Below, piece by piece: positions 1 through 64,000 of a DNA stretch of 64,000 nt; the stretch's first letter is position 1; each line of letters starts with the position of its first letter. This stretch comes from Planctomycetia bacterium (lineage in GTDB: Bacteria; Planctomycetota; Phycisphaerae; UBA1845; Fen-1342). The stretch spans positions 2,416,616 through 2,480,615 of the forward strand of contig CP054190.1 in the NCBI GenBank assembly GCA_015709575.1, in the 5' to 3' direction. The notes beneath the pieces are model-generated. The model saw only the letters and a list, made by a program, of their open reading frames with translations. It searched no databases and had not been told where the DNA came from. The position numbers were made by a program, and so were the translations under genes.

Positions 1-667
1 CCCCCTTCGGCTGAAAGTCCAGCGATGCCGAATTGATGCAATAGCGAACGCCGGTCGGCGCCGGACCGTCGTTGAAGACGTGTCCGAGGTGCGCGCCGCA
101 GCGCGTGCACGTCACCTCGGTCCGAATCATGCCGTGCGAGCGATCCTCGGTCTCGGTGATGCGCCCGCCGTCGGCGGGCGTGTGAAACGCCGGCCAGCCA
201 CAGCCGGAGTTGTACTTCGCGTCAGATACGAACAGCGTTTCTCCGCAACAGATGCAGGTGTAAGTGCCCGGCTCGAAGTGTTTGTCGAACTTGCCGGTAA
301 ACGCGCGCTCCGTTCCTTTCTGCCGCGTGACGTAAAATTGCTCCGCTGTCAGGCGCTTCCGCCACTCCGCATCCGAAACCTTTGATAGATCGCCGGGCAT
401 GCTGGTCGCCGGCTTGTCCTCCTGCGCTCGCTTCATGCCGCGCTCCTCCGATTGAACCGGCGAATCGCCGGACACGTTACCGCCACCAAACGCCAATCCC
501 GGCCCGCCGTCGCGCGGCGCAGCACTCTCCGCACTCCTGCCGGTCTCCGCTCCTTCGCGATGTACGTTCTGACTACTCGGGCGGCATCCCGCCAAGGCCG
601 CCGCCAGACCCGCACAAATCAACGCCGTCATGAATCGTTGCACCACACGCGCTCCTGGCATCCGCAT
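1..667 (-). CDS. msrB: Peptide-methionine (R)-S-oxide reductase, predicted lipoprotein (3' end off the window)
   Basis: MsrB reduces methionine-R-sulfoxide in proteins. The minus-strand frame reads through the MsrB core: two zinc-site pairs (CICCG and CTRCG), the GWPAF segment, the GHVFNDGP loop and the active-site stretch [11 protein letters not shown], where the Cys is the catalytic residue. The protein is cut by the window edge just after this motif. Upstream of the domain there is a hydrophobic segment ending in a lipobox-like LAGC (start near 667, [12 protein letters not shown]...), then a low-complexity linker of about 60 residues, so the enzyme is probably exported and lipid-anchored to repair envelope proteins. 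Start alternatives are ATG at 661, 631, 436 and 400; 667 follows CGAGGG and includes the signal peptide. MsrB identity is firm; the exact start and lipidation are inferred. Confidence 0.88.
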
Positions 668-989
668 ACCCTCGCGGAGTCGATCCGCCTCGGCGAGCAC
701 TCCCACCGGGGTGCCCGCGCCCCTGCTTCAACCATCACGCGGGGAATTTCGTCGCACCCGCGCCGCTTTTGCGAACCGGCGCCCCGCGCGGCCCACGATT
801 CAATCGTAGGACCACCTCGTTCGCCCGACCACCCTGATCGTGCTGGCACACTGACGCTTGCTCGAGGGGTTAGATGCGGCGACCCGCTCAACCGTATCCA
901 AATTATGGTTGCCCTGTCGGCACGGCGCCTGAACGAAGCCTGCGTCCCCCTTTCACCGCGCCACCGGTTGCCCTACCCTGCCGCGTTCC
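668..989. other. Intergenic region between msrB and the HAD gene
   Basis: About 320 bases between divergent genes, with no convincing reading frame or RNA gene. The only notable element is TACCCT at 974-979, a -10-like hexamer 10 bases before the HAD start codon, with TTTCAC 17 bases further up as a weak -35. No ribosome binding site precedes the HAD start. Confidence 0.4.
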
Positions 990-1874
990 ATGACTCGAAT
1001 CTCGGACGCCCCCATGCCCTCGCGAAGCGCCTGCCGCTACGACCTGCTGGCCGTCGATCTCGACGGCACGCTGCTCGATCGGCGTGATCGAATCCCGGCG
1101 CGCAACCGGGAAGCGCTGCACCGCGCTCACGAATCCGGCGTACGGGTCGTCCTCTGCACCGGGCGCGCTTACGCCGAAACGCGCCCCGTGCTGCGCGAGC
1201 TGGGCCTTGATCTAGACGCCGCGGTGACCGTCTTTGGCGCGCTGGTCACGGATGTGCGAACCGAACGGCCGCTGGCCGCCACGCCGATGGACGCCGACAC
1301 CGGGCGCGCCGTGGCCGAGGTGTTTCTCGCGCACGGCTACCCGCCGGTCTGGCTCAGCGACGGGGCAAACGGCGTCGACGGATTCGAATTTGAGGCGCCC
1401 CGTCGCCATGCCGGTTACGCGCTGTGGCGCGCCTGGTCCGCCTGCCGCATCGAATCCCGACCGACTCCGCTGCCCGGCGACCTGCCGCCGCCGTTGCGAA
1501 TCTCGATCATCGGCGAGCACGACAGCCTCGCCGAGGTGGCTGGCAGCCTGCGAACGCAGGTGGGCGATCGAATCGTGTTCAACGAGCTGCGAGTGCCGTC
1601 GGCGCGCGTCACCGTGCTTGAGGCTTTCGCCGCCGGCGTGAACAAGTGGACCGGCATCCGCCGCCTGTGCAACGCCTGGGGCATCGACCCACAGCGCACC
1701 GTCGCCATCGGCGACGAGGTGAACGACGTGGACATGCTCCGCAGCGCCGGTCTCGGCGTCGCGATGGGCAACGCCCGCCCGGAAGTGCAGTCCGCCGCGC
1801 GAGTGGTCACAGCGTCAAACGAGGAGTGCGGTGTCGCGCAGCTCGTGGAGCGCGTTCTGAGCGGCGAAATCTAG
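990..1874 (+). CDS. Cof-type HAD-IIB hydrolase (sugar/nucleotide phosphatase family)
   Basis: A 294-residue cytoplasmic HAD phosphatase. Motif I is VDLDGTLLD with nucleophile Asp23 and acid/base Asp25; motif II is the Thr of LCTGR near residue 58; the motif III Lys lies in NKWTG near 215; motif IV is GDEVNDVDML near 240. The cap sits between motifs II and III, as in the Cof/YbiV subfamily, whose members act on sugar phosphates or flavin mononucleotide. The real substrate cannot be read from sequence. The start ATG has no Shine-Dalgarno sequence and lies 10 bases after a TACCCT -10-like box; ATG at 1014 is an alternative. It is followed 63 bases later by psd, without an obvious functional link. 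Confidence 0.9.
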   Translation: MTRISDAPMPSRSACRYDLLAVDLDGTLLDRRDRIPARNREALHRAHESGVRVVLCTGRAYAETRPVLRELGLDLDAAVTVFGALVTDVRTERPLAATPMDADTGRAVAEVFLAHGYPPVWLSDGANGVDGFEFEAPRRHAGYALWRAWSACRIESRPTPLPGDLPPPLRISIIGEHDSLAEVAGSLRTQVGDRIVFNELRVPSARVTVLEAFAAGVNKWTGIRRLCNAWGIDPQRTVAIGDEVNDVDMLRSAGLGVAMGNARPEVQSAARVVTASNEECGVAQLVERVLSGEI

Positions 1875-1937
1875 CCGCGCGTACCCCGGCGGCGGCGCGG
1901 GGCCGAGTCCCCCGCTGTCCTTGGGCCGGATCGCGGC

Positions 1938-2624
1938 GTGAAGTGGCGAAGTTCAACGGAGCCGCCTGCGTTGTTTGCCCCCTACGCTCGAACCGAAGTC
2001 TGGGCGACTACCGCTGTTGGGGCCGGTGCTGCGGCGCTTACCGCGCTTTATGCCGGCCCGTTGTGGACAGTCCTGCCGATCGCAGCCGCCGCCGCGCTGC
2101 TCTCCTTCTACCGCGACCCGCACCGCACGCCGCCGGCGCGCGGCGATGTGCTGATTGCGCCGGCCGACGGGCGGATCGTCGAAGTCACGCAGATTCCCCC
2201 GACAGACAGCAGCCCGGCGATGCTGTCGATCACGATCTTCCTGAGTGTGACCAACGTGCATCTCAATCGCAGCCCCTGCGCCGGGCGAGTACGGGCGGTG
2301 GACTATCGTCCGGGCCGTTTCCTGAACGCGCTGGATCCCGCCAGCAACCGCGAAAACGAGTCAAATCGCATCACCTTTGAACCGAATGCGCCATTGCCCG
2401 GCCCGGTCAGCATTCGCCAGATCGCGGGATTGCTGGCCCGCCGGATCGTGTGCGCCGTTCGGCCGGGCGATTCGGTGGCCCTCGGTCAGCGCGTGGGTAT
2501 GATCAAGCTGGGGTCGCGAACGGAATTGTGCGCCGTGGACGACGGCGGCTGGGTGGTCGAGGTGAAGATCGGCGACACGGTTCGCGGTGCGGAAACCATC
2601 ATGCTCTCACGAAAGGCGGGCTAA
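1938..2624 (+). CDS. psd: Phosphatidylserine decarboxylase proenzyme
   Basis: Converts phosphatidylserine to phosphatidylethanolamine. The 228-residue proenzyme has one or two N-terminal hydrophobic segments (residues about 25-60), then the catalytic core with FYRDP, APADGRI and the NVH motif. The self-cleavage site is KLGSR: cleavage before Ser193 would give a short alpha chain of about 36 residues carrying the pyruvoyl group. The LGSR form and short length fit the PSD-A type seen in archaea and many bacteria, not the longer E. coli type. GTG start. The next gene, pssA, begins four bases after the stop, so the two steps of phosphatidylethanolamine synthesis are one operon. Confidence 0.93.
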   Translation: MKWRSSTEPPALFAPYARTEVWATTAVGAGAAALTALYAGPLWTVLPIAAAAALLSFYRDPHRTPPARGDVLIAPADGRIVEVTQIPPTDSSPAMLSITIFLSVTNVHLNRSPCAGRVRAVDYRPGRFLNALDPASNRENESNRITFEPNAPLPGPVSIRQIAGLLARRIVCAVRPGDSVALGQRVGMIKLGSRTELCAVDDGGWVVEVKIGDTVRGAETIMLSRKAG

Positions 2625-2628
2625 TCGG

Positions 2629-3609
2629 ATGACGCCGAACGACCGGCTTGACGCGGGTCCGCGCGTGCCGTCCGCGCCGCGCGATTCATCCGAGCCAGTC
2701 GAGCTGGAGCAGCGCCCGCCGCTGCGCGCCATCGCCCTGCTGCCCAGCGCGGCTACGCTGGGCAACCTGATCTGCGGTTTCATCGCAGTCTTCCTGTGCA
2801 TGCTCGAAATACGAGCGGCATACTCTCCGATGTTTCCGGCCCAGCCGCGCGTGCTGCCGCACCTTCAGGCCTACGTTCCCTCGTACATCGCCTATGCCGC
2901 GTACCTGATCATCGCCGCCATGATCTTCGACGCGCTCGATGGGCGCCTGGCGCGGATCGCGCGCCGCACCAGCGAGTTCGGCGCGCAGCTCGATTCGATC
3001 GCCGACATTGTGAGCTTCGGCGTGGCGCCGGTTGCGATGTATCTCACGGTGCTGCTGCAGCGCTTCGCCCCCGCGGAGGCGGATCCGACCGTCTCGGCCG
3101 CGCTGTGGCGGGTCGGGTTGATCGGCGGGCTGGTGTATCTGAGCTGCGCCGCCATCCGCCTGGCGCGCTACAACGCCGAGAACGTCCGTGACGAATCCGC
3201 GACACGCAAGTTCAGCGGACTGCCCACGCCGGGCGCAGCGGCCGGGTTTACCGCCCTGCTGCTGCTGCACGAACAATGGGTGCACGACGGCGGTTCGTTC
3301 GGCGGCGCCGACGCGGCCGCCGTCTTGCGCTGGGCCATCGCCCCGGTCGCGTTCGGAATCGGCATGCTGATGGTCAGCCGGCTGGATTACGTGCACGTGT
3401 TCAACGTGTACGTGCGGCGCGAGCACCCACCGACGCACCTGGTGGCGCTGGTCGTGCTCGCGATCGCGACCTGGTACTCGCCGGAGATTATGCTCACGCT
3501 GGGCGCGTTCGCCTACATCGTGAGCGGCATGCTGCTGAACCTGCTGCGCCGAAAGACATCCCTGCGCGGGGGTCTGCCCGCGTCGGCACACGTTCATCAC
3601 CACAATTGA
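2629..3609 (+). CDS. pssA: CDP-diacylglycerol-serine O-phosphatidyltransferase
   Basis: Makes phosphatidylserine from CDP-diacylglycerol and serine, the substrate of the preceding decarboxylase. The 326-residue membrane protein carries the CDP-alcohol phosphotransferase motif DG..AR........G...D...D, seen as DGRLARIARRTSEFGAQLD just after residue 100. Several hydrophobic helices follow, with an Arg-rich loop between the last two. The start ATG at 2629 lies four bases after the psd stop; an upstream in-frame GTG at 2587 lies inside psd and is less likely. The N-terminal 40 residues are Pro/Arg-rich and cytoplasmic. The serine specificity is inferred from the psd neighbour and the family. Confidence 0.92.
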   Translation: MTPNDRLDAGPRVPSAPRDSSEPVELEQRPPLRAIALLPSAATLGNLICGFIAVFLCMLEIRAAYSPMFPAQPRVLPHLQAYVPSYIAYAAYLIIAAMIFDALDGRLARIARRTSEFGAQLDSIADIVSFGVAPVAMYLTVLLQRFAPAEADPTVSAALWRVGLIGGLVYLSCAAIRLARYNAENVRDESATRKFSGLPTPGAAAGFTALLLLHEQWVHDGGSFGGADAAAVLRWAIAPVAFGIGMLMVSRLDYVHVFNVYVRREHPPTHLVALVVLAIATWYSPEIMLTLGAFAYIVSGMLLNLLRRKTSLRGGLPASAHVHHHN

Positions 3610-3614
3610 CGCCG

Positions 3615-3716
3615 TTACCCTCCCGCGATGCCCAGCAGCAGCTCAATAAGCCCGGTCAGCAGCCCGACCAGCGTGTCCGTAATCGCCGCGAACAACACAT
3701 CCAGCCAGAAGTTCAT
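3615..3716 (-). CDS. 33-residue hydrophobic membrane peptide
   Basis: A very short gene: ATG at 3716, stop TAA at 3615, 33 residues. The peptide starts MNFWLDVLFAA, has a nearly continuous hydrophobic stretch with two acidic residues (Asp14 and Glu24), and ends GIAGG. It is preceded by a strong AAAGGAG ribosome binding site seven bases before the ATG. That site starts in the TGA region of the outer-membrane protein gene at 3729, so translation is probably coupled to it. It ends just after the convergent pssA. No family recognised. The strong ribosome site, tight spacing and amphipathic-hydrophobic composition support a real gene; function is unknown (membrane peptide or toxin-like peptide are guesses). 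Confidence 0.62.
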   Translation of the reverse strand: MNFWLDVLFAAITDTLVGLLTGLIELLLGIAGG

Positions 3717-3728
3717 CGACCTCTCCTT

Positions 3729-4697
3729 TCAAAAGCGAACCGCGAACCCGACCCCCGCGAAGAAATCATCCGCCTGTTCATTCAGCCCGACGCCGATCCG
3801 AAGATCAAGCTGCAAATCATCGGTCACCGGGACGGCGAACCCGCCATTGACCGTGTGGGCGCAATCCTCGCCGCGCTCGCCGGGGTAGAAGCCAAAATAC
3901 TCCGCGTACACGCCGAGGTGCTCGCACACCGAATACCCGATCGCCAGCGACGCCGAAGCCTGTGCGAATCGCCCGCGTGCGCCGGTCGGCACGGCGATGT
4001 TGAGATTGCCGCCGATCGACAGCCGATCGTCGATGGCGTAGGACCAGAGCCATTTCACTTCCGGGTCCACGTCCCCGCTGCTCTTGCTGATCGAACCGGT
4101 TGGGAGCGCCAAGGCGCCGATGACCGCCAGTTCCGGCCGCCAGCCCCGCTGCTCGGCGAGGTGGGCCTTGAAGCCGATCGTCATGTCCGTCCAGCCATCC
4201 TCGTGATCGCGCTGATGCACGCGTCGCCCGGCGTCGCTGCGATCCGGGTATGAGAGCGTCGTGAACGAAGCACCCGCCCAGCCGAATCGCAGCTCCACTC
4301 CCGGCGTGACGCCCGTGCGCAACAGCAGCTCGGCCAGCGTGTGATCTCGCGAACGCCGACCGTTTTCGCTGTCGCGTGTGAAGGTGTAGCCGCCCTCCCA
4401 CTGATACCGCCCGGGCGAAACGACCGACGTGCTCTCGGTGAAATCGGGGCGATCGGAGACCAGCGGTTCTCGTGCTGTATGCGCATCGGTGTCCACGGCT
4501 TCGACAGCATGCGCGTCGTCCGTCAGACCATCCCGCGCTGCCGGCGTCGCCGCGACTGGGTCGCCCTCCCGCTGCGGGCCGTTCGGCGGTTCGCTCGGCA
4601 CTGCCGCGGCCGACGCACCCGCCTCGTCCCGCGAGGTCGCGGCATGAACGACACCATCGACAAAGCACATCGCGAGGAGGGCGAAGGTCAGGTGCAT
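3729..4697 (-). CDS. Outer-membrane beta-barrel transporter-like protein
   Basis: A 322-residue exported protein. It begins MHLTFALLAMCFVDGVVHA, a signal peptide, followed by a low-complexity Ala/Pro/Asp linker of about 60 residues. After LVSDRPDFTESTSVV the sequence is a series of amphipathic beta strands (YQWEGGYTF, VELRFGWAG, DMTIGFKAHL, LGVYAEYFGFYP) and ends in VGFAVRF with a terminal aromatic residue, typical of outer-membrane barrels. The RPDFTES opening and overall pattern match the transporter-like outer-membrane family related to PF13557; the substrate is unknown. Start chosen at 4697 because it gives the signal peptide. A TTGACA promoter lies about 200 bases upstream on the same strand. 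A 33-residue membrane peptide follows 12 bases downstream. Confidence 0.72.
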   Translation of the reverse strand: MHLTFALLAMCFVDGVVHAATSRDEAGASAAAVPSEPPNGPQREGDPVAATPAARDGLTDDAHAVEAVDTDAHTAREPLVSDRPDFTESTSVVSPGRYQWEGGYTFTRDSENGRRSRDHTLAELLLRTGVTPGVELRFGWAGASFTTLSYPDRSDAGRRVHQRDHEDGWTDMTIGFKAHLAEQRGWRPELAVIGALALPTGSISKSSGDVDPEVKWLWSYAIDDRLSIGGNLNIAVPTGARGRFAQASASLAIGYSVCEHLGVYAEYFGFYPGERGEDCAHTVNGGFAVPVTDDLQLDLRIGVGLNEQADDFFAGVGFAVRF

Positions 4698-5047
4698 GGC
4701 CGGACACTGGCGTTCACTGATTCGTCGCCACGGCGGGCCGGCTCGACCTGAACGCAGGCGGGTCTTCGGTAGCACCGCACCGGAACCGGCGTGTGAGGTT
4801 GATAAACGCAGCGCCGACCGGCTCCGCGATTGTTGTACCAACGACATTGTGTTGTACCTTTTGCGAATACTTGTAACTATGACTACGTTTTGTGTAGCAT
4901 AGGCTACATTCCGGGGATGTCAAGCACCCGCTCGTTGAACCGACCACCCCGCCGCGCCGATCCGCTGCACCCCGCGCAATTCACGCCCCGCCCCGCTCCG
5001 ACCGATACACCGTCGGGGGGCAGGTGAGCCCCAAGGAACGAACCCCC
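4698..5047. other. AT-rich divergent intergenic island with nested repeats
   Basis: About 350 bases between the minus-strand outer-membrane gene and the plus-strand HEAT-like gene. The part from about 4828 to 4923 is clearly AT-richer than the surroundings. It carries GTTGTACC twice as a direct repeat (near 4832 and 4851), then GTAACTATGACTAC and TGTAGCATAGGCTACA, both imperfect palindromes. The second overlaps a minus-strand promoter. No protein start with a ribosome site was found inside. It looks like a regulated promoter region with operators; the regulator is unknown. Confidence 0.5.
4893..4923 (-). promoter_or_regulatory. Sigma-70 type promoter with overlapping palindromic operator
   Basis: Read on the minus strand: TTGACA (4923-4918), 16-base spacer, TATGCT (4901-4896). 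The inverted repeat TGTAGC-ATAG-GCTACA (4893-4908) covers the -10 box, which suggests a repressor site. Transcription would start near 4889 and give the outer-membrane gene a leader of roughly 190 bases. Confidence 0.6.
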
Positions 5048-6634
5048 ATGCGCGACGCTCGCAGACTGTATGCCATGCTCGAAGCGGGGCCGACCCCGGA
5101 CTGCGACGAAATCCTCGGCGCGGGCCTTGCGCTGGCCGAGCCCGAGTACTTCGACGAGCTGGTCGGGATCCTGCTCCGCCGCCGAAACGACGCCGCCTGG
5201 GGCGCGCTGATCGAGCATTGGCCGCGCCTGACCTTGGACGTGCAGGCAATCCTCCGCTCCGAAGACTCCGCCATGATGGGCGGCGTCGCGCGTGCCATGC
5301 GGGGCAGCCCGGACGCGCGCTATCACGCCCTGCTGGCGCTGGAGCAGGCTCCGCGCGTCGGCACGGCCTACCTTCTGCCCGCCGGCCTGCGCGATGACTC
5401 CGCGCGGGTTCGCGACGCCGCGGCGCGCTGCTTTCGGCGCGTGGCTGAACTGCACTTCGACCACGTGTGCCTGCACGGTGTCAACGCATCAGCGGATCAG
5501 CGCGGGCTTCCGACCGAGCATGACCGCATGCTGGCGGCGGTGCGCGAGGTGCTCGCCACGTTCGACGTGCATCTGCGCGCGGATCTGATCGAGTCGTGTC
5601 TGTGGTTCGCCTCGGAGCTGGGCGACGGGCTGTGGGAGACCCTCTCCCGCCCCCGCACGCGCTTGGCGCGGGTGGTTGCGACACATCTGCGCGAATGGAA
5701 TTCACCGCGACTGGCCGCGTTCCTGCTGCTGGCGCTGCGGCACAGTGAGTGGCGCACGCCAGCGCAACTGATCCTGCGGGATTGGGAAGGCCCGGAATTC
5801 GCCGCCCCGCTGCTGCGCCAGACGCACCTGCTCAGCGACCCCGAGACCGCCGGCGGGGTGGCGGTGATGCGCTGCCCGGCCTGGCTGCGCGCCGCCAACA
5901 ACGGCTTGCCGAACCTGCCCCCCGCTCTCCGGCCGTGCGCACCCGCGTGGATCGTACGGCTGGGAATGCCTGAGTCTGAGCGGCTCGCGCTGCTCGCGGC
6001 CTGTGCCCGTCGCGGCGACGTGGACACGCAGACCGCGGCGATCGACGAGCTGGTCGCGATGGCACGGCCCGCGGCGGCGGCGACGGCGCGTGAACTGCTA
6101 CAGGACGGCGGCACTGTCGCCATCCTGGTGCAGCAGGCGCTCGACAAGCGCAAGTCACGGCTTCCACCGCCGCCCGCGCCGCCGTCGGGGTGGGCGCGCG
6201 GCGACGTGACCTGCACCACGGATGCGCCGATCACGACGCCCGTGGCGGACTCGGGGGGCATGGTCCCCCTGCCGACAGCGCCTACAGCACCCGCACCGGA
6301 TCCGACGCCGGTTGATGACTTTCTGCAGGTCTGGCAGCAGTGCCGGCGCTCGCAGGAGCCGGAGCGGCAGGCGCTGGTGGAGCGACTGCGCCTGGGCGCA
6401 GACGCCTGGCAGCCGTTGCTTGCCGCCCAGGCGCGCTCAGATGACGTGCGAGACCGGATGCAACTTCTGCGAGTGCTCGAGTCGACCGCGCTGGCGCCGC
6501 GTTTCGCGGATCTGATTGACGCGCTGACGCGCGACCCGGTCGCCGTGGTGCGCGACATGGCACTGCGCGTGCAGGAAGCAGGGGCGGCACGGCGATCGCC
6601 GCGCACTCGAGTGGAGCCGGGGGTGCCGACGTGA
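5048..6634 (+). CDS. HEAT-like repeat protein, function unknown
   Basis: A protein of about 528 residues with no signal peptide. It is dominated by paired helices in the style of HEAT repeats: YHALLALEQAPRVGTAYLLPAGLRDDSARVRDAAARCF is one unit in effect, and similar units recur to about residue 370. A Pro-rich linker (residues about 375-425) separates a last helical block. Such scaffolds bind partner proteins; no catalytic motif is visible. A start at GTG 5024 is possible, but ATG 5048 follows AAGGA at a better distance. Its stop overlaps the next gene by four bases, so the two are translationally coupled and probably act together. Confidence 0.7.
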   Translation: MRDARRLYAMLEAGPTPDCDEILGAGLALAEPEYFDELVGILLRRRNDAAWGALIEHWPRLTLDVQAILRSEDSAMMGGVARAMRGSPDARYHALLALEQAPRVGTAYLLPAGLRDDSARVRDAAARCFRRVAELHFDHVCLHGVNASADQRGLPTEHDRMLAAVREVLATFDVHLRADLIESCLWFASELGDGLWETLSRPRTRLARVVATHLREWNSPRLAAFLLLALRHSEWRTPAQLILRDWEGPEFAAPLLRQTHLLSDPETAGGVAVMRCPAWLRAANNGLPNLPPALRPCAPAWIVRLGMPESERLALLAACARRGDVDTQTAAIDELVAMARPAAAATARELLQDGGTVAILVQQALDKRKSRLPPPPAPPSGWARGDVTCTTDAPITTPVADSGGMVPLPTAPTAPAPDPTPVDDFLQVWQQCRRSQEPERQALVERLRLGADAWQPLLAAQARSDDVRDRMQLLRVLESTALAPRFADLIDALTRDPVAVVRDMALRVQEAGAARRSPRTRVEPGVPT

Positions 6635-7062
6635 TGTTGCTGGCCCAGATGACCGAAGACCGGCTGCGCGCCCTGCGAGAGAGCTTCGTCGAGCAATCCG
6701 CTCAATCGGATCACACCATCGCGTTCGTGGTGCTGGGATGCGCCGCCGTTCTGGCCGCCATCGGCGGAGTTGTGCTGTGGCGCAGGAGCCGCCGCGCCGA
6801 ACAGGTGCGAACGCACACGGACATCTTCAGCGAAGCGATGCAGACCCTGGCGCTCACCGAATCAGACGCCACGCTGGTCCGCGGAATTGCCTCCGCGGCG
6901 CGGCTGCGCGAACCGACCGCCATGCTGCTTTCGCCGATGAACTTCGCCGTGGCGGTGGAGGGAGCGCTCTCCGCCGGCGGGGATCCGCGAATCCGCGCGC
7001 ACGCAGAGTCCGTCAGTGAGCGGCTGTTCGGCGTGCCGCTGCCGGCGCTGTCCGAATCGTAA
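6631..7062 (+). CDS. Small single-pass membrane protein coupled to the HEAT-like protein
   Basis: 143 residues. A short N-terminal amphipathic region is followed by one membrane helix (TIAFVVLGCAAVLAAIGGVVLW, about residues 31-52) and a positively charged RRSRR stop-transfer sequence, so the C-terminal 90 residues are probably cytoplasmic. The C-terminal part (residues about 60-140) is helical with a central LREPTAMLLSPMNF segment. No family recognised. GTG at 6631 overlaps the TGA of the upstream gene, with ATG at 6634 as an alternative. The overlap suggests a two-protein unit in which the membrane protein recruits the HEAT scaffold; that is inference only. Confidence 0.65.
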   Translation: MMLLAQMTEDRLRALRESFVEQSAQSDHTIAFVVLGCAAVLAAIGGVVLWRRSRRAEQVRTHTDIFSEAMQTLALTESDATLVRGIASAARLREPTAMLLSPMNFAVAVEGALSAGGDPRIRAHAESVSERLFGVPLPALSES

Positions 7063-7099
7063 CCGTCTGTCTGCTGCGGAGAGAATTCGCGTCTGACGT

Positions 7100-7372
7100 T
7101 CAGTCCGTCAGCAGCGGCGCCCAGAACGCCTCCGTCAGCGAAGGCGGAAAACGCCGCCCGCTGGTGGACGGTATCACCGGAATCGCAACCGCATGCTCCG
7201 GATGATCGAGGTGCCAGGTGAGAAACGCCGACGTCTCCGCGATCGCGCGCTGACGCGCGTCGTCCAGCCGCAGTTTTCTCGAAAACAAGCGCCGAAAGTT
7301 CAACACCGGAGGCACCTGCCACCCCACCCGAACCGCCCGTGCAACGCCGCTACCCCACCGGCCCCGTGGCAC
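7100..7372 (-). CDS. Hypothetical 90-residue protein
   Basis: A small minus-strand gene that overlaps the end of the upstream membrane-protein gene by 23 bases. The first 20 residues are basic and lie in the overlap, so the true start may be further in, for example a GTG about 15 codons downstream. The remainder (NFRRLFSRKLRLDDARQRA then AFLTWHLDHPEHAVAIPVIP) looks like a helical soluble protein. No family recognised and no ribosome site stands out. Kept because the frame continues a same-strand operon and its composition is protein-like. Confidence 0.45.
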   Translation of the reverse strand: MPRGRWGSGVARAVRVGWQVPPVLNFRRLFSRKLRLDDARQRAIAETSAFLTWHLDHPEHAVAIPVIPSTSGRRFPPSLTEAFWAPLLTD

Positions 7373-8240
7373 GCCGCGCCGCCAGCACCGACGCCACGCC
7401 CAGCCAACCCAGCGCCACCGTCTCGATCGGCAACCCGCGAACGAGCGCCGTCACCGGAATATTGTTGAGATGCTCATACCCCGCCGGCAGCCGCCCCCCG
7501 ACAGCCGCATGAACCGCCCCGATCACTCCTAACAGGAGTGGAGCCACAAGGTATGGCAGCGGCGCCCGCACCGGCGTCGCGTAGCCGACCGCGTACGCGC
7601 CGGCCGCAAACGATGCGTACACCGCAAAGAACACCTGCCCGCGATATGTCTCGCCGACGCGCGGCCCCGACAGCACCCAGATCCCGACGGCCGCCACGAC
7701 CACCGTCACCAGCAGCGCCGCCACCTGCGACCCGACGCTCGATCGGAGAGCTGCGCCTGCCATTCGAGCCGGCCAGAACCCGCCAATCCGCAACAGAACG
7801 CAGCAAACAACGAGCATCGCCACATACTCAGCGCACAGGCGCCAGTACGCGGGCCCAGCCGGTGCGTCGGCCCGCGTGAGTACATCCGTGAGGTAGTGAT
7901 CCATCGTGCCGCCCGGCATCGCCAGCACGGCCATGCCGATGGCCACGGCCACGATTGGCTCCAGGCTGCCGGGCCTTGCGCCCAGCATCCGTACCAGCCA
8001 GGCCGTCGCCGCGACGACGAGCGTCGCCAGGAGCGCGGAAACCGCGGGAATGCTGGTGCCCGTCAGCAGCACCGGCTCGGAATGCGCTCCGCTACGAAAT
8101 GGAGCCAGCGCCAGGTAATGCAAACCAGCCCAGCAGAGCGCGGCCGTCAGAAGGACGCGAAAACGCACCATCCACGCCGAATCGGCGGAATGAAGCGCAG
8201 AATCGCCCGGTATCGCGTTGGTTTCGTTCACAGGACGCAC
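7350..8240 (-). CDS. Polytopic inner-membrane protein, function unknown
   Basis: 296 residues with about eight hydrophobic segments, spaced regularly from residue 25 to the C-terminus, and short loops. The sequence after the GTG start is polar for about 22 residues, so the N-terminus is probably cytoplasmic. There is no recognisable transporter or enzyme motif; a loop with MPGGTMDHYLTD between segments three and four is the most distinctive part. It precedes and overlaps the small 90-residue gene, and is itself preceded 44 bases upstream by a lipoprotein gene on the same strand, which suggests an envelope operon. Confidence 0.65.
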   Translation of the reverse strand: MRPVNETNAIPGDSALHSADSAWMVRFRVLLTAALCWAGLHYLALAPFRSGAHSEPVLLTGTSIPAVSALLATLVVAATAWLVRMLGARPGSLEPIVAVAIGMAVLAMPGGTMDHYLTDVLTRADAPAGPAYWRLCAEYVAMLVVCCVLLRIGGFWPARMAGAALRSSVGSQVAALLVTVVVAAVGIWVLSGPRVGETYRGQVFFAVYASFAAGAYAVGYATPVRAPLPYLVAPLLLGVIGAVHAAVGGRLPAGYEHLNNIPVTALVRGLPIETVALGWLGVASVLAARRATGPVG

Positions 8241-8284
8241 GTTAGCACGAACCCGCGCGCGGCGTCCAGCGCTCGTTGACGCGG

Positions 8285-8662
8285 TCAGTTGCCGGCTGTC
8301 GCCGAAGGGCGCAGATCGAGCGTCTGGACGACGTCATCGAGCGTCAGTCCTCCAGCATCGAGCCGGCGCCAGCCGGTCTCGGCCACAAACTCGTAAAGTC
8401 CGTCGCCCGTGAACCAGGACGGTGCGCCCGCGAGGCCAAACCACTCCCCGTCGGTGGACCGCTCCGACGGCAGCCGATAGAGCATCAGCCCTCCGCCGTC
8501 GGCCTGCACCCAGTAGCGAACGGACGTCGGGCGCCCGGGCGTTTGAGTGGTCGTACTCGTCAATGCGGTTGAGGTCGACGCGACCTGCGGCTCGGGCATC
8601 GGGCAGCCCCCCAGCAGCAGTGCGGCAATTGAACCCGCGGCGACAATTCGCAGTCCGGACAT
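8285..8662 (-). CDS. Small lipoprotein, function unknown
   Basis: 125 residues. The N-terminus MSGLRIVAAGSIAALLLGGC is a lipoprotein signal peptide with lipobox LGGC (Cys20). A Ser/Thr-rich linker follows, then a compact globular part of about 80 residues with VRYWVQADGGGLMLYRLP and a likely beta structure. No family recognised. A strong GGGGAGGGAG ribosome site precedes the ATG. It is divergent from the ABC exporter gene and heads a minus-strand group with the membrane protein at 7350-8240. Confidence 0.7.
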   Translation of the reverse strand: MSGLRIVAAGSIAALLLGGCPMPEPQVASTSTALTSTTTQTPGRPTSVRYWVQADGGGLMLYRLPSERSTDGEWFGLAGAPSWFTGDGLYEFVAETGWRRLDAGGLTLDDVVQTLDLRPSATAGN

Positions 8663-8816
8663 CGACTCCCTCCCCAGGGATGCGTCCCCCCCACCTCATG
8701 CTAGGTCGCCACTGAGCGATTGGGCCACAAAAACCGCGAGCCGCCCGTCGGTGGCCGATAAGGTGCGGCGCGAGCGGGCGGAAACGCCGCCGTCGGAGTA
8801 CAATCGCCGCCCTTCA

Positions 8817-10733
8817 ATGAGCGACGCCAGCCTCTCAGCAACCGAATCCGGCGGCGAATTGATCGCCACGCTGCGCCGGCCACCCCGCAAGGACAAGCGC
8901 GCGCTGCGCAACTCGTTCTGGCGGATGGTGGCGATGGTCTATCCGCACCGTCGCACCATGACGCTGGGCGTACTGCTGGGGCTGGGCGTAGCGCTGACCT
9001 ACGCCGCCAGCCTGGGCGGGCTGCTGCCGGTGCTGAAGGTCGTGGTTGAAGAGCAGAACGTGAACAGCTATCTGCTGGAGCGCGCGGAACGCGCCCCGGC
9101 GCTGTTCGCACCGCTGCTCACCGGCCTGGCGCAGGTTTTCCCCACGGAAGATTCACCGGCCGCCCGGATGACGACCCTGCTGATTCTCCTGGGCGCGCTG
9201 CTCGCAGTGAACGTGGTCGGCAATGGGCTGCGCTGCCTGTCACAATATCTTGTGCTGTATGCCTCCAACCGCATGGTCATGGACCTGCGCAGACGGATGT
9301 ATCGCAAGGCGCTGCACGTACCTATGACCCGGCTGACCAGCGACCACGCCAACGCGGTCAGCGCGTTCATGTCGGATGTGCGCGAGGTGTTTCTCGGCAT
9401 TGTCACGCTCTTCGGCAAGGTAGCGCGCGAGCCGCTCAAGGCCGTATGTGTACTTGCCGTGGCGTGCTTCATCGACCTGCGCCTGACGCTGATCGCGGGG
9501 GGGATCGCGCTGCCGGCGGTGCTGATTCTGTGGATCGTCGGCCGCGGCGTGCGCAAGGCGACGGTGCGGATGCTCCAGGGCTACGCCGCGATGCTGCGCA
9601 GCCTTGAGGAGTCGCTGCAGGGCATTGACACGGTCAAGGGGTATGCGCGCGAGGGGCATGAACGCGTTCGCATGTGGCGGCTGGAGCGCGGCATGATGCG
9701 CCACCAACTGCGGCTGGCGTGGATCGAGTCCTTCAGTTCGCCGTTGCTGGAGACGCTGGGGGTGCTGGCGGCGTCGGCCGGGATCGTGTGGCTGGCGTCG
9801 CGCACCTTTGCAGGCGAGATCACACCCAGCCATTTCATCACGATGGTGATTCTGCTGGGGGCGATTCTCGACCCGATCCGAAAAGTCGCGAACGTCTACA
9901 ACGTGGTGCAGCGCAGCGGCGCAGCGGCGGATCGCATTTTCGGCTTTCTCGATGAGCACGAGCAGCGCTCGGTCGCCGGAGCAACCGAGCTGCGCGGGGA
10001 TCGCGCGCCCGAAGTTCGCTTCGAGCACGTGAGCTTCCGCTACTCTCCCGACGCCACACCGGCGCTGCGCGACGTGTCGCTGACGGTCCGGGCGGGCGAG
10101 TGCGTGGCCATCGTCGGACCAAACGGCAGCGGCAAGAGCACGCTGCTCAAGCTGCTGCCGCGCCTGCTGGAGCCGCAGGACGGCGGCGTGTGCATTGATG
10201 GCGCGGACGTTCGCGACGTGCAGCTCCGCAGCCTGCGCGAGCGCGTGGCGATCGTTTCCCAGCGCCCGGTGATCTTCGCCCGCAGCGCCCGCGAGAACAT
10301 CGCCTACGGCAACCCGGCGGCGAGCGCCGAGGAGATTCGCACCGCGGCGCAGCGGGCGTACGCGGCGGAGTTCATCGAAGCCTGGCCGCAGGGATATGAC
10401 GCCCCGCTGGGGGAATTCGGCGCGTCCATCTCCGGCGGGCAGCGGCAGCGCATCGCCATCGCGCGGGCGTTCCTGAAGCCCTCCACGATCCTGATCTTCG
10501 ACGAGGCGACGAGCGAGATCGACGCCGAGAGCGAGGGGCGCATTCATGCCGCACTGAACGAGCTGCGGCGCGGCAAGACCACCTTCCTGATCGCGCACCG
10601 ACACACCGTGATGGAAATGGCGGATCGACTGGTAGTGATGGACGCCGGTCGGATCGTGGACACCGGCACGCACGACGAGTTGATCGATCGCTGCCCGCTG
10701 TACGTCGCCCTCTACCGATCGCCGGAGGCGTGA
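8817..10733 (+). CDS. ABC exporter, fused membrane and ATPase half-transporter (MsbA-like)
   Basis: A 638-residue half-transporter that works as a homodimer in the inner membrane. The membrane domain (about residues 40-370) has six helices. The ATPase domain has Walker A GPNGSGKST near 434, signature SGGQRQRIAIARAF near 539, Walker B LIFDEATSEID near 559 and the H-loop AHRHT near 593. The domain order and the YARE-type coupling segment fit the lipid/drug exporter group (MsbA, LmrA). The N-terminal 40 residues are polar. The start ATG has no ribosome site but lies 12 bases after TACAAT (8799-8804), so the message may be almost leaderless. An in-frame upstream extension to 8547 lies opposite the lipoprotein gene and is rejected. 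Substrate unknown; lipid or lipid-linked glycan is likely. Confidence 0.9.
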   Translation: MSDASLSATESGGELIATLRRPPRKDKRALRNSFWRMVAMVYPHRRTMTLGVLLGLGVALTYAASLGGLLPVLKVVVEEQNVNSYLLERAERAPALFAPLLTGLAQVFPTEDSPAARMTTLLILLGALLAVNVVGNGLRCLSQYLVLYASNRMVMDLRRRMYRKALHVPMTRLTSDHANAVSAFMSDVREVFLGIVTLFGKVAREPLKAVCVLAVACFIDLRLTLIAGGIALPAVLILWIVGRGVRKATVRMLQGYAAMLRSLEESLQGIDTVKGYAREGHERVRMWRLERGMMRHQLRLAWIESFSSPLLETLGVLAASAGIVWLASRTFAGEITPSHFITMVILLGAILDPIRKVANVYNVVQRSGAAADRIFGFLDEHEQRSVAGATELRGDRAPEVRFEHVSFRYSPDATPALRDVSLTVRAGECVAIVGPNGSGKSTLLKLLPRLLEPQDGGVCIDGADVRDVQLRSLRERVAIVSQRPVIFARSARENIAYGNPAASAEEIRTAAQRAYAAEFIEAWPQGYDAPLGEFGASISGGQRQRIAIARAFLKPSTILIFDEATSEIDAESEGRIHAALNELRRGKTTFLIAHRHTVMEMADRLVVMDAGRIVDTGTHDELIDRCPLYVALYRSPEA

Positions 10734-10803
10734 TACGGGTGGCGCGTGTCCGGCGCGTCCGGCCCGTTTCGTGCAAGCGCCGCGGCGGATACCCTGCTTT
10801 GGC

Positions 10804-13800
10804 ATGAAACACGAATCCGCCCATCACGCCCGGCGCTTCGCCGTGTTCAGCGAGCAGGTGCTCGCACCCGCCGTCATCGACGTTCGTCATCCCGCTCGGA
10901 TTGAGGCCTATGCCACAGCGCACCCGGTGCCGCACAACGAGGCCATTTGCGGCAACTTCCAACCAGTCGCTGCCGGGTGGCGCTTCGGCCCCGGGTGGTC
11001 CGGTGCGTGGTTCCGGATCTCCGGCGAAGTCCCCGCCGCGCTGGCCGGGCGCGCGGTGTGGCTCCGCTTCAGCACCGGCACCGAAGCGCTGCTCTGGCAG
11101 GACGGACAGCCGCGGCACGGACTCGACGTCAATCACGACACGGTCCCATTGACGCGCGGCGCGAAGCCCGGCGATGCGCTGGCCGTCCACGTGGAAGCAG
11201 TGTGCAGCCGCCCGTTCGGAACCACGCTCTTCGAGTGGGATGACCGTGACGCACGCGCCCGCTGGTCTGATCCTCAGCCCGGCTGCCTGGAATATTGCGA
11301 GTTCGTCGGAATTCGCGAGCCGGTCTGGCGATTGTGGCGCAGCATGGAATTCGCCCGAGAACTGCTGGCGCTGCTGCCGCCGGACGCCGCTCGAACCAAC
11401 GCGCTGCGCCGCGGGCTGGACGACGTGCTGCGGATCGTGCGACCGGACGACGTGCCTGGCAGCAGCAGGGCGGCGATGGAGTGTCTGGTCGAATCGCTGC
11501 GCGGCGCGGGAGGCGCGCGCGGGCGCAGCACCGCCGTCGGGCACGCCCACATCGATACCGCCTGGCTCTGGCCGATTGCTGAGACACGGCGCAAGTGCCT
11601 GCGGTCGTTCTCGACGGTGCTTTCGTTGATGGAGCGCTTCCCGCAGTTGCGATTCATCTGCTCGCAAGCGCAACAGTATGCGTGGGTGGAGCGGGATTCG
11701 CCGGCGCTCCTGAAGCGCATCGCCGACCGCGTGCGCGAAGGCCGGTGGGAGCCGATCGGCGGCATGTGGGTCGAGCCGGATGCGAACCTGCCGTCCGGCG
11801 AATCGCTCCTCCGCCAGATGCTGCACGCCGACCGCCTGTGGCGGCGGCAGCTCGGCGACGCGGCTCGCCAGAGCGTGGCGTTTCTGCCCGACACGTTCGG
11901 CTTTCCGGCGTCGCTGCCGCAGATTCTCCGCCTCGGCGGGCTGGACACCTTTGTCACGAACAAGCTCTGCTGGTCGGATGCGAACGAATTTCCGCACGTG
12001 CATTTCACCTGGCGCGGCATCGACGGCGCCGAAATCCTGGCACACCAGACGCCCGGCGGCGACTACAACGCCGTGAACACGCCGCGTGAACTGCTGCGTG
12101 CGGAGCAGACGAACGCGCGGCTGAATCACACCGCCGCACAGGAGTGGCTGACGCCGTTCGGCTACGGCGACGGCGGCGGCGGACCGACGGACAGCTCGAT
12201 CCTGTACGCCGAGCTGGCTGCCGACACCGAAGGGCTGCCGCAGCTCGCCTTCGGGCGGGCGGACGAGCTTTGTCGGCGGCTGCACGCAGCGCGACGCGAC
12301 GCGGCCCAAGGCGGACGACCCTGGCCGGTATGGGACGGCGAGTTGTATCTTGAGAATCACCGCGGTGTCCTCACCACGCAGGCCTGGCTCAAGCGCGCCA
12401 ACCGCGAGGCCGAACGCGACCTCCGCACCGCGGAATGGCTGACGTGGTTCGGGCCGGCCGGCGCAGATTCCGCCGCCGGCGCGGAGAGCGCACAGGCGCT
12501 TCACGACGCATGGGAGCGCCTGCTGACGATTCAGTTCCACGACATCCTGCCCGGGACGTCGATCCCGCAAGTGTACGACGACGCCCGTCGCGACCTGGCG
12601 GATATCGACGCGAGCTGCCGCCGGGTGCGCGATACTGCGCTTGCTCGCTGGGCCGCCGGCGCGGACACGCGCGGAATGAAGCGCCCCGCGCTGGTGCTGA
12701 ACCCGGCTTCCGCGATGCGCTGCGCCGTCATCGAGCATCGGGGCGAATTGCACGAGGTGGCGCGAATTCCCGCGCTTGGCGCGCGCGTCGTGGATCTGGA
12801 CGCTGCGAGCCTCTCGACCGGTACGGACGCGCCCGCCACAGCGGACGGCCGCACGCTGAGGAACGGCATCCTGCACGTCGAGATTGACGAAGCCGGACGA
12901 ATTGGCGTGCTACGACGCGCGGCTGGGCGAAACGTGGCCCGCGCTCCGCTGAATCAACTGACGCTATTCGACGACCGTCCGCGTCAATACGACGCCTGGG
13001 ACATCGATCCGGAGCATCTGGAGACAGCCCGGGAGGTTCGCTCGCCGGCGGAGTCGATTCGCGTCGTGGAGAGCAGCGGATTGCGGGCGTCGATTGAGGT
13101 GCAACGGGCGCTGGGCGCAGCAAGTCGCATCACGCAGCGCTACGTGCTGGCCGCGGGCAGCCCGCGGCTGGAGATTTGCACGACGATCGACTGGCACGAG
13201 GACCGCACACTGCTGCGAGCGCTCTTCCCGCTGGACATCCGGACGCGCAGCGCGACATACGAGATTCAGTTCGGCACGATCGAGCGGACGGCGCACCGCT
13301 CGAACCCATGGGATGCGGCCCGATTCGAGGTGTGCGCTCATCGCTGGATGGATGTTTCGCAGCCCGGCTGCGGCGTCGCGCTGCTCAACGACGGGAAATA
13401 TGGGCACTCGTGTGACGACGGCACGATGGGATTGACACTGCTGCGTTCCCCGCGATTCCCAGACCCGAACGCCGATCGCGGACGACACGAATTCACCTAC
13501 GCGCTTCAGCCGCACGACGGGGATTGGCGCACCGCGGGAATTGATCGCGGGGCCGAGTTCCTGAACACGCCACTGATCGTGCACGAGTTGCCGCGGAATC
13601 AGAGCGGCTCGTGGACGGATTGGTCGCCGGTTGACGTGGAGACGAGCGGGGACGGCGCCGTGATCGTGTCGGCGATGAAGCGGGCGTTCGACGACGATCG
13701 CCGGATCCTGCGAATCGCCGAGACTCGCGGCGGGCGAACGCCTGTGAAGCTGCGATGGCGCATTCCGGTGGGCCATGTGGCGCCGGTAGACGCGCTGGAG

Positions 13801-13917
13801 CGTCCATTGCCGCCGGACAGCGAGTTCTACCCGAACGGGATCTCGCATGACGCCGCGGCAGGTGTGACCACGCTTGACCTGCCCCCCTATCGGATCGTCA
13901 CCCTGTCGCTGAGTTGA
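10804..13917 (+). CDS. Glycoside hydrolase family 38 alpha-mannosidase
   Basis: A 1037-residue cytoplasmic-looking enzyme without signal peptide that releases alpha-linked mannose. Order: N-terminal beta domain, then the GH38 catalytic barrel with the zinc motif GHAHIDTAWLWP near residue 245 and the nucleophile Asp in LPDTFGFPASLPQ near 362, a helical middle domain, and a long C-terminal beta-sandwich region. Length and layout match bacterial/yeast class II alpha-mannosidases. The ATG at 10804 has no Shine-Dalgarno sequence and is 8 bases after a TACCCT -10-like box. It follows the ABC exporter by 70 bases; a link through mannose-containing glycans is possible but not shown. Confidence 0.93.
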   Translation: MKHESAHHARRFAVFSEQVLAPAVIDVRHPARIEAYATAHPVPHNEAICGNFQPVAAGWRFGPGWSGAWFRISGEVPAALAGRAVWLRFSTGTEALLWQDGQPRHGLDVNHDTVPLTRGAKPGDALAVHVEAVCSRPFGTTLFEWDDRDARARWSDPQPGCLEYCEFVGIREPVWRLWRSMEFARELLALLPPDAARTNALRRGLDDVLRIVRPDDVPGSSRAAMECLVESLRGAGGARGRSTAVGHAHIDTAWLWPIAETRRKCLRSFSTVLSLMERFPQLRFICSQAQQYAWVERDSPALLKRIADRVREGRWEPIGGMWVEPDANLPSGESLLRQMLHADRLWRRQLGDAARQSVAFLPDTFGFPASLPQILRLGGLDTFVTNKLCWSDANEFPHVHFTWRGIDGAEILAHQTPGGDYNAVNTPRELLRAEQTNARLNHTAAQEWLTPFGYGDGGGGPTDSSILYAELAADTEGLPQLAFGRADELCRRLHAARRDAAQGGRPWPVWDGELYLENHRGVLTTQAWLKRANREAERDLRTAEWLTWFGPAGADSAAGAESAQALHDAWERLLTIQFHDILPGTSIPQVYDDARRDLADIDASCRRVRDTALARWAAGADTRGMKRPALVLNPASAMRCAVIEHRGELHEVARIPALGARVVDLDAASLSTGTDAPATADGRTLRNGILHVEIDEAGRIGVLRRAAGRNVARAPLNQLTLFDDRPRQYDAWDIDPEHLETAREVRSPAESIRVVESSGLRASIEVQRALGAASRITQRYVLAAGSPRLEICTTIDWHEDRTLLRALFPLDIRTRSATYEIQFGTIERTAHRSNPWDAARFEVCAHRWMDVSQPGCGVALLNDGKYGHSCDDGTMGLTLLRSPRFPDPNADRGRHEFTYALQPHDGDWRTAGIDRGAEFLNTPLIVHELPRNQSGSWTDWSPVDVETSGDGAVIVSAMKRAFDDDRRILRIAETRGGRTPVKLRWRIPVGHVAPVDALERPLPPDSEFYPNGISHDAAAGVTTLDLPPYRIVTLSLS

Positions 13918-13998
13918 GCGAGCGAGGCACGGCTCGTCCATCACGCGCTGCGCAACCGGGGCGGCGCGCAGGGCGGCCGGGATGTTACCATCCGCGAC

Positions 13999-15330
13999 AT
14001 GTCGGCCACGGTGCCCCCGCCTTCGCCCGCCCCCACGCCGCCCCCCGCGCCCGGCATTCCCACCGCACCGCAGCGGCCGTTCACCAGCGTGGCGATTCTG
14101 ACGACCGTCGCCATCGGAGCGGTGGTGACCTATCTCGGGCCGGTGCTTGCGCCGTTCCTGCTGGCGCTGCTGCTGTATTTCATGATCCGGCCGGCCGCCG
14201 AGGCGCTGATCCTCCGCGGCATCCGGCCGTGGCTGGCATACCTGGCGCTGTTCCTGATCTCGACGATCGCGCTGCTGGCGATTGGGCGGGTGGTGCAGCA
14301 GAACGCCGTTGCGTTTCGCGACCGGATCCCGCTTTATCGCGCGAATCTGGAGCGGCTGCTGGTCCAGGTGATCGGGCCGGACGCCGTGCGCAGCGAGCCG
14401 CGGGTGGCCGCCGTGACACCCCGGGCCGCGCCCGCGCCGACGGGCATGAGCGCGTGGCGAGACACGGGATTGCCCGTGCCGGAGCGCGGAACAGGCGCCG
14501 CTTTGGACGGCCGCAACCCGGCCATGCTGAGTCCGGACCGACCGGTCGAAGGGCTGACCGGAACAGCGCTCGGGCCTTTTTACGGTCCGATGCCGCCGCC
14601 GGGAACGCAGCCGACCAGCGTGCCGGTCGATGAGCCGCCCAGCGTGAAGGAGTACGTGAGCACCGGAATTCTGGACCTCTACGACATTTCCGTCCGCGAC
14701 GTGCTGAATTTTGCGTGGTCGCCGGCGGTGAGCTTCCTCGAGACGTTGCTGCTGGTGTTCTTTTACCTGCTGTTCATTCTCATCAGCGCTGCGCGGCTGC
14801 CGGGTCGTGTGCGTCGGGCGTTTGACGGGGAGCGCTCCGAGACGCTGCTGACAATCGGCCGGGGAATTGCCGCGAGCATCTCGCAATACGTAAAGGTGAA
14901 GACGGCGGTCAGTTTCGGGATGGCGGCCGTGGCCGGACTGATCATGTGGGCCTTCGGCGTGCACTACTGGCAGTTGTGGGCGTTCCTGTTCTTCGCGCTC
15001 AACTACATCACCTACATCGGCAGCCTGTTTGCATGTGTTCCGCCGATCGCCATCGCATTCCTGCAATTCGAGAACCCGCTGCAGGCGGTGCTCCCGGCGA
15101 TCCTGATCGGGGCGAATCGTCTGATCTGGGTGGACTTTGTGGAGATTCGCTTTTCGGGCGAGCACTTGAACGTGGACCCGGTGCTGGTGCTGCTGGGGAT
15201 CGTCTATTGGGGCTGGTTCTGGGGTGTGCTGGGGATGGTGCTGGCGGTGCCGATGCTGGTGGGACTGAAGATCATCCTGGGCAGCTTCGAGAAATCACGG
15301 AAGTACGCGATTCTCATGAGCGAGGTGTGA
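13999..15330 (+). CDS. AI-2E family (PerM/TqsA-like) permease with a Pro-rich insertion
   Basis: A 443-residue membrane protein of the AI-2E transporter family. Conserved features are the N-terminal helices with LGPVLAPFLLALLLYFM, the central amphipathic region, and the C-terminal helices with the late segment VYWGWFWGVLGMVLAVPM. Family members are usually about 350 residues; the excess is a Pro/Gly/Ala-rich hydrophilic insertion at about residues 130-220 between the second and third membrane blocks. The N-terminus is also Pro-rich. Known members transport autoinducer-2 or act as ion/proton antiporters, so the substrate is open. The ATG lacks a ribosome site and lies 7 bases after TTACCAT (13985-13991), hinting at a leaderless message. 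Confidence 0.85.
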   Translation: MSATVPPPSPAPTPPPAPGIPTAPQRPFTSVAILTTVAIGAVVTYLGPVLAPFLLALLLYFMIRPAAEALILRGIRPWLAYLALFLISTIALLAIGRVVQQNAVAFRDRIPLYRANLERLLVQVIGPDAVRSEPRVAAVTPRAAPAPTGMSAWRDTGLPVPERGTGAALDGRNPAMLSPDRPVEGLTGTALGPFYGPMPPPGTQPTSVPVDEPPSVKEYVSTGILDLYDISVRDVLNFAWSPAVSFLETLLLVFFYLLFILISAARLPGRVRRAFDGERSETLLTIGRGIAASISQYVKVKTAVSFGMAAVAGLIMWAFGVHYWQLWAFLFFALNYITYIGSLFACVPPIAIAFLQFENPLQAVLPAILIGANRLIWVDFVEIRFSGEHLNVDPVLVLLGIVYWGWFWGVLGMVLAVPMLVGLKIILGSFEKSRKYAILMSEV

Positions 15331-15475
15331 CGGCGCGCGGTGCTGGCCGCACGGTCGCTCCTCCGCCATAATCGAGCGGCGCCAGCCCCGCGGAGCGCAG
15401 CGCGCCGGATCATTGGCGACTGTGCGCGTCACAGCCTTGAATCGGACCACGGACAGCGACAACGAGAGGTTCAGC

Positions 15476-17191
15476 ATGACTTCAGCCGCCGTTTCCACCG
15501 TCTCAGAATTCCCGCGCCGCTTTGTCGCGCCCGACGATCGCTTCACCAACTGGGGCGCGGCGGAGCCGTATTACCAGGCGCTGCTGACGCGGCCGGTGAA
15601 CACGGCCGCCGAACTGGAACGATGGCTCATGGACTGGTCGGAGGTGGACTCGATCTTCGAGGAGGAGGGCACCGACCGATACATCCGCATGACCTGCGAC
15701 ACGACCGACGCCGAGCGCGAGCGGATGTACCTGGACTTCGTCGAGAACATCAAGCCGAAGCGCGAGCCTATCACCCATAAGCTCGACGAAAAGCTGGTTG
15801 ATCTCGCACGACGCTTCGACCTGCCGCAGCGGCGCTACGAGGTCCTGATGCGCAGCGCCCGGAATTCGGTCGCACTCTTTCGCGACGAGAATATTCCGCT
15901 CTATACCGAGGACGACAAGCTGCGCCAGCAGTACCAGAAGATCTGCGCCGCGATGACGGTGAAGTATGACGGGCAGGAGATGACGCTGCAGCAGGTCGCG
16001 CGGTATCTCGAGGAGCCGGATCGCAGCGTGCGCGAGGTGACCTGGCGGCTGGCGGCGGATCGGTTTCTCGCCGATGGCGACGCACTCGACGGCCTCTATG
16101 ACCAGATGGTCCGGCTGCGAACGCGGATTGCGCGCAACGCCGATTGCCGCAACTACCAGGAATTCGCCTTCAAGGCGATGGAGCGTTTTGACTACACGCC
16201 CGACGACTGCGCCCGTTTCCATGACACGATTGAGTCGGTGATCGTGCCCGCGGTGGGGCAGATTCTGAAGGAACGCCGCGAGGCGCTGAAGCTGGACGCC
16301 CTGCGACCGTGGGATCTGTCCGTCGATCCGCACGGCCGAGTGCCGCTGCGTCCGTTCAATACCGACGCCGAGTTGAGCCGCGGCTGCCAGGAGATTTTCA
16401 ACCGCGTGGAGCCGGAACTGGGCGCGGTGTATGCGACCATGGCCGAACGCGGAATGCTCGACCTCGCCAGCCGCAAGGGCAAGGCGCCGGGCGGGTATCA
16501 GGCGAACTACGACGAGCGCCGGATTCCGTTCATTTTCATGAACGCGGTCGGCACCGAGGGCGACGTACGGACGCTGCTGCACGAGGGCGGCCACGCCTTC
16601 CATACGTGGGCGTGCCGCAACGACACCTTCTTGTCGTACCGTCATTACCCGACCGAGTTCGCGGAAGTGGCGTCGATGGGCATGGAGTGCCTCGCGCTGC
16701 CGCACCTCGAGACGTTCTACGGGCCGGAAACGAATCGCGCCCGCAAGCGCTTTTTCGAGGAAATTCTGCTGTTCTTTCCCTGGATGGCGCGGGTGGACGC
16801 TTTTCAGCACCACGTCTACACGCACACCGACCTGACCCCCGAACAGCGGAAGGACCACTGGCAGCAGCTAACCCGGCGCTACTCACGAAGCGTGGACTGG
16901 TCCGGTCTGGAGGCGTATGACCGGCGAAGCTGGCATCGCAAGCTGCACTTTTTCGAGGTGCCGTTCTACTACGTGGAATACGGCATCGCGCAGCTCGGCG
17001 CGCTGCAGGTCTGGCTCAACTCGAAGCGTGACTTCCGCGCCGCGGTGGCTGCCTATCGGCATGGGCTGGCGCTGGGTGGCTCGCGCCCGCTACCGGAGCT
17101 GTTCGAAGCGGCGGGTTGCCGGTTCGACTTCTCCGAAAAGACGGTGCGCCCGCTGATCCAGGCCGTGATGGAAGAACTCGCCGGCCTGTGA
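15476..17191 (+). CDS. M3 family oligoendopeptidase
   Basis: A 571-residue zinc metallopeptidase of the thimet/PepF group, cytoplasmic, degrading oligopeptides. The zinc motif HEGGHAFHTW lies near residue 367 and the third ligand Glu is in the following helix (TEFAEVASMGMEC). The downstream FYYVEYGIAQLGALQVW stretch with its Tyr pair is typical of the family active site. The start at ATG 15476 is preceded by GAGAGG; an upstream in-frame ATG at 15413 is less well placed. The N-terminal helical domain (residues 1-200) contains no signal peptide. It converges with the SnoaL-like gene downstream. Confidence 0.92.
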   Translation: MTSAAVSTVSEFPRRFVAPDDRFTNWGAAEPYYQALLTRPVNTAAELERWLMDWSEVDSIFEEEGTDRYIRMTCDTTDAERERMYLDFVENIKPKREPITHKLDEKLVDLARRFDLPQRRYEVLMRSARNSVALFRDENIPLYTEDDKLRQQYQKICAAMTVKYDGQEMTLQQVARYLEEPDRSVREVTWRLAADRFLADGDALDGLYDQMVRLRTRIARNADCRNYQEFAFKAMERFDYTPDDCARFHDTIESVIVPAVGQILKERREALKLDALRPWDLSVDPHGRVPLRPFNTDAELSRGCQEIFNRVEPELGAVYATMAERGMLDLASRKGKAPGGYQANYDERRIPFIFMNAVGTEGDVRTLLHEGGHAFHTWACRNDTFLSYRHYPTEFAEVASMGMECLALPHLETFYGPETNRARKRFFEEILLFFPWMARVDAFQHHVYTHTDLTPEQRKDHWQQLTRRYSRSVDWSGLEAYDRRSWHRKLHFFEVPFYYVEYGIAQLGALQVWLNSKRDFRAAVAAYRHGLALGGSRPLPELFEAAGCRFDFSEKTVRPLIQAVMEELAGL

Positions 17192-17232
17192 TCCGCTCGG
17201 CGGGTGATGCGACAGGAGCCGCGCTCGATCGG

Positions 17233-17631
17233 CTACTTCTCGCAGGAATAAAAGAACCGCGCTTCGCTGATCCTGCCGTTCTTCACGGTGTAAAGCGCGT
17301 GTTCGGCCAGCGGCATGCGCTGGCCCGCCATCGGCCCTTCGCTGGCGGTCACTTCCATTTTGAACTCGATCAGGAACTGATCGTCGTTGACGAGCGGTCG
17401 GCCGACCCACGAGCTGTGCACCGTGGTCGTGCGATTCCAGTGCTCGCTCATACGCAGCAACTCGGGCTTGCCGGCGGTGATGCGCTTGTACGGTGAGCCG
17501 GGCATCTCCATCACTTCGACATGTCGCGCGTCGTCGGCATACAACTCCTGCATCGCGTCGTCGAACTTGCCCGCGCTGCACAGCTCATAGAACCGCTCCG
17601 CAATCCTCTGCGTCGCCGCTGCGTTGCTCAT
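17233..17631 (-). CDS. SnoaL-like / NTF2-fold protein
   Basis: 132 residues with the NTF2-like layout: N-terminal helix AERFYELCSAGKFDDAMQEL, then LYADDARHVE and a curved sheet with WNRTTTVHSSWVG and FLIEFKMEVTASEG, ending ISEARFFYSCEK. Members are SnoaL-type polyketide cyclases, steroid isomerases or stress proteins; the substrate cannot be assigned. ATG 17631 is chosen because AGAGG precedes it at seven bases and an upstream in-frame ATG would add a non-conserved tail. It is downstream of icd on the same strand, 84 bases away, and could be cotranscribed. Confidence 0.82.
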   Translation of the reverse strand: MSNAAATQRIAERFYELCSAGKFDDAMQELYADDARHVEVMEMPGSPYKRITAGKPELLRMSEHWNRTTTVHSSWVGRPLVNDDQFLIEFKMEVTASEGPMAGQRMPLAEHALYTVKNGRISEARFFYSCEK

Positions 17632-17715
17632 ACCAGTACCTCTTTTTCCTGAAGTGTCCTTGTGGATGCGCGTGGCTCCGAGGCACGTGTCCCGGATATC
17701 TGTCAAACTTGCCCA

Positions 17716-19212
<1,497 letters not shown>

Positions 19213-19228
19213 GTGGTTGCCTCCTGGG

Positions 19229-19260
19229 GATTCCGGAAAACCGGGAATCATAGCGATTCC
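19229..19260 (-). promoter_or_regulatory. icd: GATTCC/GGAATC half-site array upstream of icd
   Basis: Three six-base half-sites alternate in orientation: GATTCC (19229-19234), GGAATC (19244-19249), GATTCC (19255-19260), giving two overlapping palindromes. On the minus strand TATGAT (a -10-like box) lies between the second and third half-sites. The array sits 17-48 bases before the icd start, where a regulator could block the promoter. The regulator is unknown. Confidence 0.45.
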
Positions 19261-19396
19261 AGTCGCAACCGGGGAGCGGGCGGGCTGGGTTGCGTCTGTG
19301 GGCGACGGTACCATGCGGGGCTTTGCAGCCGATGGAGAGTGGGTCGTCCCGACGCGGGTCGGCCGCGACCATCCCTGACCGCCGGAGCCGCTCGGC

Positions 19397-20887
19397 ATGT
19401 CGCAGAAGTTCACAAACACGCTCACGCGCCGCCGTGAGGAATTCGTCCCGCTGAATCCCCCGCGGGTGGGCATGTACGTCTGCGGTCCAACGGTCTACGG
19501 GCACTCCCACCTGGGACATGCCAAGAGCTACATCAGCTTCGACGTGATCGTGCGCTGGCTGCGCGCCTCCGGCTACGACGTGAACTACGTGCAGAACATC
19601 ACCGACGTGGGGCACCTGACGGATGACGCCGACGAGGGCGAAGACAAGATCGTCGTCGAAGCGCGGAAGCGCGGGCTGCACCCGATGGCGGTGGTCGAAA
19701 CGTTCATCCGCAGCTACCTCGAGGACATGGACGCGCTGAACATTCTGCGCGCGGACATCATGCCGCGCGCTACCGGCCACATCCCCGAACAGATCGCGAT
19801 GATCCAGTGCCTGATGGCGCGCGGTCACGCGTACGAAAACAACGGATCGGTGTATTTCTCGGTTGGCTCGTTCCCTGACTACGGCAAGCTCGCCGGTCGA
19901 AAGGTGGAAGAACTCGAAGCGGGGGCACGGGTCGAGGTCAGCGAGGAAAAGCGCCATCCGGCGGACTTCGCCCTGTGGAAACGGGCCGAGCCGACACACA
20001 TCATGCGCTGGCCCAGCCCGTGGGGGGATGGATTCCCCGGCTGGCACATCGAGTGCTCGGCAATGAGCCAGAAGTACCTGGGCGACACGCTGGACATCCA
20101 CGGCGGCGGAATGGAAAACAAGTTCCCGCATCATGAGTGCGAGATCGCCCAGAGCGAGTGCGCCACGGGGCGGCAGTTTGTGCGCTTCTGGCTCCACAAC
20201 AACATGGTGACGCTCAACGGCCAGAAGATGGGCAAGTCGCTCGGAAACGCGATATCGCTCAAAGATGTTTTTCATGGCCGGACGGACGGAGTGCGCGACC
20301 GCAACGGCGCGCTGCTGCTGGACCGTACCTATGAGCCGGCGGTCGTCCGGCACTTTGTTCTCACCAGCCACTACGGCGCGCCGCTGGATTTTTCCGCCGA
20401 GGCGCTGCACGGCGCGGAGAGCGGGTCATACAAGCTGCGCGACGCGCTGGCCGCGGTGGCCGACGCCGCGGCGCGGGCGCCGACCGATCGTCCCGCGCGC
20501 GACGTGGTGCGCACGGCATTGACGGAGTTTGACGCGCGGGCCACGACCGCGATGCACGAAGACGTCAACACGGCCGCCGCGATCGCCAGCCTGTTCGACC
20601 TGACGCGCCAGACCGGGGAGTGGCTGCGTGCGGGGGACATCGGACGCGCGGATTTTGCGGCCGCGCTTTCGACGCTGCATCGCTGGACCGCGGACATCCT
20701 GGGGTTTGCGTGGCGATCGGAAAAGGCGTCGGACAATGGGCGGGCGGACGCCGTCATCAAAATTCTCGCGGATTTGCGCCTCGAAGCGCGGCGGGACAAG
20801 AACTTCGCCCTCGGCGACGAGATCCGAAAGCGCCTGGCAGCCGCAGGCATCGAGTTGCGCGACACGCCGCAGGGCACGACCTGGTGA
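19397..20887 (+). CDS. cysS: Cysteinyl-tRNA synthetase
   Basis: Charges tRNA-Cys. A 496-residue class I synthetase with zinc ligand Cys29 in [10 protein letters not shown], a HIGH-type motif HSHLGH at residues 36-41, the second zinc site with HIECSAM and FPHHECE, and the KMSKS-type loop KMGKSLGN near 276. The C-terminal DALR-type helical domain ends in the conserved [17 protein letters not shown]. The HLGH variant is known in other phyla. After KMGKSLGN there is a short insertion ([21 protein letters not shown] in part) relative to the usual enzyme. It is divergent from icd; TACCAT at 19309-19314 is a possible -10 box. Confidence 0.96.
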
Positions 20888-20960
20888 CCGCTTGCGACCG
20901 CGTGACCGGTGCGTGCGCCCGCCCGCTGACCCGTCGCCCGCGCCCGGCCGATAGATTTCG

Positions 20961-21191
20961 ATGATGGCCGAGTACGGCGAAACCGGGCTACGTCCGGCGG
21001 GCACCGATACCCGCCACCCCCCGCCGCGCCCGTTTCTCGGCATTCTGTTTTCCTGCTGTGGCGTCTACGCGCGCGTTTATCGCAATGCGGATCATTCGGC
21101 GTATGTCGGCGCCTGTCCGCGCTGCGGGAGCGCCGTCCGAGTCGGCATCGCTCCCGGGGGCACGTCATCTCGATTTTTTGTGGCGGACTGA
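20961..21191 (+). CDS. Small zinc-ribbon-like protein
   Basis: 76 residues, cytoplasmic. A disordered N-terminus of about 25 residues is followed by FLGILFSCCGVYARVYRN, then YVGACPRCGSAVRV, and it ends SRFFVAD. The CC and CPRC pairs look like a one-zinc ribbon. I recall similar short proteins in planctomycetes but no function is known. ATG at 20961 or 20964. It lies 73 bases downstream of cysS on the same strand and just before the promoter of the Gld-like operon, so it is probably the last gene of the cysS unit. Confidence 0.62.
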   Translation: MMAEYGETGLRPAGTDTRHPPPRPFLGILFSCCGVYARVYRNADHSAYVGACPRCGSAVRVGIAPGGTSSRFFVAD

Positions 21192-21227
21192 CGACTTCGT
21201 TCGGCCCCGAAGCAAGCCTTCGCCCGG

Positions 21228-21255
21228 TTGACAGCAGTCGGTTCGCTTCTACAAT
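21228..21255 (+). promoter_or_regulatory. Near-consensus sigma-70 promoter of the Gld-like operon
   Basis: TTGACA (21228-21233), a 16-base spacer, and TACAAT (21250-21255): one mismatch to consensus in twelve positions. Transcription would start near 21262, about 117 bases before the first gene. This is the best housekeeping promoter in the window. Confidence 0.75.
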
Positions 21256-21378
21256 TCGCGCACTTCCCGTGGTAGCGCTCCCGCCCGTGCCCGCTCGGGC
21301 TGGTGGGCGGCATGGCGAATTGTGACGGGTTCTCGGCACACTGACCGTCAACCACCCGACCAGGACGGAGGCCCACAC

Positions 21379-22317
21379 GTGATTGAGGTGCGCAACCTCT
21401 GTAAGCACTATGGAGCCCGCAAGGCCGTCGATGACATCAGCTTCACGGTGAACGACGGCGAGATCGTGGGCTTTCTCGGCCCCAACGGTGCGGGCAAGAC
21501 CACCACCATTCGCATTCTGACCTGCTACCACCCGGCCACCAGCGGCAGCGCCCGCGTGGCAGGCTTCGACGTGTTGTCCCAGTCGATGCAGGTGCGGCGT
21601 AACGTCGGCTACCTGCCGGAGACGGTGCCGCTCTACCCCGAGATGCGGGTGCGCGAGTTTCTGCGATTTCGCGGAAAGCTGCGCGGGCTGTCGCGGGCAG
21701 ATCGAGAATCGTGCATCGCGCGGGTGGTGGAGCGCTGCTGGCTGCGCGAGGTGGTGGATCGGCCGATCTCGCAGCTTTCGAAGGGCTATCGTCAACGCGT
21801 CGGCCTCGCCGATGCGCTGCTGCACAACCCACGGGTGCTGATCCTGGACGAGCCGACCGTCGGGCTGGATCCGACGCAGATCCGCGAGACGCGCTCACTG
21901 ATCCGTGAGCTGACGCGCGATCACACGGTGATTCTGTCCAGCCACATCCTGCCGGAGGTCGAGGCGACCTGCGGGCGGATTGTGATCATCAATCGCGGAC
22001 GGCTGGTGGCCAGCGGCACGCCGCAGGAGCTGCGCAGCCGGCGCGGCGACGGCGCGGTGCACGCCGAGGTGCGCGCCCCGGTGGAGGAAGCGCTCTCCGC
22101 GGTGCGCGAGCTGGCCAACGGGGCGAAGGTGACGGCCGAGGCGGCTGACGGCTGGACGCGCCTGCGGGTTGAATCCACCAGCGACCTGCGCGAGCCAATC
22201 TTCCGACTCAGCACGCAGCGCGGCTGGACGCTGCGCGAGCTGCGCCGCGACGCGGGCAGCCTCGAGGATTTCTTTGTGCGGATCGTGGCGGATGCGCAGT
22301 TGCAGGCGCAGCAATGA
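21379..22317 (+). CDS. ABC transporter ATPase (GldA-like)
   Basis: 312 residues. Walker A GPNGAGKTT near residue 34, Q-loop near YLPETVPLYPEM, signature LSKGYRQRVGLADAL near 133, Walker B LILDEPTVGLDP near 154, and the H-loop SSHILPEVE. The signature LSKGYRQR and PETVPLYPEM are typical of the GldA/CcmA group that pairs with GldF-type permeases. A C-terminal region of about 80 residues follows the ATPase core. GTG at 21379 is chosen because GGAGG precedes it by seven bases. First gene of a four-gene operon behind the 21228 promoter. Confidence 0.9.
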   Translation: MIEVRNLCKHYGARKAVDDISFTVNDGEIVGFLGPNGAGKTTTIRILTCYHPATSGSARVAGFDVLSQSMQVRRNVGYLPETVPLYPEMRVREFLRFRGKLRGLSRADRESCIARVVERCWLREVVDRPISQLSKGYRQRVGLADALLHNPRVLILDEPTVGLDPTQIRETRSLIRELTRDHTVILSSHILPEVEATCGRIVIINRGRLVASGTPQELRSRRGDGAVHAEVRAPVEEALSAVRELANGAKVTAEAADGWTRLRVESTSDLREPIFRLSTQRGWTLRELRRDAGSLEDFFVRIVADAQLQAQQ

Positions 22318-22363
22318 GATCGGACCACTGGGCGCGTCGCTCGCGCCGGAGGGTTTTTCACGA

Positions 22364-23083
22364 ATGAGAGCCACAATCGCAATCATGCAGCGCGAGCTGC
22401 TGTCGATGTTCTGCACGCCGATCGGCTATGTGGTGATCGCGGGTTTTCTTCTGATCCTGGGCGTGCTGGTGATTCTGACCGAGGGATTTGAGCCGGGGCA
22501 GCCCGCGACGTTGCGCAATGCCTTCGGCCTGATGCCGTTCATCCTGGCGTTCGTGGTGCCGGCCATCGCGATGCGCACGCTGTCGGAGGAATACCGCAAC
22601 GGCACGATCGAGGGCATGATGACCGCGCCGATCTCGGATGCGCAGCTCGTGCTGGGCAAGTTCCTCGGCTCCGCGGCTTTCTATGCCGTCATGCTTGCCA
22701 CGTCGCTGATCTACCCGATCCTGATGCAGGTGTACGGCTCGCCGGATTGGGGGGCGGTCTTCTCAACGTATGTCGGGCTGATGCTGATCGGGTTGTTCTT
22801 CCTGGCGGTGAGCATTTTCACCAGTTCCTTTTCGAGCAACCAGATCATCGCCTGGATCACCGCTTCCGTGCTGCTGGCGTCGTTCGCCGTGGGTGGATTT
22901 CTGCTCGTACGGCATGTCGGCGGATTCTGGCGACAGTTGATCCAGCGGGCCAACGTGATGGGACGCTTTGAGGAGGCGGCGCTGGGGCTGTTCACCACCG
23001 GCTCGCTGGTGTGCTTCGGCGCACTGGCGGGGCTGTTCCTGTTTCTGACCATCAAGGTCGTGGAGTCTCGACGATGGCGGTAA
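22364..23083 (+). CDS. ABC-2 type permease (GldF-like)
   Basis: 239 residues with six membrane helices and the ABC-2 layout: an N-terminal interface helix MRATIAIMQRELLSMF, first helix IGYVVIAGFLLILGVLVIL, then MRTLSEEYRNGTIEGMMTAP, the cytoplasmic loop that contacts the ATPase. This E-x-R-x-G-T-x-E loop is diagnostic of GldF/NosY-type permeases. ATG 22364 follows GGAGGG. It overlaps the next gene by ten bases. With the ATPase it should form an exporter-type complex in the inner membrane; what it moves, if anything, is not established for this group. Confidence 0.88.
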   Translation: MRATIAIMQRELLSMFCTPIGYVVIAGFLLILGVLVILTEGFEPGQPATLRNAFGLMPFILAFVVPAIAMRTLSEEYRNGTIEGMMTAPISDAQLVLGKFLGSAAFYAVMLATSLIYPILMQVYGSPDWGAVFSTYVGLMLIGLFFLAVSIFTSSFSSNQIIAWITASVLLASFAVGGFLLVRHVGGFWRQLIQRANVMGRFEEAALGLFTTGSLVCFGALAGLFLFLTIKVVESRRWR

Positions 23084-25251
23084 GCACACCCGCGGCCGCG
23101 ACCCGCGCCGGGCAGCGCCGGTTCGTCTATGGGCTGAACGTGACGGTGGCGATCGTCGCCGCGACAGCGCTGGCTGGACTGCTGATCTACCTGGGCGATC
23201 GCTTCGACCTGCGCCGCGACATGACGCGCAGCGGCGCATCCAGCGTCAGCCCGCGCACCGCGAGCGTGCTGCGCTCGCTGGACCAGGACGTCACCATCAC
23301 CGGCCTGTACACGGTGCTAAGCAAATACCAGCAGTTCGCGCAGAAGCGCAAGGACACTGTGCGCGACATGCTCAAGCTGTTCGAGGTTTCCGGGCGGCGC
23401 GTGACGACGCGCATGCTGGATCCGCTCGAGGAGCGCAAGGGGCTGGAGGATCTGCTGGCGCGCATCCGCGAGAAGCCGGCCTATCGCGACGAGTCCGCTC
23501 CGCACAAGTCGGCCATCGACCGCGCGTCGCCGCTGCTGGAGGAGCTGCTGACGCTGGCGCGCGAGGAATCCGAAAAGCTCCGCAAACTGGCCGCCGAAAA
23601 CGAGGCGCTGACGCGCAACCGCGACTACGTCATCATCACCAACTCGTTCACGCTGCTTCTGGCGCCGACGTGCGAAGACCTGGCGATCCGGGTGCGCGAG
23701 CTGACCACCGGCGACATCCCTCGCTACGGGCGTGCCGTCGACGCGCTGCGCGGCAGCCTGCCTCAGGTGCGCGAAGCACTGGAGCAATCGCGCTCGTGGT
23801 TCTCGCGCATCGGCCAGTCGATGCAGGACATCAGCGCCGAGGTGCGCGACGCGTTCCGCCTCACGGCGGACCTGTACGCGCTGCGGATCGAATCGATCGA
23901 CTCAATCCTCCGCGACATCGAGCCGCTCAAACCGGTCAAGCTTGATGCGATCGCCGATGCGCTGGCCAACGCGGTGAACTCGCCGCCGATCCTGGTGGAG
24001 ACGGCTGCCGAGGCGCGGGTCGTCTCTTTCGAGGAGGCGTGGAGCTATCGGCAGGAGCCGGCCGGGCAGGACCAGGACGACCGCGTCTTCAACGGCGAGG
24101 AAGCGCTGCTGGCGGCGGTGCTGGGATTGACCAGCAAGGAGCGGCTGGGCGTTGTGTTCGTGCGCTATGGCGGCGAGTCGCCGATTCGGCCGGATTTCGC
24201 GCGATTCCAGCCCGGGCAGCCGCCGCCGACCGCGCCATACATCCAGCTCAGCCAGGCGCTCGAGAAGCTGAACTTCCTGCCGACGGAGTGGGATCTGGCG
24301 ACGAGTAAGACGCCCCCGGTGCAAGAGGGCGTCACGGGCACGGTGTACATCGTGCTGCCGCCCGCCCCCCCGCCGCCGCAAAACCCGATGCGGCCGCAGC
24401 CGCCGCCGCCGAGCATCACGCCGGACGACAAGCAGAAGTTATACGAAGCAATTGCGGCGTCGAAGGGTGCGTTGTTCCTGGTGGAGTCCACGACCCAGCG
24501 CGGTCCGGGCGAGCCGTACGCATTCGCCGAGTATCTTCGAACGACGTGGGGAATTGACCCGCGCTCGTCGTCGCTGGTGCTGGAGTTGGCGCCGATCCCC
24601 TCGAAAGAGGGCCTCTGGGCGCCGGTCAGTCGCGAACCCCTGTTGCAGGGCGGCGCGCTGAACTTCGGGGACCACCCGATCGGCAAGCCGCTGCGCAGCA
24701 GTCCGCTCGCGCTGTTCAACACCGCCCCGCTGGCCCGCTTCACGGATGATGGCGCGCCGCAGAACGTCACCGTGGAGACCGTGCTCTCCAGCAGCGGCGA
24801 CGGCGTGTGGGCCATCGCGGACTGGTTCGCGGCCGTCGAGGAGTTCCGCCGGATTCAGGGCCTTCGTCCGGGCGACAACACGCAGCGTTCACCGATGCCG
24901 CTGGTGATGTCCGCCCGAAACGACAAAGGCGTGCGGGTGGTGGTGTGCGGCAGCACCGACTTTGCCCGCGACGATATCGCGCAGTTCAGACAACTGGCCG
25001 CTTCGGCCGACGGCACGTTGCGGCGGGTGCAGATGTTCCCGGGGAACACGGACCTTGTCACCAACGCGCTGTTCTGGGTCGCGGGCGACGAGGGGCGCAT
25101 CGCAATCGGCACGCGCCAGGACGACGTGCCGCGCCTCAGCCGCCTGGAGCCGGGGGCCACGGCGAATTTTTGGAAAGTGTTTCTCGTCGCGATCTGGCCG
25201 GCGACGGTGCTGGTGGTCGGCGGCATCGTGGCGCTGGTGCGTCGGAGGTAA
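23074..25251 (+). CDS. GldG-like membrane-anchored extracytoplasmic subunit
   Basis: 725 residues. One N-terminal membrane helix (VTVAIVAATALAGLLIYLGDRF) and one C-terminal helix (VFLVAIWPATVLVVGGIVALV) flank a large periplasmic domain. The opening RFDLRRDMTRSGASSVSPRT matches the GldG family pattern (fluid region after R.D.T....YSLS), and the centre contains coiled-coil segments (residues 150-330) and a Pro-rich stretch near 430-450. In GldFG systems this subunit sits on the permease. Starts inside the stop of the permease gene and is followed after five bases by the DUF4340 gene. Confidence 0.82.
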   Translation: MAVSTPAAATRAGQRRFVYGLNVTVAIVAATALAGLLIYLGDRFDLRRDMTRSGASSVSPRTASVLRSLDQDVTITGLYTVLSKYQQFAQKRKDTVRDMLKLFEVSGRRVTTRMLDPLEERKGLEDLLARIREKPAYRDESAPHKSAIDRASPLLEELLTLAREESEKLRKLAAENEALTRNRDYVIITNSFTLLLAPTCEDLAIRVRELTTGDIPRYGRAVDALRGSLPQVREALEQSRSWFSRIGQSMQDISAEVRDAFRLTADLYALRIESIDSILRDIEPLKPVKLDAIADALANAVNSPPILVETAAEARVVSFEEAWSYRQEPAGQDQDDRVFNGEEALLAAVLGLTSKERLGVVFVRYGGESPIRPDFARFQPGQPPPTAPYIQLSQALEKLNFLPTEWDLATSKTPPVQEGVTGTVYIVLPPAPPPPQNPMRPQPPPPSITPDDKQKLYEAIAASKGALFLVESTTQRGPGEPYAFAEYLRTTWGIDPRSSSLVLELAPIPSKEGLWAPVSREPLLQGGALNFGDHPIGKPLRSSPLALFNTAPLARFTDDGAPQNVTVETVLSSSGDGVWAIADWFAAVEEFRRIQGLRPGDNTQRSPMPLVMSARNDKGVRVVVCGSTDFARDDIAQFRQLAASADGTLRRVQMFPGNTDLVTNALFWVAGDEGRIAIGTRQDDVPRLSRLEPGATANFWKVFLVAIWPATVLVVGGIVALVRRR

Positions 25252-25256
25252 CAGAC

Positions 25257-27791
25257 GTGAACTTCAAGACGACGCTGATGCTGCTCGTGCTGCTGGTCAT
25301 CGCGGGCAGCGTGTACTGGCTGTTTCCGGCGGATCCGGCCGGAAGGTCGGCGCCGCCTGCGACGGCGGATGAATCCTCGCGCCTAACTCCGGTGTTTGAG
25401 CCTATGCCGGAGGAGAAGGACATCCGGCAGGTGACGTTTGCGACGGCGGGCCGGCCGGAGATCGTCTTCGAGCGCGGCCCGGCGCCGAGTGGGCGCCCCG
25501 GGCAGCCCGACGAGTGGCGTATCGTGTCGCCCGTGCAAGCTCCGGCGGAGACGTGGGTCGTGAGCGGGATGGTAAATTCCTTCGCCCGGTTGCAGTCGCA
25601 CATCCGCTACGGGACGAACGGATCGAGCGCCGTGAGCGACGCTGACGCGGGCTTTGACAGACCGCGCGCGACGCTGCGATTCACGCTGGCCGATGGAAAG
25701 ACGCTGACGCTGGAGATCGGCCGGCAACGGGAGATTCCAAGCGGGACGTACGTGCGCGCGGGCGGCGCCGCGGTGGCGCACCTGATCGAGCGTGATTTTT
25801 CCACGGAGTTGAAGCGCGAACTGAAGGATTTTCGCGCCAAGACGCTGACACGTTTCTCAGCCAATGACGCGCGGCGGCTCAACATCGAGGTGGATGGGAA
25901 GCGCTTCGCGCTGAGCAAGACCGACGACGGTGAGTGGTTGCTGACGGAGCCGATCCGGGCGCGCGCCGACGCGCGCAAAGTGAGCGAACTGCTCACCAAG
26001 CTGGCGGCGGCACGGGCGGAGGAGTTCATCGCGGAGGACGCGCTGGAGGCCGGCGCATCAGGCATGGACGCCCCATCGCTGCGCGTCACGCTCGAAACGC
26101 GCTCGCCCGTCCCCCCCGCTCAGCCCGCCACACAACCGGCCGAGGGGCCGGAGCCGGAGCCGAGCTACGTCACCACGGTCCTTTCGCTCGACGTGGGTGG
26201 CTTCGCGGACCTCAAGCAGACCAACCGCTATGTGCGCGTGGCGACCCAGCCGGGACTGGCGCGGGTGCCGACGACGGCGCTCGATGCGCTGCGCGTGAAG
26301 CTCAACGATCTCGTCGATCCGAAGATCACGGGGCTGTCGCGCGATCGCATTTCGCGCATCGAGCTGGCGGGTGCCGTTCCGTCGGCGGCGATTGAGCGGC
26401 GCGACGGCGCGTGGCATGGGGCGGGCGACCTGGCCGAACTGGACACCGAGGCGGTCGCGACGCTCATCACGGCAATCGAAGAGTTGCGGTCGGTCAGCAT
26501 CGTCGATGATCCTGCCGCGATCGGCGACGCGGGATTCAATCCGCCGCGCGCGACCGTCACGGTCACGAGCGACGCGGCGTTGGCGCCGCTGATCATTCAG
26601 GTCGGAGCGACAACCGCCAGCGGCGTGAACGCCTATCTGCGGATTGACGGTCAACCGCTGACCTACGTCGTGGATGCGCGCGAGGCGAACAAGCTGGCCG
26701 CCGGCACGCTCGCGCTGCGGTCACGGGTCATCGTCGATGCCCGGCCCGAGCAACTCACGCGCATCGAGCGGCGGCGCGGCGACACGGTGCACGTGCTGGC
26801 CAGACACAATGCGGCGTGGGAGCTGGTGGAGCCGGCCGGCGCGGCGCTCGACTCGAACGCCGCCCAGGAACTGGCGAATGACCTGGCGCGGCTGCGGGCC
26901 AAGCGCGCGGTGGCGCGCGGCGCGGGTGAGGGGCTAGGCCTCGACGCGCCCGATGCGGTGATCTCGTTCACCGTGCTACCCGCGCCAACCGCGGCGGCGG
27001 CGGCCGCGCCGAGCGCTGCTGGCACGACGATCGCCGCCGCACCCACCGACGCAACTGACATCCCCGAGGGCGGCCCGGCTGACGGCGGCGGTGCAACGGA
27101 CGCTGGGATGGGTGACCTCCCCGGCCCCGGCGAAGCGTCGGCCCCTGAAGCGGGCGCTCCAGATGGGGCGAACCCCGCGGTTGCACCTGCGGCCTCCGCA
27201 CCGGTCGAGTACACGCTGCACGTCGCAAGCCGCGCTGGCGCGTGGTACGCGAAACTGGCGGACGGCGCGTATGCGTACGAGCTGGATGAGAGCGTTGGTC
27301 GCGTATTGACCGGCGAGCTGCTGCGGCGCGAGCTGTTCGCCATCGGAACGGACTCGATTCGCGGCGTGCGGGTGCGGTCGCCCGCCGGCGTGCTGGAGTT
27401 TGCACGCGAAGGCGAGGAATGGAAGTTCGCCGCTGATCCGTTCGTGAAGCTGTCACAGGAGCGCGTCAACGTGTTCGTAATGGAAATCGCGCGGATGCGG
27501 GCAGACACGCTGATCGCGTGGCGCGGCGGAACCGCGCCATCGGACGCGCCGCTCCGCCTGACGCTGCTGCTGGACGGAGCGCGCGAGGTGCATCTCGACG
27601 TGACGGCCGACAACTCCGCCGGCGGAACCCGCATCGGGTTTCTGCCCGCGGACGGTCGACTGTTTACGATCCGGGACGCGGACGTGGAAAACCTGGAGCG
27701 GCCACTGACCTATTACCTCCAGCAGGACGGGCCGCCGGCACGGCGCGAGGGCGTGCCGCCGCCGCCTACGTTCCCGATGCCGCCGCGGTAG
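25257..27791 (+). CDS. DUF4340 family envelope protein
   Basis: 844 residues, anchored by an N-terminal helix (LMLLVLLVIAGSVYWLF) with the rest outside. Repeated beta-rich modules of about 150-200 residues contain the DUF4340 pattern: VSGMVNSFARLQ, LTLEIGRQ, RDFSTELKRELKDFRAKTL, and later VLARHNAAWELVEPAG. Ala/Pro/Gly-rich linkers (for instance residues about 580-650) join the modules. DUF4340 proteins regularly follow GldG genes, so this is the fourth part of the same envelope complex. GTG start set by GGAGG eight bases upstream. Function is unknown beyond the association. Confidence 0.85.
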   Translation: MNFKTTLMLLVLLVIAGSVYWLFPADPAGRSAPPATADESSRLTPVFEPMPEEKDIRQVTFATAGRPEIVFERGPAPSGRPGQPDEWRIVSPVQAPAETWVVSGMVNSFARLQSHIRYGTNGSSAVSDADAGFDRPRATLRFTLADGKTLTLEIGRQREIPSGTYVRAGGAAVAHLIERDFSTELKRELKDFRAKTLTRFSANDARRLNIEVDGKRFALSKTDDGEWLLTEPIRARADARKVSELLTKLAAARAEEFIAEDALEAGASGMDAPSLRVTLETRSPVPPAQPATQPAEGPEPEPSYVTTVLSLDVGGFADLKQTNRYVRVATQPGLARVPTTALDALRVKLNDLVDPKITGLSRDRISRIELAGAVPSAAIERRDGAWHGAGDLAELDTEAVATLITAIEELRSVSIVDDPAAIGDAGFNPPRATVTVTSDAALAPLIIQVGATTASGVNAYLRIDGQPLTYVVDAREANKLAAGTLALRSRVIVDARPEQLTRIERRRGDTVHVLARHNAAWELVEPAGAALDSNAAQELANDLARLRAKRAVARGAGEGLGLDAPDAVISFTVLPAPTAAAAAAPSAAGTTIAAAPTDATDIPEGGPADGGGATDAGMGDLPGPGEASAPEAGAPDGANPAVAPAASAPVEYTLHVASRAGAWYAKLADGAYAYELDESVGRVLTGELLRRELFAIGTDSIRGVRVRSPAGVLEFAREGEEWKFAADPFVKLSQERVNVFVMEIARMRADTLIAWRGGTAPSDAPLRLTLLLDGAREVHLDVTADNSAGGTRIGFLPADGRLFTIRDADVENLERPLTYYLQQDGPPARREGVPPPPTFPMPPR

Positions 27792-27972
27792 TACGCCGCG
27801 TCGGCCCGGTGCGCGCCACGCGCGACGACCGGCGGGATTGGGCGCCGCCGCGGGGGTTCATTCGGAATCTCGACCGGCGTGGTTGCAGGCCCGTCACCGC
27901 GGTCTTTCGCGCAACCCGTACTTTGCCACGGCGCTTTGCACCGCCTCACAGCTTCGCCGAGAATCCGCACAC

Positions 27973-28659
27973 ATGTGGTGGCCGCGGCAGAAAGTACGAC
28001 CGGCGCAACTCGATCGGGCCCGCGCCCGACGCGCCGAGGCGCACGCCGCGGCCGAACACCTGGTGCGCGTGGAGCGGCGCTTCGCACCGCTGGTGCAGCG
28101 CTACGGGCTGGAACGCCCGATCACGACCCGCGACCCTTTCGCCGCGCTGCTGGGCTCGATCGTTCAGCAGCAGATCTCCATGACGGCGGCGCATGCGGTG
28201 CTGCAGCGCGTGCGTGCGCTGTGTCCGCGCAACCGGCTGACGGCCGCCGCGATCGGTGCGCTGCGCTCCGATCGGTTGCGCCGGGCCGGGCTGTCGCGGC
28301 AGAAGGCGCTCTATGTGCGCGAGCTGGCGCGCAGCTTCAGCAGCGGCGAGATCACGGCCCGTCGGCTGCGCGCGTTGCCGGATGAAGAGGTCATCGCGCT
28401 GACGACGCAGGTTCACGGCGTGGGCCGCTGGACGGCTGAGATGCTGCTGATTTTCTGCCTGGAGCGGCCGGATGTGTGGCCGGTGGATGACCTCGGGCTG
28501 CGCAAGGGGGCCATGCGATTCTGGGACATGGCGGAGGCGCCGACGGCCAAGGCGCTGATCCCGCGCGGCGACGCGCTGCGGCCCTACCGGTCGTACGCGA
28601 CGTGGTACCTGTGGCGCAGCCTGGAGGGACCGCTGATGCCGGGGATTTCGGTGGATTGA
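27973..28659 (+). CDS. DNA-3-methyladenine glycosylase II (AlkA-like, HhH-GPD)
   Basis: 228 residues. The helix-hairpin-helix is VHGVGRWTAEMLLIFCL, followed by the GPD region WPVDDLGLRKG near residue 169, where the second Asp is the expected catalytic residue. The stretch FAALLGSIVQQQISMTAA is also typical of AlkA. It would remove alkylated bases in base-excision repair. It lacks the N-terminal Ada-like domain of E. coli AlkA, so it resembles the compact glycosylases of other phyla. ATG 27973 is a plausible start; the upstream in-frame stretch from 27838 is not conserved in character. No ribosome site is evident. Confidence 0.88.
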   Translation: MWWPRQKVRPAQLDRARARRAEAHAAAEHLVRVERRFAPLVQRYGLERPITTRDPFAALLGSIVQQQISMTAAHAVLQRVRALCPRNRLTAAAIGALRSDRLRRAGLSRQKALYVRELARSFSSGEITARRLRALPDEEVIALTTQVHGVGRWTAEMLLIFCLERPDVWPVDDLGLRKGAMRFWDMAEAPTAKALIPRGDALRPYRSYATWYLWRSLEGPLMPGISVD

Positions 28660-28844
28660 ACGCGGCGACCTGGATTCAGAACGGCCGGCGTCTGCCGCTG
28701 CCGTGTCAGCGATCTCGATCTACGATTGAGTCTGCGGCCAACGAAGCCGTGGCATAGCCCGGAGCAGCACACCGTTTCCACCGCCGCTTGAGGGGCGCAG
28801 ACCGCAGGCCACAGAGTCGGGTCGCCGGGTCGCAGTGGACGTGG

Positions 28845-29123
28845 CTATCCGCCCGAGACCGCCTGCATGAACAGCAGCGTGTCACCGTCGCGCAGCGGCG
28901 CGTCGCCGCCCTGCAGCCAACGCGAATTGCGATCGTTGTGAAAGCACAACACGTGGCGGCGCAGCTCGCCGTTCTCGTCGAACAGATGCAGCCCGACTTC
29001 CGGCCGCTCGCGGCGCAACGCCTGCCACGCAGCGCGGAGCGACTCGGCCTCCAGCGCGAACGCCAGTCGGCCGGCCACGATGGGCGTGAACACACTGGGC
29101 AGCTGCACCTCAACCCGGGCCAT
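28845..29123 (-). CDS. MoaD/ThiS-type ubiquitin-fold protein ending in Gly-Gly
   Basis: 92 residues with a beta-grasp fold. It begins VEVQLPSVFTPIV, has the central helix with LRAAWQALRRERPEVG, the loop LCFHNDRNSRWLQGGD, and ends LRDGDTLLFMQAVSGG. The exposed GG terminus is the key feature: it is adenylated by an E1-like enzyme in MoaD, ThiS and archaeal SAMP proteins. No E1 gene (MoeB/ThiF) or other molybdopterin gene is in the window, so it may serve as a sulfur carrier or protein modifier elsewhere. ATG at 29123 or 29126, after GGGAGG. It is 65 bases downstream of the BNR propeller gene on the same strand, a pairing I have seen noted in other genomes. Confidence 0.85.
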   Translation of the reverse strand: MARVEVQLPSVFTPIVAGRLAFALEAESLRAAWQALRRERPEVGLHLFDENGELRRHVLCFHNDRNSRWLQGGDAPLRDGDTLLFMQAVSGG

Positions 29124-29188
29124 CATCGCGCCTCCCCAGCGCTCCCGCTCTTGCGAATGATCGTACATGGTGCGGTGCGATACCGCGC

Positions 29189-30244
29189 TCAGACGGCGAC
29201 GGCGCGCACGCACATCACCCGCGGCAGACGCACGGGCAGTGCCGCCCACGAATCGCCGCCATCCGTGGACACGAATACGTCGCCAGCCGTCGTCCCGAAG
29301 TACACGCCGCACGGGTTCATTCCGTCCGTGTCCATCGCGCCGCGCAGCACGCTCGCGTAGCAATCTCGCGGCAGTCCGCGATCGGCCGCCTCCCAACTCT
29401 GCCCGTCGTTCCGCGAGCGATAGACGCTGAGCCTGCCGTCCTTTGGAAAGCGATACTCGTCGCTCTCCAGTGGAACCGCGTACAGCGCGCCGTCCGACCG
29501 GCTGCGCGCCAGCGGGAACCCGAATCGCGACGGCAAACCGCTTTCAATCCGCTCCCACGACGCCCCCGCATCCGTCGAGCGGAACATGCCGAGGTGATCC
29601 TGGCGCCAGATCCGCTCCGGTGCAGCGGGGTCGGACTGCAGCGCATGCACACAGAAGCCGATCTCCGGAAAATCCTTGTCCTCCAGCGCGTGCGGTACGC
29701 CGGAGTTGCATGCCTGCCAGCGATCTCCGCCGTCATCGCTGCGCCACACGCCGACCGCGGAGATGCCGCACCAGATGCGCCGGGAGTTCTTCGGGTCGGT
29801 CAGGATCGAGTGTGCGCACAATCCGCCGTTTCCGGGCTGCCACTTGCCGCGCGACGGATGCTCGTTCAAACCGTCCACCGGCGCCCAGCTTTCGCCGCCG
29901 TCGGTGCTGCGGAACAGCCCGGCCTCCATCACGCCCGCGTAGCAGGCGCCGTCTTTCGCCGCGACGATACGCCAGACTTCGGTCAGCGGTCGCTTCAGCG
30001 ACTCCGCGTAGCGCGGCGTGCCGCCCACCTGCCTGAGGTTGGTGACGTCACGCCCGGCGTGAATGGCCGCGCCGTAGACGTGACTGGCCGTCCCGAGCAG
30101 CCAGCCGCCGTCGGCCGACCGCTCCGCGGCGGTGACTTTCCAGCCCTTGTAGTAAGGCCCCTCGATCTTCCAGTTCCGCCGGGCGCCGTCGCTTCGGCAG
30201 AGAAATGCGCCCTTGTCCGTCCCGATCAGCAGTTGTACGCTCAT
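29189..30244 (-). CDS. BNR/Asp-box beta-propeller (exo-alpha-sialidase-like) protein
   Basis: 351 residues, no signal peptide. At least four Asp-box repeats are visible: LFRSTDGGESWAPV, VWRSDDGGDRWQAC, MFRSTDAGASWERI and VFVSTDGGDSWAAL, spaced 50-90 residues apart as in a six- or seven-bladed propeller. Database names often call such proteins sialidases, but the Arg triad and FRIP motif of true sialidases are not seen. It opens VQLLIGTDKGAFLC, a pattern common in this group. GGGGAGG precedes the ATG by six bases. Downstream is the GG-ended MoaD-like gene; upstream is a DinB gene. The cytoplasmic location would bring it together with the ubiquitin-fold protein. Confidence 0.85.
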   Translation of the reverse strand: MSVQLLIGTDKGAFLCRSDGARRNWKIEGPYYKGWKVTAAERSADGGWLLGTASHVYGAAIHAGRDVTNLRQVGGTPRYAESLKRPLTEVWRIVAAKDGACYAGVMEAGLFRSTDGGESWAPVDGLNEHPSRGKWQPGNGGLCAHSILTDPKNSRRIWCGISAVGVWRSDDGGDRWQACNSGVPHALEDKDFPEIGFCVHALQSDPAAPERIWRQDHLGMFRSTDAGASWERIESGLPSRFGFPLARSRSDGALYAVPLESDEYRFPKDGRLSVYRSRNDGQSWEAADRGLPRDCYASVLRGAMDTDGMNPCGVYFGTTAGDVFVSTDGGDSWAALPVRLPRVMCVRAVAV

Positions 30245-30404
30245 TCACTACCTCCCCAATTCACTGCGGCTCTCAAACCCCGCCGAATCGGGTCCGGCGG
30301 AAAACGGTCCGGCGAGAAATCCTGGTCGGAGGACATCCGCGCGGTTTCGGCACTTCGATTCTGCCGGCCCGCCAATCATCGGGCGCCGACCGGCCGGACG
30401 CGTC

Positions 30405-31001
30405 TCAGAACATCACCGGGCGACCCGCGATGCGACGCCAGTACGAAAGCTGGCCCAGGTGCTGCCCCAGGTGCGAGGTCATCAGGTGGGCCAGCGCCTC
30501 GCCGACGGTCTGGATCGGCGTCGGCTGGAAGAATGGCACGCCATTGGGCCGGGCGATCACCGCCGGATCGGCGTCGGCGGCTGACGCCATCAGTTGCGTG
30601 TATCCGTCGTTGAATCGCTGTAGCACTTCCGCCCGCGAGACGTTCAACTCGATCGGCGGACCCTTGCGCGCAAAATCCGGCCCGAAGGCATCATGCCACT
30701 CGCGCGGGCAATTGGGCTTGAGGCCCAGCAGCCGGAATCCGTAATCTGAAGAAATTGCCAGATGCCCCATGATCCACGACGGTGGGTTGGCGCCCGGAGC
30801 CACACGGCGATTCCAGTCCTCGTCGGTCAGGTCGGCGGTGAGCTTTTCGGCATAGCCCAGCATGAATCGGCAGGCGGTGCGAGCGTGATCGAGCAAGAGC
30901 AGGTCTCCCGTTGGGGGCGGCGATGCGGATTGTCGGAGGCCGCGCCGATCGCGCGCTTCCGACCGGCCGCGGCTAGCGCCCAAGCGTCCGAATCGTAGCA
31001 T
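30405..31001 (-). CDS. DinB superfamily protein
   Basis: A four-helix-bundle protein of up to 198 residues. Three potential metal-binding His clusters are seen: DHARTACRFMLGYAEKL, PPSWIMGHLAISSDYGFRLL and the late HLMTSHLGQHLGQLSYWRR, which fit the DinB three-His site. Family members include thiol transferases and stress-induced proteins; the substrate is unknown. The first ATG is at 31001, but the conserved fold starts near residue 35, and a TTG at 30896 with GGGAG upstream would give a compact protein. It heads the minus-strand set with the BNR propeller and the MoaD-like protein, with a 160-base gap. Confidence 0.82.
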   Translation of the reverse strand: MLRFGRLGASRGRSEARDRRGLRQSASPPPTGDLLLLDHARTACRFMLGYAEKLTADLTDEDWNRRVAPGANPPSWIMGHLAISSDYGFRLLGLKPNCPREWHDAFGPDFARKGPPIELNVSRAEVLQRFNDGYTQLMASAADADPAVIARPNGVPFFQPTPIQTVGEALAHLMTSHLGQHLGQLSYWRRIAGRPVMF

Positions 31002-31325
31002 CGGCGCAACGCCCGCGAAAGCACGCCACGCCGCGGCGGCCGCCCACCCGGACGCACAACAATCGACAAGGACATACCATCTCAATCGCGCCAAAGCGGC
31101 GGTTTTCCCGATAGGCTTCAGTGCATTGCGAGACGGGGCGGTAGTCGATAGCCTGACCCGTCTTGCGCTGGACCATCGACCGGCGCCGCTCGCGCACCGG
31201 ACGGGCGCGGATTGCTGCGGCGGCCGGCGAACGAGCTCTTGATTCCAGAAGGCGCGCGCCGCGACAACCGTCGCAGGCGCGCCCGGCAGCGCCCGCGGGT
31301 CAGTCCGTCGGGCCGGAGGTTGGCT
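31002..31325. other. Intergenic region between DinB and S9 peptidase genes
   Basis: About 320 bases between divergent genes. No reliable reading frame, RNA gene or repeat is visible. The last 20 bases contain the GGAGG that serves the S9 peptidase GTG start. Promoter boxes are not obvious. If the DinB protein starts at 30896, the region extends to about 430 bases. Confidence 0.35.
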
Positions 31326-33440
31326 GTGACCGCGTTTCGAATTCTGACGATGGCAGTCGTGGCCGCCGTGATGGCGGTCGAGGTTCGTGGACAGACGCCG
31401 GCGCCGGCAGAAGCCGGCGCGGAGCAAGGAAACATCATGCCGACGGTTCCGATCATTCCGCGCAGCATCCTGTTCGGAAATCCGGATCGCGCAGCGCCGC
31501 GCATCAGCCCGAACGGTGAGCAGATCGCGTTTCTTGCGCCGGTAGACGGCGTGCTGAACGTCTGGGTGGCTCCGGTGAAGGAGCCGGGCAAGGCCCGCGC
31601 CATTACCAGCGACAAGCACCGTGGCGTGCGGATCTACTACTGGTCCTACGACAACGAACACATCATCTACCTGCAGGACAAGGGCGGCGACGAGAACTGG
31701 CGCGTCTACGCTGTCAGCGTCGCCAGCGGCGCAGCGCGCGACCTGACGCCGTTTGACGGAGTCGCGGCGCAGATCGAGACGCTCTCGCCCAAGTATCCCG
31801 GTGAGATCCTCGTCGCGCTCAACAACCGCAAGCCGGAATATCACGACCTGCATCGCGTGAACATCCGCAGCGGCGAATTGCAGCTTGTCTGCGAGAACAA
31901 CGAGTTCGCGGGCTTCGTCGCGGACGACAATTACGCCGTCCGGTTGGCCGTCCGCATGACACCGGACGGTGGCAGCGAATACCTCCGCCACGGCGGCGAC
32001 TTCAAGTGGGAGCCGTTCGCCACGATCGGCATGCAGGACTCGCTTACGACCGCCCCGCTGGGCTTCGACAAGAGTGGTGACACCCTCTACATGCTCGACA
32101 GCCGAGGACGGAATACAGGCGCGCTGGTGGCGGTGGACCTGGCCGATGGCTCCAAGCGCCTGATCGCGGAACACGCCCATGCGGACGCGGCCGGCGTGCT
32201 GAGCCACCCAACTGAGAAGACGATCCAGGCGGTTTCGTTCAACTACCTGCGTAACGAGCACAAGATTCTCGACCAGGCCGTCGCGGCTGATTTCGATTAT
32301 CTCCGCACGCTCGGTCACGGCGACATCGACGTCGTCAGCCAGACGCTCGACAACCAGCGATGGATCGTGGCCTTTTCCGCCGATGACGGGCCGGTGCGTT
32401 ACTTCCTGCACGATCGCGAGAAGCGCGAGGCAAAGTTCCTGTTCACTAACCGGCGCACTTTGGAAGGGCTGATGCTGGCCCGCATGCACCCGCTGGAGAT
32501 CAAGGCCCGCGATGGCCTGACGCTGGTGAGCTACCTGACGCTGCCGTATGGCAGCGACCCCGACGGCAACGCCCGTCCGGATCGGCTGCTGCCGATGGTG
32601 CTGCTCGTGCACGGCGGTCCGTGGGCGCGCGACGATTGGGGCTATGACCCCTATCACCAGTGGCTGAGCAACCGCGGCTATGCCGTCCTGAGCGTGAACT
32701 TCCGCGGCTCCACCGGCTTCGGCAAGGAATTCATCAACGCCGGCAACCGCGAGTGGGCCGCCAAGATGCACGACGACCTGATCGACGCCGTGGAATGGGC
32801 GGTGCGCGAGCGCGTCGCCGATCGCAAGCAGATCGCGATCATGGGCGGCAGCTACGGCGGTTACGCCACGCTGGTCGGTCTGACGTTCACACCCGACGTG
32901 TTCGCCTGCGGTGTGGACATCGTCGGTCCCTCCAGCATCGTCACGCTGCTCCAGACCATCCCCCCCTACTGGCAGCCGATGATCGAGCTGTTTGCGGTGC
33001 GCGTCGGTGATCATCGCACCGACGAAGGCCGGGCGTTTCTCGAATCGCGCTCGCCGCTGCACTTCGTGGACCGCATCCGCAAGCCGCTGCTGATCGGACA
33101 GGGCGCCAACGACCCGCGCGTCAAGCAATCCGAAAGCGACCAGATCGTGCAGGTGATGCAGTCCAAAAACATCCCGGTGACTTACGTGCTCTACCCCGAC
33201 GAGGGCCACGGATTTGCGCGGCCGGAGAACAACAAGAGCTTCAACGCCGTCACCGAGATCTTCCTGGCGCAGCACCTCAAGGGACGCTTCGAGCCGATCG
33301 GCGAGGACTTCCGTGGGGCGTCGATCCAGGTGCCGACCGGCGCCGAGTTTGTTCCCGGCGTGAAGGAAGCGCTGCCGGCCGGCTCCGGAGCCGGTTCAAA
33401 ACCGACCGATCCCGCGCGCAAGGAGGCCGTCACGAAGTAA
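31326..33440 (+). CDS. S9 family serine peptidase (acylaminoacyl peptidase/prolyl oligopeptidase-like), exported
   Basis: 704 residues. GTG start at 31326 follows GGAGG and gives a signal peptide ([21 protein letters not shown]). A beta-propeller with TolB-like repeats (residues about 50-420) caps an alpha/beta-hydrolase domain. The Ser nucleophile is in GGSYGGY near residue 507, the Asp in GANDPRV near 593 and the His in [11 protein letters not shown] near 627, a complete triad. [11 protein letters not shown] forms the oxyanion region. The enzyme should cleave short peptides in the periplasm. The last 50 residues are a Ser/Pro-rich tail. The ligase gene follows 53 bases later without clear functional link. 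Confidence 0.93.
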
Positions 33441-33493
33441 TCGCCGCGGCGCCGCGGCGTCCATCCCGTAGCTCCGCGCGGAGGAAACCGCCC

Positions 33494-34936
33494 ATGCACC
33501 CGCTGCTGGACCGGTTCGAACAGGTCGTGCGACAGCGCCCGACGCATGCCGCCGTCACGGATCCCGTGCTGGCGCTGACCTACGCGCAACTGCACGCGGT
33601 CGCCGGCGGGCTGGCGGCGCGGATCGCCGCACTGACCGATCGTCCGCGAGTCGGCATACTCGCACCGACCTCGTCGGCCTGCGCCGCCGCGATCTTCGCA
33701 ACCTGGTACGCCGGCCGCGTGCCCGTTCCGCTGAATTTTCTGCTCGCGCCAAATGAGCTGGCCCGCATCATCGCGGACGCCGGAATCGACGCCGTCGTCA
33801 CGATCGACAGGTTTCAGCCGCTGCTGGCCGCCGCGCCGCTCCGCTCGCTGATCTTGGGGGCAGAGACGCTCACCCCTGGCGCCGCGACCGCCCCGGCGGT
33901 CCAGTCCTCTGACCTGGCCGTGCTGCTCTACACCTCCGGCACGTCCGCCGAGCCGAAGGGCGTGATGCTCTCCTTCGACAATCTGGCGCAAAATGCGCTG
34001 GCCTGCATCAATCGGGCGCAGTTGACGCCGAACCAGGTGTTTCTGAGCGTACTGCCGCAGTTTCACAGTTTCGGCTTTACCGCCATGACGATAACGCCGC
34101 TGATCCTCGGAGCGGCGGTGCATTACCTGCCGCGCTTCAGCCCGGTCACGATCGTCGAGACCATTCGAGAGCGCGGCATCACGGTCTTCATGGCGGTGGC
34201 GAGCATGTATGCGGCACTGGCGCAGATGAAAAGCGTGCCTGCGGACGCATACGCGGGGCTTCGGTTGGCGGTCAGCGGCGGCGAGCCGCTGTCGCCGCGG
34301 GTGGCCGCGGCGTTTGCGCAGCGCTTCAACGTGCGCCTCTGCGAGGGCTATGGCCTGACTGAGACCTCGCCGGTGGTAAGCCTGAATGTGCCGGACGATT
34401 TTCGCGAGGGATCGGTGGGTAGAGCGCTGCCGGGGGTTCAGATCCTGGCGCGTGATGAACAGGGCGGAGAACTTCCCCCCGGTCGCGAAGGCGAGTTGTG
34501 CATCCGCGGGCACTGCCTGATGCTCGGCTACTTCAACAAGCCCGACCAGACAGCCGCCGTGCTGCGCGATGGCGAGTTCCGCACCGGGGACATCGGCAGC
34601 GTGGACGCCGACGGGTTCATCCGCATTACCGGTCGGGCGAAGGAGATGCTCATCATCGGCGGCGAGAACGTGTTTCCGCGCGAAATCGAGAACGTGCTGG
34701 CGGAGCATCCAGCGGTCGCTGAGTGCGCTGTGATCGGCGCACCGGATCCGCTGCGCGGTGAACTGCCGGTGGCCTTCGTGATCCTGCGCGAGGGGGTGAG
34801 CGCGACGGACGTGGAGCTGCGTGAGTTTTGCCGCGACAAGCTCGCCGGATACAAGTCCCCGCGCGAGGTGCGGATCATGCCGGACCTGCCGCGCTCCCCG
34901 ACGGGCAAGATACTCAAGCGCGCACTGCGGGTGTGA
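33494..34936 (+). CDS. AMP-dependent acyl-CoA synthetase/ligase
   Basis: 480 residues of the class I adenylate-forming family. Motifs in order: P-loop LYTSGTSAEPKGV near residue 148, GYGLTETSPVV near 285, TGDIGSVDADGFIRITGR near 365, and the C-terminal catalytic Lys in SPTGKILKRAL near 474. It would activate a carboxylic acid, probably a fatty acid, through an acyl-adenylate; chain length cannot be told. At 480 residues it is shorter than FadD (about 560), like medium-chain or o-succinylbenzoate ligases. A GAGG ribosome site precedes the ATG. It converges with the SDR gene after 24 bases. Confidence 0.9.
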   Translation: MHPLLDRFEQVVRQRPTHAAVTDPVLALTYAQLHAVAGGLAARIAALTDRPRVGILAPTSSACAAAIFATWYAGRVPVPLNFLLAPNELARIIADAGIDAVVTIDRFQPLLAAAPLRSLILGAETLTPGAATAPAVQSSDLAVLLYTSGTSAEPKGVMLSFDNLAQNALACINRAQLTPNQVFLSVLPQFHSFGFTAMTITPLILGAAVHYLPRFSPVTIVETIRERGITVFMAVASMYAALAQMKSVPADAYAGLRLAVSGGEPLSPRVAAAFAQRFNVRLCEGYGLTETSPVVSLNVPDDFREGSVGRALPGVQILARDEQGGELPPGREGELCIRGHCLMLGYFNKPDQTAAVLRDGEFRTGDIGSVDADGFIRITGRAKEMLIIGGENVFPREIENVLAEHPAVAECAVIGAPDPLRGELPVAFVILREGVSATDVELREFCRDKLAGYKSPREVRIMPDLPRSPTGKILKRALRV

Positions 34937-34960
34937 CGGGCGGACCGGCCTTCCCCGGCA

Positions 34961-35989
34961 CTACCGGCCGCCGCGCTGATAGTACGCCGCGATGTTCGGC
35001 ACGAGGTACCCGTCAAACGCGCGCTGCGCATCATAGCGCGGTGACCAGCCCCAGTCGCGCCGCGCCGCATTGTCATCCACGTCCGCCGGCCAGGTGTCCA
35101 CGATCGCGGCGCGCGGCGCATCCGGCTCAAACGTAATCTTTGCGTCCGGGAACGCCCGAAGCACCAGGCCGCGCACCTCCTCCGCGCTGAGGCTGAACCC
35201 GCCGATGTTGTACGCCCGCTGCGAGAGCTGCTCCGTCTGTGCCGCGGCCAGCTCGAGCAGCGCCCGGATGCCGTCCGGCATGGCCATGAAGGGAATTCGC
35301 GCCCGTGGCGGCACGAAGCACGCATACGGTTTTCCCTGAGCTGCGTGGTGCAGCATCTCGGGGGCATAGTCGCTGGTCCCGCCGGTCGGAAGCGTGAATG
35401 CGCTGATCAGCCCGGGAAAGCGGATCGCCCGGAAATCCACTCCGCTGGGCACGCGCTCAGCCGCGAGCTGCCGGTAGTGCAGTGCATAGTAGCGCCCCAG
35501 TTGCTCGCAATAGAGCTTGTTGCAGCCGTACATGGTGGTCGGAAAGTTGAAATCCGTCTCGCGCACGCGCCCTGCGCGCTCCTTCGTCGCCACGTCCGGC
35601 AGACCGTAAACCGCGATCGAGCTGGGAAACAGGAACTTGACGGGGTGGCCGTGCCAGCGCGATTGCTCATGCGCCAACCGCAGGAGGTTCAGCGTTCCCT
35701 CCACGTTCACCCGATGGGCGGTGTCAGGCGTGTACTCGGCCCGCGTGCTCAGCAGTGCCGCGAGATGGTAGATCGCGTGGATCTCATACTCGCTGATCAG
35801 GCGCTGCAACAGGTTCTGATCCAGGATGTCGCCCGACAGCGCCGCGGCGCAGTGCGGCCGCAGCCGCTCATCCAGCGGGTTCAGGTCGAGCGCAATGATC
35901 TGGTGTTCGCCGCCGGCCGCGAAGTGCTCGATCAGCCCGTGGCCGATCTCGCCGTTGGCGCCGGTAATGAGCGTAACGGGCTTTCTCAT
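34961..35989 (-). CDS. Extended SDR, L-threonine 3-dehydrogenase-like NAD-dependent epimerase
   Basis: 342 residues. The Rossmann motif is TGANGEIGHG at residues 9-18, with the acidic ALDLNP at the end of beta 2 indicating NAD. The active site is Ser in FPSSIAVYG and the YxxxK of MYGCNKLYCE. The FPG.IS......GGTSDYAPEMLHHAAQG stretch resembles epimerase-type threonine dehydrogenases (human and bacterial TDH2), which make 2-amino-3-ketobutyrate. No glycine C-acetyltransferase partner is nearby, so other sugar-epimerase functions remain possible. GGAA precedes the ATG weakly. Confidence 0.78.
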   Translation of the reverse strand: MRKPVTLITGANGEIGHGLIEHFAAGGEHQIIALDLNPLDERLRPHCAAALSGDILDQNLLQRLISEYEIHAIYHLAALLSTRAEYTPDTAHRVNVEGTLNLLRLAHEQSRWHGHPVKFLFPSSIAVYGLPDVATKERAGRVRETDFNFPTTMYGCNKLYCEQLGRYYALHYRQLAAERVPSGVDFRAIRFPGLISAFTLPTGGTSDYAPEMLHHAAQGKPYACFVPPRARIPFMAMPDGIRALLELAAAQTEQLSQRAYNIGGFSLSAEEVRGLVLRAFPDAKITFEPDAPRAAIVDTWPADVDDNAARRDWGWSPRYDAQRAFDGYLVPNIAAYYQRGGR

Positions 35990-36079
35990 GGCGCAGTTCC
36001 GGCGGTGAGGGTGTCGGGGCCGTGTCGCGCGTGGCCGATTCGCATGACGCTTGCAGTGGGAATGGTCCGGTCGCCCGGA

Positions 36080-36859
36080 TCAGCCGCCCGACGCCGGCGG
36101 CGCCGCCGGTCGTGCAGGCGTGGGCTGCTCATCGCCCGGTCGGGATCGGAGAATGTCGATCCGCTCGTCGAAGCGTTTCTGCTGCGCGGGATTGAGCAGC
36201 ACGCGGATATCGGCAATCAGCTTGTCGCGCACCGTCTCGCGCGCCGGTGGCTGGCCGGCCAGGGGATTCATCGTGGAGAAAGCGCCGCGCTGCAGTTCGT
36301 CGATGCTGCGCCTCTGCTCGTCGGTTAGCTCCAGCGCTCGCGCTGTACGCAGAACGTACAGCGTGGTCAGCTCGACGCCGCCCGGGCTTTCGGCGTGGCT
36401 GCGCAGCAGAGCGACCAGTTCGTTCTGTTCGGGCGTGAGGTGCTTTTCGAGGTTGAGGAAAAACTCGCGCTCCGCTCGTACGCCGGGGCGGGTCTCGTTG
36501 ATCTGGCGGCGGATGTCGTCCGCCCGGGCGCGATCGCCGGCCTGCTCAGCCTGCGTCTGCTGCGAGATCAGCTCCTTGAGCTGCGTCAGGTAGGCGGCCT
36601 GGTCCTGGTTCTCGGCGTCAATCGTCAGCCGATAGGTCTCCAGCAGCTCGTCATACTTGCGCTGCTGATCGTCCGTGAGCGAAAGGCGACGGCCGATGTA
36701 GCGCAGCTTGGTGTGGCCGCGCAAGGTGGTGGCGCCGGTCTTGCCCGGAACCAGCGTCGGCGCGGGCGTCGGAGCGGCGCCGGGCGCCACAACCTCCTGC
36801 CCGATCGCAATACCCACGAACAGCCCCGCTGCACACAGTGTGCTCAATCCGCGCAACAT
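36080..36859 (-). CDS. Exported helical Spy/CpxP-like protein
   Basis: 259 residues. Signal peptide MLRGLSTLCAAGLFVGIAIG, then a Pro/Ala linker, then a helical region with two blocks of the LTxxQ type: SLTDDQQRKYDELLETY (residues about 60-75), LTPEQNELVALL, and LTDEQRRSIDELQ. The LT..Q motif is a hallmark of the periplasmic Spy/CpxP chaperone group, but this protein is longer with three LT..Q blocks. Pro-rich tail. GGAG lies five bases before the ATG. Divergent from trkH. Role in envelope stress is an inference. Confidence 0.62.
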   Translation of the reverse strand: MLRGLSTLCAAGLFVGIAIGQEVVAPGAAPTPAPTLVPGKTGATTLRGHTKLRYIGRRLSLTDDQQRKYDELLETYRLTIDAENQDQAAYLTQLKELISQQTQAEQAGDRARADDIRRQINETRPGVRAEREFFLNLEKHLTPEQNELVALLRSHAESPGGVELTTLYVLRTARALELTDEQRRSIDELQRGAFSTMNPLAGQPPARETVRDKLIADIRVLLNPAQQKRFDERIDILRSRPGDEQPTPARPAAPPASGG

Positions 36860-37049
36860 GACAGCTCCTGTCGCATGGTCACCCACGTCGGGCGATTCCT
36901 GACCCATCTCGGAACGCCTTCGGCCGGGGCCGCCCCCATGGGCTGATACCCCGGAACCCGCGTCGGTATCATACTCGCAGACCCGCGTACGGCTACCGCG
37001 GTCGGCGCGCGGACGGGCGCGCCGAGGTGGCCGGTGGAGTAGACATCCC

Positions 37050-38402
37050 TTGCGCAGACCGCGCTTTGTTCGACCCGAGTCGCTGCTGTTCCTCACCTTC
37101 GGCGGTTTGATCGCCGTGGGAGCGCTGCTGCTGCTGCTGCCCGTCAGCCAGCGCGACACGCCGATCACGCCGCTCGATGCGTTGTTCACGTCCACCTCCG
37201 CAGTGTGCGTGACAGGGCTGGTCGTCGTGGACACGGCGACGGCGTACTCGCGATTCGGCCAGACCGTCATCATGATCCTGATCCAGCTCGGTGGATTGGG
37301 GTTGATGACTTTCGCCGCGATTGCCGCGCATGTCGCCCGGCGGCCAGTGTCGTTCTCGTCGGCCACAGCGCTGCACGACGCGTTCTTCCAGGCCGACGCG
37401 CGGAACGAGTTGGGCCGTTCACTGATGGCCATTGTCGGATTGACGCTGCTGATCGAAGCGACCGGCGCCGCGTTTCTGTACTGGGGGTTGCACCACGACG
37501 ACACGCCGCCGCCGGACGTCTTCGCCGCGTGTTTTCTCTCGGTCTCGGCATTCTGCAATGCGGGCTTCAGCGTCTATTCGGACAACGCGATCAGCCTGCG
37601 GCACTCGTACGTCATCGTGTTCACCGTCATCGCGCTCGTGACCATCGGCGGATTGGGCTACAGCGTGCTGCTCGAGTGCCTGGCCCGCGCCGGACGGTTC
37701 GTCCGTCGCGAGACGCGCACCGCCCCCCTGCTCTGGTCCCTGCACACGCGGGTGGTACTGATCGTCAGCGGATGGCTGCTCGCCGGCGGGACGCTGGCGC
37801 TGCTGGCCTGCAATCCGCTGAACCGGCATGCCGGCTCAAACATGACGTGGATCGACGCCTTGTTTCACTCGACGGCCTCGCGAACTGCCGGGTTCAACAT
37901 GATCACCGTCGAGACATTGCCGGTAGCATCGCTGTTGGTGCTGATTGCGCTGATGTTCATCGGCGGGTCGCCGGGATCCTGTGCCGGCGGCATCAAGACC
38001 ACGTCGCTCGCCGTCTGGGCGTCGGGAATCACCGCGCGGCTGCGCGGCATGGACAGCTTCAACCTGATGGGCCGCCGGATCCCGCCGGAGGTGGTCCGCA
38101 AGGCCGGTGTGGCCGTTGCCCTGGCAGCGCTCTGGAACGTTGCGGGCATCATGATCCTCACGGTGACTGAGGACCTTGAGAACGGCATGCGCCTGGAGCG
38201 CCTGATCTTTGAGCAGGTCTCCGCGTTCGGGACGGTGGGGCTGTCCGCCGACGTCACACACCGACTCAGCACGGCCGGGCGAATCTGGATCATCGCCTCC
38301 ATGTTCGTCGGGCGCGTCGGAACGCTGACCATCGCGTTCATGGTGGTCCGATGGCGCGTGGCGTCGTATCGCTACCCCGAAGAACGGATCATGATCGGCT
38401 GA
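37050..38402 (+). CDS. TrkH/KtrB family potassium uptake permease
   Basis: 450 residues with the four M1-P-M2 repeats. The selectivity-filter segments are STSAVCVTGL, SVSAFCNAGF, STASRTAGFN and QVSAFGTVGL, so each filter Gly is preserved. Also seen is GGSPGSCAGGIKTTS after the third pore, the usual Gly-rich gate loop. It imports K+ in a complex with a cytoplasmic TrkA/KtrA subunit, which is not encoded in the window. TTG start at 37050 with GGTGGAG upstream at a loose distance; the first hydrophobic helix begins at residue 10. Divergent from the Spy-like gene. Confidence 0.93.
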   Translation: MRRPRFVRPESLLFLTFGGLIAVGALLLLLPVSQRDTPITPLDALFTSTSAVCVTGLVVVDTATAYSRFGQTVIMILIQLGGLGLMTFAAIAAHVARRPVSFSSATALHDAFFQADARNELGRSLMAIVGLTLLIEATGAAFLYWGLHHDDTPPPDVFAACFLSVSAFCNAGFSVYSDNAISLRHSYVIVFTVIALVTIGGLGYSVLLECLARAGRFVRRETRTAPLLWSLHTRVVLIVSGWLLAGGTLALLACNPLNRHAGSNMTWIDALFHSTASRTAGFNMITVETLPVASLLVLIALMFIGGSPGSCAGGIKTTSLAVWASGITARLRGMDSFNLMGRRIPPEVVRKAGVAVALAALWNVAGIMILTVTEDLENGMRLERLIFEQVSAFGTVGLSADVTHRLSTAGRIWIIASMFVGRVGTLTIAFMVVRWRVASYRYPEERIMIG

Positions 38403-38692
38403 TCGCCCGCCTCTTGTGCTGATCCAACGCCCGCCCGCGTCCGCAAGCGCAGGAATTGCGCCCTTCACCGTCGCGACCCGCCGGAAGCGCTCGCGCCGCC
38501 CGATCAACTCCTAGCGCGGACGCGCCGATAAGTCAGATACGACCGCGCGAGACAGTCCAGTCACCCGACGCCGGGTCCGCCCGGCGGGCGACAGACTCGC
38601 GCCGCGCCGTCGTGGTGCGTCGAGGCGGAGCTTCGGTGCTGCGAACGCAGGGACGCTGTCCCGGCTGCCGCCGGTCAGAGGGATTCACGATC

Positions 38693-39823
38693 ATGTCCTT
38701 CGCCAGACTTTCGCTCCCCGTGCTCCCGACCCTGCTCGCCGCCTACCTTTTCACCGTCGCGCTCCCGGGCTGCGCGCATCGCAGCACTTCGCAGGCCCCG
38801 GTCACGCCGACAGCGGCTCCGACGACAGAAGCGCCGATGCCGAAGGACGCAGATCGCGAACCGCTCGCCCTGTTCGGCGACCGCTCGGAAGCCGACCCGG
38901 CCTTCTGCAACCGCCTGCTCTCGAACATCGCACAGCACAGCTTCACAGCGGACGGGCGCGACTTCGACCCGGACGTGGATCACGCCGGCGAACTGCTTGT
39001 GTTCGCGTCCACGCGACATGCCGACAACCCCGACCTCTACATCAAGCAGGTGGACTCCACCGCGCTCACGCAGCTCACCAGCGACCCGGCCCATGACGTG
39101 CAGCCGCGCTTCAGTCCGGATGGCCGGAAAATCGCGTTCGCATCAAACCGCGGCGGCACCTGGGATATCTGGCAGATCAACCGTGACGGCACGAACCTCG
39201 TGCAGCTCACCAGCGACGTGTCGGACGAGCTGTCCCCCAGTTGGTCGCCGGACGGTTCACTCATCGCCTACAGCGTGTGGAGCCAGCGCTCCGGCACGTG
39301 GGAAATCTGGACGCTGGCGGTTGATCGGCCGGGCGTAAAGCGCTTCCTGGCGGCGGGAATGTTCCCGGTCTGGTCGCCTGACGGAAAGCGACTCGCCTTC
39401 CAGCGCGCCCGGCAGCGCGGCAGCCGCTGGTTCAGCGTCTGGACCGTGGAATTGCTCGGTGATGAAGCTCGAAACCCAACCGAGGTCGCCCATAGCGACG
39501 AGGCGGCTTGCATCGCGCCGCAGTGGTCGCCAGACGGTCGCTGGCTGGTCTATTGCGCCGTCAGCCGTTCCGCCACCCACCCACCAAGAACCAACCCGGC
39601 CGCCGACCTCTGGGCGGTCGCGCTGGATAGCGGTGTTCGCCGAAAGCTAACCGACGGCGGTGCGCCGTCCATGAACCCGGTCTGGAGCCGGGCCGGGCGG
39701 ATCTTCTTCGTCAGCGACCGCGCCGGCACGGAGAACATCTGGTCTGTGCCGGGCGGGATGATCGCCGATTCGGACGGGCCGCGCGTGACTCGAACCTCGG
39801 CAGACGGCCGGAGTGCTCCGTGA
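38693..39823 (+). CDS. TolB-like WD40 (PD40) propeller lipoprotein
   Basis: 376 residues. Lipoprotein signal with lipobox LPGC (Cys near 26), a Thr/Ala/Pro linker, then a beta-propeller of PD40 repeats: QPRFSPDGRKIAFASN, SPSWSPDGSLIAYSVW, FPVWSPDGKRLAFQRA, APQWSPDGRWLVYCA. This matches the TolB C-terminal propeller without TolB's N-terminal domain. No tol/pal genes are near. An upstream in-frame ATG at 38456 would add 79 residues with no exported character and is rejected. The 290 bases before it show no clear promoter. Confidence 0.83.
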   Translation: MSFARLSLPVLPTLLAAYLFTVALPGCAHRSTSQAPVTPTAAPTTEAPMPKDADREPLALFGDRSEADPAFCNRLLSNIAQHSFTADGRDFDPDVDHAGELLVFASTRHADNPDLYIKQVDSTALTQLTSDPAHDVQPRFSPDGRKIAFASNRGGTWDIWQINRDGTNLVQLTSDVSDELSPSWSPDGSLIAYSVWSQRSGTWEIWTLAVDRPGVKRFLAAGMFPVWSPDGKRLAFQRARQRGSRWFSVWTVELLGDEARNPTEVAHSDEAACIAPQWSPDGRWLVYCAVSRSATHPPRTNPAADLWAVALDSGVRRKLTDGGAPSMNPVWSRAGRIFFVSDRAGTENIWSVPGGMIADSDGPRVTRTSADGRSAP

Positions 39824-39987
39824 TCCCGGAAGCCCGTGCGACCGCTGGATGCGCGACCGAGCGAGCCGGCTCCGGCATGGAGCGCCACCGTTCGCGCGCG
39901 GCTGGTTCTCAAAATTGCGACAACACAGTCTATTCACGTCGATCGGCGTCAATAGGCAACAATTTCTGCCCGCAGCTCAAGGTGTTT

Positions 39988-40016
39988 TTGCCCGCCTGCG
40001 GTTTCGACGGTAGGAT
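39988..40016 (+). promoter_or_regulatory. Promoter upstream of the 267-residue lipoprotein
   Basis: TTGCCC (39988-39993), 17-base spacer, TAGGAT (40011-40016), four of six matches in each box. Transcription would start near 40023, ten bases before the proposed TTG start. The surrounding 100 bases are AT-richer than the genes either side. Confidence 0.5.
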
Positions 40017-40032
40017 TTCACGCAGCCGGGAG

Positions 40033-40836
40033 TTGGTCCGCCGACCCGATCGCGGGCCTGGTCGACCATGGACGGGCCCCCTCCGCCTCGCACTGGCGAC
40101 ATCGGCCTTGCTGGCCGCGATCGCCGGCTGTGCATCCAGGACGCAAACCGCGTCGCCGCCGCCGCGTGAACTGCTGGTGGTGGTGACGCCGGTGATTAAC
40201 CTGAGCGGTGATCCGCAGATGGACACGCTGCGCATCACGGATCTCCTTGCGTCGGAGTTCGTGTCGTTCCGGTACATGCAGGTGGTGCCGGTCAACCTCA
40301 GCGTCGCGGCGCTGGCGGCGCACGGGCTGACGCGGATCGAATCGCCGGAACAGGCGTACCGCCTTGGGCGCGAGCTGGGCGCCGACGCGGTGATCGTGGC
40401 CGCGGTGACCGAATGGGATCCGTATGACCCGCCGAGGCTCGGGATGGTGATGCAGTGGTACCCGATCGAGCCGACCACCCGGGCGCACCTGGATCCGACG
40501 GCGGTGTCACGCCAGGCGGCGGACTCCGCCACCACGGCGCAGGCCGTCGAGGCGGTGGGCGCGCCGCAGCGGATCCTGACGCCGATCGAGGCGCCCGATC
40601 CGAGCGCGGTGCGGCAGGTGCAGCGGGTGTTCAACGCGGCCGAGCGCCGCACCGAGCGCGAGGTCCGGGAATACGCCCGCTGCCGGGATCGCTCGGAAAG
40701 CCCGTATTCGTGGCGGCGATATGTGAAGAGCCAGGAACTGTTCGTCCGGTACTGCGGCTGGTCCCTGATTCGGACGATGCTACAGCAGGTCGGACGGGAT
40801 GAAGCGGACAGGAACGCGGGCGAGGGCTCCGCATGA
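40033..40836 (+). CDS. Lipoprotein, function unknown
   Basis: About 267 residues. Hydrophobic signal LRLALATSALLAAIAGC with lipobox IAGC. The mature part starts ELLVVVTPVINLSGDPQMDT, then a compact alpha/beta region with ADAVIVAAVTEWDPYDPPRLGM, and a C-terminal helical region with a conserved-looking YVKSQELFVRYCGWSLI. The pattern resembles lipoproteins that open with a TPV.N.SG segment, such as CsgG-like proteins, but identity is not claimed. The start is uncertain: TTG 40033 has GGGAG immediately before it and fits the promoter at 39988; longer forms are possible. ATGA overlap with the next gene shows coupling. Confidence 0.68.
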   Translation: MVRRPDRGPGRPWTGPLRLALATSALLAAIAGCASRTQTASPPPRELLVVVTPVINLSGDPQMDTLRITDLLASEFVSFRYMQVVPVNLSVAALAAHGLTRIESPEQAYRLGRELGADAVIVAAVTEWDPYDPPRLGMVMQWYPIEPTTRAHLDPTAVSRQAADSATTAQAVEAVGAPQRILTPIEAPDPSAVRQVQRVFNAAERRTEREVREYARCRDRSESPYSWRRYVKSQELFVRYCGWSLIRTMLQQVGRDEADRNAGEGSA

Positions 40837-41042
40837 CGCGCCCCCGACGGTGTCTGACGCTGCTGAAGAACGGGCAGCGCTACATCTTCCGCTACGCGGA
40901 AGGGCGCGAGGCGGACCTGCTTGCGACGTTTGTCGATCTGGCTCAGGACGAGGCGTGTGAGTTTGACTGGCACGACGCGGCGGTGCTGAGCTTTCAGATG
41001 GGCAGACGGGTCGAATGGAGTCGCGAATCGGCGGTGACGTGA
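40833..41042 (+). CDS. Small conserved-type hypothetical protein
   Basis: 69 residues, ATG at 40833 overlapping the previous stop by four bases. Sequence opens LTLLKNGQRYIFRY, then EADLLATFVDLAQDEACEFDWHDAAVLSF. It looks like a small soluble alpha/beta protein, not secreted. The overlap, the sharp start and the compact composition support a real gene. Function unknown; it is cotranscribed with the lipoprotein and lies before the recombinase. Confidence 0.6.
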   Translation: MTRPRRCLTLLKNGQRYIFRYAEGREADLLATFVDLAQDEACEFDWHDAAVLSFQMGRRVEWSRESAVT

Positions 41043-41131
41043 CGGCGTGAGCGGTCGCCTGCGCGGCGACCGGCGCGGGCCGTCGGGCGAGGAAACTGGA
41101 CCCCGGATTCGCCGGAAGTGGTGGCACAAGC

Positions 41132-42103
41132 ATGAGCGGTCACGACAGCCTGATCCAGCAGTTCATTCACTACCTCCAGGCCGAGCGGCACTTCTCGCCG
41201 CATACGGCCCGCTGCTACGCCGCGGACCTGCAGCAGTTCTGCGGGTACGTGCTCAGCGGCCCGTCGGGAGCGAACGCCGTGGCGCAGGGCGGACGCGGCG
41301 CGACGTCGGAATCCGTGCCCGACAGCCCGGAGCTGGATGCGAAGTTGCTGGCGATGAGCACCGACGGGATTCGGGAGTTCATGTCGTACATGCGCGACAA
41401 GAACTACTGCAAGAGCACGGTGGCGCGAAAGCTCGCGACGCTGCGCTCGTTCTACAAGTTCGTGGTGCGGCGCGGCAAGCTGACGACGAACCCGGTCGCC
41501 GCGATCCGCACGCCCAAGCAGGACAAGCGCCTGCCGAAGTGCCTGGAGCTGGAGCAGATCGACGAACTGCTGAGCCGGCCGGACACCACCACGCTGCTCG
41601 GGGCGCGCGACCGCGCGATGCTCGAAACGCTCTACACCACCGGCATGCGCGTCAGCGAGCTGGTGGACCTGAACCTGGGCGACGTCGATCTGCAGGCCAG
41701 CGTGGTGCGCGTGCGCGGCAAGGGCAAGAAGCAGCGCGTCATCCCGCTGGGCCCGTCGGCCGTGAAGTGCGTGTTGCACTACCTGGACCTGCGGCGTTTC
41801 GACGCGCAGAACGCCAACTTTGACACCGCCGCCCTCTTCATCAACAAGCATGGGCAACGGCTGAGCACGCGATCCGTTCGCCGCAAGCTCGACAAGTACC
41901 TGCTCGAGGCGGGACTGGACCTCTCCGTCAGCCCGCACACGCTGCGACACAGCTTCGCCACGCACATGCTGCGTCGCGGGGCGGACCTGCGCAGTGTTCA
42001 GGAGATGCTCGGGCACCAGTCACTCAGCACGACCCAGATCTACACGCATATGACCGACGACGGCGTCCGCGAGTCATACGACAAGGCGCACCCCAGGGCG
42101 TGA
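41132..42103 (+). CDS. Tyrosine recombinase, XerC/XerD type
   Basis: 323 residues. N-terminal SAM-like domain (FIHYLQAERHFSPHTARCYAADLQQF) and C-terminal catalytic domain with the full set of active residues: Arg in TTGMRVSELV near 172, Lys in GKGKKQR, His-Arg in HTLRHSFATHML near 270, His in LGHQSLSTTQ and Tyr in QIYTHM near 304. This is the set of the chromosome dimer resolution enzymes. The N-terminal domain has a Ser/Gly/Ala insertion of about 30 residues (near 42-72) relative to the E. coli proteins. No integron, prophage or attachment sites are nearby, so a housekeeping XerC/D role is likely; XerC versus XerD cannot be told. Confidence 0.93.
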   Translation: MSGHDSLIQQFIHYLQAERHFSPHTARCYAADLQQFCGYVLSGPSGANAVAQGGRGATSESVPDSPELDAKLLAMSTDGIREFMSYMRDKNYCKSTVARKLATLRSFYKFVVRRGKLTTNPVAAIRTPKQDKRLPKCLELEQIDELLSRPDTTTLLGARDRAMLETLYTTGMRVSELVDLNLGDVDLQASVVRVRGKGKKQRVIPLGPSAVKCVLHYLDLRRFDAQNANFDTAALFINKHGQRLSTRSVRRKLDKYLLEAGLDLSVSPHTLRHSFATHMLRRGADLRSVQEMLGHQSLSTTQIYTHMTDDGVRESYDKAHPRA

Positions 42104-42138
42104 ACGGGCAGCACGGGCGCCCGATGTGTACATGAACA

Positions 42139-42190
42139 AACCGGTCGGCGGATAGCGCGATTCAGCGCTGCCCGCCGACCGGTTCTTTTT
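42139..42190 (+). terminator. Rho-independent terminator, probably bidirectional
   Basis: A 13-base perfect stem AACCGGTCGGCGG (42139-42151) with CCGCCGACCGGTT (42172-42184), an inner AGCGC/GCGCT stem, then CTTTTT (42185-42190). On the other strand the stem is followed by TGTT, giving a weaker T-run, so it may also stop the convergent minus-strand gene at 42270. The strongest terminator in the window. Confidence 0.9.
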
Positions 42191-42269
42191 ACGCCAACAG
42201 CGCGACACGAGTCGCCGCGACCGGAGCCGCTGCTCCGCCGGGCGCGCAGCGGCTCCCGACTAACCCCGC

Positions 42270-42596
42270 CTACTCTTCGTCGAAGTCCTCCTCGTCGTCG
42301 TCGTCATCGTCGTCGAATGCGTCGTCGTCATCGTCGTCAAAAGCATCGTCGTCATCGTCGTCATCGGCGTCGTCATCGAGGTCATCCTCGAAGGCCGCGT
42401 CGTCTTCCGTTTCCGCCTCTTCGACCGGCTCGTCCTCCTCCTCGTCGCGGCGGCGCGCGTCGCAACTCGGGCCGAAGCCCCAGGCATCGCGCTCCTGGTC
42501 TTCGACAACCTCCGCCCCGTCCGAGGCGAGTTCCTCGTCGGTCACAACCTCAAATCCGGTCTGGTCGATATCAGACAGCGTCCCTGCGCGGAACAT
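42270..42596 (-). CDS. Poly-acidic protein with Asp/Phe repeats
   Basis: 108 residues. The first 45 residues are normal and begin MFRAGTLSDIDQTGFEVV. The rest is almost entirely Asp and Glu, including tandem AFDDDDDD units. The predicted charge is extremely negative. ATG 42596 has GGAG eight bases upstream and its own promoter (42640-42667), so it is a real gene, not a repeat artefact. Possible roles are metal or basic-protein binding or an acidic polymerase-like tail. RNA polymerase delta has a similar tail, but the N-terminus shows no relation. Family unknown. Confidence 0.7.
   Translation of the reverse strand: MFRAGTLSDIDQTGFEVVTDEELASDGAEVVEDQERDAWGFGPSCDARRRDEEEDEPVEEAETEDDAAFEDDLDDDADDDDDDDAFDDDDDDAFDDDDDDDEEDFDEE
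42282..42380. repeat. GTC/ATC microsatellite encoding the Asp tract
   Basis: On the plus strand a near-continuous run of GTC and ATC triplets, with a 24-base unit ending in AAAAGCA or GAATGCG repeated about twice. It encodes the AFDDDDDD units of the acidic protein and is likely to vary in length by slippage. Confidence 0.7.
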
Positions 42597-42639
42597 GCGT
42601 TCATCTCCGGTAAAGCTTGGGTACCAATCCCGCGCGCGT

Positions 42640-42667
42640 AGAATAGGGTCGCGTCCGGATTCGTCAA
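42640..42667 (-). promoter_or_regulatory. Promoter for the acidic protein
   Basis: Read on the minus strand: TTGACG (42667-42662), 16-base spacer, TATTCT (42645-42640). The start codon is at 42596, giving a leader of about 36 bases containing a GGAG ribosome site. Confidence 0.65.
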
Positions 42668-42718
42668 GCCCCCCGCAGCGACCGCTTCAAGCCCCCGCAA
42701 TATCCCCCGCCGCCGCGA

Positions 42719-43063
42719 CTACCGCCCGCGCCGGCGCGGGCGCTCTTCCTCGGCATTCTGACGCAGCTTGCTCAACTCAAACCCGTCCGCCAGAGCCAGT
42801 TTTTTCTGGTTGAAATCAAAGGTGTACAGCACCATGCGGTTCGACCCCCCGTCAACGATCACCAGCCCCTCGTTCGAGCTGGAAATCTGCTGCGTGAGCA
42901 TGACGTAATCCCCACCGCGATCGGTCTGCCCGATGCCCAGCGCCGGCGGCGTCTGAATCAGCAGCACCAGGCCCACAAACAGGATGCACGCCGTGATCGA
43001 CAACACGCCGATCGCGAGCGAACGCCCATCGAGGGTCGTCGGTGTCGTGGGCGGAGGGTTCAT
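42719..43063 (-). CDS. Small membrane-anchored protein A
   Basis: 114 residues. ATG 43063 with GGAG upstream. One hydrophobic helix (LAIGVLSITACILFVGLVLL, about residues 16-36), then a short exported-side domain with YVMLTQQISSSNEGLVIVDG and MVLYTFDFNQKKLALADG, ending in a basic Arg-rich tail. The second half resembles the neighbour at 43107: compare EGLVIVDGGSNRMVLYTFD with DALYIVDLRSRLLHAFYVD. They are probably distant paralogues. Function unknown. Confidence 0.65.
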   Translation of the reverse strand: MNPPPTTPTTLDGRSLAIGVLSITACILFVGLVLLIQTPPALGIGQTDRGGDYVMLTQQISSSNEGLVIVDGGSNRMVLYTFDFNQKKLALADGFELSKLRQNAEEERPRRRGR

Positions 43064-43106
43064 GCGGATGCTCCTTGGCGACGTTCCGAGGGCCGGTGCA
43101 GGCGGC

Positions 43107-43394
43107 TCAGTCGCGATTATTTCGGAAATCGCGCTCCAGGTCGCGCGTGTCGGCATAGACAAACCGCAGGTTCGTGCGGTCAACGTAGAACGCGTGCAGC
43201 AGCCGCGAGCGCAGATCCACGATGTACAGCGCGTCGTGCTTGCTTTGTATCTCGCCCGCGACGGTCAGAAAGTTGCCGGCCAGGCCCGTCGGCTGCGCGA
43301 CCGCGCTCTGCGGCGTGCCGGCAAACAGGGCAATTCCCGTCAACAGAAAGAGATTGGCGCAAATCAGCGCCGAAAGCCAGAAGCTCTTCGTCAT
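43107..43394 (-). CDS. Small exported protein B
   Basis: 95 residues. Signal sequence or anchor SFWLSALICANLFLLTGIALF, ending in a possible cleavage site around AVAQ. Mature part: GNFLTVAGEIQSKHDALYIVD and LHAFYVDRTNLRFVYADTRD, a likely beta structure. Related in layout to the protein at 42719. GGGAGG lies seven bases before the ATG. Part of a minus-strand set with 43460 and 42719. Confidence 0.65.
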   Translation of the reverse strand: MTKSFWLSALICANLFLLTGIALFAGTPQSAVAQPTGLAGNFLTVAGEIQSKHDALYIVDLRSRLLHAFYVDRTNLRFVYADTRDLERDFRNNRD

Positions 43395-43459
43395 GGGTCT
43401 GCCTCCCGATCACACGCCGCGGCCGGAGCAAAGCGCGTGGGGTGCGGCGACGATTCGCC

Positions 43460-43678
43460 TTAGTCCAGGTGGCTGCGATGCGGGTTCTTGAATCCAATCA
43501 GCGCGCAGGCGACGAGAAACAGCAGCGCCAGCCCCCACTGTGCGTACGGACGCGATGTTTCGAGGTAGGTCAGCCCCGGCTCTGTCCAGGGCTTCTCGTC
43601 CTGCCCGAACGCGAGCGCGCAGCCGCAGGACACAACCAGGCCCGCAGCCAGCGCGGTACCGAACCGAATCCTTGGCAT
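43460..43678 (-). CDS. Small two-segment membrane protein
   Basis: 72 residues. N-terminal signal (IRFGTALAAGLVVSCGCALAFG), a short linker (QDEKPWTEPGLTYLETSRPY), then a membrane helix (WGLALLFLVACALIGFKNP) and the C-terminus HRSHLD. First gene of the minus-strand set, with a GGAGAG ribosome site and a possible promoter at 43724-43752. The compact organisation and typical signal support a real gene; no family with known function recognised. Confidence 0.65.
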   Translation of the reverse strand: MPRIRFGTALAAGLVVSCGCALAFGQDEKPWTEPGLTYLETSRPYAQWGLALLFLVACALIGFKNPHRSHLD

Positions 43679-43992
43679 GTCGCTCTCCGAAGCGGCGCGC
43701 GGCCGGCGGCGCCGTGTTTCTGAATGCTATCCACGAGCGCCTGTCTGAACAAGGGTTATCCGACCTGAATCGCACGGCCTCGAATCCCGGACCACCCGCG
43801 CTTTGCCCCGCGAAGAAGGACCGATATCCTTTGGGCACGGGAGGGCTCGTCGGGGGTCGCCGAGCGCGCCGGGCTTCAACTGGCGTGACTGCCGCGGCCG
43901 GTCGATTCAATCGTGCAGTCGGGCCGCACCGATCTCGCGCCCGCAGCTCCCCGCCGGCACCATTTCGCCGGCCCCGTGACAGGAGAACTCGG
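43679..43992. other. Divergent intergenic region with a minus-strand promoter candidate
   Basis: About 310 bases. On the minus strand TTGTTC (43752-43747), 17 bases, TAGCAT (43729-43724) could drive the small-protein set; -35 quality is poor. Near 43827 an AAGGA-CCGATA-TCCTT inverted repeat occurs. The end carries AGGAG for the next gene. No other coding signal. Confidence 0.4.
43724..43752 (-). promoter_or_regulatory. Weak promoter candidate for the small-protein set
   Basis: Minus strand TTGTTC - 17 bases - TAGCAT. Three of six and four of six consensus matches. The distance to the ATG at 43678 is 45 bases. Confidence 0.4.
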
Positions 43993-45309
43993 ATGACCGA
44001 TCGCAGGCGCTTGCTGATCATGGGCGCGGCCGGACGCGATTTTCACGATTTCAACGTCCATTGGCGCGATCGTCAGGATGTGGAGGTGATCGGGTTCACC
44101 GCGGCGCAGATTCCGAACATCGACGGGCGACGGTACCCGGCCGCGCTCTCCGGGTCGCGCTATCCCGAGGGCTTGCCGATCTGGCGCGAAGCCGAGCTGG
44201 CCGAGCGTATCCGCGAGCACAAGGTGGACCTGGTGACGCTGGCCTATTCCGACCTTCCGCATGTGGAAGTGATGCACAAGGCGGCGCTAGCCAATGCCTG
44301 CGGCGCGGAGTTTACGCTCCTGCCGCCGCGCGTGACGATGCTGCGCGCCAAGCGGCCGGTAGTGGCGGTGTGCGCCGTGCGAACGGGCTGCGGGAAGAGC
44401 CAGACGTCGCGCAAGGTGGTGGAGGTGCTGCGCGGCCTGGGCAAGCGCGTGGCGGTGGTGCGGCACCCGATGCCCTACGGTGACCTGACGCAACAGGTGT
44501 GCATGCGCTTCGCGGAGATCGCGGACCTGGAGCGACACCGCTGCACGATCGAGGAGCGCGAGGAATTCGAGCCGCACCTCCGCGACGGAAACGTCGTCTT
44601 CGCCGGGATCGACTACGCGCGGATTCTGGACGCCGCGCAGGCCGAGGCGGACGTGGTGCTGTGGGACGGCGGGAACAACGACACGCCGTTCTTCCGGCCG
44701 GACGTGCACTTCGTGGTCGTTGATCCGCATCGCGCGGGACACGAGCTGCGCTACCACCCGGGCGAGACGAACCTGAGAATGGCCGACGTGGTTGTGGTGA
44801 ACAAAATTTCGACCGCTGAACCCGCGGACGTGGCGTCCGTGCTGGCAAATGTCGCGGCCATCAGCCCGAAGGCCAAAGTCGTGAAGGCGGACTCGCCGGT
44901 CACGGTCGAGGGCGGAGAGCAGGTGCACGGCAAGCGCGTGCTGGTGATCGAGGACGGGCCGACCGCCACGCACGGCGACATGAGATACGGCGCGGGGCAC
45001 GTGGCGGCCCGCGAACTGGGCGCTGCACAGATCGTGGATCCGCGGCCGTTCGCGGTCGGCTCGATCCGCGAGGTATTTGCGAACTATCCGCACCTGGCCG
45101 AAGTTTTGCCGGCGATGGGTTACAGCGACCAGCAGGTGCGCGAGCTGGAGCAGACCATCAACGCCGCCGATTGTGACGTGGTGCTGGTCGGGACGCCGAT
45201 CGACCTGGGCCGCCTGCTGAAGATCAACAAGCCCGCGCTGCGGGTCACCTACGCGCTGCGCGAGCACACGCCGGGTCAGATCGAGGCGGCGATCAGCCGG
45301 ATTCTGTAA
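43993..45309 (+). CDS. Cyclic 2,3-diphosphoglycerate synthetase family GTPase/ATPase
   Basis: 438 residues. It opens RRRLLIMGAAGRDFHDFNVH, has a P-loop VRTGCGKSQTSRKVV near residue 130, the Asp/Asn-rich LWDGGNNDTPFFRPDVHFVV, and a long C-terminal domain with a late LLVGTPIDLGRLLKINKPALRV. This matches the protein family around archaeal cyclic 2,3-diphosphoglycerate synthetase, which also contains many bacterial members of unknown function. A heat-protectant role in this mesophile-like genome is doubtful; the family may serve another nucleotide-dependent reaction. AGGAG lies seven bases before the ATG. It converges with the M1 peptidase gene. Confidence 0.85.
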   Translation: MTDRRRLLIMGAAGRDFHDFNVHWRDRQDVEVIGFTAAQIPNIDGRRYPAALSGSRYPEGLPIWREAELAERIREHKVDLVTLAYSDLPHVEVMHKAALANACGAEFTLLPPRVTMLRAKRPVVAVCAVRTGCGKSQTSRKVVEVLRGLGKRVAVVRHPMPYGDLTQQVCMRFAEIADLERHRCTIEEREEFEPHLRDGNVVFAGIDYARILDAAQAEADVVLWDGGNNDTPFFRPDVHFVVVDPHRAGHELRYHPGETNLRMADVVVVNKISTAEPADVASVLANVAAISPKAKVVKADSPVTVEGGEQVHGKRVLVIEDGPTATHGDMRYGAGHVAARELGAAQIVDPRPFAVGSIREVFANYPHLAEVLPAMGYSDQQVRELEQTINAADCDVVLVGTPIDLGRLLKINKPALRVTYALREHTPGQIEAAISRIL

Positions 45310-45332
45310 GGGCCGCGGCGCCGATCGAACAA

Positions 45333-47705
45333 TCAGTTGAGAAGGCGGGCGACGAAGTCGTCGATGTCGAAATTGTCGAAGTGCCCGTCGCCGTCCACGT
45401 CGCCGGCCATCGGATTGCACAGCGGATACGCCTGCGAATACGCGACGGCGTCGACCAGCGCCAGTACGAATGCGTCAATATCAAAGTTGTTGACCGCCCC
45501 GTCGCAATTCAAGTCGCCCGGAATCACCGGCTGCGTCACGATGAACTCGATGACCGCGGACCCACCGGGCAGGCCGTCGCCGCTCGGCAGCGCGGCCGGA
45601 TTCAGCGGGTCGGCGATCTCGCCGTCGAGCGACTGCGACGACGCCGCGTCGGTGACACTGTCCCACACGGTGAGACGGTAGCGATCCGGGCGAAGCGCAT
45701 CTCCCGGCGTGAGCACCGCTTGATGCTCGATCGCGTTGTAGGCCACTACGATCGGCACTTCACCGCTGAGCTCGGCCTCGAGTGAAAAGTCGAATGCACT
45801 GACGCTGACCGGCTTGTGAAAACTGACCGTGACCCGATCCACCGCGGCATTGCGCTCGCCCGGCTCCGGCGTCGTCGCGATGATCTTAGGCGGACCCTCG
45901 ACAAACGGCGTCTCCTGCTTGCTGACGATCAGCACCCAATCCTTCGGGTCCAGCGCCAGCCCCAGCGGCGGGGCGGGCTGCGGCAGCAGGTAGTGCTGCG
46001 CGCGGGCGCTGTTCCACACCGGCGTGGTCGTGGACTGCGTCTCCGATGTCGCAATCAGCACGTCCACAGGCATGGTGAAGGTGGGCCAGTTGACGTTCTG
46101 GATCTGCGTGAGATACAGCTCCACGTAGGATTTTTGCCCGAGCGTCAGAGAGCGCCAAGCGTAGCGATACTCCGGCGCGCCGACCTGGTACAGCCAAGGG
46201 TCGAAAAACCAGTCCAGCGGCTCGCCGTGCACGGCCTCGGCAACCGCGACGAACTGGGCCGTCGTGGCGGTCCCGTCCTCGTACTCGGCCCGAAAGGCCG
46301 CCAGGATATCGAAAAACTTCGCGCTGCCCACCACGCGGCGCAGCATGTGAAACACCCATCCCGCCTTCCGATAGGAGAAATCGGAGGAAAAAATCCGGTT
46401 CACCGTGGTCGGATTCGGAATGTACACCGTGCCATTGACGCTGCTCGGCCGGCGATTGTTCATCGTGGCCTGCAGCGCCGACGGGCCGCCGCCGGGCTTG
46501 AACTCCTGCCACAGCGCTTCGCAGTAGGTCGCCATTCCCTCCTGAAGCCAGATGTCGCTCCAGGTGGCGCAGGTGATCATGTTTCCCCACCACTGGTGCC
46601 CCACTTCGTGGGCGGTGATCGACTCCGAAAATACCCCCTGCCCGGTCATGGTCTGATGCTCCATGCCGCCGGAAAAACCGAACTGGTAGATCCCGTATTT
46701 TTCGTTGATGAACGGGTATGGGCCAAAGATGTTCCCGAAGGCCGCGAGCATCTCCGCAGTCTGAAAGCAGCGGTTTCGGTTGCTGGTCGTATTCGAGTCG
46801 GGGTAGAGGAAGAACTGCATCGGCATCGACCCGCCGGCATGATTGAAGGTCGAGCCGAAGCGGACGTAGTTCGCGCCGCCCATCGAAAAGAGATAGGGCG
46901 TCGTCTGGTAAGCTGTCTCCCAGCGATAGCGCTTCTGGCCACTGGGAAGGGTCACTTCCTCCGTCAGCAGCCCATTGGAGGCCACCGAGTAATTCCCCGG
47001 AACCGTGAAGATCAGCGTCCCGGTCGCCTTATCGTTGTTGTCATCCTTCTGCGGCCACCAGGTATACGCAAACCACGGTTCGCTGAGCGTGTAGAACACG
47101 CGCACCGACGGAAAGCCGCGATTTTGAAACACGATGGAGTTCAGCCCCAGCGAGGTCGGCACGCCTTCGTACGCCACCGACAGGTCGAATCGCGCCGCGG
47201 CTGGTCGCGGCGGATCGAGCGTGACGCGCACGTGAATCGGGTCCATCCGTTGCCAGGTCGCCTCGACGCCATCCACCGTCAGCGACGAAATCAGAAAAGT
47301 GTCCGCGAGGCGGAATTCGAAGCGGTCCAGCGACGCCGCGACGACGTCCACCTCCATCGTGCAGGTGCCCGCGAGATGGTCGAGCGCCGGTGTTACCGTC
47401 AGGTCGAGCGTGTAGTGCTGTACGTCCGTGTCCGACAATGAAGAACCGGCCAGCCCGCCCTCGATGACCGGAGCGCCAGCCAGGTCCGCCGCAGCCCGCA
47501 GCTTTGCCGCCGCGCACAGATCACAACCGGCCGGGTCGTGCTCGTGCAGCGCCTCGACTCGAACCGACGACACGGCCGCTCGCTCGTTCGGCAAGCGATC
47601 GGGCACGGGCATCATCGGCGGCGAGGCCCACGCCGTCACGCCCAGCGCGATTGCCGTACCGACGGTAAACCCGCGCGAAACACGACGAAGCGACTGGATG
47701 ACCAT
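45333..47705 (-). CDS. Secreted M1 family metallopeptidase with C-terminal dockerin-like domain
   Basis: 790 residues. Signal peptide after ATG 47705 (SRGFTVGTAIALGVTAWA), N-terminal beta domain, then a gluzincin domain with a GGMEHQTMT exopeptidase-type motif and HEVGHQWWGN near residue 366, with the third ligand in WLQEGMATYCE 18 residues on. A bacterial Ig-like region follows (SVSAFDFSLEAELSGE). The last 60 residues hold two calcium-type loops, GDLNCDGAVNNFDIDAFVLAL and AGDVDGDGHFDNFDIDDF, a type I dockerin pattern typical of Phycisphaerae. It should trim peptides outside the cell. Confidence 0.9.
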   Translation of the reverse strand: MVIQSLRRVSRGFTVGTAIALGVTAWASPPMMPVPDRLPNERAAVSSVRVEALHEHDPAGCDLCAAAKLRAAADLAGAPVIEGGLAGSSLSDTDVQHYTLDLTVTPALDHLAGTCTMEVDVVAASLDRFEFRLADTFLISSLTVDGVEATWQRMDPIHVRVTLDPPRPAAARFDLSVAYEGVPTSLGLNSIVFQNRGFPSVRVFYTLSEPWFAYTWWPQKDDNNDKATGTLIFTVPGNYSVASNGLLTEEVTLPSGQKRYRWETAYQTTPYLFSMGGANYVRFGSTFNHAGGSMPMQFFLYPDSNTTSNRNRCFQTAEMLAAFGNIFGPYPFINEKYGIYQFGFSGGMEHQTMTGQGVFSESITAHEVGHQWWGNMITCATWSDIWLQEGMATYCEALWQEFKPGGGPSALQATMNNRRPSSVNGTVYIPNPTTVNRIFSSDFSYRKAGWVFHMLRRVVGSAKFFDILAAFRAEYEDGTATTAQFVAVAEAVHGEPLDWFFDPWLYQVGAPEYRYAWRSLTLGQKSYVELYLTQIQNVNWPTFTMPVDVLIATSETQSTTTPVWNSARAQHYLLPQPAPPLGLALDPKDWVLIVSKQETPFVEGPPKIIATTPEPGERNAAVDRVTVSFHKPVSVSAFDFSLEAELSGEVPIVVAYNAIEHQAVLTPGDALRPDRYRLTVWDSVTDAASSQSLDGEIADPLNPAALPSGDGLPGGSAVIEFIVTQPVIPGDLNCDGAVNNFDIDAFVLALVDAVAYSQAYPLCNPMAGDVDGDGHFDNFDIDDFVARLLN

Positions 47706-47838
47706 CGCACGCACCTGGGTGCTGAGGTTCAGGTCCGTCGCCAGCGCTGCGACGGATAACGCGGCCCGCACCCCCTGGCCCGCGCACGGAGCGCGGGACG
47801 GGGCATTACGGCTACCAGGCATTGTAGCGACGGCGGCG

Positions 47839-49008
47839 TCATGACCGCAGCGCAAACTCCGCCAGAATCGCGGTGCCGAGCGGCAACATGCGCTCATCCA
47901 CGTCAAATTGCGGGTGATGGTGCGGAAACACCCTGGCAGGATCGGGCACCGCCGCACCCAGGAACACGAACGCCGCCGGAGCCTTCGCCCCGTAATAAGC
48001 GAAGTCCTCGCCTCCGCCCTGGAGCGGCAGTTCCTGACAGGCTGCCTCCGGGACTCCCGCGGCGCGCGCTGCGCTCATGGCCCGATCGAACGCACCGGGA
48101 TCGTTCACGAGCACCGGATATCCAGGAGAAATGGTGACTTCGGCAGTCGCGCCGTGCGCTTGGGCCACCGATCGGCAAAGCTCGGTGACGCGCTCGATCA
48201 CCCGTGATCGAACCCCCTCATCGAAGGTGCGGATGGTTCCGCGCAGACGGACTTCATTCGGAATGACATTGTCCGCGCTGCCGGCGTTGATCTGCGTGAC
48301 GCTCACGACGGCGTTCTCGTGCATGCCGACGTTGCGGCTCACCACCGATTGCAGCGACAGCACCATGGCCGAGGCGGTGACGATCGGATCGACGCAGCTC
48401 TCGGGCATGGCGGCGTGCCCGCCGCGCCCGATGACACGCACGTCGAGCGTGTTTACCGCCGCCATGAACGGCCCGCTGCGCCCGCCGACCACCCCGGCCG
48501 GGAGCACCGAGATGATGTGCAGTCCGAAGACGGCCTCCACGCCGTCGAGCGCGCCGCCGTTGATCAGCTGCGGTGCGCCGCCGGGATACAGCTCTTCGCT
48601 GGGCTGGAACAGAAATCGCACGGGCCGCTTCAATTCGGCGCGCCGCTCCGCGAGCAGGCGCGCCGCGCCCAGCAGCATCGCCGTGTGCGCGTCATGGCCG
48701 CAGGCGTGCATGACGCCGGGGTTGCGCGAGGCGAACGGCAACCCCGTGGACTCCGCGATTGGAAGCGCGTCCATGTCCGCCCGCAACGCGACGGCGGGGC
48801 CGCTGCCGGCGGTCAACTCCGCCACGACGCCGTATCCGCCGCCGACGTTCTCTTGTGGCGCGTATCCCATGTCGCGCAGCGCGCCGGCGACAAATGCGGC
48901 GGTCTGCCGCTCCTGCCCACTCAACTCGGGGTTGGCGTGCAGGTGTCGCCTCCACCCGATGAGCGCCTCGGAGATTGACTGTGCGCGTTGCAGCGTGGTT
49001 TCCGGCAT
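47839..49008 (-). CDS. M20D family amidohydrolase
   Basis: 389 residues, cytoplasmic. M20D motifs: LHANPELSGQE, ALRADMDALPI, the metal-binding HACGHDAHTAM, FQPSEELYPGGA, and GGEDFAYYGAKAPAAFVFLG near the C-terminus. Members hydrolyse N-acyl amino acids, indole-amino-acid conjugates or p-aminobenzoyl-glutamate. The AbgT transporter lies 1.8 kb away, making aminobenzoyl-glutamate or related dipeptide use a reasonable guess. GGAAGG precedes the ATG by six bases. It sits 133 bases downstream of nothing on its own strand; the M1 gene follows. Confidence 0.92.
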   Translation of the reverse strand: MPETTLQRAQSISEALIGWRRHLHANPELSGQERQTAAFVAGALRDMGYAPQENVGGGYGVVAELTAGSGPAVALRADMDALPIAESTGLPFASRNPGVMHACGHDAHTAMLLGAARLLAERRAELKRPVRFLFQPSEELYPGGAPQLINGGALDGVEAVFGLHIISVLPAGVVGGRSGPFMAAVNTLDVRVIGRGGHAAMPESCVDPIVTASAMVLSLQSVVSRNVGMHENAVVSVTQINAGSADNVIPNEVRLRGTIRTFDEGVRSRVIERVTELCRSVAQAHGATAEVTISPGYPVLVNDPGAFDRAMSAARAAGVPEAACQELPLQGGGEDFAYYGAKAPAAFVFLGAAVPDPARVFPHHHPQFDVDERMLPLGTAILAEFALRS

Positions 49009-49149
49009 GGGCGCCTTCCGAACGGTGGTGGTCCATCAGGGGGTCGAGCTGTCGGCGGGCCATCGGGCGACCGCCCATGCGCGCGACCAAACGTATCGGC
49101 TATCATACCGGTGGAGCGCCTTTCTGCCGCGAGCCGGAGATTCGCCCGA

Positions 49150-49896
49150 ATGTGGCTTTTTGGTTCCAGTTGCGACCGTTTTCACGTCGCTTCGCGGCTG
49201 GCGTTCAAGCTTGAGCTTGAGCCGTCGCGCGAATCGCTGCTGCACTTTTTCGAGGTGGTGCGCCGCGCCTTTCCGTCGCTGACGCGCTTCCGCCGCCGGC
49301 CCGAGGGCGGCGTGCTGCTGGAAGAGGAAGGGGATGACGATCCGCGGCGGCAGGTGCGCGTCGACAGCAGCGCCGTGAAGCTGCTGCATGGCTCGGCGGA
49401 ATCCGAGGAGGCGGTGGCGACATTAGGGCGGGTGGTCTTTACGCAAGCGCCCTACGACCTGAGCCTCTCCGACCTCGATTACGACTACATGGAGGTCTCG
49501 CTCCATCTGGAGCTGGACTATCGCGGCAACCACGACGAGCTGGTCGCCGAAACATTGCTGGCCACGGATCCGCTCTCGGCGGCGGTCGCGCCGGCCGGTC
49601 GCCACATCATCGACTGCCAGCCGGTCATCGGCATCGCGCTCTCGGAAGACTGCGGCACTCAAGCATACGTGGAGATTCGCAGCCGCACGTCGGCCGTTGA
49701 AGTGCGCACCGGGGAATATGACACTTCGCCGATCAGTATCAGCGTCACCGTGCGGCGCTACTGGAGCACGCCGCCGGGGGCGGACCTGGTGCGCGTTCAC
49801 GACGAACTGGTGCGCTCCGTGGCCGAACTCGCCAGTCAGCGAGTGGTGCCGCTGATCGTTCAGCCGCTGGCCGCCGCCATCGCCAGCCGCCGCTGA
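49150..49896 (+). CDS. Hypothetical protein
   Basis: 248 residues, no signal peptide or membrane segment. ATG 49150 after GGAG; a longer in-frame form from 48988 overlaps the M20D gene region and is Arg/Gly-rich, so it is rejected. The protein opens MWLFGSSCDRFHVASRLAFK, with a central EVSLHLELDYRGNHDELV and a C-terminal helix. It looks like a two-domain alpha/beta protein. No family recognised. It is followed 22 bases later by the CpeT-family gene on the same strand, and TATCAT at 49101-49106 is a possible -10 box. Confidence 0.65.
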   Translation: MWLFGSSCDRFHVASRLAFKLELEPSRESLLHFFEVVRRAFPSLTRFRRRPEGGVLLEEEGDDDPRRQVRVDSSAVKLLHGSAESEEAVATLGRVVFTQAPYDLSLSDLDYDYMEVSLHLELDYRGNHDELVAETLLATDPLSAAVAPAGRHIIDCQPVIGIALSEDCGTQAYVEIRSRTSAVEVRTGEYDTSPISISVTVRRYWSTPPGADLVRVHDELVRSVAELASQRVVPLIVQPLAAAIASRR

Positions 49897-49918
49897 AGCC
49901 CATTCCGGAGGAGATCGC

Positions 49919-50611
49919 TTGCCACTCCGTAAACGTGATCGCAGATTCCCCCGCCCGTCTGCGTGGCTGATCGTCGGCGCCCTGCTCTCCACGATGTGTG
50001 CCGGATGCGGGGCGCCGCGCAGCGGCAGCTCCGAGCGCGCGGCCGCGGGCGACCTGGACGTGCTGACCCAGTGGCTGGTCGGCTCGTTCAGCAGCGCGGC
50101 GCAGGCGGCGCGAGATTCGGACTATCGCGACATCCGGCTGCATCACGTGCGTATCTGGCCGGAGCGCGACGACGGCGTCTGGCTCTACGTCGAACAGGCC
50201 ACGGCCGAGACGCCGGAGCGCCCCTACCGGCAGCGCGTGTATCGCCTCGCCCGAACGCGCGACGGCCTTGTCAGCGAAGTGTTCGAGCTTCCGGGAGAGC
50301 CGGCGGACGTGTTGCGCCGCGCCGGCGCGTGGCGCGAGGCGCGCCCGCTGGCGGACCTGGATCCCTCACAACTGGAGCCTCGCTCCGGCTGCACCATGTA
50401 CATTCATCGCCGCCCCGACGGCGCATTTTCCGGTGGGACGCGCGGCAGCGGTTGCGCCAGCACGCTGCGCGGAGCCGCGTACGCCGTCTCCGACCTGATC
50501 GAGTTGACCGCCGACGGGCTGGTGACCTGGGACCGCGGCTACGACGCCGACGGGCGGCAGGTCTGGGGAGCGGAGCGCGGGGGATATGAGTTCCGGCGGA
50601 TCACGCCATGA
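49919..50611 (+). CDS. CpcT/CpeT-family lipoprotein
   Basis: 230 residues. TTG start set by GGAGG seven bases upstream. Lipoprotein signal with lipobox MCAGC, then the CpeT fold: WLVGSFSSAAQAARDS, IRLHHVRIW, WLYVEQATAETPERPYRQRV, SGCTMYIHRR, STLRGAAYAVSDLIEL and the ending TWDRGYDADGRQVWGAERGG. CpcT/CpeT proteins of cyanobacteria attach bilins to phycobiliproteins. No phycobiliprotein or bilin genes are present, and homologues are known in non-phototrophs, so another ligand or role is likely. The conserved Arg and Tyr pairs in PYRQRVYRL are intact. Its stop overlaps the 49-residue peptide gene. Confidence 0.88.
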   Translation: MPLRKRDRRFPRPSAWLIVGALLSTMCAGCGAPRSGSSERAAAGDLDVLTQWLVGSFSSAAQAARDSDYRDIRLHHVRIWPERDDGVWLYVEQATAETPERPYRQRVYRLARTRDGLVSEVFELPGEPADVLRRAGAWREARPLADLDPSQLEPRSGCTMYIHRRPDGAFSGGTRGSGCASTLRGAAYAVSDLIELTADGLVTWDRGYDADGRQVWGAERGGYEFRRITP

Positions 50612-50757
50612 ACCCGCGGCGATCGATCCCGGGGCGCTGGGTGGTGCTGGCGCTGCTGGCGAGCCTGATCGTGATCTGCACCGCGATGTATTTTTACGTC
50701 TCCGCGCACGGCTACCGATTCCGCGGATTGGGCGGACCGCCGCCTGCAGCGCGCTGA
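50608..50757 (+). CDS. 49-residue single-pass membrane peptide
   Basis: Short gene not longer than 150 bases: ATG 50608 overlaps the CpeT-family TGA by four bases (ATGA), stop at 50757. The peptide starts MNPRRSIPGR, has one helix (WVVLALLASLIVICTAMYFYV, residues 11-31) and ends in a Gly/Pro/Ala-rich tail. The basic N-terminus suggests an N-in orientation. The start overlap shows translational coupling to the CpeT lipoprotein. Function unknown; it may hold or assist the lipoprotein. The overlap and helix are the evidence. Confidence 0.62.
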   Translation: MNPRRSIPGRWVVLALLASLIVICTAMYFYVSAHGYRFRGLGGPPPAAR

Positions 50758-50781
50758 CTCGATGCCCGTCGTGGCCGGGCG

Positions 50782-52401
50782 TCAGGGGACCGCGGGCGCT
50801 GCCGCGCGGATGGCCGCGGAGTCGTAGAGAATTCCCGCACCGGGACCGAGTTCCGCGCCCACGGCCATCCAGCCCATCAGCATGATCGTCCACGCCAGCA
50901 GAAACGCGATGGAGTACGGCACCATCATCGAGATCAGCGTTCCGATGCCGGCGCTGGGCAGATACCGGTGCACGACCGCCAGCAGAATCGGAAAATAGGC
51001 GTTGAGCGGCGTGATGGCGTTGGTGCAGCTGTCGCCGACGCGGTACATCGCCTGGGCCGCCTCGGGCGACTTGCCCAGCAGCATGAACATCGGCACGAAC
51101 ACCGGGGCCATCAGCGCCCACTTGGCCGAGGCGCTCGACATCAGGATGTTGAACAGGGCCGTGACCAGCACGAACGAGATCATCAGCGGAAACCCGGTGA
51201 ACTTCACGCTCTTGAGCATCTCCGCGCCGCCGACCGCGATGAACAGCCCCAGATTCGACTGCTTGAACCACTCAATGAACTGTGCCGCGAAAAACGCCAA
51301 AACCACGTAGCCGCCCATGGCGGCCATCGTCTGGTTCATCATCCGCGCCGCGTCGCGATCCGAGCGCAGCCGCCCCGTGACCACGCCGAACACGATCCCC
51401 GGCACGATGAACACGGCGAAGATGATCGCGACCAGCGCCGCGAAGAACGGCTTGAGCCGGCCGATCGTGTCTTTTCCGCCCGGGTCGCGCAGGATCCCGT
51501 TCTCCGGCAGCACCATCCACGCGATCAGCGCCCCCGTCGCCACGAACGCCGCCAGCGCCGCCCACAACCCCGTCCGCTCAATCGGCTCGAGCGGCGCGAA
51601 GCCGGCGGTTTCCGCCCCGGCCGGTGCCGAGGCGGGATCCCAGCGCCCCAGTCGCGGCTCGACGATCTTTTCCGACACGAACCAGCCCACCAGCATCAGC
51701 ACCGGCACCGAGGCGGCCATGAAGTAGAAGTTCACCGCCGCGTGCACGCTGTAGCCGTTTTGTATCGTTCCGGCCGCGGCAGCCGTCAGTCCCGCCAGCA
51801 TCGGGTCGAGCGTGCTGAGCAGCAGATTGGCCGAGAATCCGCCCGCCACTCCGGCGAACGCAGCGCCGACGCCCGCCAGCGGATGACGCCCCAGCGAGTG
51901 AAACAGCATCGCCGCCAGCGGCGGAAGAATCACGTACCCCGCGTCCGAGGCCGTGTTCGACATGATCCCCGCGAACACGATTGTCGGCGTCACCAGCGCC
52001 GCCGGCACGGACATCACCAGCAGCTTCAGCAGTGCTGCGAACAGCCCGGTGCGCTCGGCCACGCCCACGCCGATCATCGCCACCAGCACCGTGCCCAGCG
52101 GCGGAAAGCCGGCGAAATTGGAAACGACCGAACCCAGCACCCACGCCAGGCCCTCGCGGCTGAGCAGATCGCGCACCACCTCGGTCCTGCCGCTGACGGG
52201 ATGGACGATGCTCCAGCCCATCCAGGCCCCCAGGCTCGATACCAGCAGCGTCACGACGCCCAGCGCCATGAAAATCGTGATCTGGTCCGGCATGCGGTTG
52301 CCGACCCGCTCCACGCCGTCGAGCAGGGCGTTGAACAACCCGCGCCGAGCGGAACGTGCGGCTGCCGCTGAGTTCCCACCCCCGTGCTTCGTGACCGCCA
52401 T
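50782..52401 (-). CDS. AbgT family transporter
   Basis: 539 residues with about 11-13 membrane helices. Family signatures seen: GMPDQITIFMALGVVTLLVS-type N-terminal helix, ASDAGYVILPPLAAMLFHSLGRHPLAG, the serine-rich SSASAKWALMAPVFVPMFML, and GDSCTNAITPLNAYFPILLA. AbgT takes up p-aminobenzoyl-glutamate; some homologues export sulfonamide drugs using a proton gradient. The M20D amidohydrolase 1.8 kb downstream on the same strand could hydrolyse the imported compound. ATG 52401 follows CGGAG; the upstream in-frame stretch to 52536 is not membrane-like. Confidence 0.93.
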   Translation of the reverse strand: MAVTKHGGGNSAAAARSARRGLFNALLDGVERVGNRMPDQITIFMALGVVTLLVSSLGAWMGWSIVHPVSGRTEVVRDLLSREGLAWVLGSVVSNFAGFPPLGTVLVAMIGVGVAERTGLFAALLKLLVMSVPAALVTPTIVFAGIMSNTASDAGYVILPPLAAMLFHSLGRHPLAGVGAAFAGVAGGFSANLLLSTLDPMLAGLTAAAAGTIQNGYSVHAAVNFYFMAASVPVLMLVGWFVSEKIVEPRLGRWDPASAPAGAETAGFAPLEPIERTGLWAALAAFVATGALIAWMVLPENGILRDPGGKDTIGRLKPFFAALVAIIFAVFIVPGIVFGVVTGRLRSDRDAARMMNQTMAAMGGYVVLAFFAAQFIEWFKQSNLGLFIAVGGAEMLKSVKFTGFPLMISFVLVTALFNILMSSASAKWALMAPVFVPMFMLLGKSPEAAQAMYRVGDSCTNAITPLNAYFPILLAVVHRYLPSAGIGTLISMMVPYSIAFLLAWTIMLMGWMAVGAELGPGAGILYDSAAIRAAAPAVP

Positions 52402-52619
52402 GGTCGGCTCCGGTGCGCAGCTCGCGCGGGTGCGGATGGTACCCGCAGCCGGCCGACCTTCGCAGCGTCCAGAGCACGGTAAGCCCCGATCCTCCGGTGC
52501 GCCGTCGATCCGGTGCCGGACCACGCCGCATGGCAATTTCGCGCGGAAGTCCGGGCGGCATCCGTTACCATGTCCCCAGAGGGATGACCCCCACCGCGAG
52601 CCTTCCCGGGAGCACCGTC

Positions 52620-54323
52620 ATGCTGAGTTCACGATCGAACCCGTTCCGCAACTTCCGCGCCCCCGCTGGCACTCTTCTCCCCGCGCGCTCAGCCGCTGCT
52701 CGGCTTCCGCGCGCCGTCTTCGTACTGCCGCTGCTGGCGGTGTCGCTGGCACTTCCCACCGTGGTGGCCGAGTACCCGACGGACGTCGCCGTGAACCTCG
52801 CGGTTTCGGACGATGCATTGGAGCAGACGCAGTCCAAGGTCCGCGCGACCGCCGACGGCGGCTGCTACATTTCCTGGTACTCCAACGCGCTGGGCGGCTA
52901 CGACATGTATCTCCAGCGGCTCAAACGCAACGGCGTGCCGCAGTGGGCCGACAATGGCCTGCGGATCGCCGACCTAGCGCACACCAGCACGCAGGACTAC
53001 GGCATTGCGGTCGATTCCGGCGGCCACGCGCTGCTGACCTATCGCGACGACCGTCCCGGCACGTCACAGGTGGGCGTCAATCGCATCGCGCCGGACGGCA
53101 CACTGCTGTGGGGTGCCGGCGGCGTGGTGCTGCCCGGCTCGCTCAACGGCAACCGCCCGATCGTCTCGGTCCTCGACGACGACACCGTCGTTGTCGGCTA
53201 CACCGCCGCAACCACCCCCGCCACCATCGTGCTGCACCGCCTCGACAGCGACGGCACGCTGCTGTGGGGCGCCGGCGGCATCGTGATCGCTGACCCCGCA
53301 GCGCCCACCAGCCGTCCGCTGCAGCTCTCGGATCTCCAGCCGGGCGTCGGCACCACCGTTATCGCTCTGTGGGTGCGCTGCACCGGTGCGAACTGCGTCA
53401 CCAGCAACAAGCACCTCTACGCCCAGATGTTCGACGAAACCGGCGGCGCAAGTTGGAACTCCGGCGTGCCGGTCGAGGTCTTTACCGCCAACTCCATCCA
53501 GACCGCCTATTTCCCGACCTTTATCAGCGACGGCGCCGGCGGCGCTGTGATCCCCTTCTACGAAAACGGCGGCACGCGCCGCGTCCGCGTGCAGCACTTC
53601 GAGGCCGACGGCACACCGCTCTATCCCACCAACGGCATCGAGGCCTCGCTGCAGGAGAGCGGTAAGATAGCGCTCTCGCCCAGCGGCATTCACGACCCCG
53701 CCAGCGGCGACACCTATGTCGCCTGGACCGAGGCGAACTCCGGGCAGTCGCAATGGGGCGTCTTCGCCCAGCGGCTCTCCGGCGGGGCGCGGCAATGGGG
53801 CAACGGCGGCCTCGAGGTGGTCGGCCTGAGCGGCAATCAAAGCTCGTTCGTACGGGTCGTGCCCGGTCGCAGCGGGGGCATGGCGACCTTCTGGATTGAT
53901 CGCTCCGGCAGCGCCAAAATCATTGGGGCGGCGCTCGATGAGAGCGGCACGCTGATCTGGTCGCCGGCCGTGCAGGACTATTGCTCGACGCTATCGGGCA
54001 AGGCGCGGCTGGACGCGGCGGCGGCCTGGCCGGGACAGGCGCTGCTGACCTGGGGCGACTCGCGCTTCGACTTTCGCGACGCCTACGCCCAAAACGCCCG
54101 GCTGTGCGACGGCCGCCCCGGCGCGCTGAACCTGGGCGATCTGAACTGCGATGGTTTACTCAACAATTTTGACATTGATCCGTTCGTGCTGGCGATCCTC
54201 GACGGCGCGGCGTACAGCGCCGCTTACCCCGGCTGCGACCGCGAGCGGGCCGACATCAACGCCGATTGCGCCGTGAACAATTTTGACATCGACCCCTTCG
54301 TGGCGCTGCTGCTGGGGCAATAG
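52620..54323 (+). CDS. Secreted repeat protein with C-terminal dockerin-like domain
   Basis: 567 residues from ATG 52620 (GGGAG seven bases upstream; ATG 52584 is also possible). Signal peptide VFVLPLLAVSLALPTVVA. The body consists of repeats of about 50-60 residues with a fixed phrase such as DGTLLWGAGGVVLPG and DGTLLWGAGGIVIA, and also W.NGGL, suggesting a propeller-like surface protein. The last 60 residues hold two calcium-type loops, LGDLNCDGLLNNFDIDPFV and RADINADCAVNNFDIDPFV, as in the M1 peptidase. No enzyme motif. Probably an extracellular binding or structural protein. Confidence 0.82.
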   Translation: MLSSRSNPFRNFRAPAGTLLPARSAAARLPRAVFVLPLLAVSLALPTVVAEYPTDVAVNLAVSDDALEQTQSKVRATADGGCYISWYSNALGGYDMYLQRLKRNGVPQWADNGLRIADLAHTSTQDYGIAVDSGGHALLTYRDDRPGTSQVGVNRIAPDGTLLWGAGGVVLPGSLNGNRPIVSVLDDDTVVVGYTAATTPATIVLHRLDSDGTLLWGAGGIVIADPAAPTSRPLQLSDLQPGVGTTVIALWVRCTGANCVTSNKHLYAQMFDETGGASWNSGVPVEVFTANSIQTAYFPTFISDGAGGAVIPFYENGGTRRVRVQHFEADGTPLYPTNGIEASLQESGKIALSPSGIHDPASGDTYVAWTEANSGQSQWGVFAQRLSGGARQWGNGGLEVVGLSGNQSSFVRVVPGRSGGMATFWIDRSGSAKIIGAALDESGTLIWSPAVQDYCSTLSGKARLDAAAAWPGQALLTWGDSRFDFRDAYAQNARLCDGRPGALNLGDLNCDGLLNNFDIDPFVLAILDGAAYSAAYPGCDRERADINADCAVNNFDIDPFVALLLGQ

Positions 54324-54355
54324 CTAGCGACGGGCAGCTCAACCGGCATTCCTGC

Positions 54356-54465
54356 GTTGGGTGGCATGCTCTCGCTATACGCGGCGTAAGCATGCAGCGG
54401 ACGCAGAACATACCGGCCAACCCGCCTTGCATGCCTACGCGGAGTACCGCGAAGGCATGGCACCC
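54356..54465. repeat. Palindromic repeat element, cut by the insertion sequence
   Basis: Outer arms GTTGGGTGGCATGC (54356-54369) and GCATGGCACCC (54455-54465, one mismatch). Inside are two hairpins: GCATGCT/AGCATGC (from 54365) and CATGCCT.CGCGG....CCGCG.AGGCATG (54430-54459). A second copy of the right arm, GCATGCCACCC, follows the insertion sequence at 55927-55937 and matches the left arm exactly. It looks like a repetitive extragenic element. Confidence 0.6.
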
Positions 54466-54553
54466 AACGCCGTTCACCAATCGCCCGATAGTCGGCTCAT
54501 AAGTCTTTGTGATTCATGGTAGTTATAGCGGGTGTATGGCGCGCCAAATTGAA

Positions 54554-54599
54554 CGGCCTCCGTTAGGCTTTGGTTTCCACACCAAGCAAACGGAGGCCG
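54554..54599 (+). promoter_or_regulatory. Hairpin sequestering the transposase ribosome site
   Basis: Arms CGGCCTCCGTT (54554-54564) and AACGGAGGCCG (54589-54599), 11 perfect base pairs, with a partly paired loop (GCTTTGGT/ACCAAGC). The right arm contains the GGAGG of the transposase start at 54602. Long transcripts read in from outside would fold and hide the site, as in IS10 and IS50. Confidence 0.7.
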
Positions 54600-54601
54600 C
54601 G

Positions 54602-55915
54602 ATGGAATGCTCACGGACGAGCACCCGTTCTTCAGCGTACTGCACCCAGCTGCGTTCCGCCATTCGACAGTTTCTCCCGGTCAGCGGTTTGCCGCTGTGC
54701 TCGTCGGATCAGCGCGTTCGGTGGAGCGACCGGATGTTGCTGATCGGCCTGTTGCTGATGGTCTGGCATCCGGTCTCCTCTTTCCGCGAAGCCTTCGCGG
54801 CGATGCGTGAGCAGATCGTCGCGATGTATCCGACGCGGCGGCGGCCGGGCGCTCATCTCGAAGGCTTCCTCAAGGCCTGGCGGACGCGTTCGGCGCGGCT
54901 GCTGCGGCCACTCGTCGCGACGCTGCGGTCTCATACGCAACGCTCGGCCGCGGGCTGTTGGCGCTGGCGGAACTGGGTGGTGCTCGGCGTGGACGGTTCG
55001 CGGGTGAATTGTCCGCGCACGCGGGCGAACGAGCAGGCGTTCGGCTGCGCCGGCAAGCAGCGCACCGCGCCGCAGCAGCTGCTGGTCACGCTCTATCACG
55101 TGGCCAGCAACCTGCCCTGGGCCTGGCGGCGCACGCGCGGCGACGGCAGCGAACGCGACCTGCTGCTGTCGATGCTGCCGGAGTTGCCGGAGCGCACGCT
55201 GCTGCTGACCGATGCGGGGCTGGTGGGCTACCGCGTGCTCACGCGCCTGCAGAACTGCGGCCATGCGTTCATCGTGCGCGTCGGCCGGAATGTGACGCTG
55301 CTGCGCAAGCTCGGCTACCACCTGCGCGAGCGCGCGGGCGTGGTGTATCTGTGGCCCGACACGCAGCGCCGCACGCCGCCGCTGACGCTGCGACTCGTGC
55401 TGTTGCAGGCGGGGCGACAGCATGTGGCGCTGCTGACCAACGTGCTGGACGAGCGGCGGCTCAGCGCTGCGGATGTTGCCGCCCTCTACCGGCAGCGCTG
55501 GTCGCTGGAAGTGATGCATCGCACGCTGAAGCAGACGCTGGGCAAGCAAAAGCTTCGCGCCCAAACGCCGGAGCTGGCCGCGTGCGAACTCGACTGGTCG
55601 ATGGCCGGTCTGTGGCTCATCAGCCTGCTGACGCACAACGCCGCCCAGCCGCCGCGATTGATCTCACCCGCCGCGGCATTGCGTGTGATCCGCACCGCCA
55701 TGCGGCGCGGCCGCCGCCCAACGGGAAAACACTGGCTCCAGCGCCAACTCCGCACCGCCGTGCCCGACTTCTACCTCCGCAGACGACCAAAGACCGCCCG
55801 CGATTGGCCGCACAAGAAAACCGAACCACCCCCCGGAACCCCCAGAATCCGCACCGCAACCACGGCCGAAATCCGCAAAGCACAGGCATTCAGAAAAGAA
55901 AAAGGAGCGGCTTAG
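54602..55915 (+). CDS. IS4-family DDE transposase
   Basis: 437 residues. The three acidic residues are present: Asp in GVDGSRV near 129, Asp in LLTDAGLVG near 203, and Glu in the YREK signature YRQRWSLEVMHRTLK near 303, which defines the IS4 family. The N-terminal region is Arg-rich and helical. The C-terminus is basic and the stop is in the terminal repeat. ATG 54602 follows GGAGG sequestered by the hairpin. Reading frame intact; the element may be active. The longer in-frame start at 54509 lies in the IS leader and is rejected. Confidence 0.9.
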   Translation: MECSRTSTRSSAYCTQLRSAIRQFLPVSGLPLCSSDQRVRWSDRMLLIGLLLMVWHPVSSFREAFAAMREQIVAMYPTRRRPGAHLEGFLKAWRTRSARLLRPLVATLRSHTQRSAAGCWRWRNWVVLGVDGSRVNCPRTRANEQAFGCAGKQRTAPQQLLVTLYHVASNLPWAWRRTRGDGSERDLLLSMLPELPERTLLLTDAGLVGYRVLTRLQNCGHAFIVRVGRNVTLLRKLGYHLRERAGVVYLWPDTQRRTPPLTLRLVLLQAGRQHVALLTNVLDERRLSAADVAALYRQRWSLEVMHRTLKQTLGKQKLRAQTPELAACELDWSMAGLWLISLLTHNAAQPPRLISPAAALRVIRTAMRRGRRPTGKHWLQRQLRTAVPDFYLRRRPKTARDWPHKKTEPPPGTPRIRTATTAEIRKAQAFRKEKGAA

Positions 55916-56004
55916 TGAACGGCGTTGCATGCCACCCAGCCGGGCGGGCCGCCTGGCCACCCAGCCAATACTCAGGAGCACGGTCCGAGGCGCCGGTCGG
56001 GCTG

Positions 56005-57123
56005 TCAGCCCAGCCGGTCGGGGTTCAGCCCCAGCAGCTCATCCGTCACGAACAGGCCGTCCCTGCGAATCAGCTGGTCGTCGAACCACAACTCGCCGCC
56101 GCCGTACTCGGGCGTCTGGATCAGCACGATGTCCCAGTGGATCTCGCTGCGGTTGCCGTTGTCGGCCTCCTCGTAGGCCTGCCCGGGCGTGAAGTGGATG
56201 CTGCCGGCGATTTTCTCATCGAACAGGATGTCCTTCATCGGCCGCGTGATGTGCGGGTGGAAGCCGATCGCGAACTCGCCGATGTAGCGCGCCCCGGCGT
56301 CCGTGTCGAGCACCTCGTTGAGCCTGGCCGTGTTGGAGCTGGTGGCCTCGACGATCTTGCCGTTCCTGAAGACGAACCGCACGTGGTCATGCGTCACGCC
56401 GCGGTAGAGCGTCGGCGCGTTGTATTGCAGCACGCCGTTGATGCTGTCGCGCAGCGGCGCGGTGAAGACCTCGCCGTCCGGGATGTTCACGCGGCCGTCA
56501 CAGGGGATGGCCGGAATGCCCTTGATGGAGAAGGAGAGGTCGGTCTCGCCCGGCCCCTTGATCCGCACGCGGTCGGTGGCCTCCATCCGCGCCTTGAGCG
56601 GCTGCATGGCCTTGCTCATCTTCGCGTAGTCCATCGTGCAGACGCGGAAGTAAAAATCCTCGAAGGCGCTGGTGGACATCTGCGCCAGCTGCGCCATGCT
56701 GGGCGTCGGCCAGCGCAGCACCACCCAGCGGGTCTTCTTCACGCGGATCTCGCTGTGCACGCGCTTCCAGACGGTGGACTCATACAGCTTCTGCCGATCG
56801 GCCGGCACGTCGGAAAGCTCGCTGACGTTCGGATTGCCGCGGATGCCTACATAACACTGCACATTCTCCATCCGCAGCTTCTCGACGTCGGCGATCAGCT
56901 CCCACTGCTCGCGGCTGCCCGAGAGCATCAGCGCCCGGTTGATGCGGTTGCTCTTGAGCGTGACCAGCGGCAGCCCGCCGGCCGCGGCCGCCAGCCGCAC
57001 GCACTCCTCGGTGAATTCCTGCGGAATGTCGATCGCCTCGAACAGGATCTTTTCTCCCGGCTTCACGGCGCAGGAGTAATTCACGAGCACGTCGGCGAGC
57101 TTCGTCATGCGCGGATCGATCAC
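56005..57123 (-). CDS. M29 family aminopeptidase (thermophilic-type aminopeptidase)
   Basis: 372 residues, cytoplasmic. GTG start at 57123 with GGAGG seven bases upstream. Metal-site features of M29 are visible: the Glu of NIPDGEVFTAP, the Glu of IGEFAIGFHP, and the later His/Tyr/Asp in a IHWDIVLIQ stretch (AGSIHFTPGQAYEE and SEIHWD). Family members (AmpS, PepS) release N-terminal residues using two metals. A -10 box TATAAT is found at 57153-57158 on the minus strand. Divergent from the ion-transporter permease. Confidence 0.9.
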   Translation of the reverse strand: MIDPRMTKLADVLVNYSCAVKPGEKILFEAIDIPQEFTEECVRLAAAAGGLPLVTLKSNRINRALMLSGSREQWELIADVEKLRMENVQCYVGIRGNPNVSELSDVPADRQKLYESTVWKRVHSEIRVKKTRWVVLRWPTPSMAQLAQMSTSAFEDFYFRVCTMDYAKMSKAMQPLKARMEATDRVRIKGPGETDLSFSIKGIPAIPCDGRVNIPDGEVFTAPLRDSINGVLQYNAPTLYRGVTHDHVRFVFRNGKIVEATSSNTARLNEVLDTDAGARYIGEFAIGFHPHITRPMKDILFDEKIAGSIHFTPGQAYEEADNGNRSEIHWDIVLIQTPEYGGGELWFDDQLIRRDGLFVTDELLGLNPDRLG

Positions 57124-57152
57124 GGCGGTCCTCCGTCGAAGTTGGGTCGCGG

Positions 57153-57158
57153 ATTATA
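57153..57158 (-). promoter_or_regulatory. Perfect -10 box of the M29 gene
   Basis: TATAAT on the minus strand, 30 bases before the GTG start. No recognisable -35 hexamer at 16-18 bases upstream. Confidence 0.45.
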
Positions 57159-57247
57159 CGTCCCGCCGCGCGCACCGTCCCCCGCCCGGCCCGTCCCGCC
57201 CGCCGCCCCTTGCGGTCCCCCGCCCCACGCCCGGACCATAGGCCGCC

Positions 57248-59095
57248 ATGACGCTCTTCGTCGGGCTGCTGCTGATTGCCGTCTTCGTGATTTTCGCGAC
57301 CGCGATGTTTCTCGAGCGGCTCAGCGCCCTGCTGGCGCTGCCGCTGATGGCGGTCTGCTTCGTCGTCATCGCCGCGACGGCCGACGTGCTGAGCGCCGAC
57401 AATCCGCGCAAGGCGGCGTGGGAAGAGCTCAACCAGCAACAGCAGGCGCTCATCGGCGACAAAATTCGACATTCCCGCGTCGCGGTCGAGGGCCTGCTGG
57501 AGACGCTGACGCGCGAAGGGACGGCCGCCCTCGGCGGCACCGCGGCCGAGCGGGTCGAGCTGATCGGGCTGCGCGCGGCGGAGCTGGAACTCCGCAGGCG
57601 GGCCGACGCCCTGCCGAATCTCGTGAGCCGCCCGCCGGTTCACCCGGGCTGGCGCAGCACGCTGGCGGAGCGCATGAGCATGGTTCCCGGTGCGGCGCGA
57701 ATCCAGGCGGCGCTGCGCGCGAACGACCCGCTGGCGGGTGACGGCGCTGCGACCCGCGCAGCGCTGCAGGACATTCTTCGCGAGCTGCAGACCGTTGCGG
57801 CGGGGTTCGCCTCCGCGGCGGACCGCCCGGCGGCGCGCTCGTATGTCGCCGAGCACCTGGTGCTGACGCTGCGCGGCGGGGCGCTGTGGATGTACGCCAC
57901 GATCATCGCCACATTGTTCGGCGGCATGTTCGCGATGTACGTCCGCAACCTCGATCTCGCGCGGCGGATGGTGCTCTGGACGGCCGAGTTCGCCGGCGAG
58001 CGGCCCTTCGTGCTGACGCTGGCGGTGTTTCTCGCGACCGCGGCCGTGTTCACATCGCTCGGCGGACTCGGCACGGTCATCATGCTCGGCACGATCATCC
58101 TGCCGATCCTGCGATCGATCGGCCTCTCGCCGATCGTCAGCAGCGGTGTGTTTCTGATCGCGATTTCCATGGGCGGGACGCTCTACCCGGTGACGCGCCG
58201 GCTCTGGATGGATCTCTATGGCGTGCCGGCGGCGACGCTCGATCGCATCATCCTGTCAACCGTCGCGCTGTACGCGCTGCTGGGCATCGCGTGGATCTGG
58301 TGGGGTACGCGCCGCGGGCTGCTGAGCAGCTTCTGCGCCACGAGTGCTGATTCGGGAAAGGTCGATGGAGGCGATTCGAGCGCCGATGCGACCACGGTCA
58401 GCGCGGGCCGCGTCAGCGAACGGGGCGCCGGGGGTCCGCCGGCGCCGGGCGGGAGCAGCGCGGACGACGCCCCGGAGCGCGGCCGCATCCCGGTTCCGCT
58501 GGCCGTCGCACCGCTGTTGCCGGTCGCGCTGGTCTACCTGGCCGGCATCGAGGAAATCACCGCCTTCACCGCTTCGATCGCCTACATGTTCGCCTGCGTG
58601 GCGCTGCGGCCCGGCAGCCTGCGCGTGCTGGCGCGCTCGCTGGTCGAAGGCGCGCAGGCCGTCGCGCCGCCCTGCCTGCTGATGATCGGGATCGGCATGC
58701 TGTACGTCGCCCTGCAGACCGACGCCGTGCAGGGTTATCTGCGCCCCCTGCTCGAACTGGCCGCACCCTCGCGGCGGCTGTCCTACATCCTGACCTTCTC
58801 GCTCGCCGCGCCGCTGGCGCTCTATCGCGGCCCACTGAATGCCTGGGGCATGGGGACGGCAGTCGCCTCCACGCTGCTGGCGCTGGGCGCGCTGCCGCCC
58901 GAGGCGGTGTTGGCGGTGATCATCGGGGCGGGAATGCTGCAGGGCGTCTGCGACCCCACAAACACCGCCAACGTCTGGATCGCCGGTTTCCAGGGAATCA
59001 CGGTGAACCGCATCCTGCGCTTCACGGTGCTGCCGGTGTGGATCGCCGCAGCTACCGCAATTGTGCTGTTCGGATTCTGGTTCGTGCCTGCATAG
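57248..59095 (+). CDS. Ion-transporter superfamily permease with large soluble insertions
   Basis: 615 residues. Twelve or so membrane helices in two halves of an ion-transporter (IT) fold; TSLGGLGTVIMLGTIILPILRSIGLSP and the symmetric second-half segment PTNTANVWIAGFQGITVNRIL are the diagnostic parts. Two insertions make it longer than the usual 430-450: a helical, Ala-rich region after the first two helices (residues about 55-205), probably outside the membrane, and a charged Gly/Ser linker at about 360-415. Substrate unknown; organic acids or hydantoin-like compounds fit the HyuA gene 16 bases downstream. Divergent from the M29 gene. Confidence 0.72.
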   Translation: MTLFVGLLLIAVFVIFATAMFLERLSALLALPLMAVCFVVIAATADVLSADNPRKAAWEELNQQQQALIGDKIRHSRVAVEGLLETLTREGTAALGGTAAERVELIGLRAAELELRRRADALPNLVSRPPVHPGWRSTLAERMSMVPGAARIQAALRANDPLAGDGAATRAALQDILRELQTVAAGFASAADRPAARSYVAEHLVLTLRGGALWMYATIIATLFGGMFAMYVRNLDLARRMVLWTAEFAGERPFVLTLAVFLATAAVFTSLGGLGTVIMLGTIILPILRSIGLSPIVSSGVFLIAISMGGTLYPVTRRLWMDLYGVPAATLDRIILSTVALYALLGIAWIWWGTRRGLLSSFCATSADSGKVDGGDSSADATTVSAGRVSERGAGGPPAPGGSSADDAPERGRIPVPLAVAPLLPVALVYLAGIEEITAFTASIAYMFACVALRPGSLRVLARSLVEGAQAVAPPCLLMIGIGMLYVALQTDAVQGYLRPLLELAAPSRRLSYILTFSLAAPLALYRGPLNAWGMGTAVASTLLALGALPPEAVLAVIIGAGMLQGVCDPTNTANVWIAGFQGITVNRILRFTVLPVWIAAATAIVLFGFWFVPA

Positions 59096-59111
59096 GGTCA
59101 CGGAGCATTCG

Positions 59112-61265
59112 TTGCAGCCTGCCCGCAAGATTCGCATCGGCATCGACGTCGGCGGCACGTTCACACATGCCGTCGCGATCGACGCCGCATCGCTTGAGCT
59201 GACAGGCACGGCCAAAGTGCCGACCACGCACCGGGCCGCCGAGGGCGTCGCCCGCGGCGTGATCGACGCGCTCGCGCAACTCATGCAGCGCCACGCCATC
59301 ACGCGCGACCAGATCGCCCTGATCGCCCACTCCACCACCCAGGCCACGAACGCCCTGCTTGAAGGCGACGTCGCGCCGGTCGGCATTCTGGGCATGGGCC
59401 CGTCGCGCTCGGCGTGGATCGCGTCCGCCCAGACCTGCATTCCGCCGATCCCCCTCACACCCCATCGCCGACTGCTGATCCACCACCGGTTCCTCCGCTC
59501 GCATCTCGCCACGCCGGAGCGCATCGACGCGCTGCTGCGCGCGCTGCGGGAAGCCGGCGCGCGGGTGATTGTCGCGGCGGAAGCATTCAGCGTGGATGAT
59601 CCACGACGGGAGCAACTGGTCTGCGAGCGCGCCGCTGAGATGGGTCTGCCCGCCACCGCCACGCACCACGTGAGCCGCCTGCACGGCTTGCGCACGCGCA
59701 CGCGCACCGCGGTCATCAATGCAGCAATGATCTCTCGCATGCTCGATACCGCGGACATGACCGAGCGCGCCGTCCGTGACGCCGGAATCTCCGCCCCGCT
59801 GATGATCATGCGCAGCGACGGCGGCGTGATGGACGTCGCGGAAATGCGCCGTCGCCCGATCCTGACGATGCTCTCCGGCCCGGCCGCCGGAGTCGCCGCG
59901 GCGCTGCTCCATGCTGGGGTCTCTGACGGCATCTTCCTTGAGGTCGGCGGCACCAGCACCGATGTCAGCGTCATCCGCAACGGTCGCTGCCAGATCCGCT
60001 CAGCCGAGCTCGGCGGCCGCAAGCTGCACCTCGAAACGCTCGACGTGCGCACCGTCGGCGTCGCGGGCGGCTCGCTGGTCGAGCTGGCGCGTCCGGGGGC
60101 GATCGCCTCCGTCGGGCCGCGCAGCGCGCACATCGCCGGTTTGCCTTACCTCTGCTTCAGCCGGCTGGCGACGGAATCGCTGCAATCAGCGATTTATGAA
60201 ACACCTGACGACCGCTCGCGGCGCGTATGCGCGCGTGTCGGCGACACGCTGCTGGCCATCACGCCCACCTGCGCCGCCAACGTGGTGGGACTCGTGCCGC
60301 CGGATGATCCGGCCGCGGGCGACGGGAAGACGGCAGCCGGCGGATTCGACCGCTTGGCGCCGACACTGGGTTTTGCGAGCGGAAGTGCGCTGGCTGACGC
60401 CATTCTCCGCGCGGCCGCGAGGCGAGTCGGTGAGCTGGTCCGCGGCCTGATCCGCGACTACCGACTGGACCCGGCGCTGGTTCGACTCGTCGGCGGCGGC
60501 GGCGGCGCATCGGCGATCGTGCCGGCCGTGGCGCGGGAGTTGGGACTGCCCTTTGAGAACGCGCGGCACGCGGACGTCATCAGCGCGATCGGTGTGGCGC
60601 TTGCGCTGCTGCGCGACAGCGTTGAGCGCACCGTCGTATCACCGAGCGACGAGGACATTCGGCGGATTCGCAGCGAAGCCTTCGACAGCGTGCTCAGAAT
60701 GGGCGCCGCCCCGGAGACGATCCAGGTGTTTGTCGAAGTGGACACGCGCCGCAATCTGCTACGCGCCACGGCGGAAGGCGCGACGGACATTCACCGTCCG
60801 GACGGAGAGTCTGAGCGCAGCGGCGCCGCGGATTCGATAGAAAGCACGGTTCGCGCCAGCTTTGGCCCGGCTGCCACGAACATCGTGCGGGGCCGCGTGG
60901 CGGCCGGTTTCGAGTTATGGACGGCCGACCTGCGCCCGACGGGGCTGCTCTGCTGGCTGCGCCGCGCACGAACCGCCATCCGGATCGTGGACCGGGCGGG
61001 TCGGATTCGATGGGCTTCAAACTCGGCGGGTTGGACGGCGTCCACCTGCACCCGAGCGCCCACCGACGTTCTTGCGCTGGCGGAGCGGCACACCCGCTAT
61101 TCAGATGCCGGCGCGACGATCCCACGCTGTTTCGCGCTGGCCGACGGTCGAGTCGTGGACCTCTCGGGCCTGTGCGACGCGACGCAAGTCAGCGAGGTGC
61201 TGCGCTGGGAGTTACAGCGCATCGGCGGCGGTGACGACTGCCTGTTGCTCGTAGAGAACGCATAA
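59112..61265 (+). CDS. Hydantoinase/oxoprolinase family protein, HyuA-type subunit
   Basis: 717 residues. TTG start at 59112, after GGAG seven bases upstream. N-terminal ATPase-type motif RIGIDVGGTFTHAVAID (residues 8-24), phosphate loop HSTTQATNALLEGD, FLEVGGTSTDVSVIRNG and RLVGGGGGASAIVPAVAREL near 455. It belongs to the ATP-dependent HyuA/OplA group that opens hydantoin or 5-oxoproline rings, usually with a HyuB partner. No HyuB is present, and the last 200 residues diverge from HyuA. The permease 16 bases upstream suggests it acts on an imported compound. Confidence 0.85.
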   Translation: MQPARKIRIGIDVGGTFTHAVAIDAASLELTGTAKVPTTHRAAEGVARGVIDALAQLMQRHAITRDQIALIAHSTTQATNALLEGDVAPVGILGMGPSRSAWIASAQTCIPPIPLTPHRRLLIHHRFLRSHLATPERIDALLRALREAGARVIVAAEAFSVDDPRREQLVCERAAEMGLPATATHHVSRLHGLRTRTRTAVINAAMISRMLDTADMTERAVRDAGISAPLMIMRSDGGVMDVAEMRRRPILTMLSGPAAGVAAALLHAGVSDGIFLEVGGTSTDVSVIRNGRCQIRSAELGGRKLHLETLDVRTVGVAGGSLVELARPGAIASVGPRSAHIAGLPYLCFSRLATESLQSAIYETPDDRSRRVCARVGDTLLAITPTCAANVVGLVPPDDPAAGDGKTAAGGFDRLAPTLGFASGSALADAILRAAARRVGELVRGLIRDYRLDPALVRLVGGGGGASAIVPAVARELGLPFENARHADVISAIGVALALLRDSVERTVVSPSDEDIRRIRSEAFDSVLRMGAAPETIQVFVEVDTRRNLLRATAEGATDIHRPDGESERSGAADSIESTVRASFGPAATNIVRGRVAAGFELWTADLRPTGLLCWLRRARTAIRIVDRAGRIRWASNSAGWTASTCTRAPTDVLALAERHTRYSDAGATIPRCFALADGRVVDLSGLCDATQVSEVLRWELQRIGGGDDCLLLVENA

Positions 61266-61556
61266 AGCCTCACGCGGACCCAATTTCGCCGTTTCCAGCC
61301 CGTCCTGACACATTCCGACGCAATGAACCGGGCGTCACCGCGACTCTCACCTTGGGTAGGGCCCCAATTGGTCGGGCCTGGGATGGTTCCGCTCTGGTGA
61401 ACCTGCCTTTTGTTTGGACGATTTGAGCGAACAGTGTAATCGGTTTTGTTAGCGTCAGACGGATTGTGCACCGAAACGCCAGCTGATCGTGGTGCACTCC
61501 GTAAGGAACAAAAGACGCTCTGGCGATGAAATTGAACGATTTGAACGAATTTATCA

Positions 61557-61585
61557 TTGACGGACTTCTGTCAGGTCGATAGTAT
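61557..61585 (+). promoter_or_regulatory. Sigma-factor gene promoter
   Basis: TTGACG (61557-61562), 17-base spacer, TAGTAT (61580-61585). Transcription would start near 61592, about 146 bases before the ATG. Confidence 0.68.
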
Positions 61586-61591
61586 GAAGGC

Positions 61592-61737
61592 GTAAGTCAA
61601 ACCCAGACGGATTTTCGTCGGACGTTGTCGAATGACTGAAACCGCTGCGGGTTCTCAGGCGTACCAAGTGAGTACGGTTTGCCCGCAGTCTCGGACGGAC
61701 AAAGGAGCCGTCCGGCAACAGGAAGGGAGGCGTGGAG
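61592..61737 (+). promoter_or_regulatory. Structured 5' leader of the sigma factor gene
   Basis: Three stem-loops in succession: GACG/CGTC (61606-61619), a compound stem CTGCGGG/CCCGCAG (61645-61651, 61682-61688) with inner CGTAC/GTACG (61660-61664, 61672-61676), and CGGACGG/CCGTCCG (61692-61698, 61708-61714) whose loop holds AAAGGAG. The true ribosome site GGAGG lies just after the last stem. All outer stems are perfect. This could be a translational control element; the trigger is unknown. Confidence 0.55.
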
Positions 61738-62817
61738 ATGAATCGGATCCCGCCCACGATCATGGATGCGCCGACGAACGGCGCGAAGCTTGAGAAGATC
61801 ACCCCGCAGGTGCAGCTGTCGGCGGTCATGGCCGCCAAATCGCTGACTGCGGACGAGCGAGCCACATTGCGGCGCGTACTGCGCGACCCGATTGAGTGCT
61901 ACTTCCACCCGGCGTTTCGCAAGGCGGCGACGGAAAAGCTCCTGATGGGGCCGATCCCCGAAGCACGCGTGCGCAGCCGGTCCGCGGCCGCAGCGCCGCG
62001 GAGCAGCGACGACAGCGGCGCATTTGAGTTCACGCCGATGGTCCGCACGGCCACGCTGACGGCGGAGCAGGAGCGATTCCTGTTCCTGCGATTCAACTAT
62101 TGCCGGTTCCGCGTGAAGGCGGTCGTGAAGCGCTTCGAGGGCGAGCGGCTGACCGTTGAGGCCGCCCGCGAGATCCTGACGTGGAGCCAGCGCGCCCTGG
62201 AGACGCGCAACCACATCGCCAACGCCAATATCCCGCTGGTGCTGGCGATGGCACGGCGGACGCGCGTGATCGGCGTCGACCTGGCCGACGTCATCAGCGA
62301 AGGGAACATGGCCCTGCTACGGGCCGTGGACAAGTTTGACTGCATGCGCGGGTTCAAGTTCAGCACGTACGGCTGCCGGGCGATTCTCAAGAGCTTCGCC
62401 CGCGCTTCCGGACGAGCGGCCCGCGACCGCGGCGTGTTCCCGGTCGAGTATGACCCGTCGCTCGAAAAGAGCGACCACACTGAACGGGTGCGGGAGGATA
62501 TCGCCGATGACTACGCCGCGGAGCTGCGGTCGATCCTGGAGCAGAACCTGGCCGATCTGAACGACGTGGAGCGGCGGGTGCTGGCGGCACGGTTCGGGAT
62601 GGATGAGCGGCCGGAGACCGAACCCCTGGAGGGCATCCGGACACTGGCCGAGGTCGGCAACCTGATCGGCGTGACGAAGGAGCGGGTACGCCAGATTCAG
62701 AATCGCGCGGTGGTGAAGCTGCGCGACGTGCTGGAGTGCCGGATGCTGGGCCTGCCGTTACCCGACGACGAGCAGAAGGAAGCTGCCGGCTCCGGCGACT
62801 TTGAATTGACCCGCTGA
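61738..62817 (+). CDS. Sigma-70 family RNA polymerase sigma factor, divergent
   Basis: 359 residues. N-terminal region of about 110 residues with no match to sigma region 1. Region 2 is clear: NIPLVLAMARRTRVIGVDLA (start of 2.1/2.2), DVISEGNMALLRAVDKFDC, FKFSTYGCRAILKSFAR. Region 4 is clear: LEGIRTLAEVGNLIGVTKERVRQIQNRAVVKL. The usual WWIRQAI segment of region 2.4 is replaced by GCRAILKSF, and region 3 is nearly absent: about 70 residues join regions 2 and 4. Between primary and ECF types. ATG 61738 follows GGAGG by seven bases; GTG 61732 is also possible. It has its own promoter and a structured leader. Confidence 0.88.
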   Translation: MNRIPPTIMDAPTNGAKLEKITPQVQLSAVMAAKSLTADERATLRRVLRDPIECYFHPAFRKAATEKLLMGPIPEARVRSRSAAAAPRSSDDSGAFEFTPMVRTATLTAEQERFLFLRFNYCRFRVKAVVKRFEGERLTVEAAREILTWSQRALETRNHIANANIPLVLAMARRTRVIGVDLADVISEGNMALLRAVDKFDCMRGFKFSTYGCRAILKSFARASGRAARDRGVFPVEYDPSLEKSDHTERVREDIADDYAAELRSILEQNLADLNDVERRVLAARFGMDERPETEPLEGIRTLAEVGNLIGVTKERVRQIQNRAVVKLRDVLECRMLGLPLPDDEQKEAAGSGDFELTR

Positions 62818-63053
62818 AACGGAATCGCTTCCGGCGCGGCGACCACGAAGAATGCTGCCTCTCACTGGTGCGGTCCGGTGCGGCCTGAAAGGGTCGCGCC
62901 GGGCCGTTTCATTTTGGGCGTAGGGGGAAAGCCGTGATTGAGGGCGTCGGTCCCCTGCTTCGCGGGAGTGGCGGCGCACGACCGCAATTTGGCCGTTCAC
63001 GGCGGCGACGCCCCGACATACGCGAGACGGCGGCTGAAGCGCCCGGCCGCCGC
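62818..63053. other. Convergent intergenic region
   Basis: 236 bases between the sigma gene and fabG. A CGGCC/GGCCG stem with a TTTCATTTT tail near 62880-62910 could be a weak terminator for the sigma gene. No gene is evident. Confidence 0.35.
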
Positions 63054-63794
63054 TTACATATTCAGGCCGCCGTCCACGACGAGCGTCTGACCGGTCATGT
63101 ATGCGGCGCCAGGACCGGCGAGGAAGAGCACGGCGTCGGCGATCTCGCGAGCCGCCCCGAAACGCTGCATGGGGATCAGCTCACGGTAGTGGTCGCGCAC
63201 CTTCTCGGGCAGCACGTCGGTCATGTCGGTCTCGATGAAACCGGGGGCGACGGCGTTGACGGTGATGCCGCGCTTGGCGACTTCCTTGGCGAAGGATTTT
63301 GTCATGCCGATCAGCCCGGCCTTGGCGGCGGCGTAATTGGCCTGGCCCGCGTTGCCGGCGATCCCGCTGATGCTGGCGATATTTACGACACGCCCGCGCC
63401 GGGCGCGGATCATCGGGCGCGAGCAAGCCCGCATCAGGAAAAACGCGCCGCGCAGGTTCGTGTTCAACACTTCGTCAAATTGCGGCGTTTCCATACTCAT
63501 CAGCAGGCCGTCGCGCGTGATGCCGGCGTTATTCACGAGGATGTCGATCCGCTCGTGCCGCGCGACAACCTCGGCGACGAGCTGTTCGACCCGCGCCTCA
63601 TCCGTCACGTCCAGCGCAGCGGGGTGAACGCGTCCCTCCAGGCCGGATTCCTCGGCCAGCCAGCCGCTGACGGCGTCCGTGCTGCGGGCGGCGGCGACGA
63701 CCGTCGCGCCGGCGCGGGCGAGGGATGCACAGATCGCACGACCGATGCCGCGCGATCCGCCGCTGACCAATGCGACCTGACCTTCGAGTTGCAT
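63054..63794 (-). CDS. fabG: 3-oxoacyl-[acyl-carrier-protein] reductase
   Basis: 246 residues. NADP Rossmann motif GGSRGIGRAI at residues 12-21, NNAG at 87-90, catalytic Ser-Tyr-Lys with NIASISGIAGNAGQANYAAAK near 138-157, and the late VAPGFIETDM. The C-terminal FLAGPGAAYMTGQTLVVDGGL is standard for FabG. It reduces 3-oxoacyl-ACP in fatty acid elongation. GGAGG precedes the ATG by six bases. It is downstream of fabD on the same strand, the usual fab order. Confidence 0.95.
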   Translation of the reverse strand: MQLEGQVALVSGGSRGIGRAICASLARAGATVVAAARSTDAVSGWLAEESGLEGRVHPAALDVTDEARVEQLVAEVVARHERIDILVNNAGITRDGLLMSMETPQFDEVLNTNLRGAFFLMRACSRPMIRARRGRVVNIASISGIAGNAGQANYAAAKAGLIGMTKSFAKEVAKRGITVNAVAPGFIETDMTDVLPEKVRDHYRELIPMQRFGAAREIADAVLFLAGPGAAYMTGQTLVVDGGLNM

Positions 63795-63840
63795 GAGACG
63801 CCTCCTGCGATGGGGCCGCCGCGGTGCGGCGCGGGACGGG

Positions 63841-64000
63841 TCAGGCGGAAAGGTCCGCCAACGTGCTGATGTTCACGGCCTTTGCGGCACGATTGATCTT
63901 CCGCATCATTCCGGAGAGATGTCGGTTCGGGCCGATCTCCCGGAACTCGTCGCAGCCGTCCGCGATCAGACGCTCAACGCACGCCTGCCAGCGAACCGGA
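63841..64000 (-). CDS. fabD: Malonyl-CoA:ACP transacylase, C-terminal part
   Basis: Only the last 52 residues are in the window (start lies beyond 64000). The frame reads PVRWQACVERLIADGCDEF and EIGPNRHLSGMMRKINRAAK, the C-terminal fabD pattern with a slightly changed GPG.VL.GL motif. It ends at TGA 63841, 46 bases before fabG, so it heads the fab operon. Confidence 0.88.
   Translation of the reverse strand, partial: PVRWQACVERLIADGCDEFREIGPNRHLSGMMRKINRAAKAVNISTLADLSA

Follow-up and report, generated by a model that had tools for sequence, protein, structure and literature searches.

Genomic context of the CpeT gene

The window, the whole 64 000-nucleotide stretch of DNA analysed here, occupies positions 2,416,616–2,480,615 of a planctomycete genome of 3.9 Mb assembled as one contig, in which the CpeT gene was found in a single copy. 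This gene (49919–50611, forward strand) encodes an exported protein of 230 amino acids of the CpeT/CpcT family (PF06206). It starts with TTG, and a Shine–Dalgarno-like motif GGAGGAG (49907–49913) lies 5 nt upstream of the start codon. Immediately downstream is an open reading frame of 49 codons (50608–50757, forward strand) with an ATG start, predicted to encode a one-helix peptide and apparently an orphan. The two frames overlap by ATGA at the CpeT stop codon, exactly as the earlier note on this DNA had described the pair. An AbgT transporter gene is encoded on the opposite strand and is convergent with the pair.

The upstream open reading frame (49150–49896, forward strand; 248 amino acids) has no Pfam family and stops 22 nt before the CpeT start, and the two genes may therefore be co-transcribed. 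Matches to its product were found in 41 of the 61 related genomes (the window's own genome included), most of which have no CpeT gene. The gene for this 248-residue protein often adjoins a divergent M20 peptidase gene, and the protein is a candidate for an unnamed family of this group. Two other proteins of the window (45333–47957 and 52413–54323) carry dockerin-like repeats (DLNCDG..NNFDID) at the C-terminus, which we take to be typical of the phylum.

Family assignment, export signal and predicted fold

The window protein matches PF06206 (CpeT/CpcT, DUF1001) from position 2 to 181 of 181, with an E-value of 2.1e-46 and a score of 158.5 bits against a curated cut-off of 21. The family is matched end to end, which bears out the suggestion that the core of the bilin-lyase family is intact in this protein. 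The CpeT domain, a predicted barrel, comprises residues 49–230 (50063–50608). Across 39 aligned exported homologues, the invariant residues are Gly26, Tyr61, Glu63, Gly128, Cys129, Gly143, Cys150, Gly178 and Gly188 (mature numbering), including the YxE motif and two cysteines; the motifs PYRQR and WDR, together with Gln185 and Trp187 of a QxW motif, are near-invariant. There is no histidine among the invariant or near-invariant columns of these 39 sequences.

The signal sequence (49919–50005) ends in MCAGC, a probable but poor lipobox (MCAG|C, cysteine codon 50006–50008). It fails a strict PROSITE-type pattern, owing to the cysteine at position −3, and passes a looser one. Among the 49 CpeT loci, 27 satisfy the strict pattern and 31 satisfy either pattern; several gammaproteobacterial members have signal-like starts with no obvious lipobox. 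As judged from these sequences, export is common in the CpeT set, and the relatives make a lipid anchor on the window protein likely. The protein had been called lipid-anchored in the earlier note, and this description stands on the looser pattern and not on the strict one.

The mature protein was modelled with a pLDDT of 95.5, and in this model it has a barrel of the CpcT and CRUMPLED LEAF (CRL) type. The best fold matches are CpcT (4o4o, Z 23.0 over 184 residues), CpcT with phycocyanobilin (4o4s, Z 22.9), CRL of plants (Z 22.2) and a phage CpeT (5hi8, Z 17.3), and all later matches have Z below 10. Among these weaker matches are heme nitrobindins at Z about 9, a haemophore of Riemerella (8xjc) at Z 8.5 and, near the stated background of the tool, fatty-acid and bile-acid binding proteins at Z 6–7. 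No Bam lipoprotein is among the matches listed in the fold comparison, an absence that is uninformative.

The 49-residue peptide

The peptide has one strong hydrophobic helix; its codon score is +15 bits and its GC3 (0.84) equals that of the CpeT gene. A sample of 194 gene ends of the window genome was taken from the window and 11 further stretches of 20 kb. Open reading frames of 40–90 amino acids with an ATGA overlap occur at 11 of them, and only the peptide reaches a 17-residue mean hydropathy of at least 2.0 within −40 to +60 nt. By these sequence measures, the reading frame is more than a chance occurrence.

The earlier note proposed that CpeT and the peptide form a pair. The peptide survey covered 48 CpeT loci including the window, that is, the 49 loci minus L038, which has too little downstream sequence; L065 had been left out beforehand as a duplicate of L037, and L111–L118 lay outside the survey. 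An overlapping one-helix peptide is present at none of the 47 other loci and at none of 19 gammaproteobacterial CpeT loci (19 of 26 non-query matches; L178 was left out). It is also missing from four genomes of the same family (L046–L049), whose CpeT domains are 46–59 per cent identical to that of the window. No other CpeT gene examined thus has the peptide next to it. The note itself had named this outcome as contrary to its proposal, and by that measure the idea of a general, conserved unit is refuted.

Besides the window, only two of the 48 loci have any hydrophobic short reading frame, and neither resembles the peptide: L044 has one of 59 amino acids at −1 with a hydropathy of 1.65, and L072 has one at +137 with a negative codon score. 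Among the gammaproteobacterial loci, five of the 19 have some hydrophobic short frame between −40 and +150 nt, none of them at an ATGA overlap; the nearest before the CpeT stop is in L174 (37 amino acids, at −11). In searches with the peptide, 38 of 61 genomes gave matches at E-values up to 10, all of them weak except the window itself, and there was no convincing homologue in the 60 other related genomes. The two strongest of these, with E-values of 0.002 and 0.003, fall on the first helix of a 130-residue membrane protein adjoining dnaJ, and we take them for likeness between helices. We also rejected the idea that the peptide is a relic of the operon of the upstream gene: at the nine loci viewed with orthologues of that gene, it is followed neither by such a peptide nor by a CpeT gene.

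The peptide thus looks lineage-specific and, as far as its sequence was traced, private to this genome. It would be a membrane peptide whose translation is coupled to that of CpeT and which has no conserved share in the role of CpeT. A dedicated two-part membrane complex of CpeT and the peptide appears very improbable to us: the ATGA overlap, the coding-like codon use and the singularity of the case among 194 gene ends speak for it, but the absence of the peptide from 47 + 19 other CpeT loci, including the four same-family members, argues against it, as does the best match in 60 other genomes being, at E 0.002, the membrane protein next to dnaJ.

Distribution and neighbourhood of CpeT genes

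CpeT genes are present in six of 41 relatives, in 35 of the 392 genomes of a phylum sample and in 27 of 197 genomes of the order of a Glaciecola genome. This distribution is patchy, which would be odd for a core assembly factor. The PF06206 proteins of the exported branch (see below) come from non-phototrophic Planctomycetota, Bacteroidota, Balneolota, Pseudomonadota and Zixiibacteriota. One Rhodospirillaceae genome has a second, divergent CpeT gene (L118; G455:C132:2556–3035) in addition to a typical one.

Clustering of 416 neighbouring proteins of the 49 CpeT loci revealed no specific gene that recurs beside CpeT throughout the branch; the clusters with the widest spread consist of what we take to be response regulators, protein kinases and ABC ATPases. 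No Bam, Omp85 or Lol gene was recognised beside CpeT among the neighbours examined by eye and by clustering. Some associations are local. At five loci of family f15 (L063, 2488–5199; L060, L061, L074 and L076), CpeT lies beside or near a gene of the PEP-mutase/isocitrate-lyase family; in some of them, CpeT is flanked on its opposite side by citrate synthase. In genus g86, a CpeT neighbour encodes a protein of 607 amino acids, presumably GlmS.

Six genomes of the phylum (family f9; L075 and L078–L082) encode a divergent CpeT domain (PF06206 E-values from 5e-6 to 4e-13) followed by an FKBP domain. The five full-length frames start with a signal-like sequence, and L082 was entered from the domain start. 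In a model of the L079 fusion with a moderate pLDDT of 69, one part resembles CpcT and CRL and the other resembles Escherichia coli FkpA and Mip-type isomerases. These genes are flanked in several loci by what are presumably malate dehydrogenase and DnaJ genes. Such fusions are the only hint of function that gene fusion provides here, and what they suggest is a part in protein folding in the envelope.

Relation to the T-type bilin lyases

Phycobiliproteins (PF00502) and ferredoxin-dependent bilin reductases (PF05996) were found in none of the 40 CpeT-bearing genomes, whereas the Synechococcus control was positive for both. The window had been described as having no bilin or phycobiliprotein gene nearby; this extends to the whole genome for these two families, and a heme oxygenase is encoded elsewhere. 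The organism had likewise been called a non-phototroph, a label that agrees with the absence of phycobiliprotein and bilin-reductase genes and is judged here through those pigment genes only. The three cyanobacterial CpeT genes viewed, by contrast, lie inside phycobilisome gene clusters.

In an unrooted tree of 47 rows, six lyases (three cyanobacterial plasmid CpeTs, Nostoc CpcT and two phage CpeTs) are split from the 41 others, including CRL, with 100/100 support. The six FKBP fusions, one partial sequence, one odd-ended sequence, two near-copies and one duplicate were left out of this tree. A lyase would be expected to have no export signal, and the window protein has a signal-like sequence and a loose lipobox. 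The family match, the predicted fold and the two cysteines common with cyanobacterial CpcT/CpeT would agree with a true T-type bilin lyase. With neither phycobiliprotein nor bilin-reductase genes in any of the 40 CpeT-bearing genomes, however, the protein is unlikely to act as a lyase; export and the position outside the lyase branch also speak against such a role, and we give it almost no credence. The earlier note had supposed that the protein could reveal an ancestral, non-pigment role of the family. Its non-pigment part is borne out in some measure by the branch split, the missing pigment genes and the likeness to CRL; the word ancestral finds no footing in an unrooted tree.

Similarity to plant CRUMPLED LEAF

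The best sequence match of the window protein in the PDB is CRL (6lix, 4e-16), ahead of CpcT (4o4o, 4e-12). CRL scores 77–105 bits with profiles built from four members of the exported branch, versus 34 bits with a profile of four cyanobacterial lyases. The exported profiles were 40 random four-member draws, equal in depth to the lyase profile and with four long-branched rows left out, and CRL scored above the lyase profile in 40 of 40. In BLASTP, CRL gives 73 bits to the window protein and 27–45 to the lyases. Thr145, Ala157, Trp175 and Tyr194 are found in CRL and in the exported set and not in the lyases, these positions having been picked for their conservation in the exported set. In the tree, CRL falls on the exported side, where it has the longest branch (3.35). 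Constraining it to group with the lyases lowers the likelihood by only 1.6 log units, and the AU test does not reject this arrangement (p 0.317). The similarity to the exported branch is clear; a placement of CRL as sister of that branch was considered and is not secured. By sequence, CRL is the nearest studied relative of the exported non-lyase branch.

CRL is described as a signal-anchored protein of the outer envelope (PMC10542568, PMC8836251). It interacts with the Omp85 insertase Oep80, whose complex shrinks from about 200 to 160 kDa when CRL is lost, and the passage that reports this calls a direct involvement of CRL in folding unclear (PMC12373785). Its role is tabled as 'OEP80 insertion' in one paper (PMC10542568), and the plant homologues are listed in another as DUF1001 proteins with an apparently different function (PMC2408579). 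CRL is not termed a pigment-attaching enzyme in the available passages of these papers.

Heme oxygenase

The heme oxygenase gene of the window genome (G000:C1:1772144–1772713; L119, 6094–6726) lies about 0.69 Mb from CpeT; this genome thus has a heme oxygenase without a bilin reductase. Among the relatives, heme oxygenase is present in five of six CpeT-bearing versus 11 of 35 CpeT-lacking genomes (Fisher p 0.026), and in the phylum sample, which includes clades of near relatives, in 12 of 35 versus 32 of 357. Within the family, the counts are 4/5 versus 7/20 (p 0.13), and in genomes at least 89 per cent complete 5/6 versus 10/23 (p 0.17). The genomes are non-independent by kinship, and the link is suggestive and not robust. 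No heme oxygenase match was found in 24 of 40 CpeT-bearing genomes, and none of the eight heme-oxygenase loci viewed has the gene beside CpeT. In one gammaproteobacterial genome (L174, 5066–6841), CpeT lies 111 nt 3′ of hemE (uroporphyrinogen decarboxylase) on the same strand. In genus g86, loci L125 and L126 contain a high-scoring heme oxygenase gene (E about 1e-75) that lies away from CpeT; two further genes on the same strand come after it.

Possible roles of the exported CpeT proteins

We tentatively favour a reading in which the window protein is an exported barrel of the non-lyase branch that acts as an assembly factor of the envelope or outer membrane. The signal sequence would take the protein through Sec, and lipidation at Cys 30 would tether the barrel to the outer membrane, its probable anchoring site, on the inner face. 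There, as the outer membrane is being assembled, it might hold or steady either the Omp85/BamA machine or client proteins, a role modelled on that reported for CRL with Oep80 in plastids; both the contact with Omp85 and the client are proposed by analogy. The FkpA-like isomerase fused in some relatives would add proline isomerization at the same place. Several observations stand against this reading: the lack of a Bam, Omp85 or Lol neighbour, the patchy distribution, the weak lipobox of the window protein and the gammaproteobacterial members lacking an obvious one, the divergence of the FKBP-fused domains, the long CRL branch with its AU p of 0.317, the missing pair of cysteines in CRL and the passage calling the folding role of CRL unclear (PMC12373785).

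Close behind comes the possibility that the exported barrel has kept the cup of the lyases and carries a tetrapyrrole or another lipophile; its site would be the periplasm or the surface, and its ligand heme, biliverdin or some other hydrophobic compound. Its closest ligand-bearing fold is CpcT with phycocyanobilin, and the haemophore and nitrobindins are among the weaker neighbours; the heme oxygenase of the window genome, its higher frequency in CpeT-bearing relatives and phylum genomes and the single hemE neighbour would fit as well. That association weakens within the family and in the fuller genomes, which are not independent of one another, the enzyme is missing from most CpeT-bearing genomes (24/40) and does not adjoin CpeT where viewed, and a conserved histidine ligand of heme is not seen, the exported set having no conserved histidine. 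It is unlikely, in our judgement, that the barrel instead has a lipid or a sugar-lipid of the cell envelope as ligand, or is a purely structural lipoprotein, unrelated to the role of CRL. In favour of this, the barrel resembles those of lipocalins and FABPs, its fold matches include fatty-acid and bile-acid binding proteins, and no conserved neighbourhood points to a pathway; those matches are near the background, however, and the polar motifs YxE, PYRQR and WDR are strongly conserved, although a generic lipid cup would not obviously need them.

The assembly reading can be widened: exported CpeT/CRL-like barrels might be widespread, unrecognised outer-membrane assembly factors of bacteria, with the cyanobacterial lyases as a cytosolic offshoot of an envelope chaperone, CRL as the survivor of the original role in plastids and the FKBP fusions as one-piece chaperone–isomerases of the same pathway. 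This broader view is speculative, and we regard it as doubtful. PF06206 is named after pigment enzymes, so that by name its members would be chromophore lyases in organisms that lack the substrate. If the exported branch shares the role of CRL, a poorly understood protein of the plastid outer envelope would be linked to free-living bacteria, where the role could be tested by simple gene deletion, and an origin of the bilin lyases would be suggested. No description of exported CpeT proteins of non-phototrophs was found in the literature searched (on CpeT/CpcT outside phototrophs, CRL and FKBP fusions), a body that mostly excludes subscription papers.

Comparison with known systems

The haemophore of Riemerella anatipestifer (8xjc) and the nitrobindins have a similar barrel topology (Z 8.5–9.3) but only 4–10 per cent identity. 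A conserved heme-ligating histidine defines the nitrobindins, whereas the exported CpeT set has none. The CpcT/CpeT lyases (4o4o, 4o4s) and the cyanophage CpeT (5hi8) share the Pfam family and the barrel with the window protein, and the cyanobacterial CpcT/CpeT proteins share the conserved core and two cysteines with the exported set; the lyases nevertheless form a separate branch, and the window genome lacks both their substrate and the bilin reductase. Arabidopsis CRL (AT5G51020, 6lix), in the plastid outer envelope, has the CpcT/CpeT barrel in common with the window protein (Z 22.2 over 185 residues). It lacks Trp51, Trp59 and the pair of cysteines that never varies in the exported set, and it also differs in being a eukaryotic protein anchored in the membrane by a protein signal anchor and not by lipid (PMC10542568, PMC8836251). 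The PF06206 proteins of other non-phototrophic bacteria belong to the same exported branch and are 36–59 per cent identical to the window protein; unlike in the window, none examined has an adjoining 49-residue peptide.
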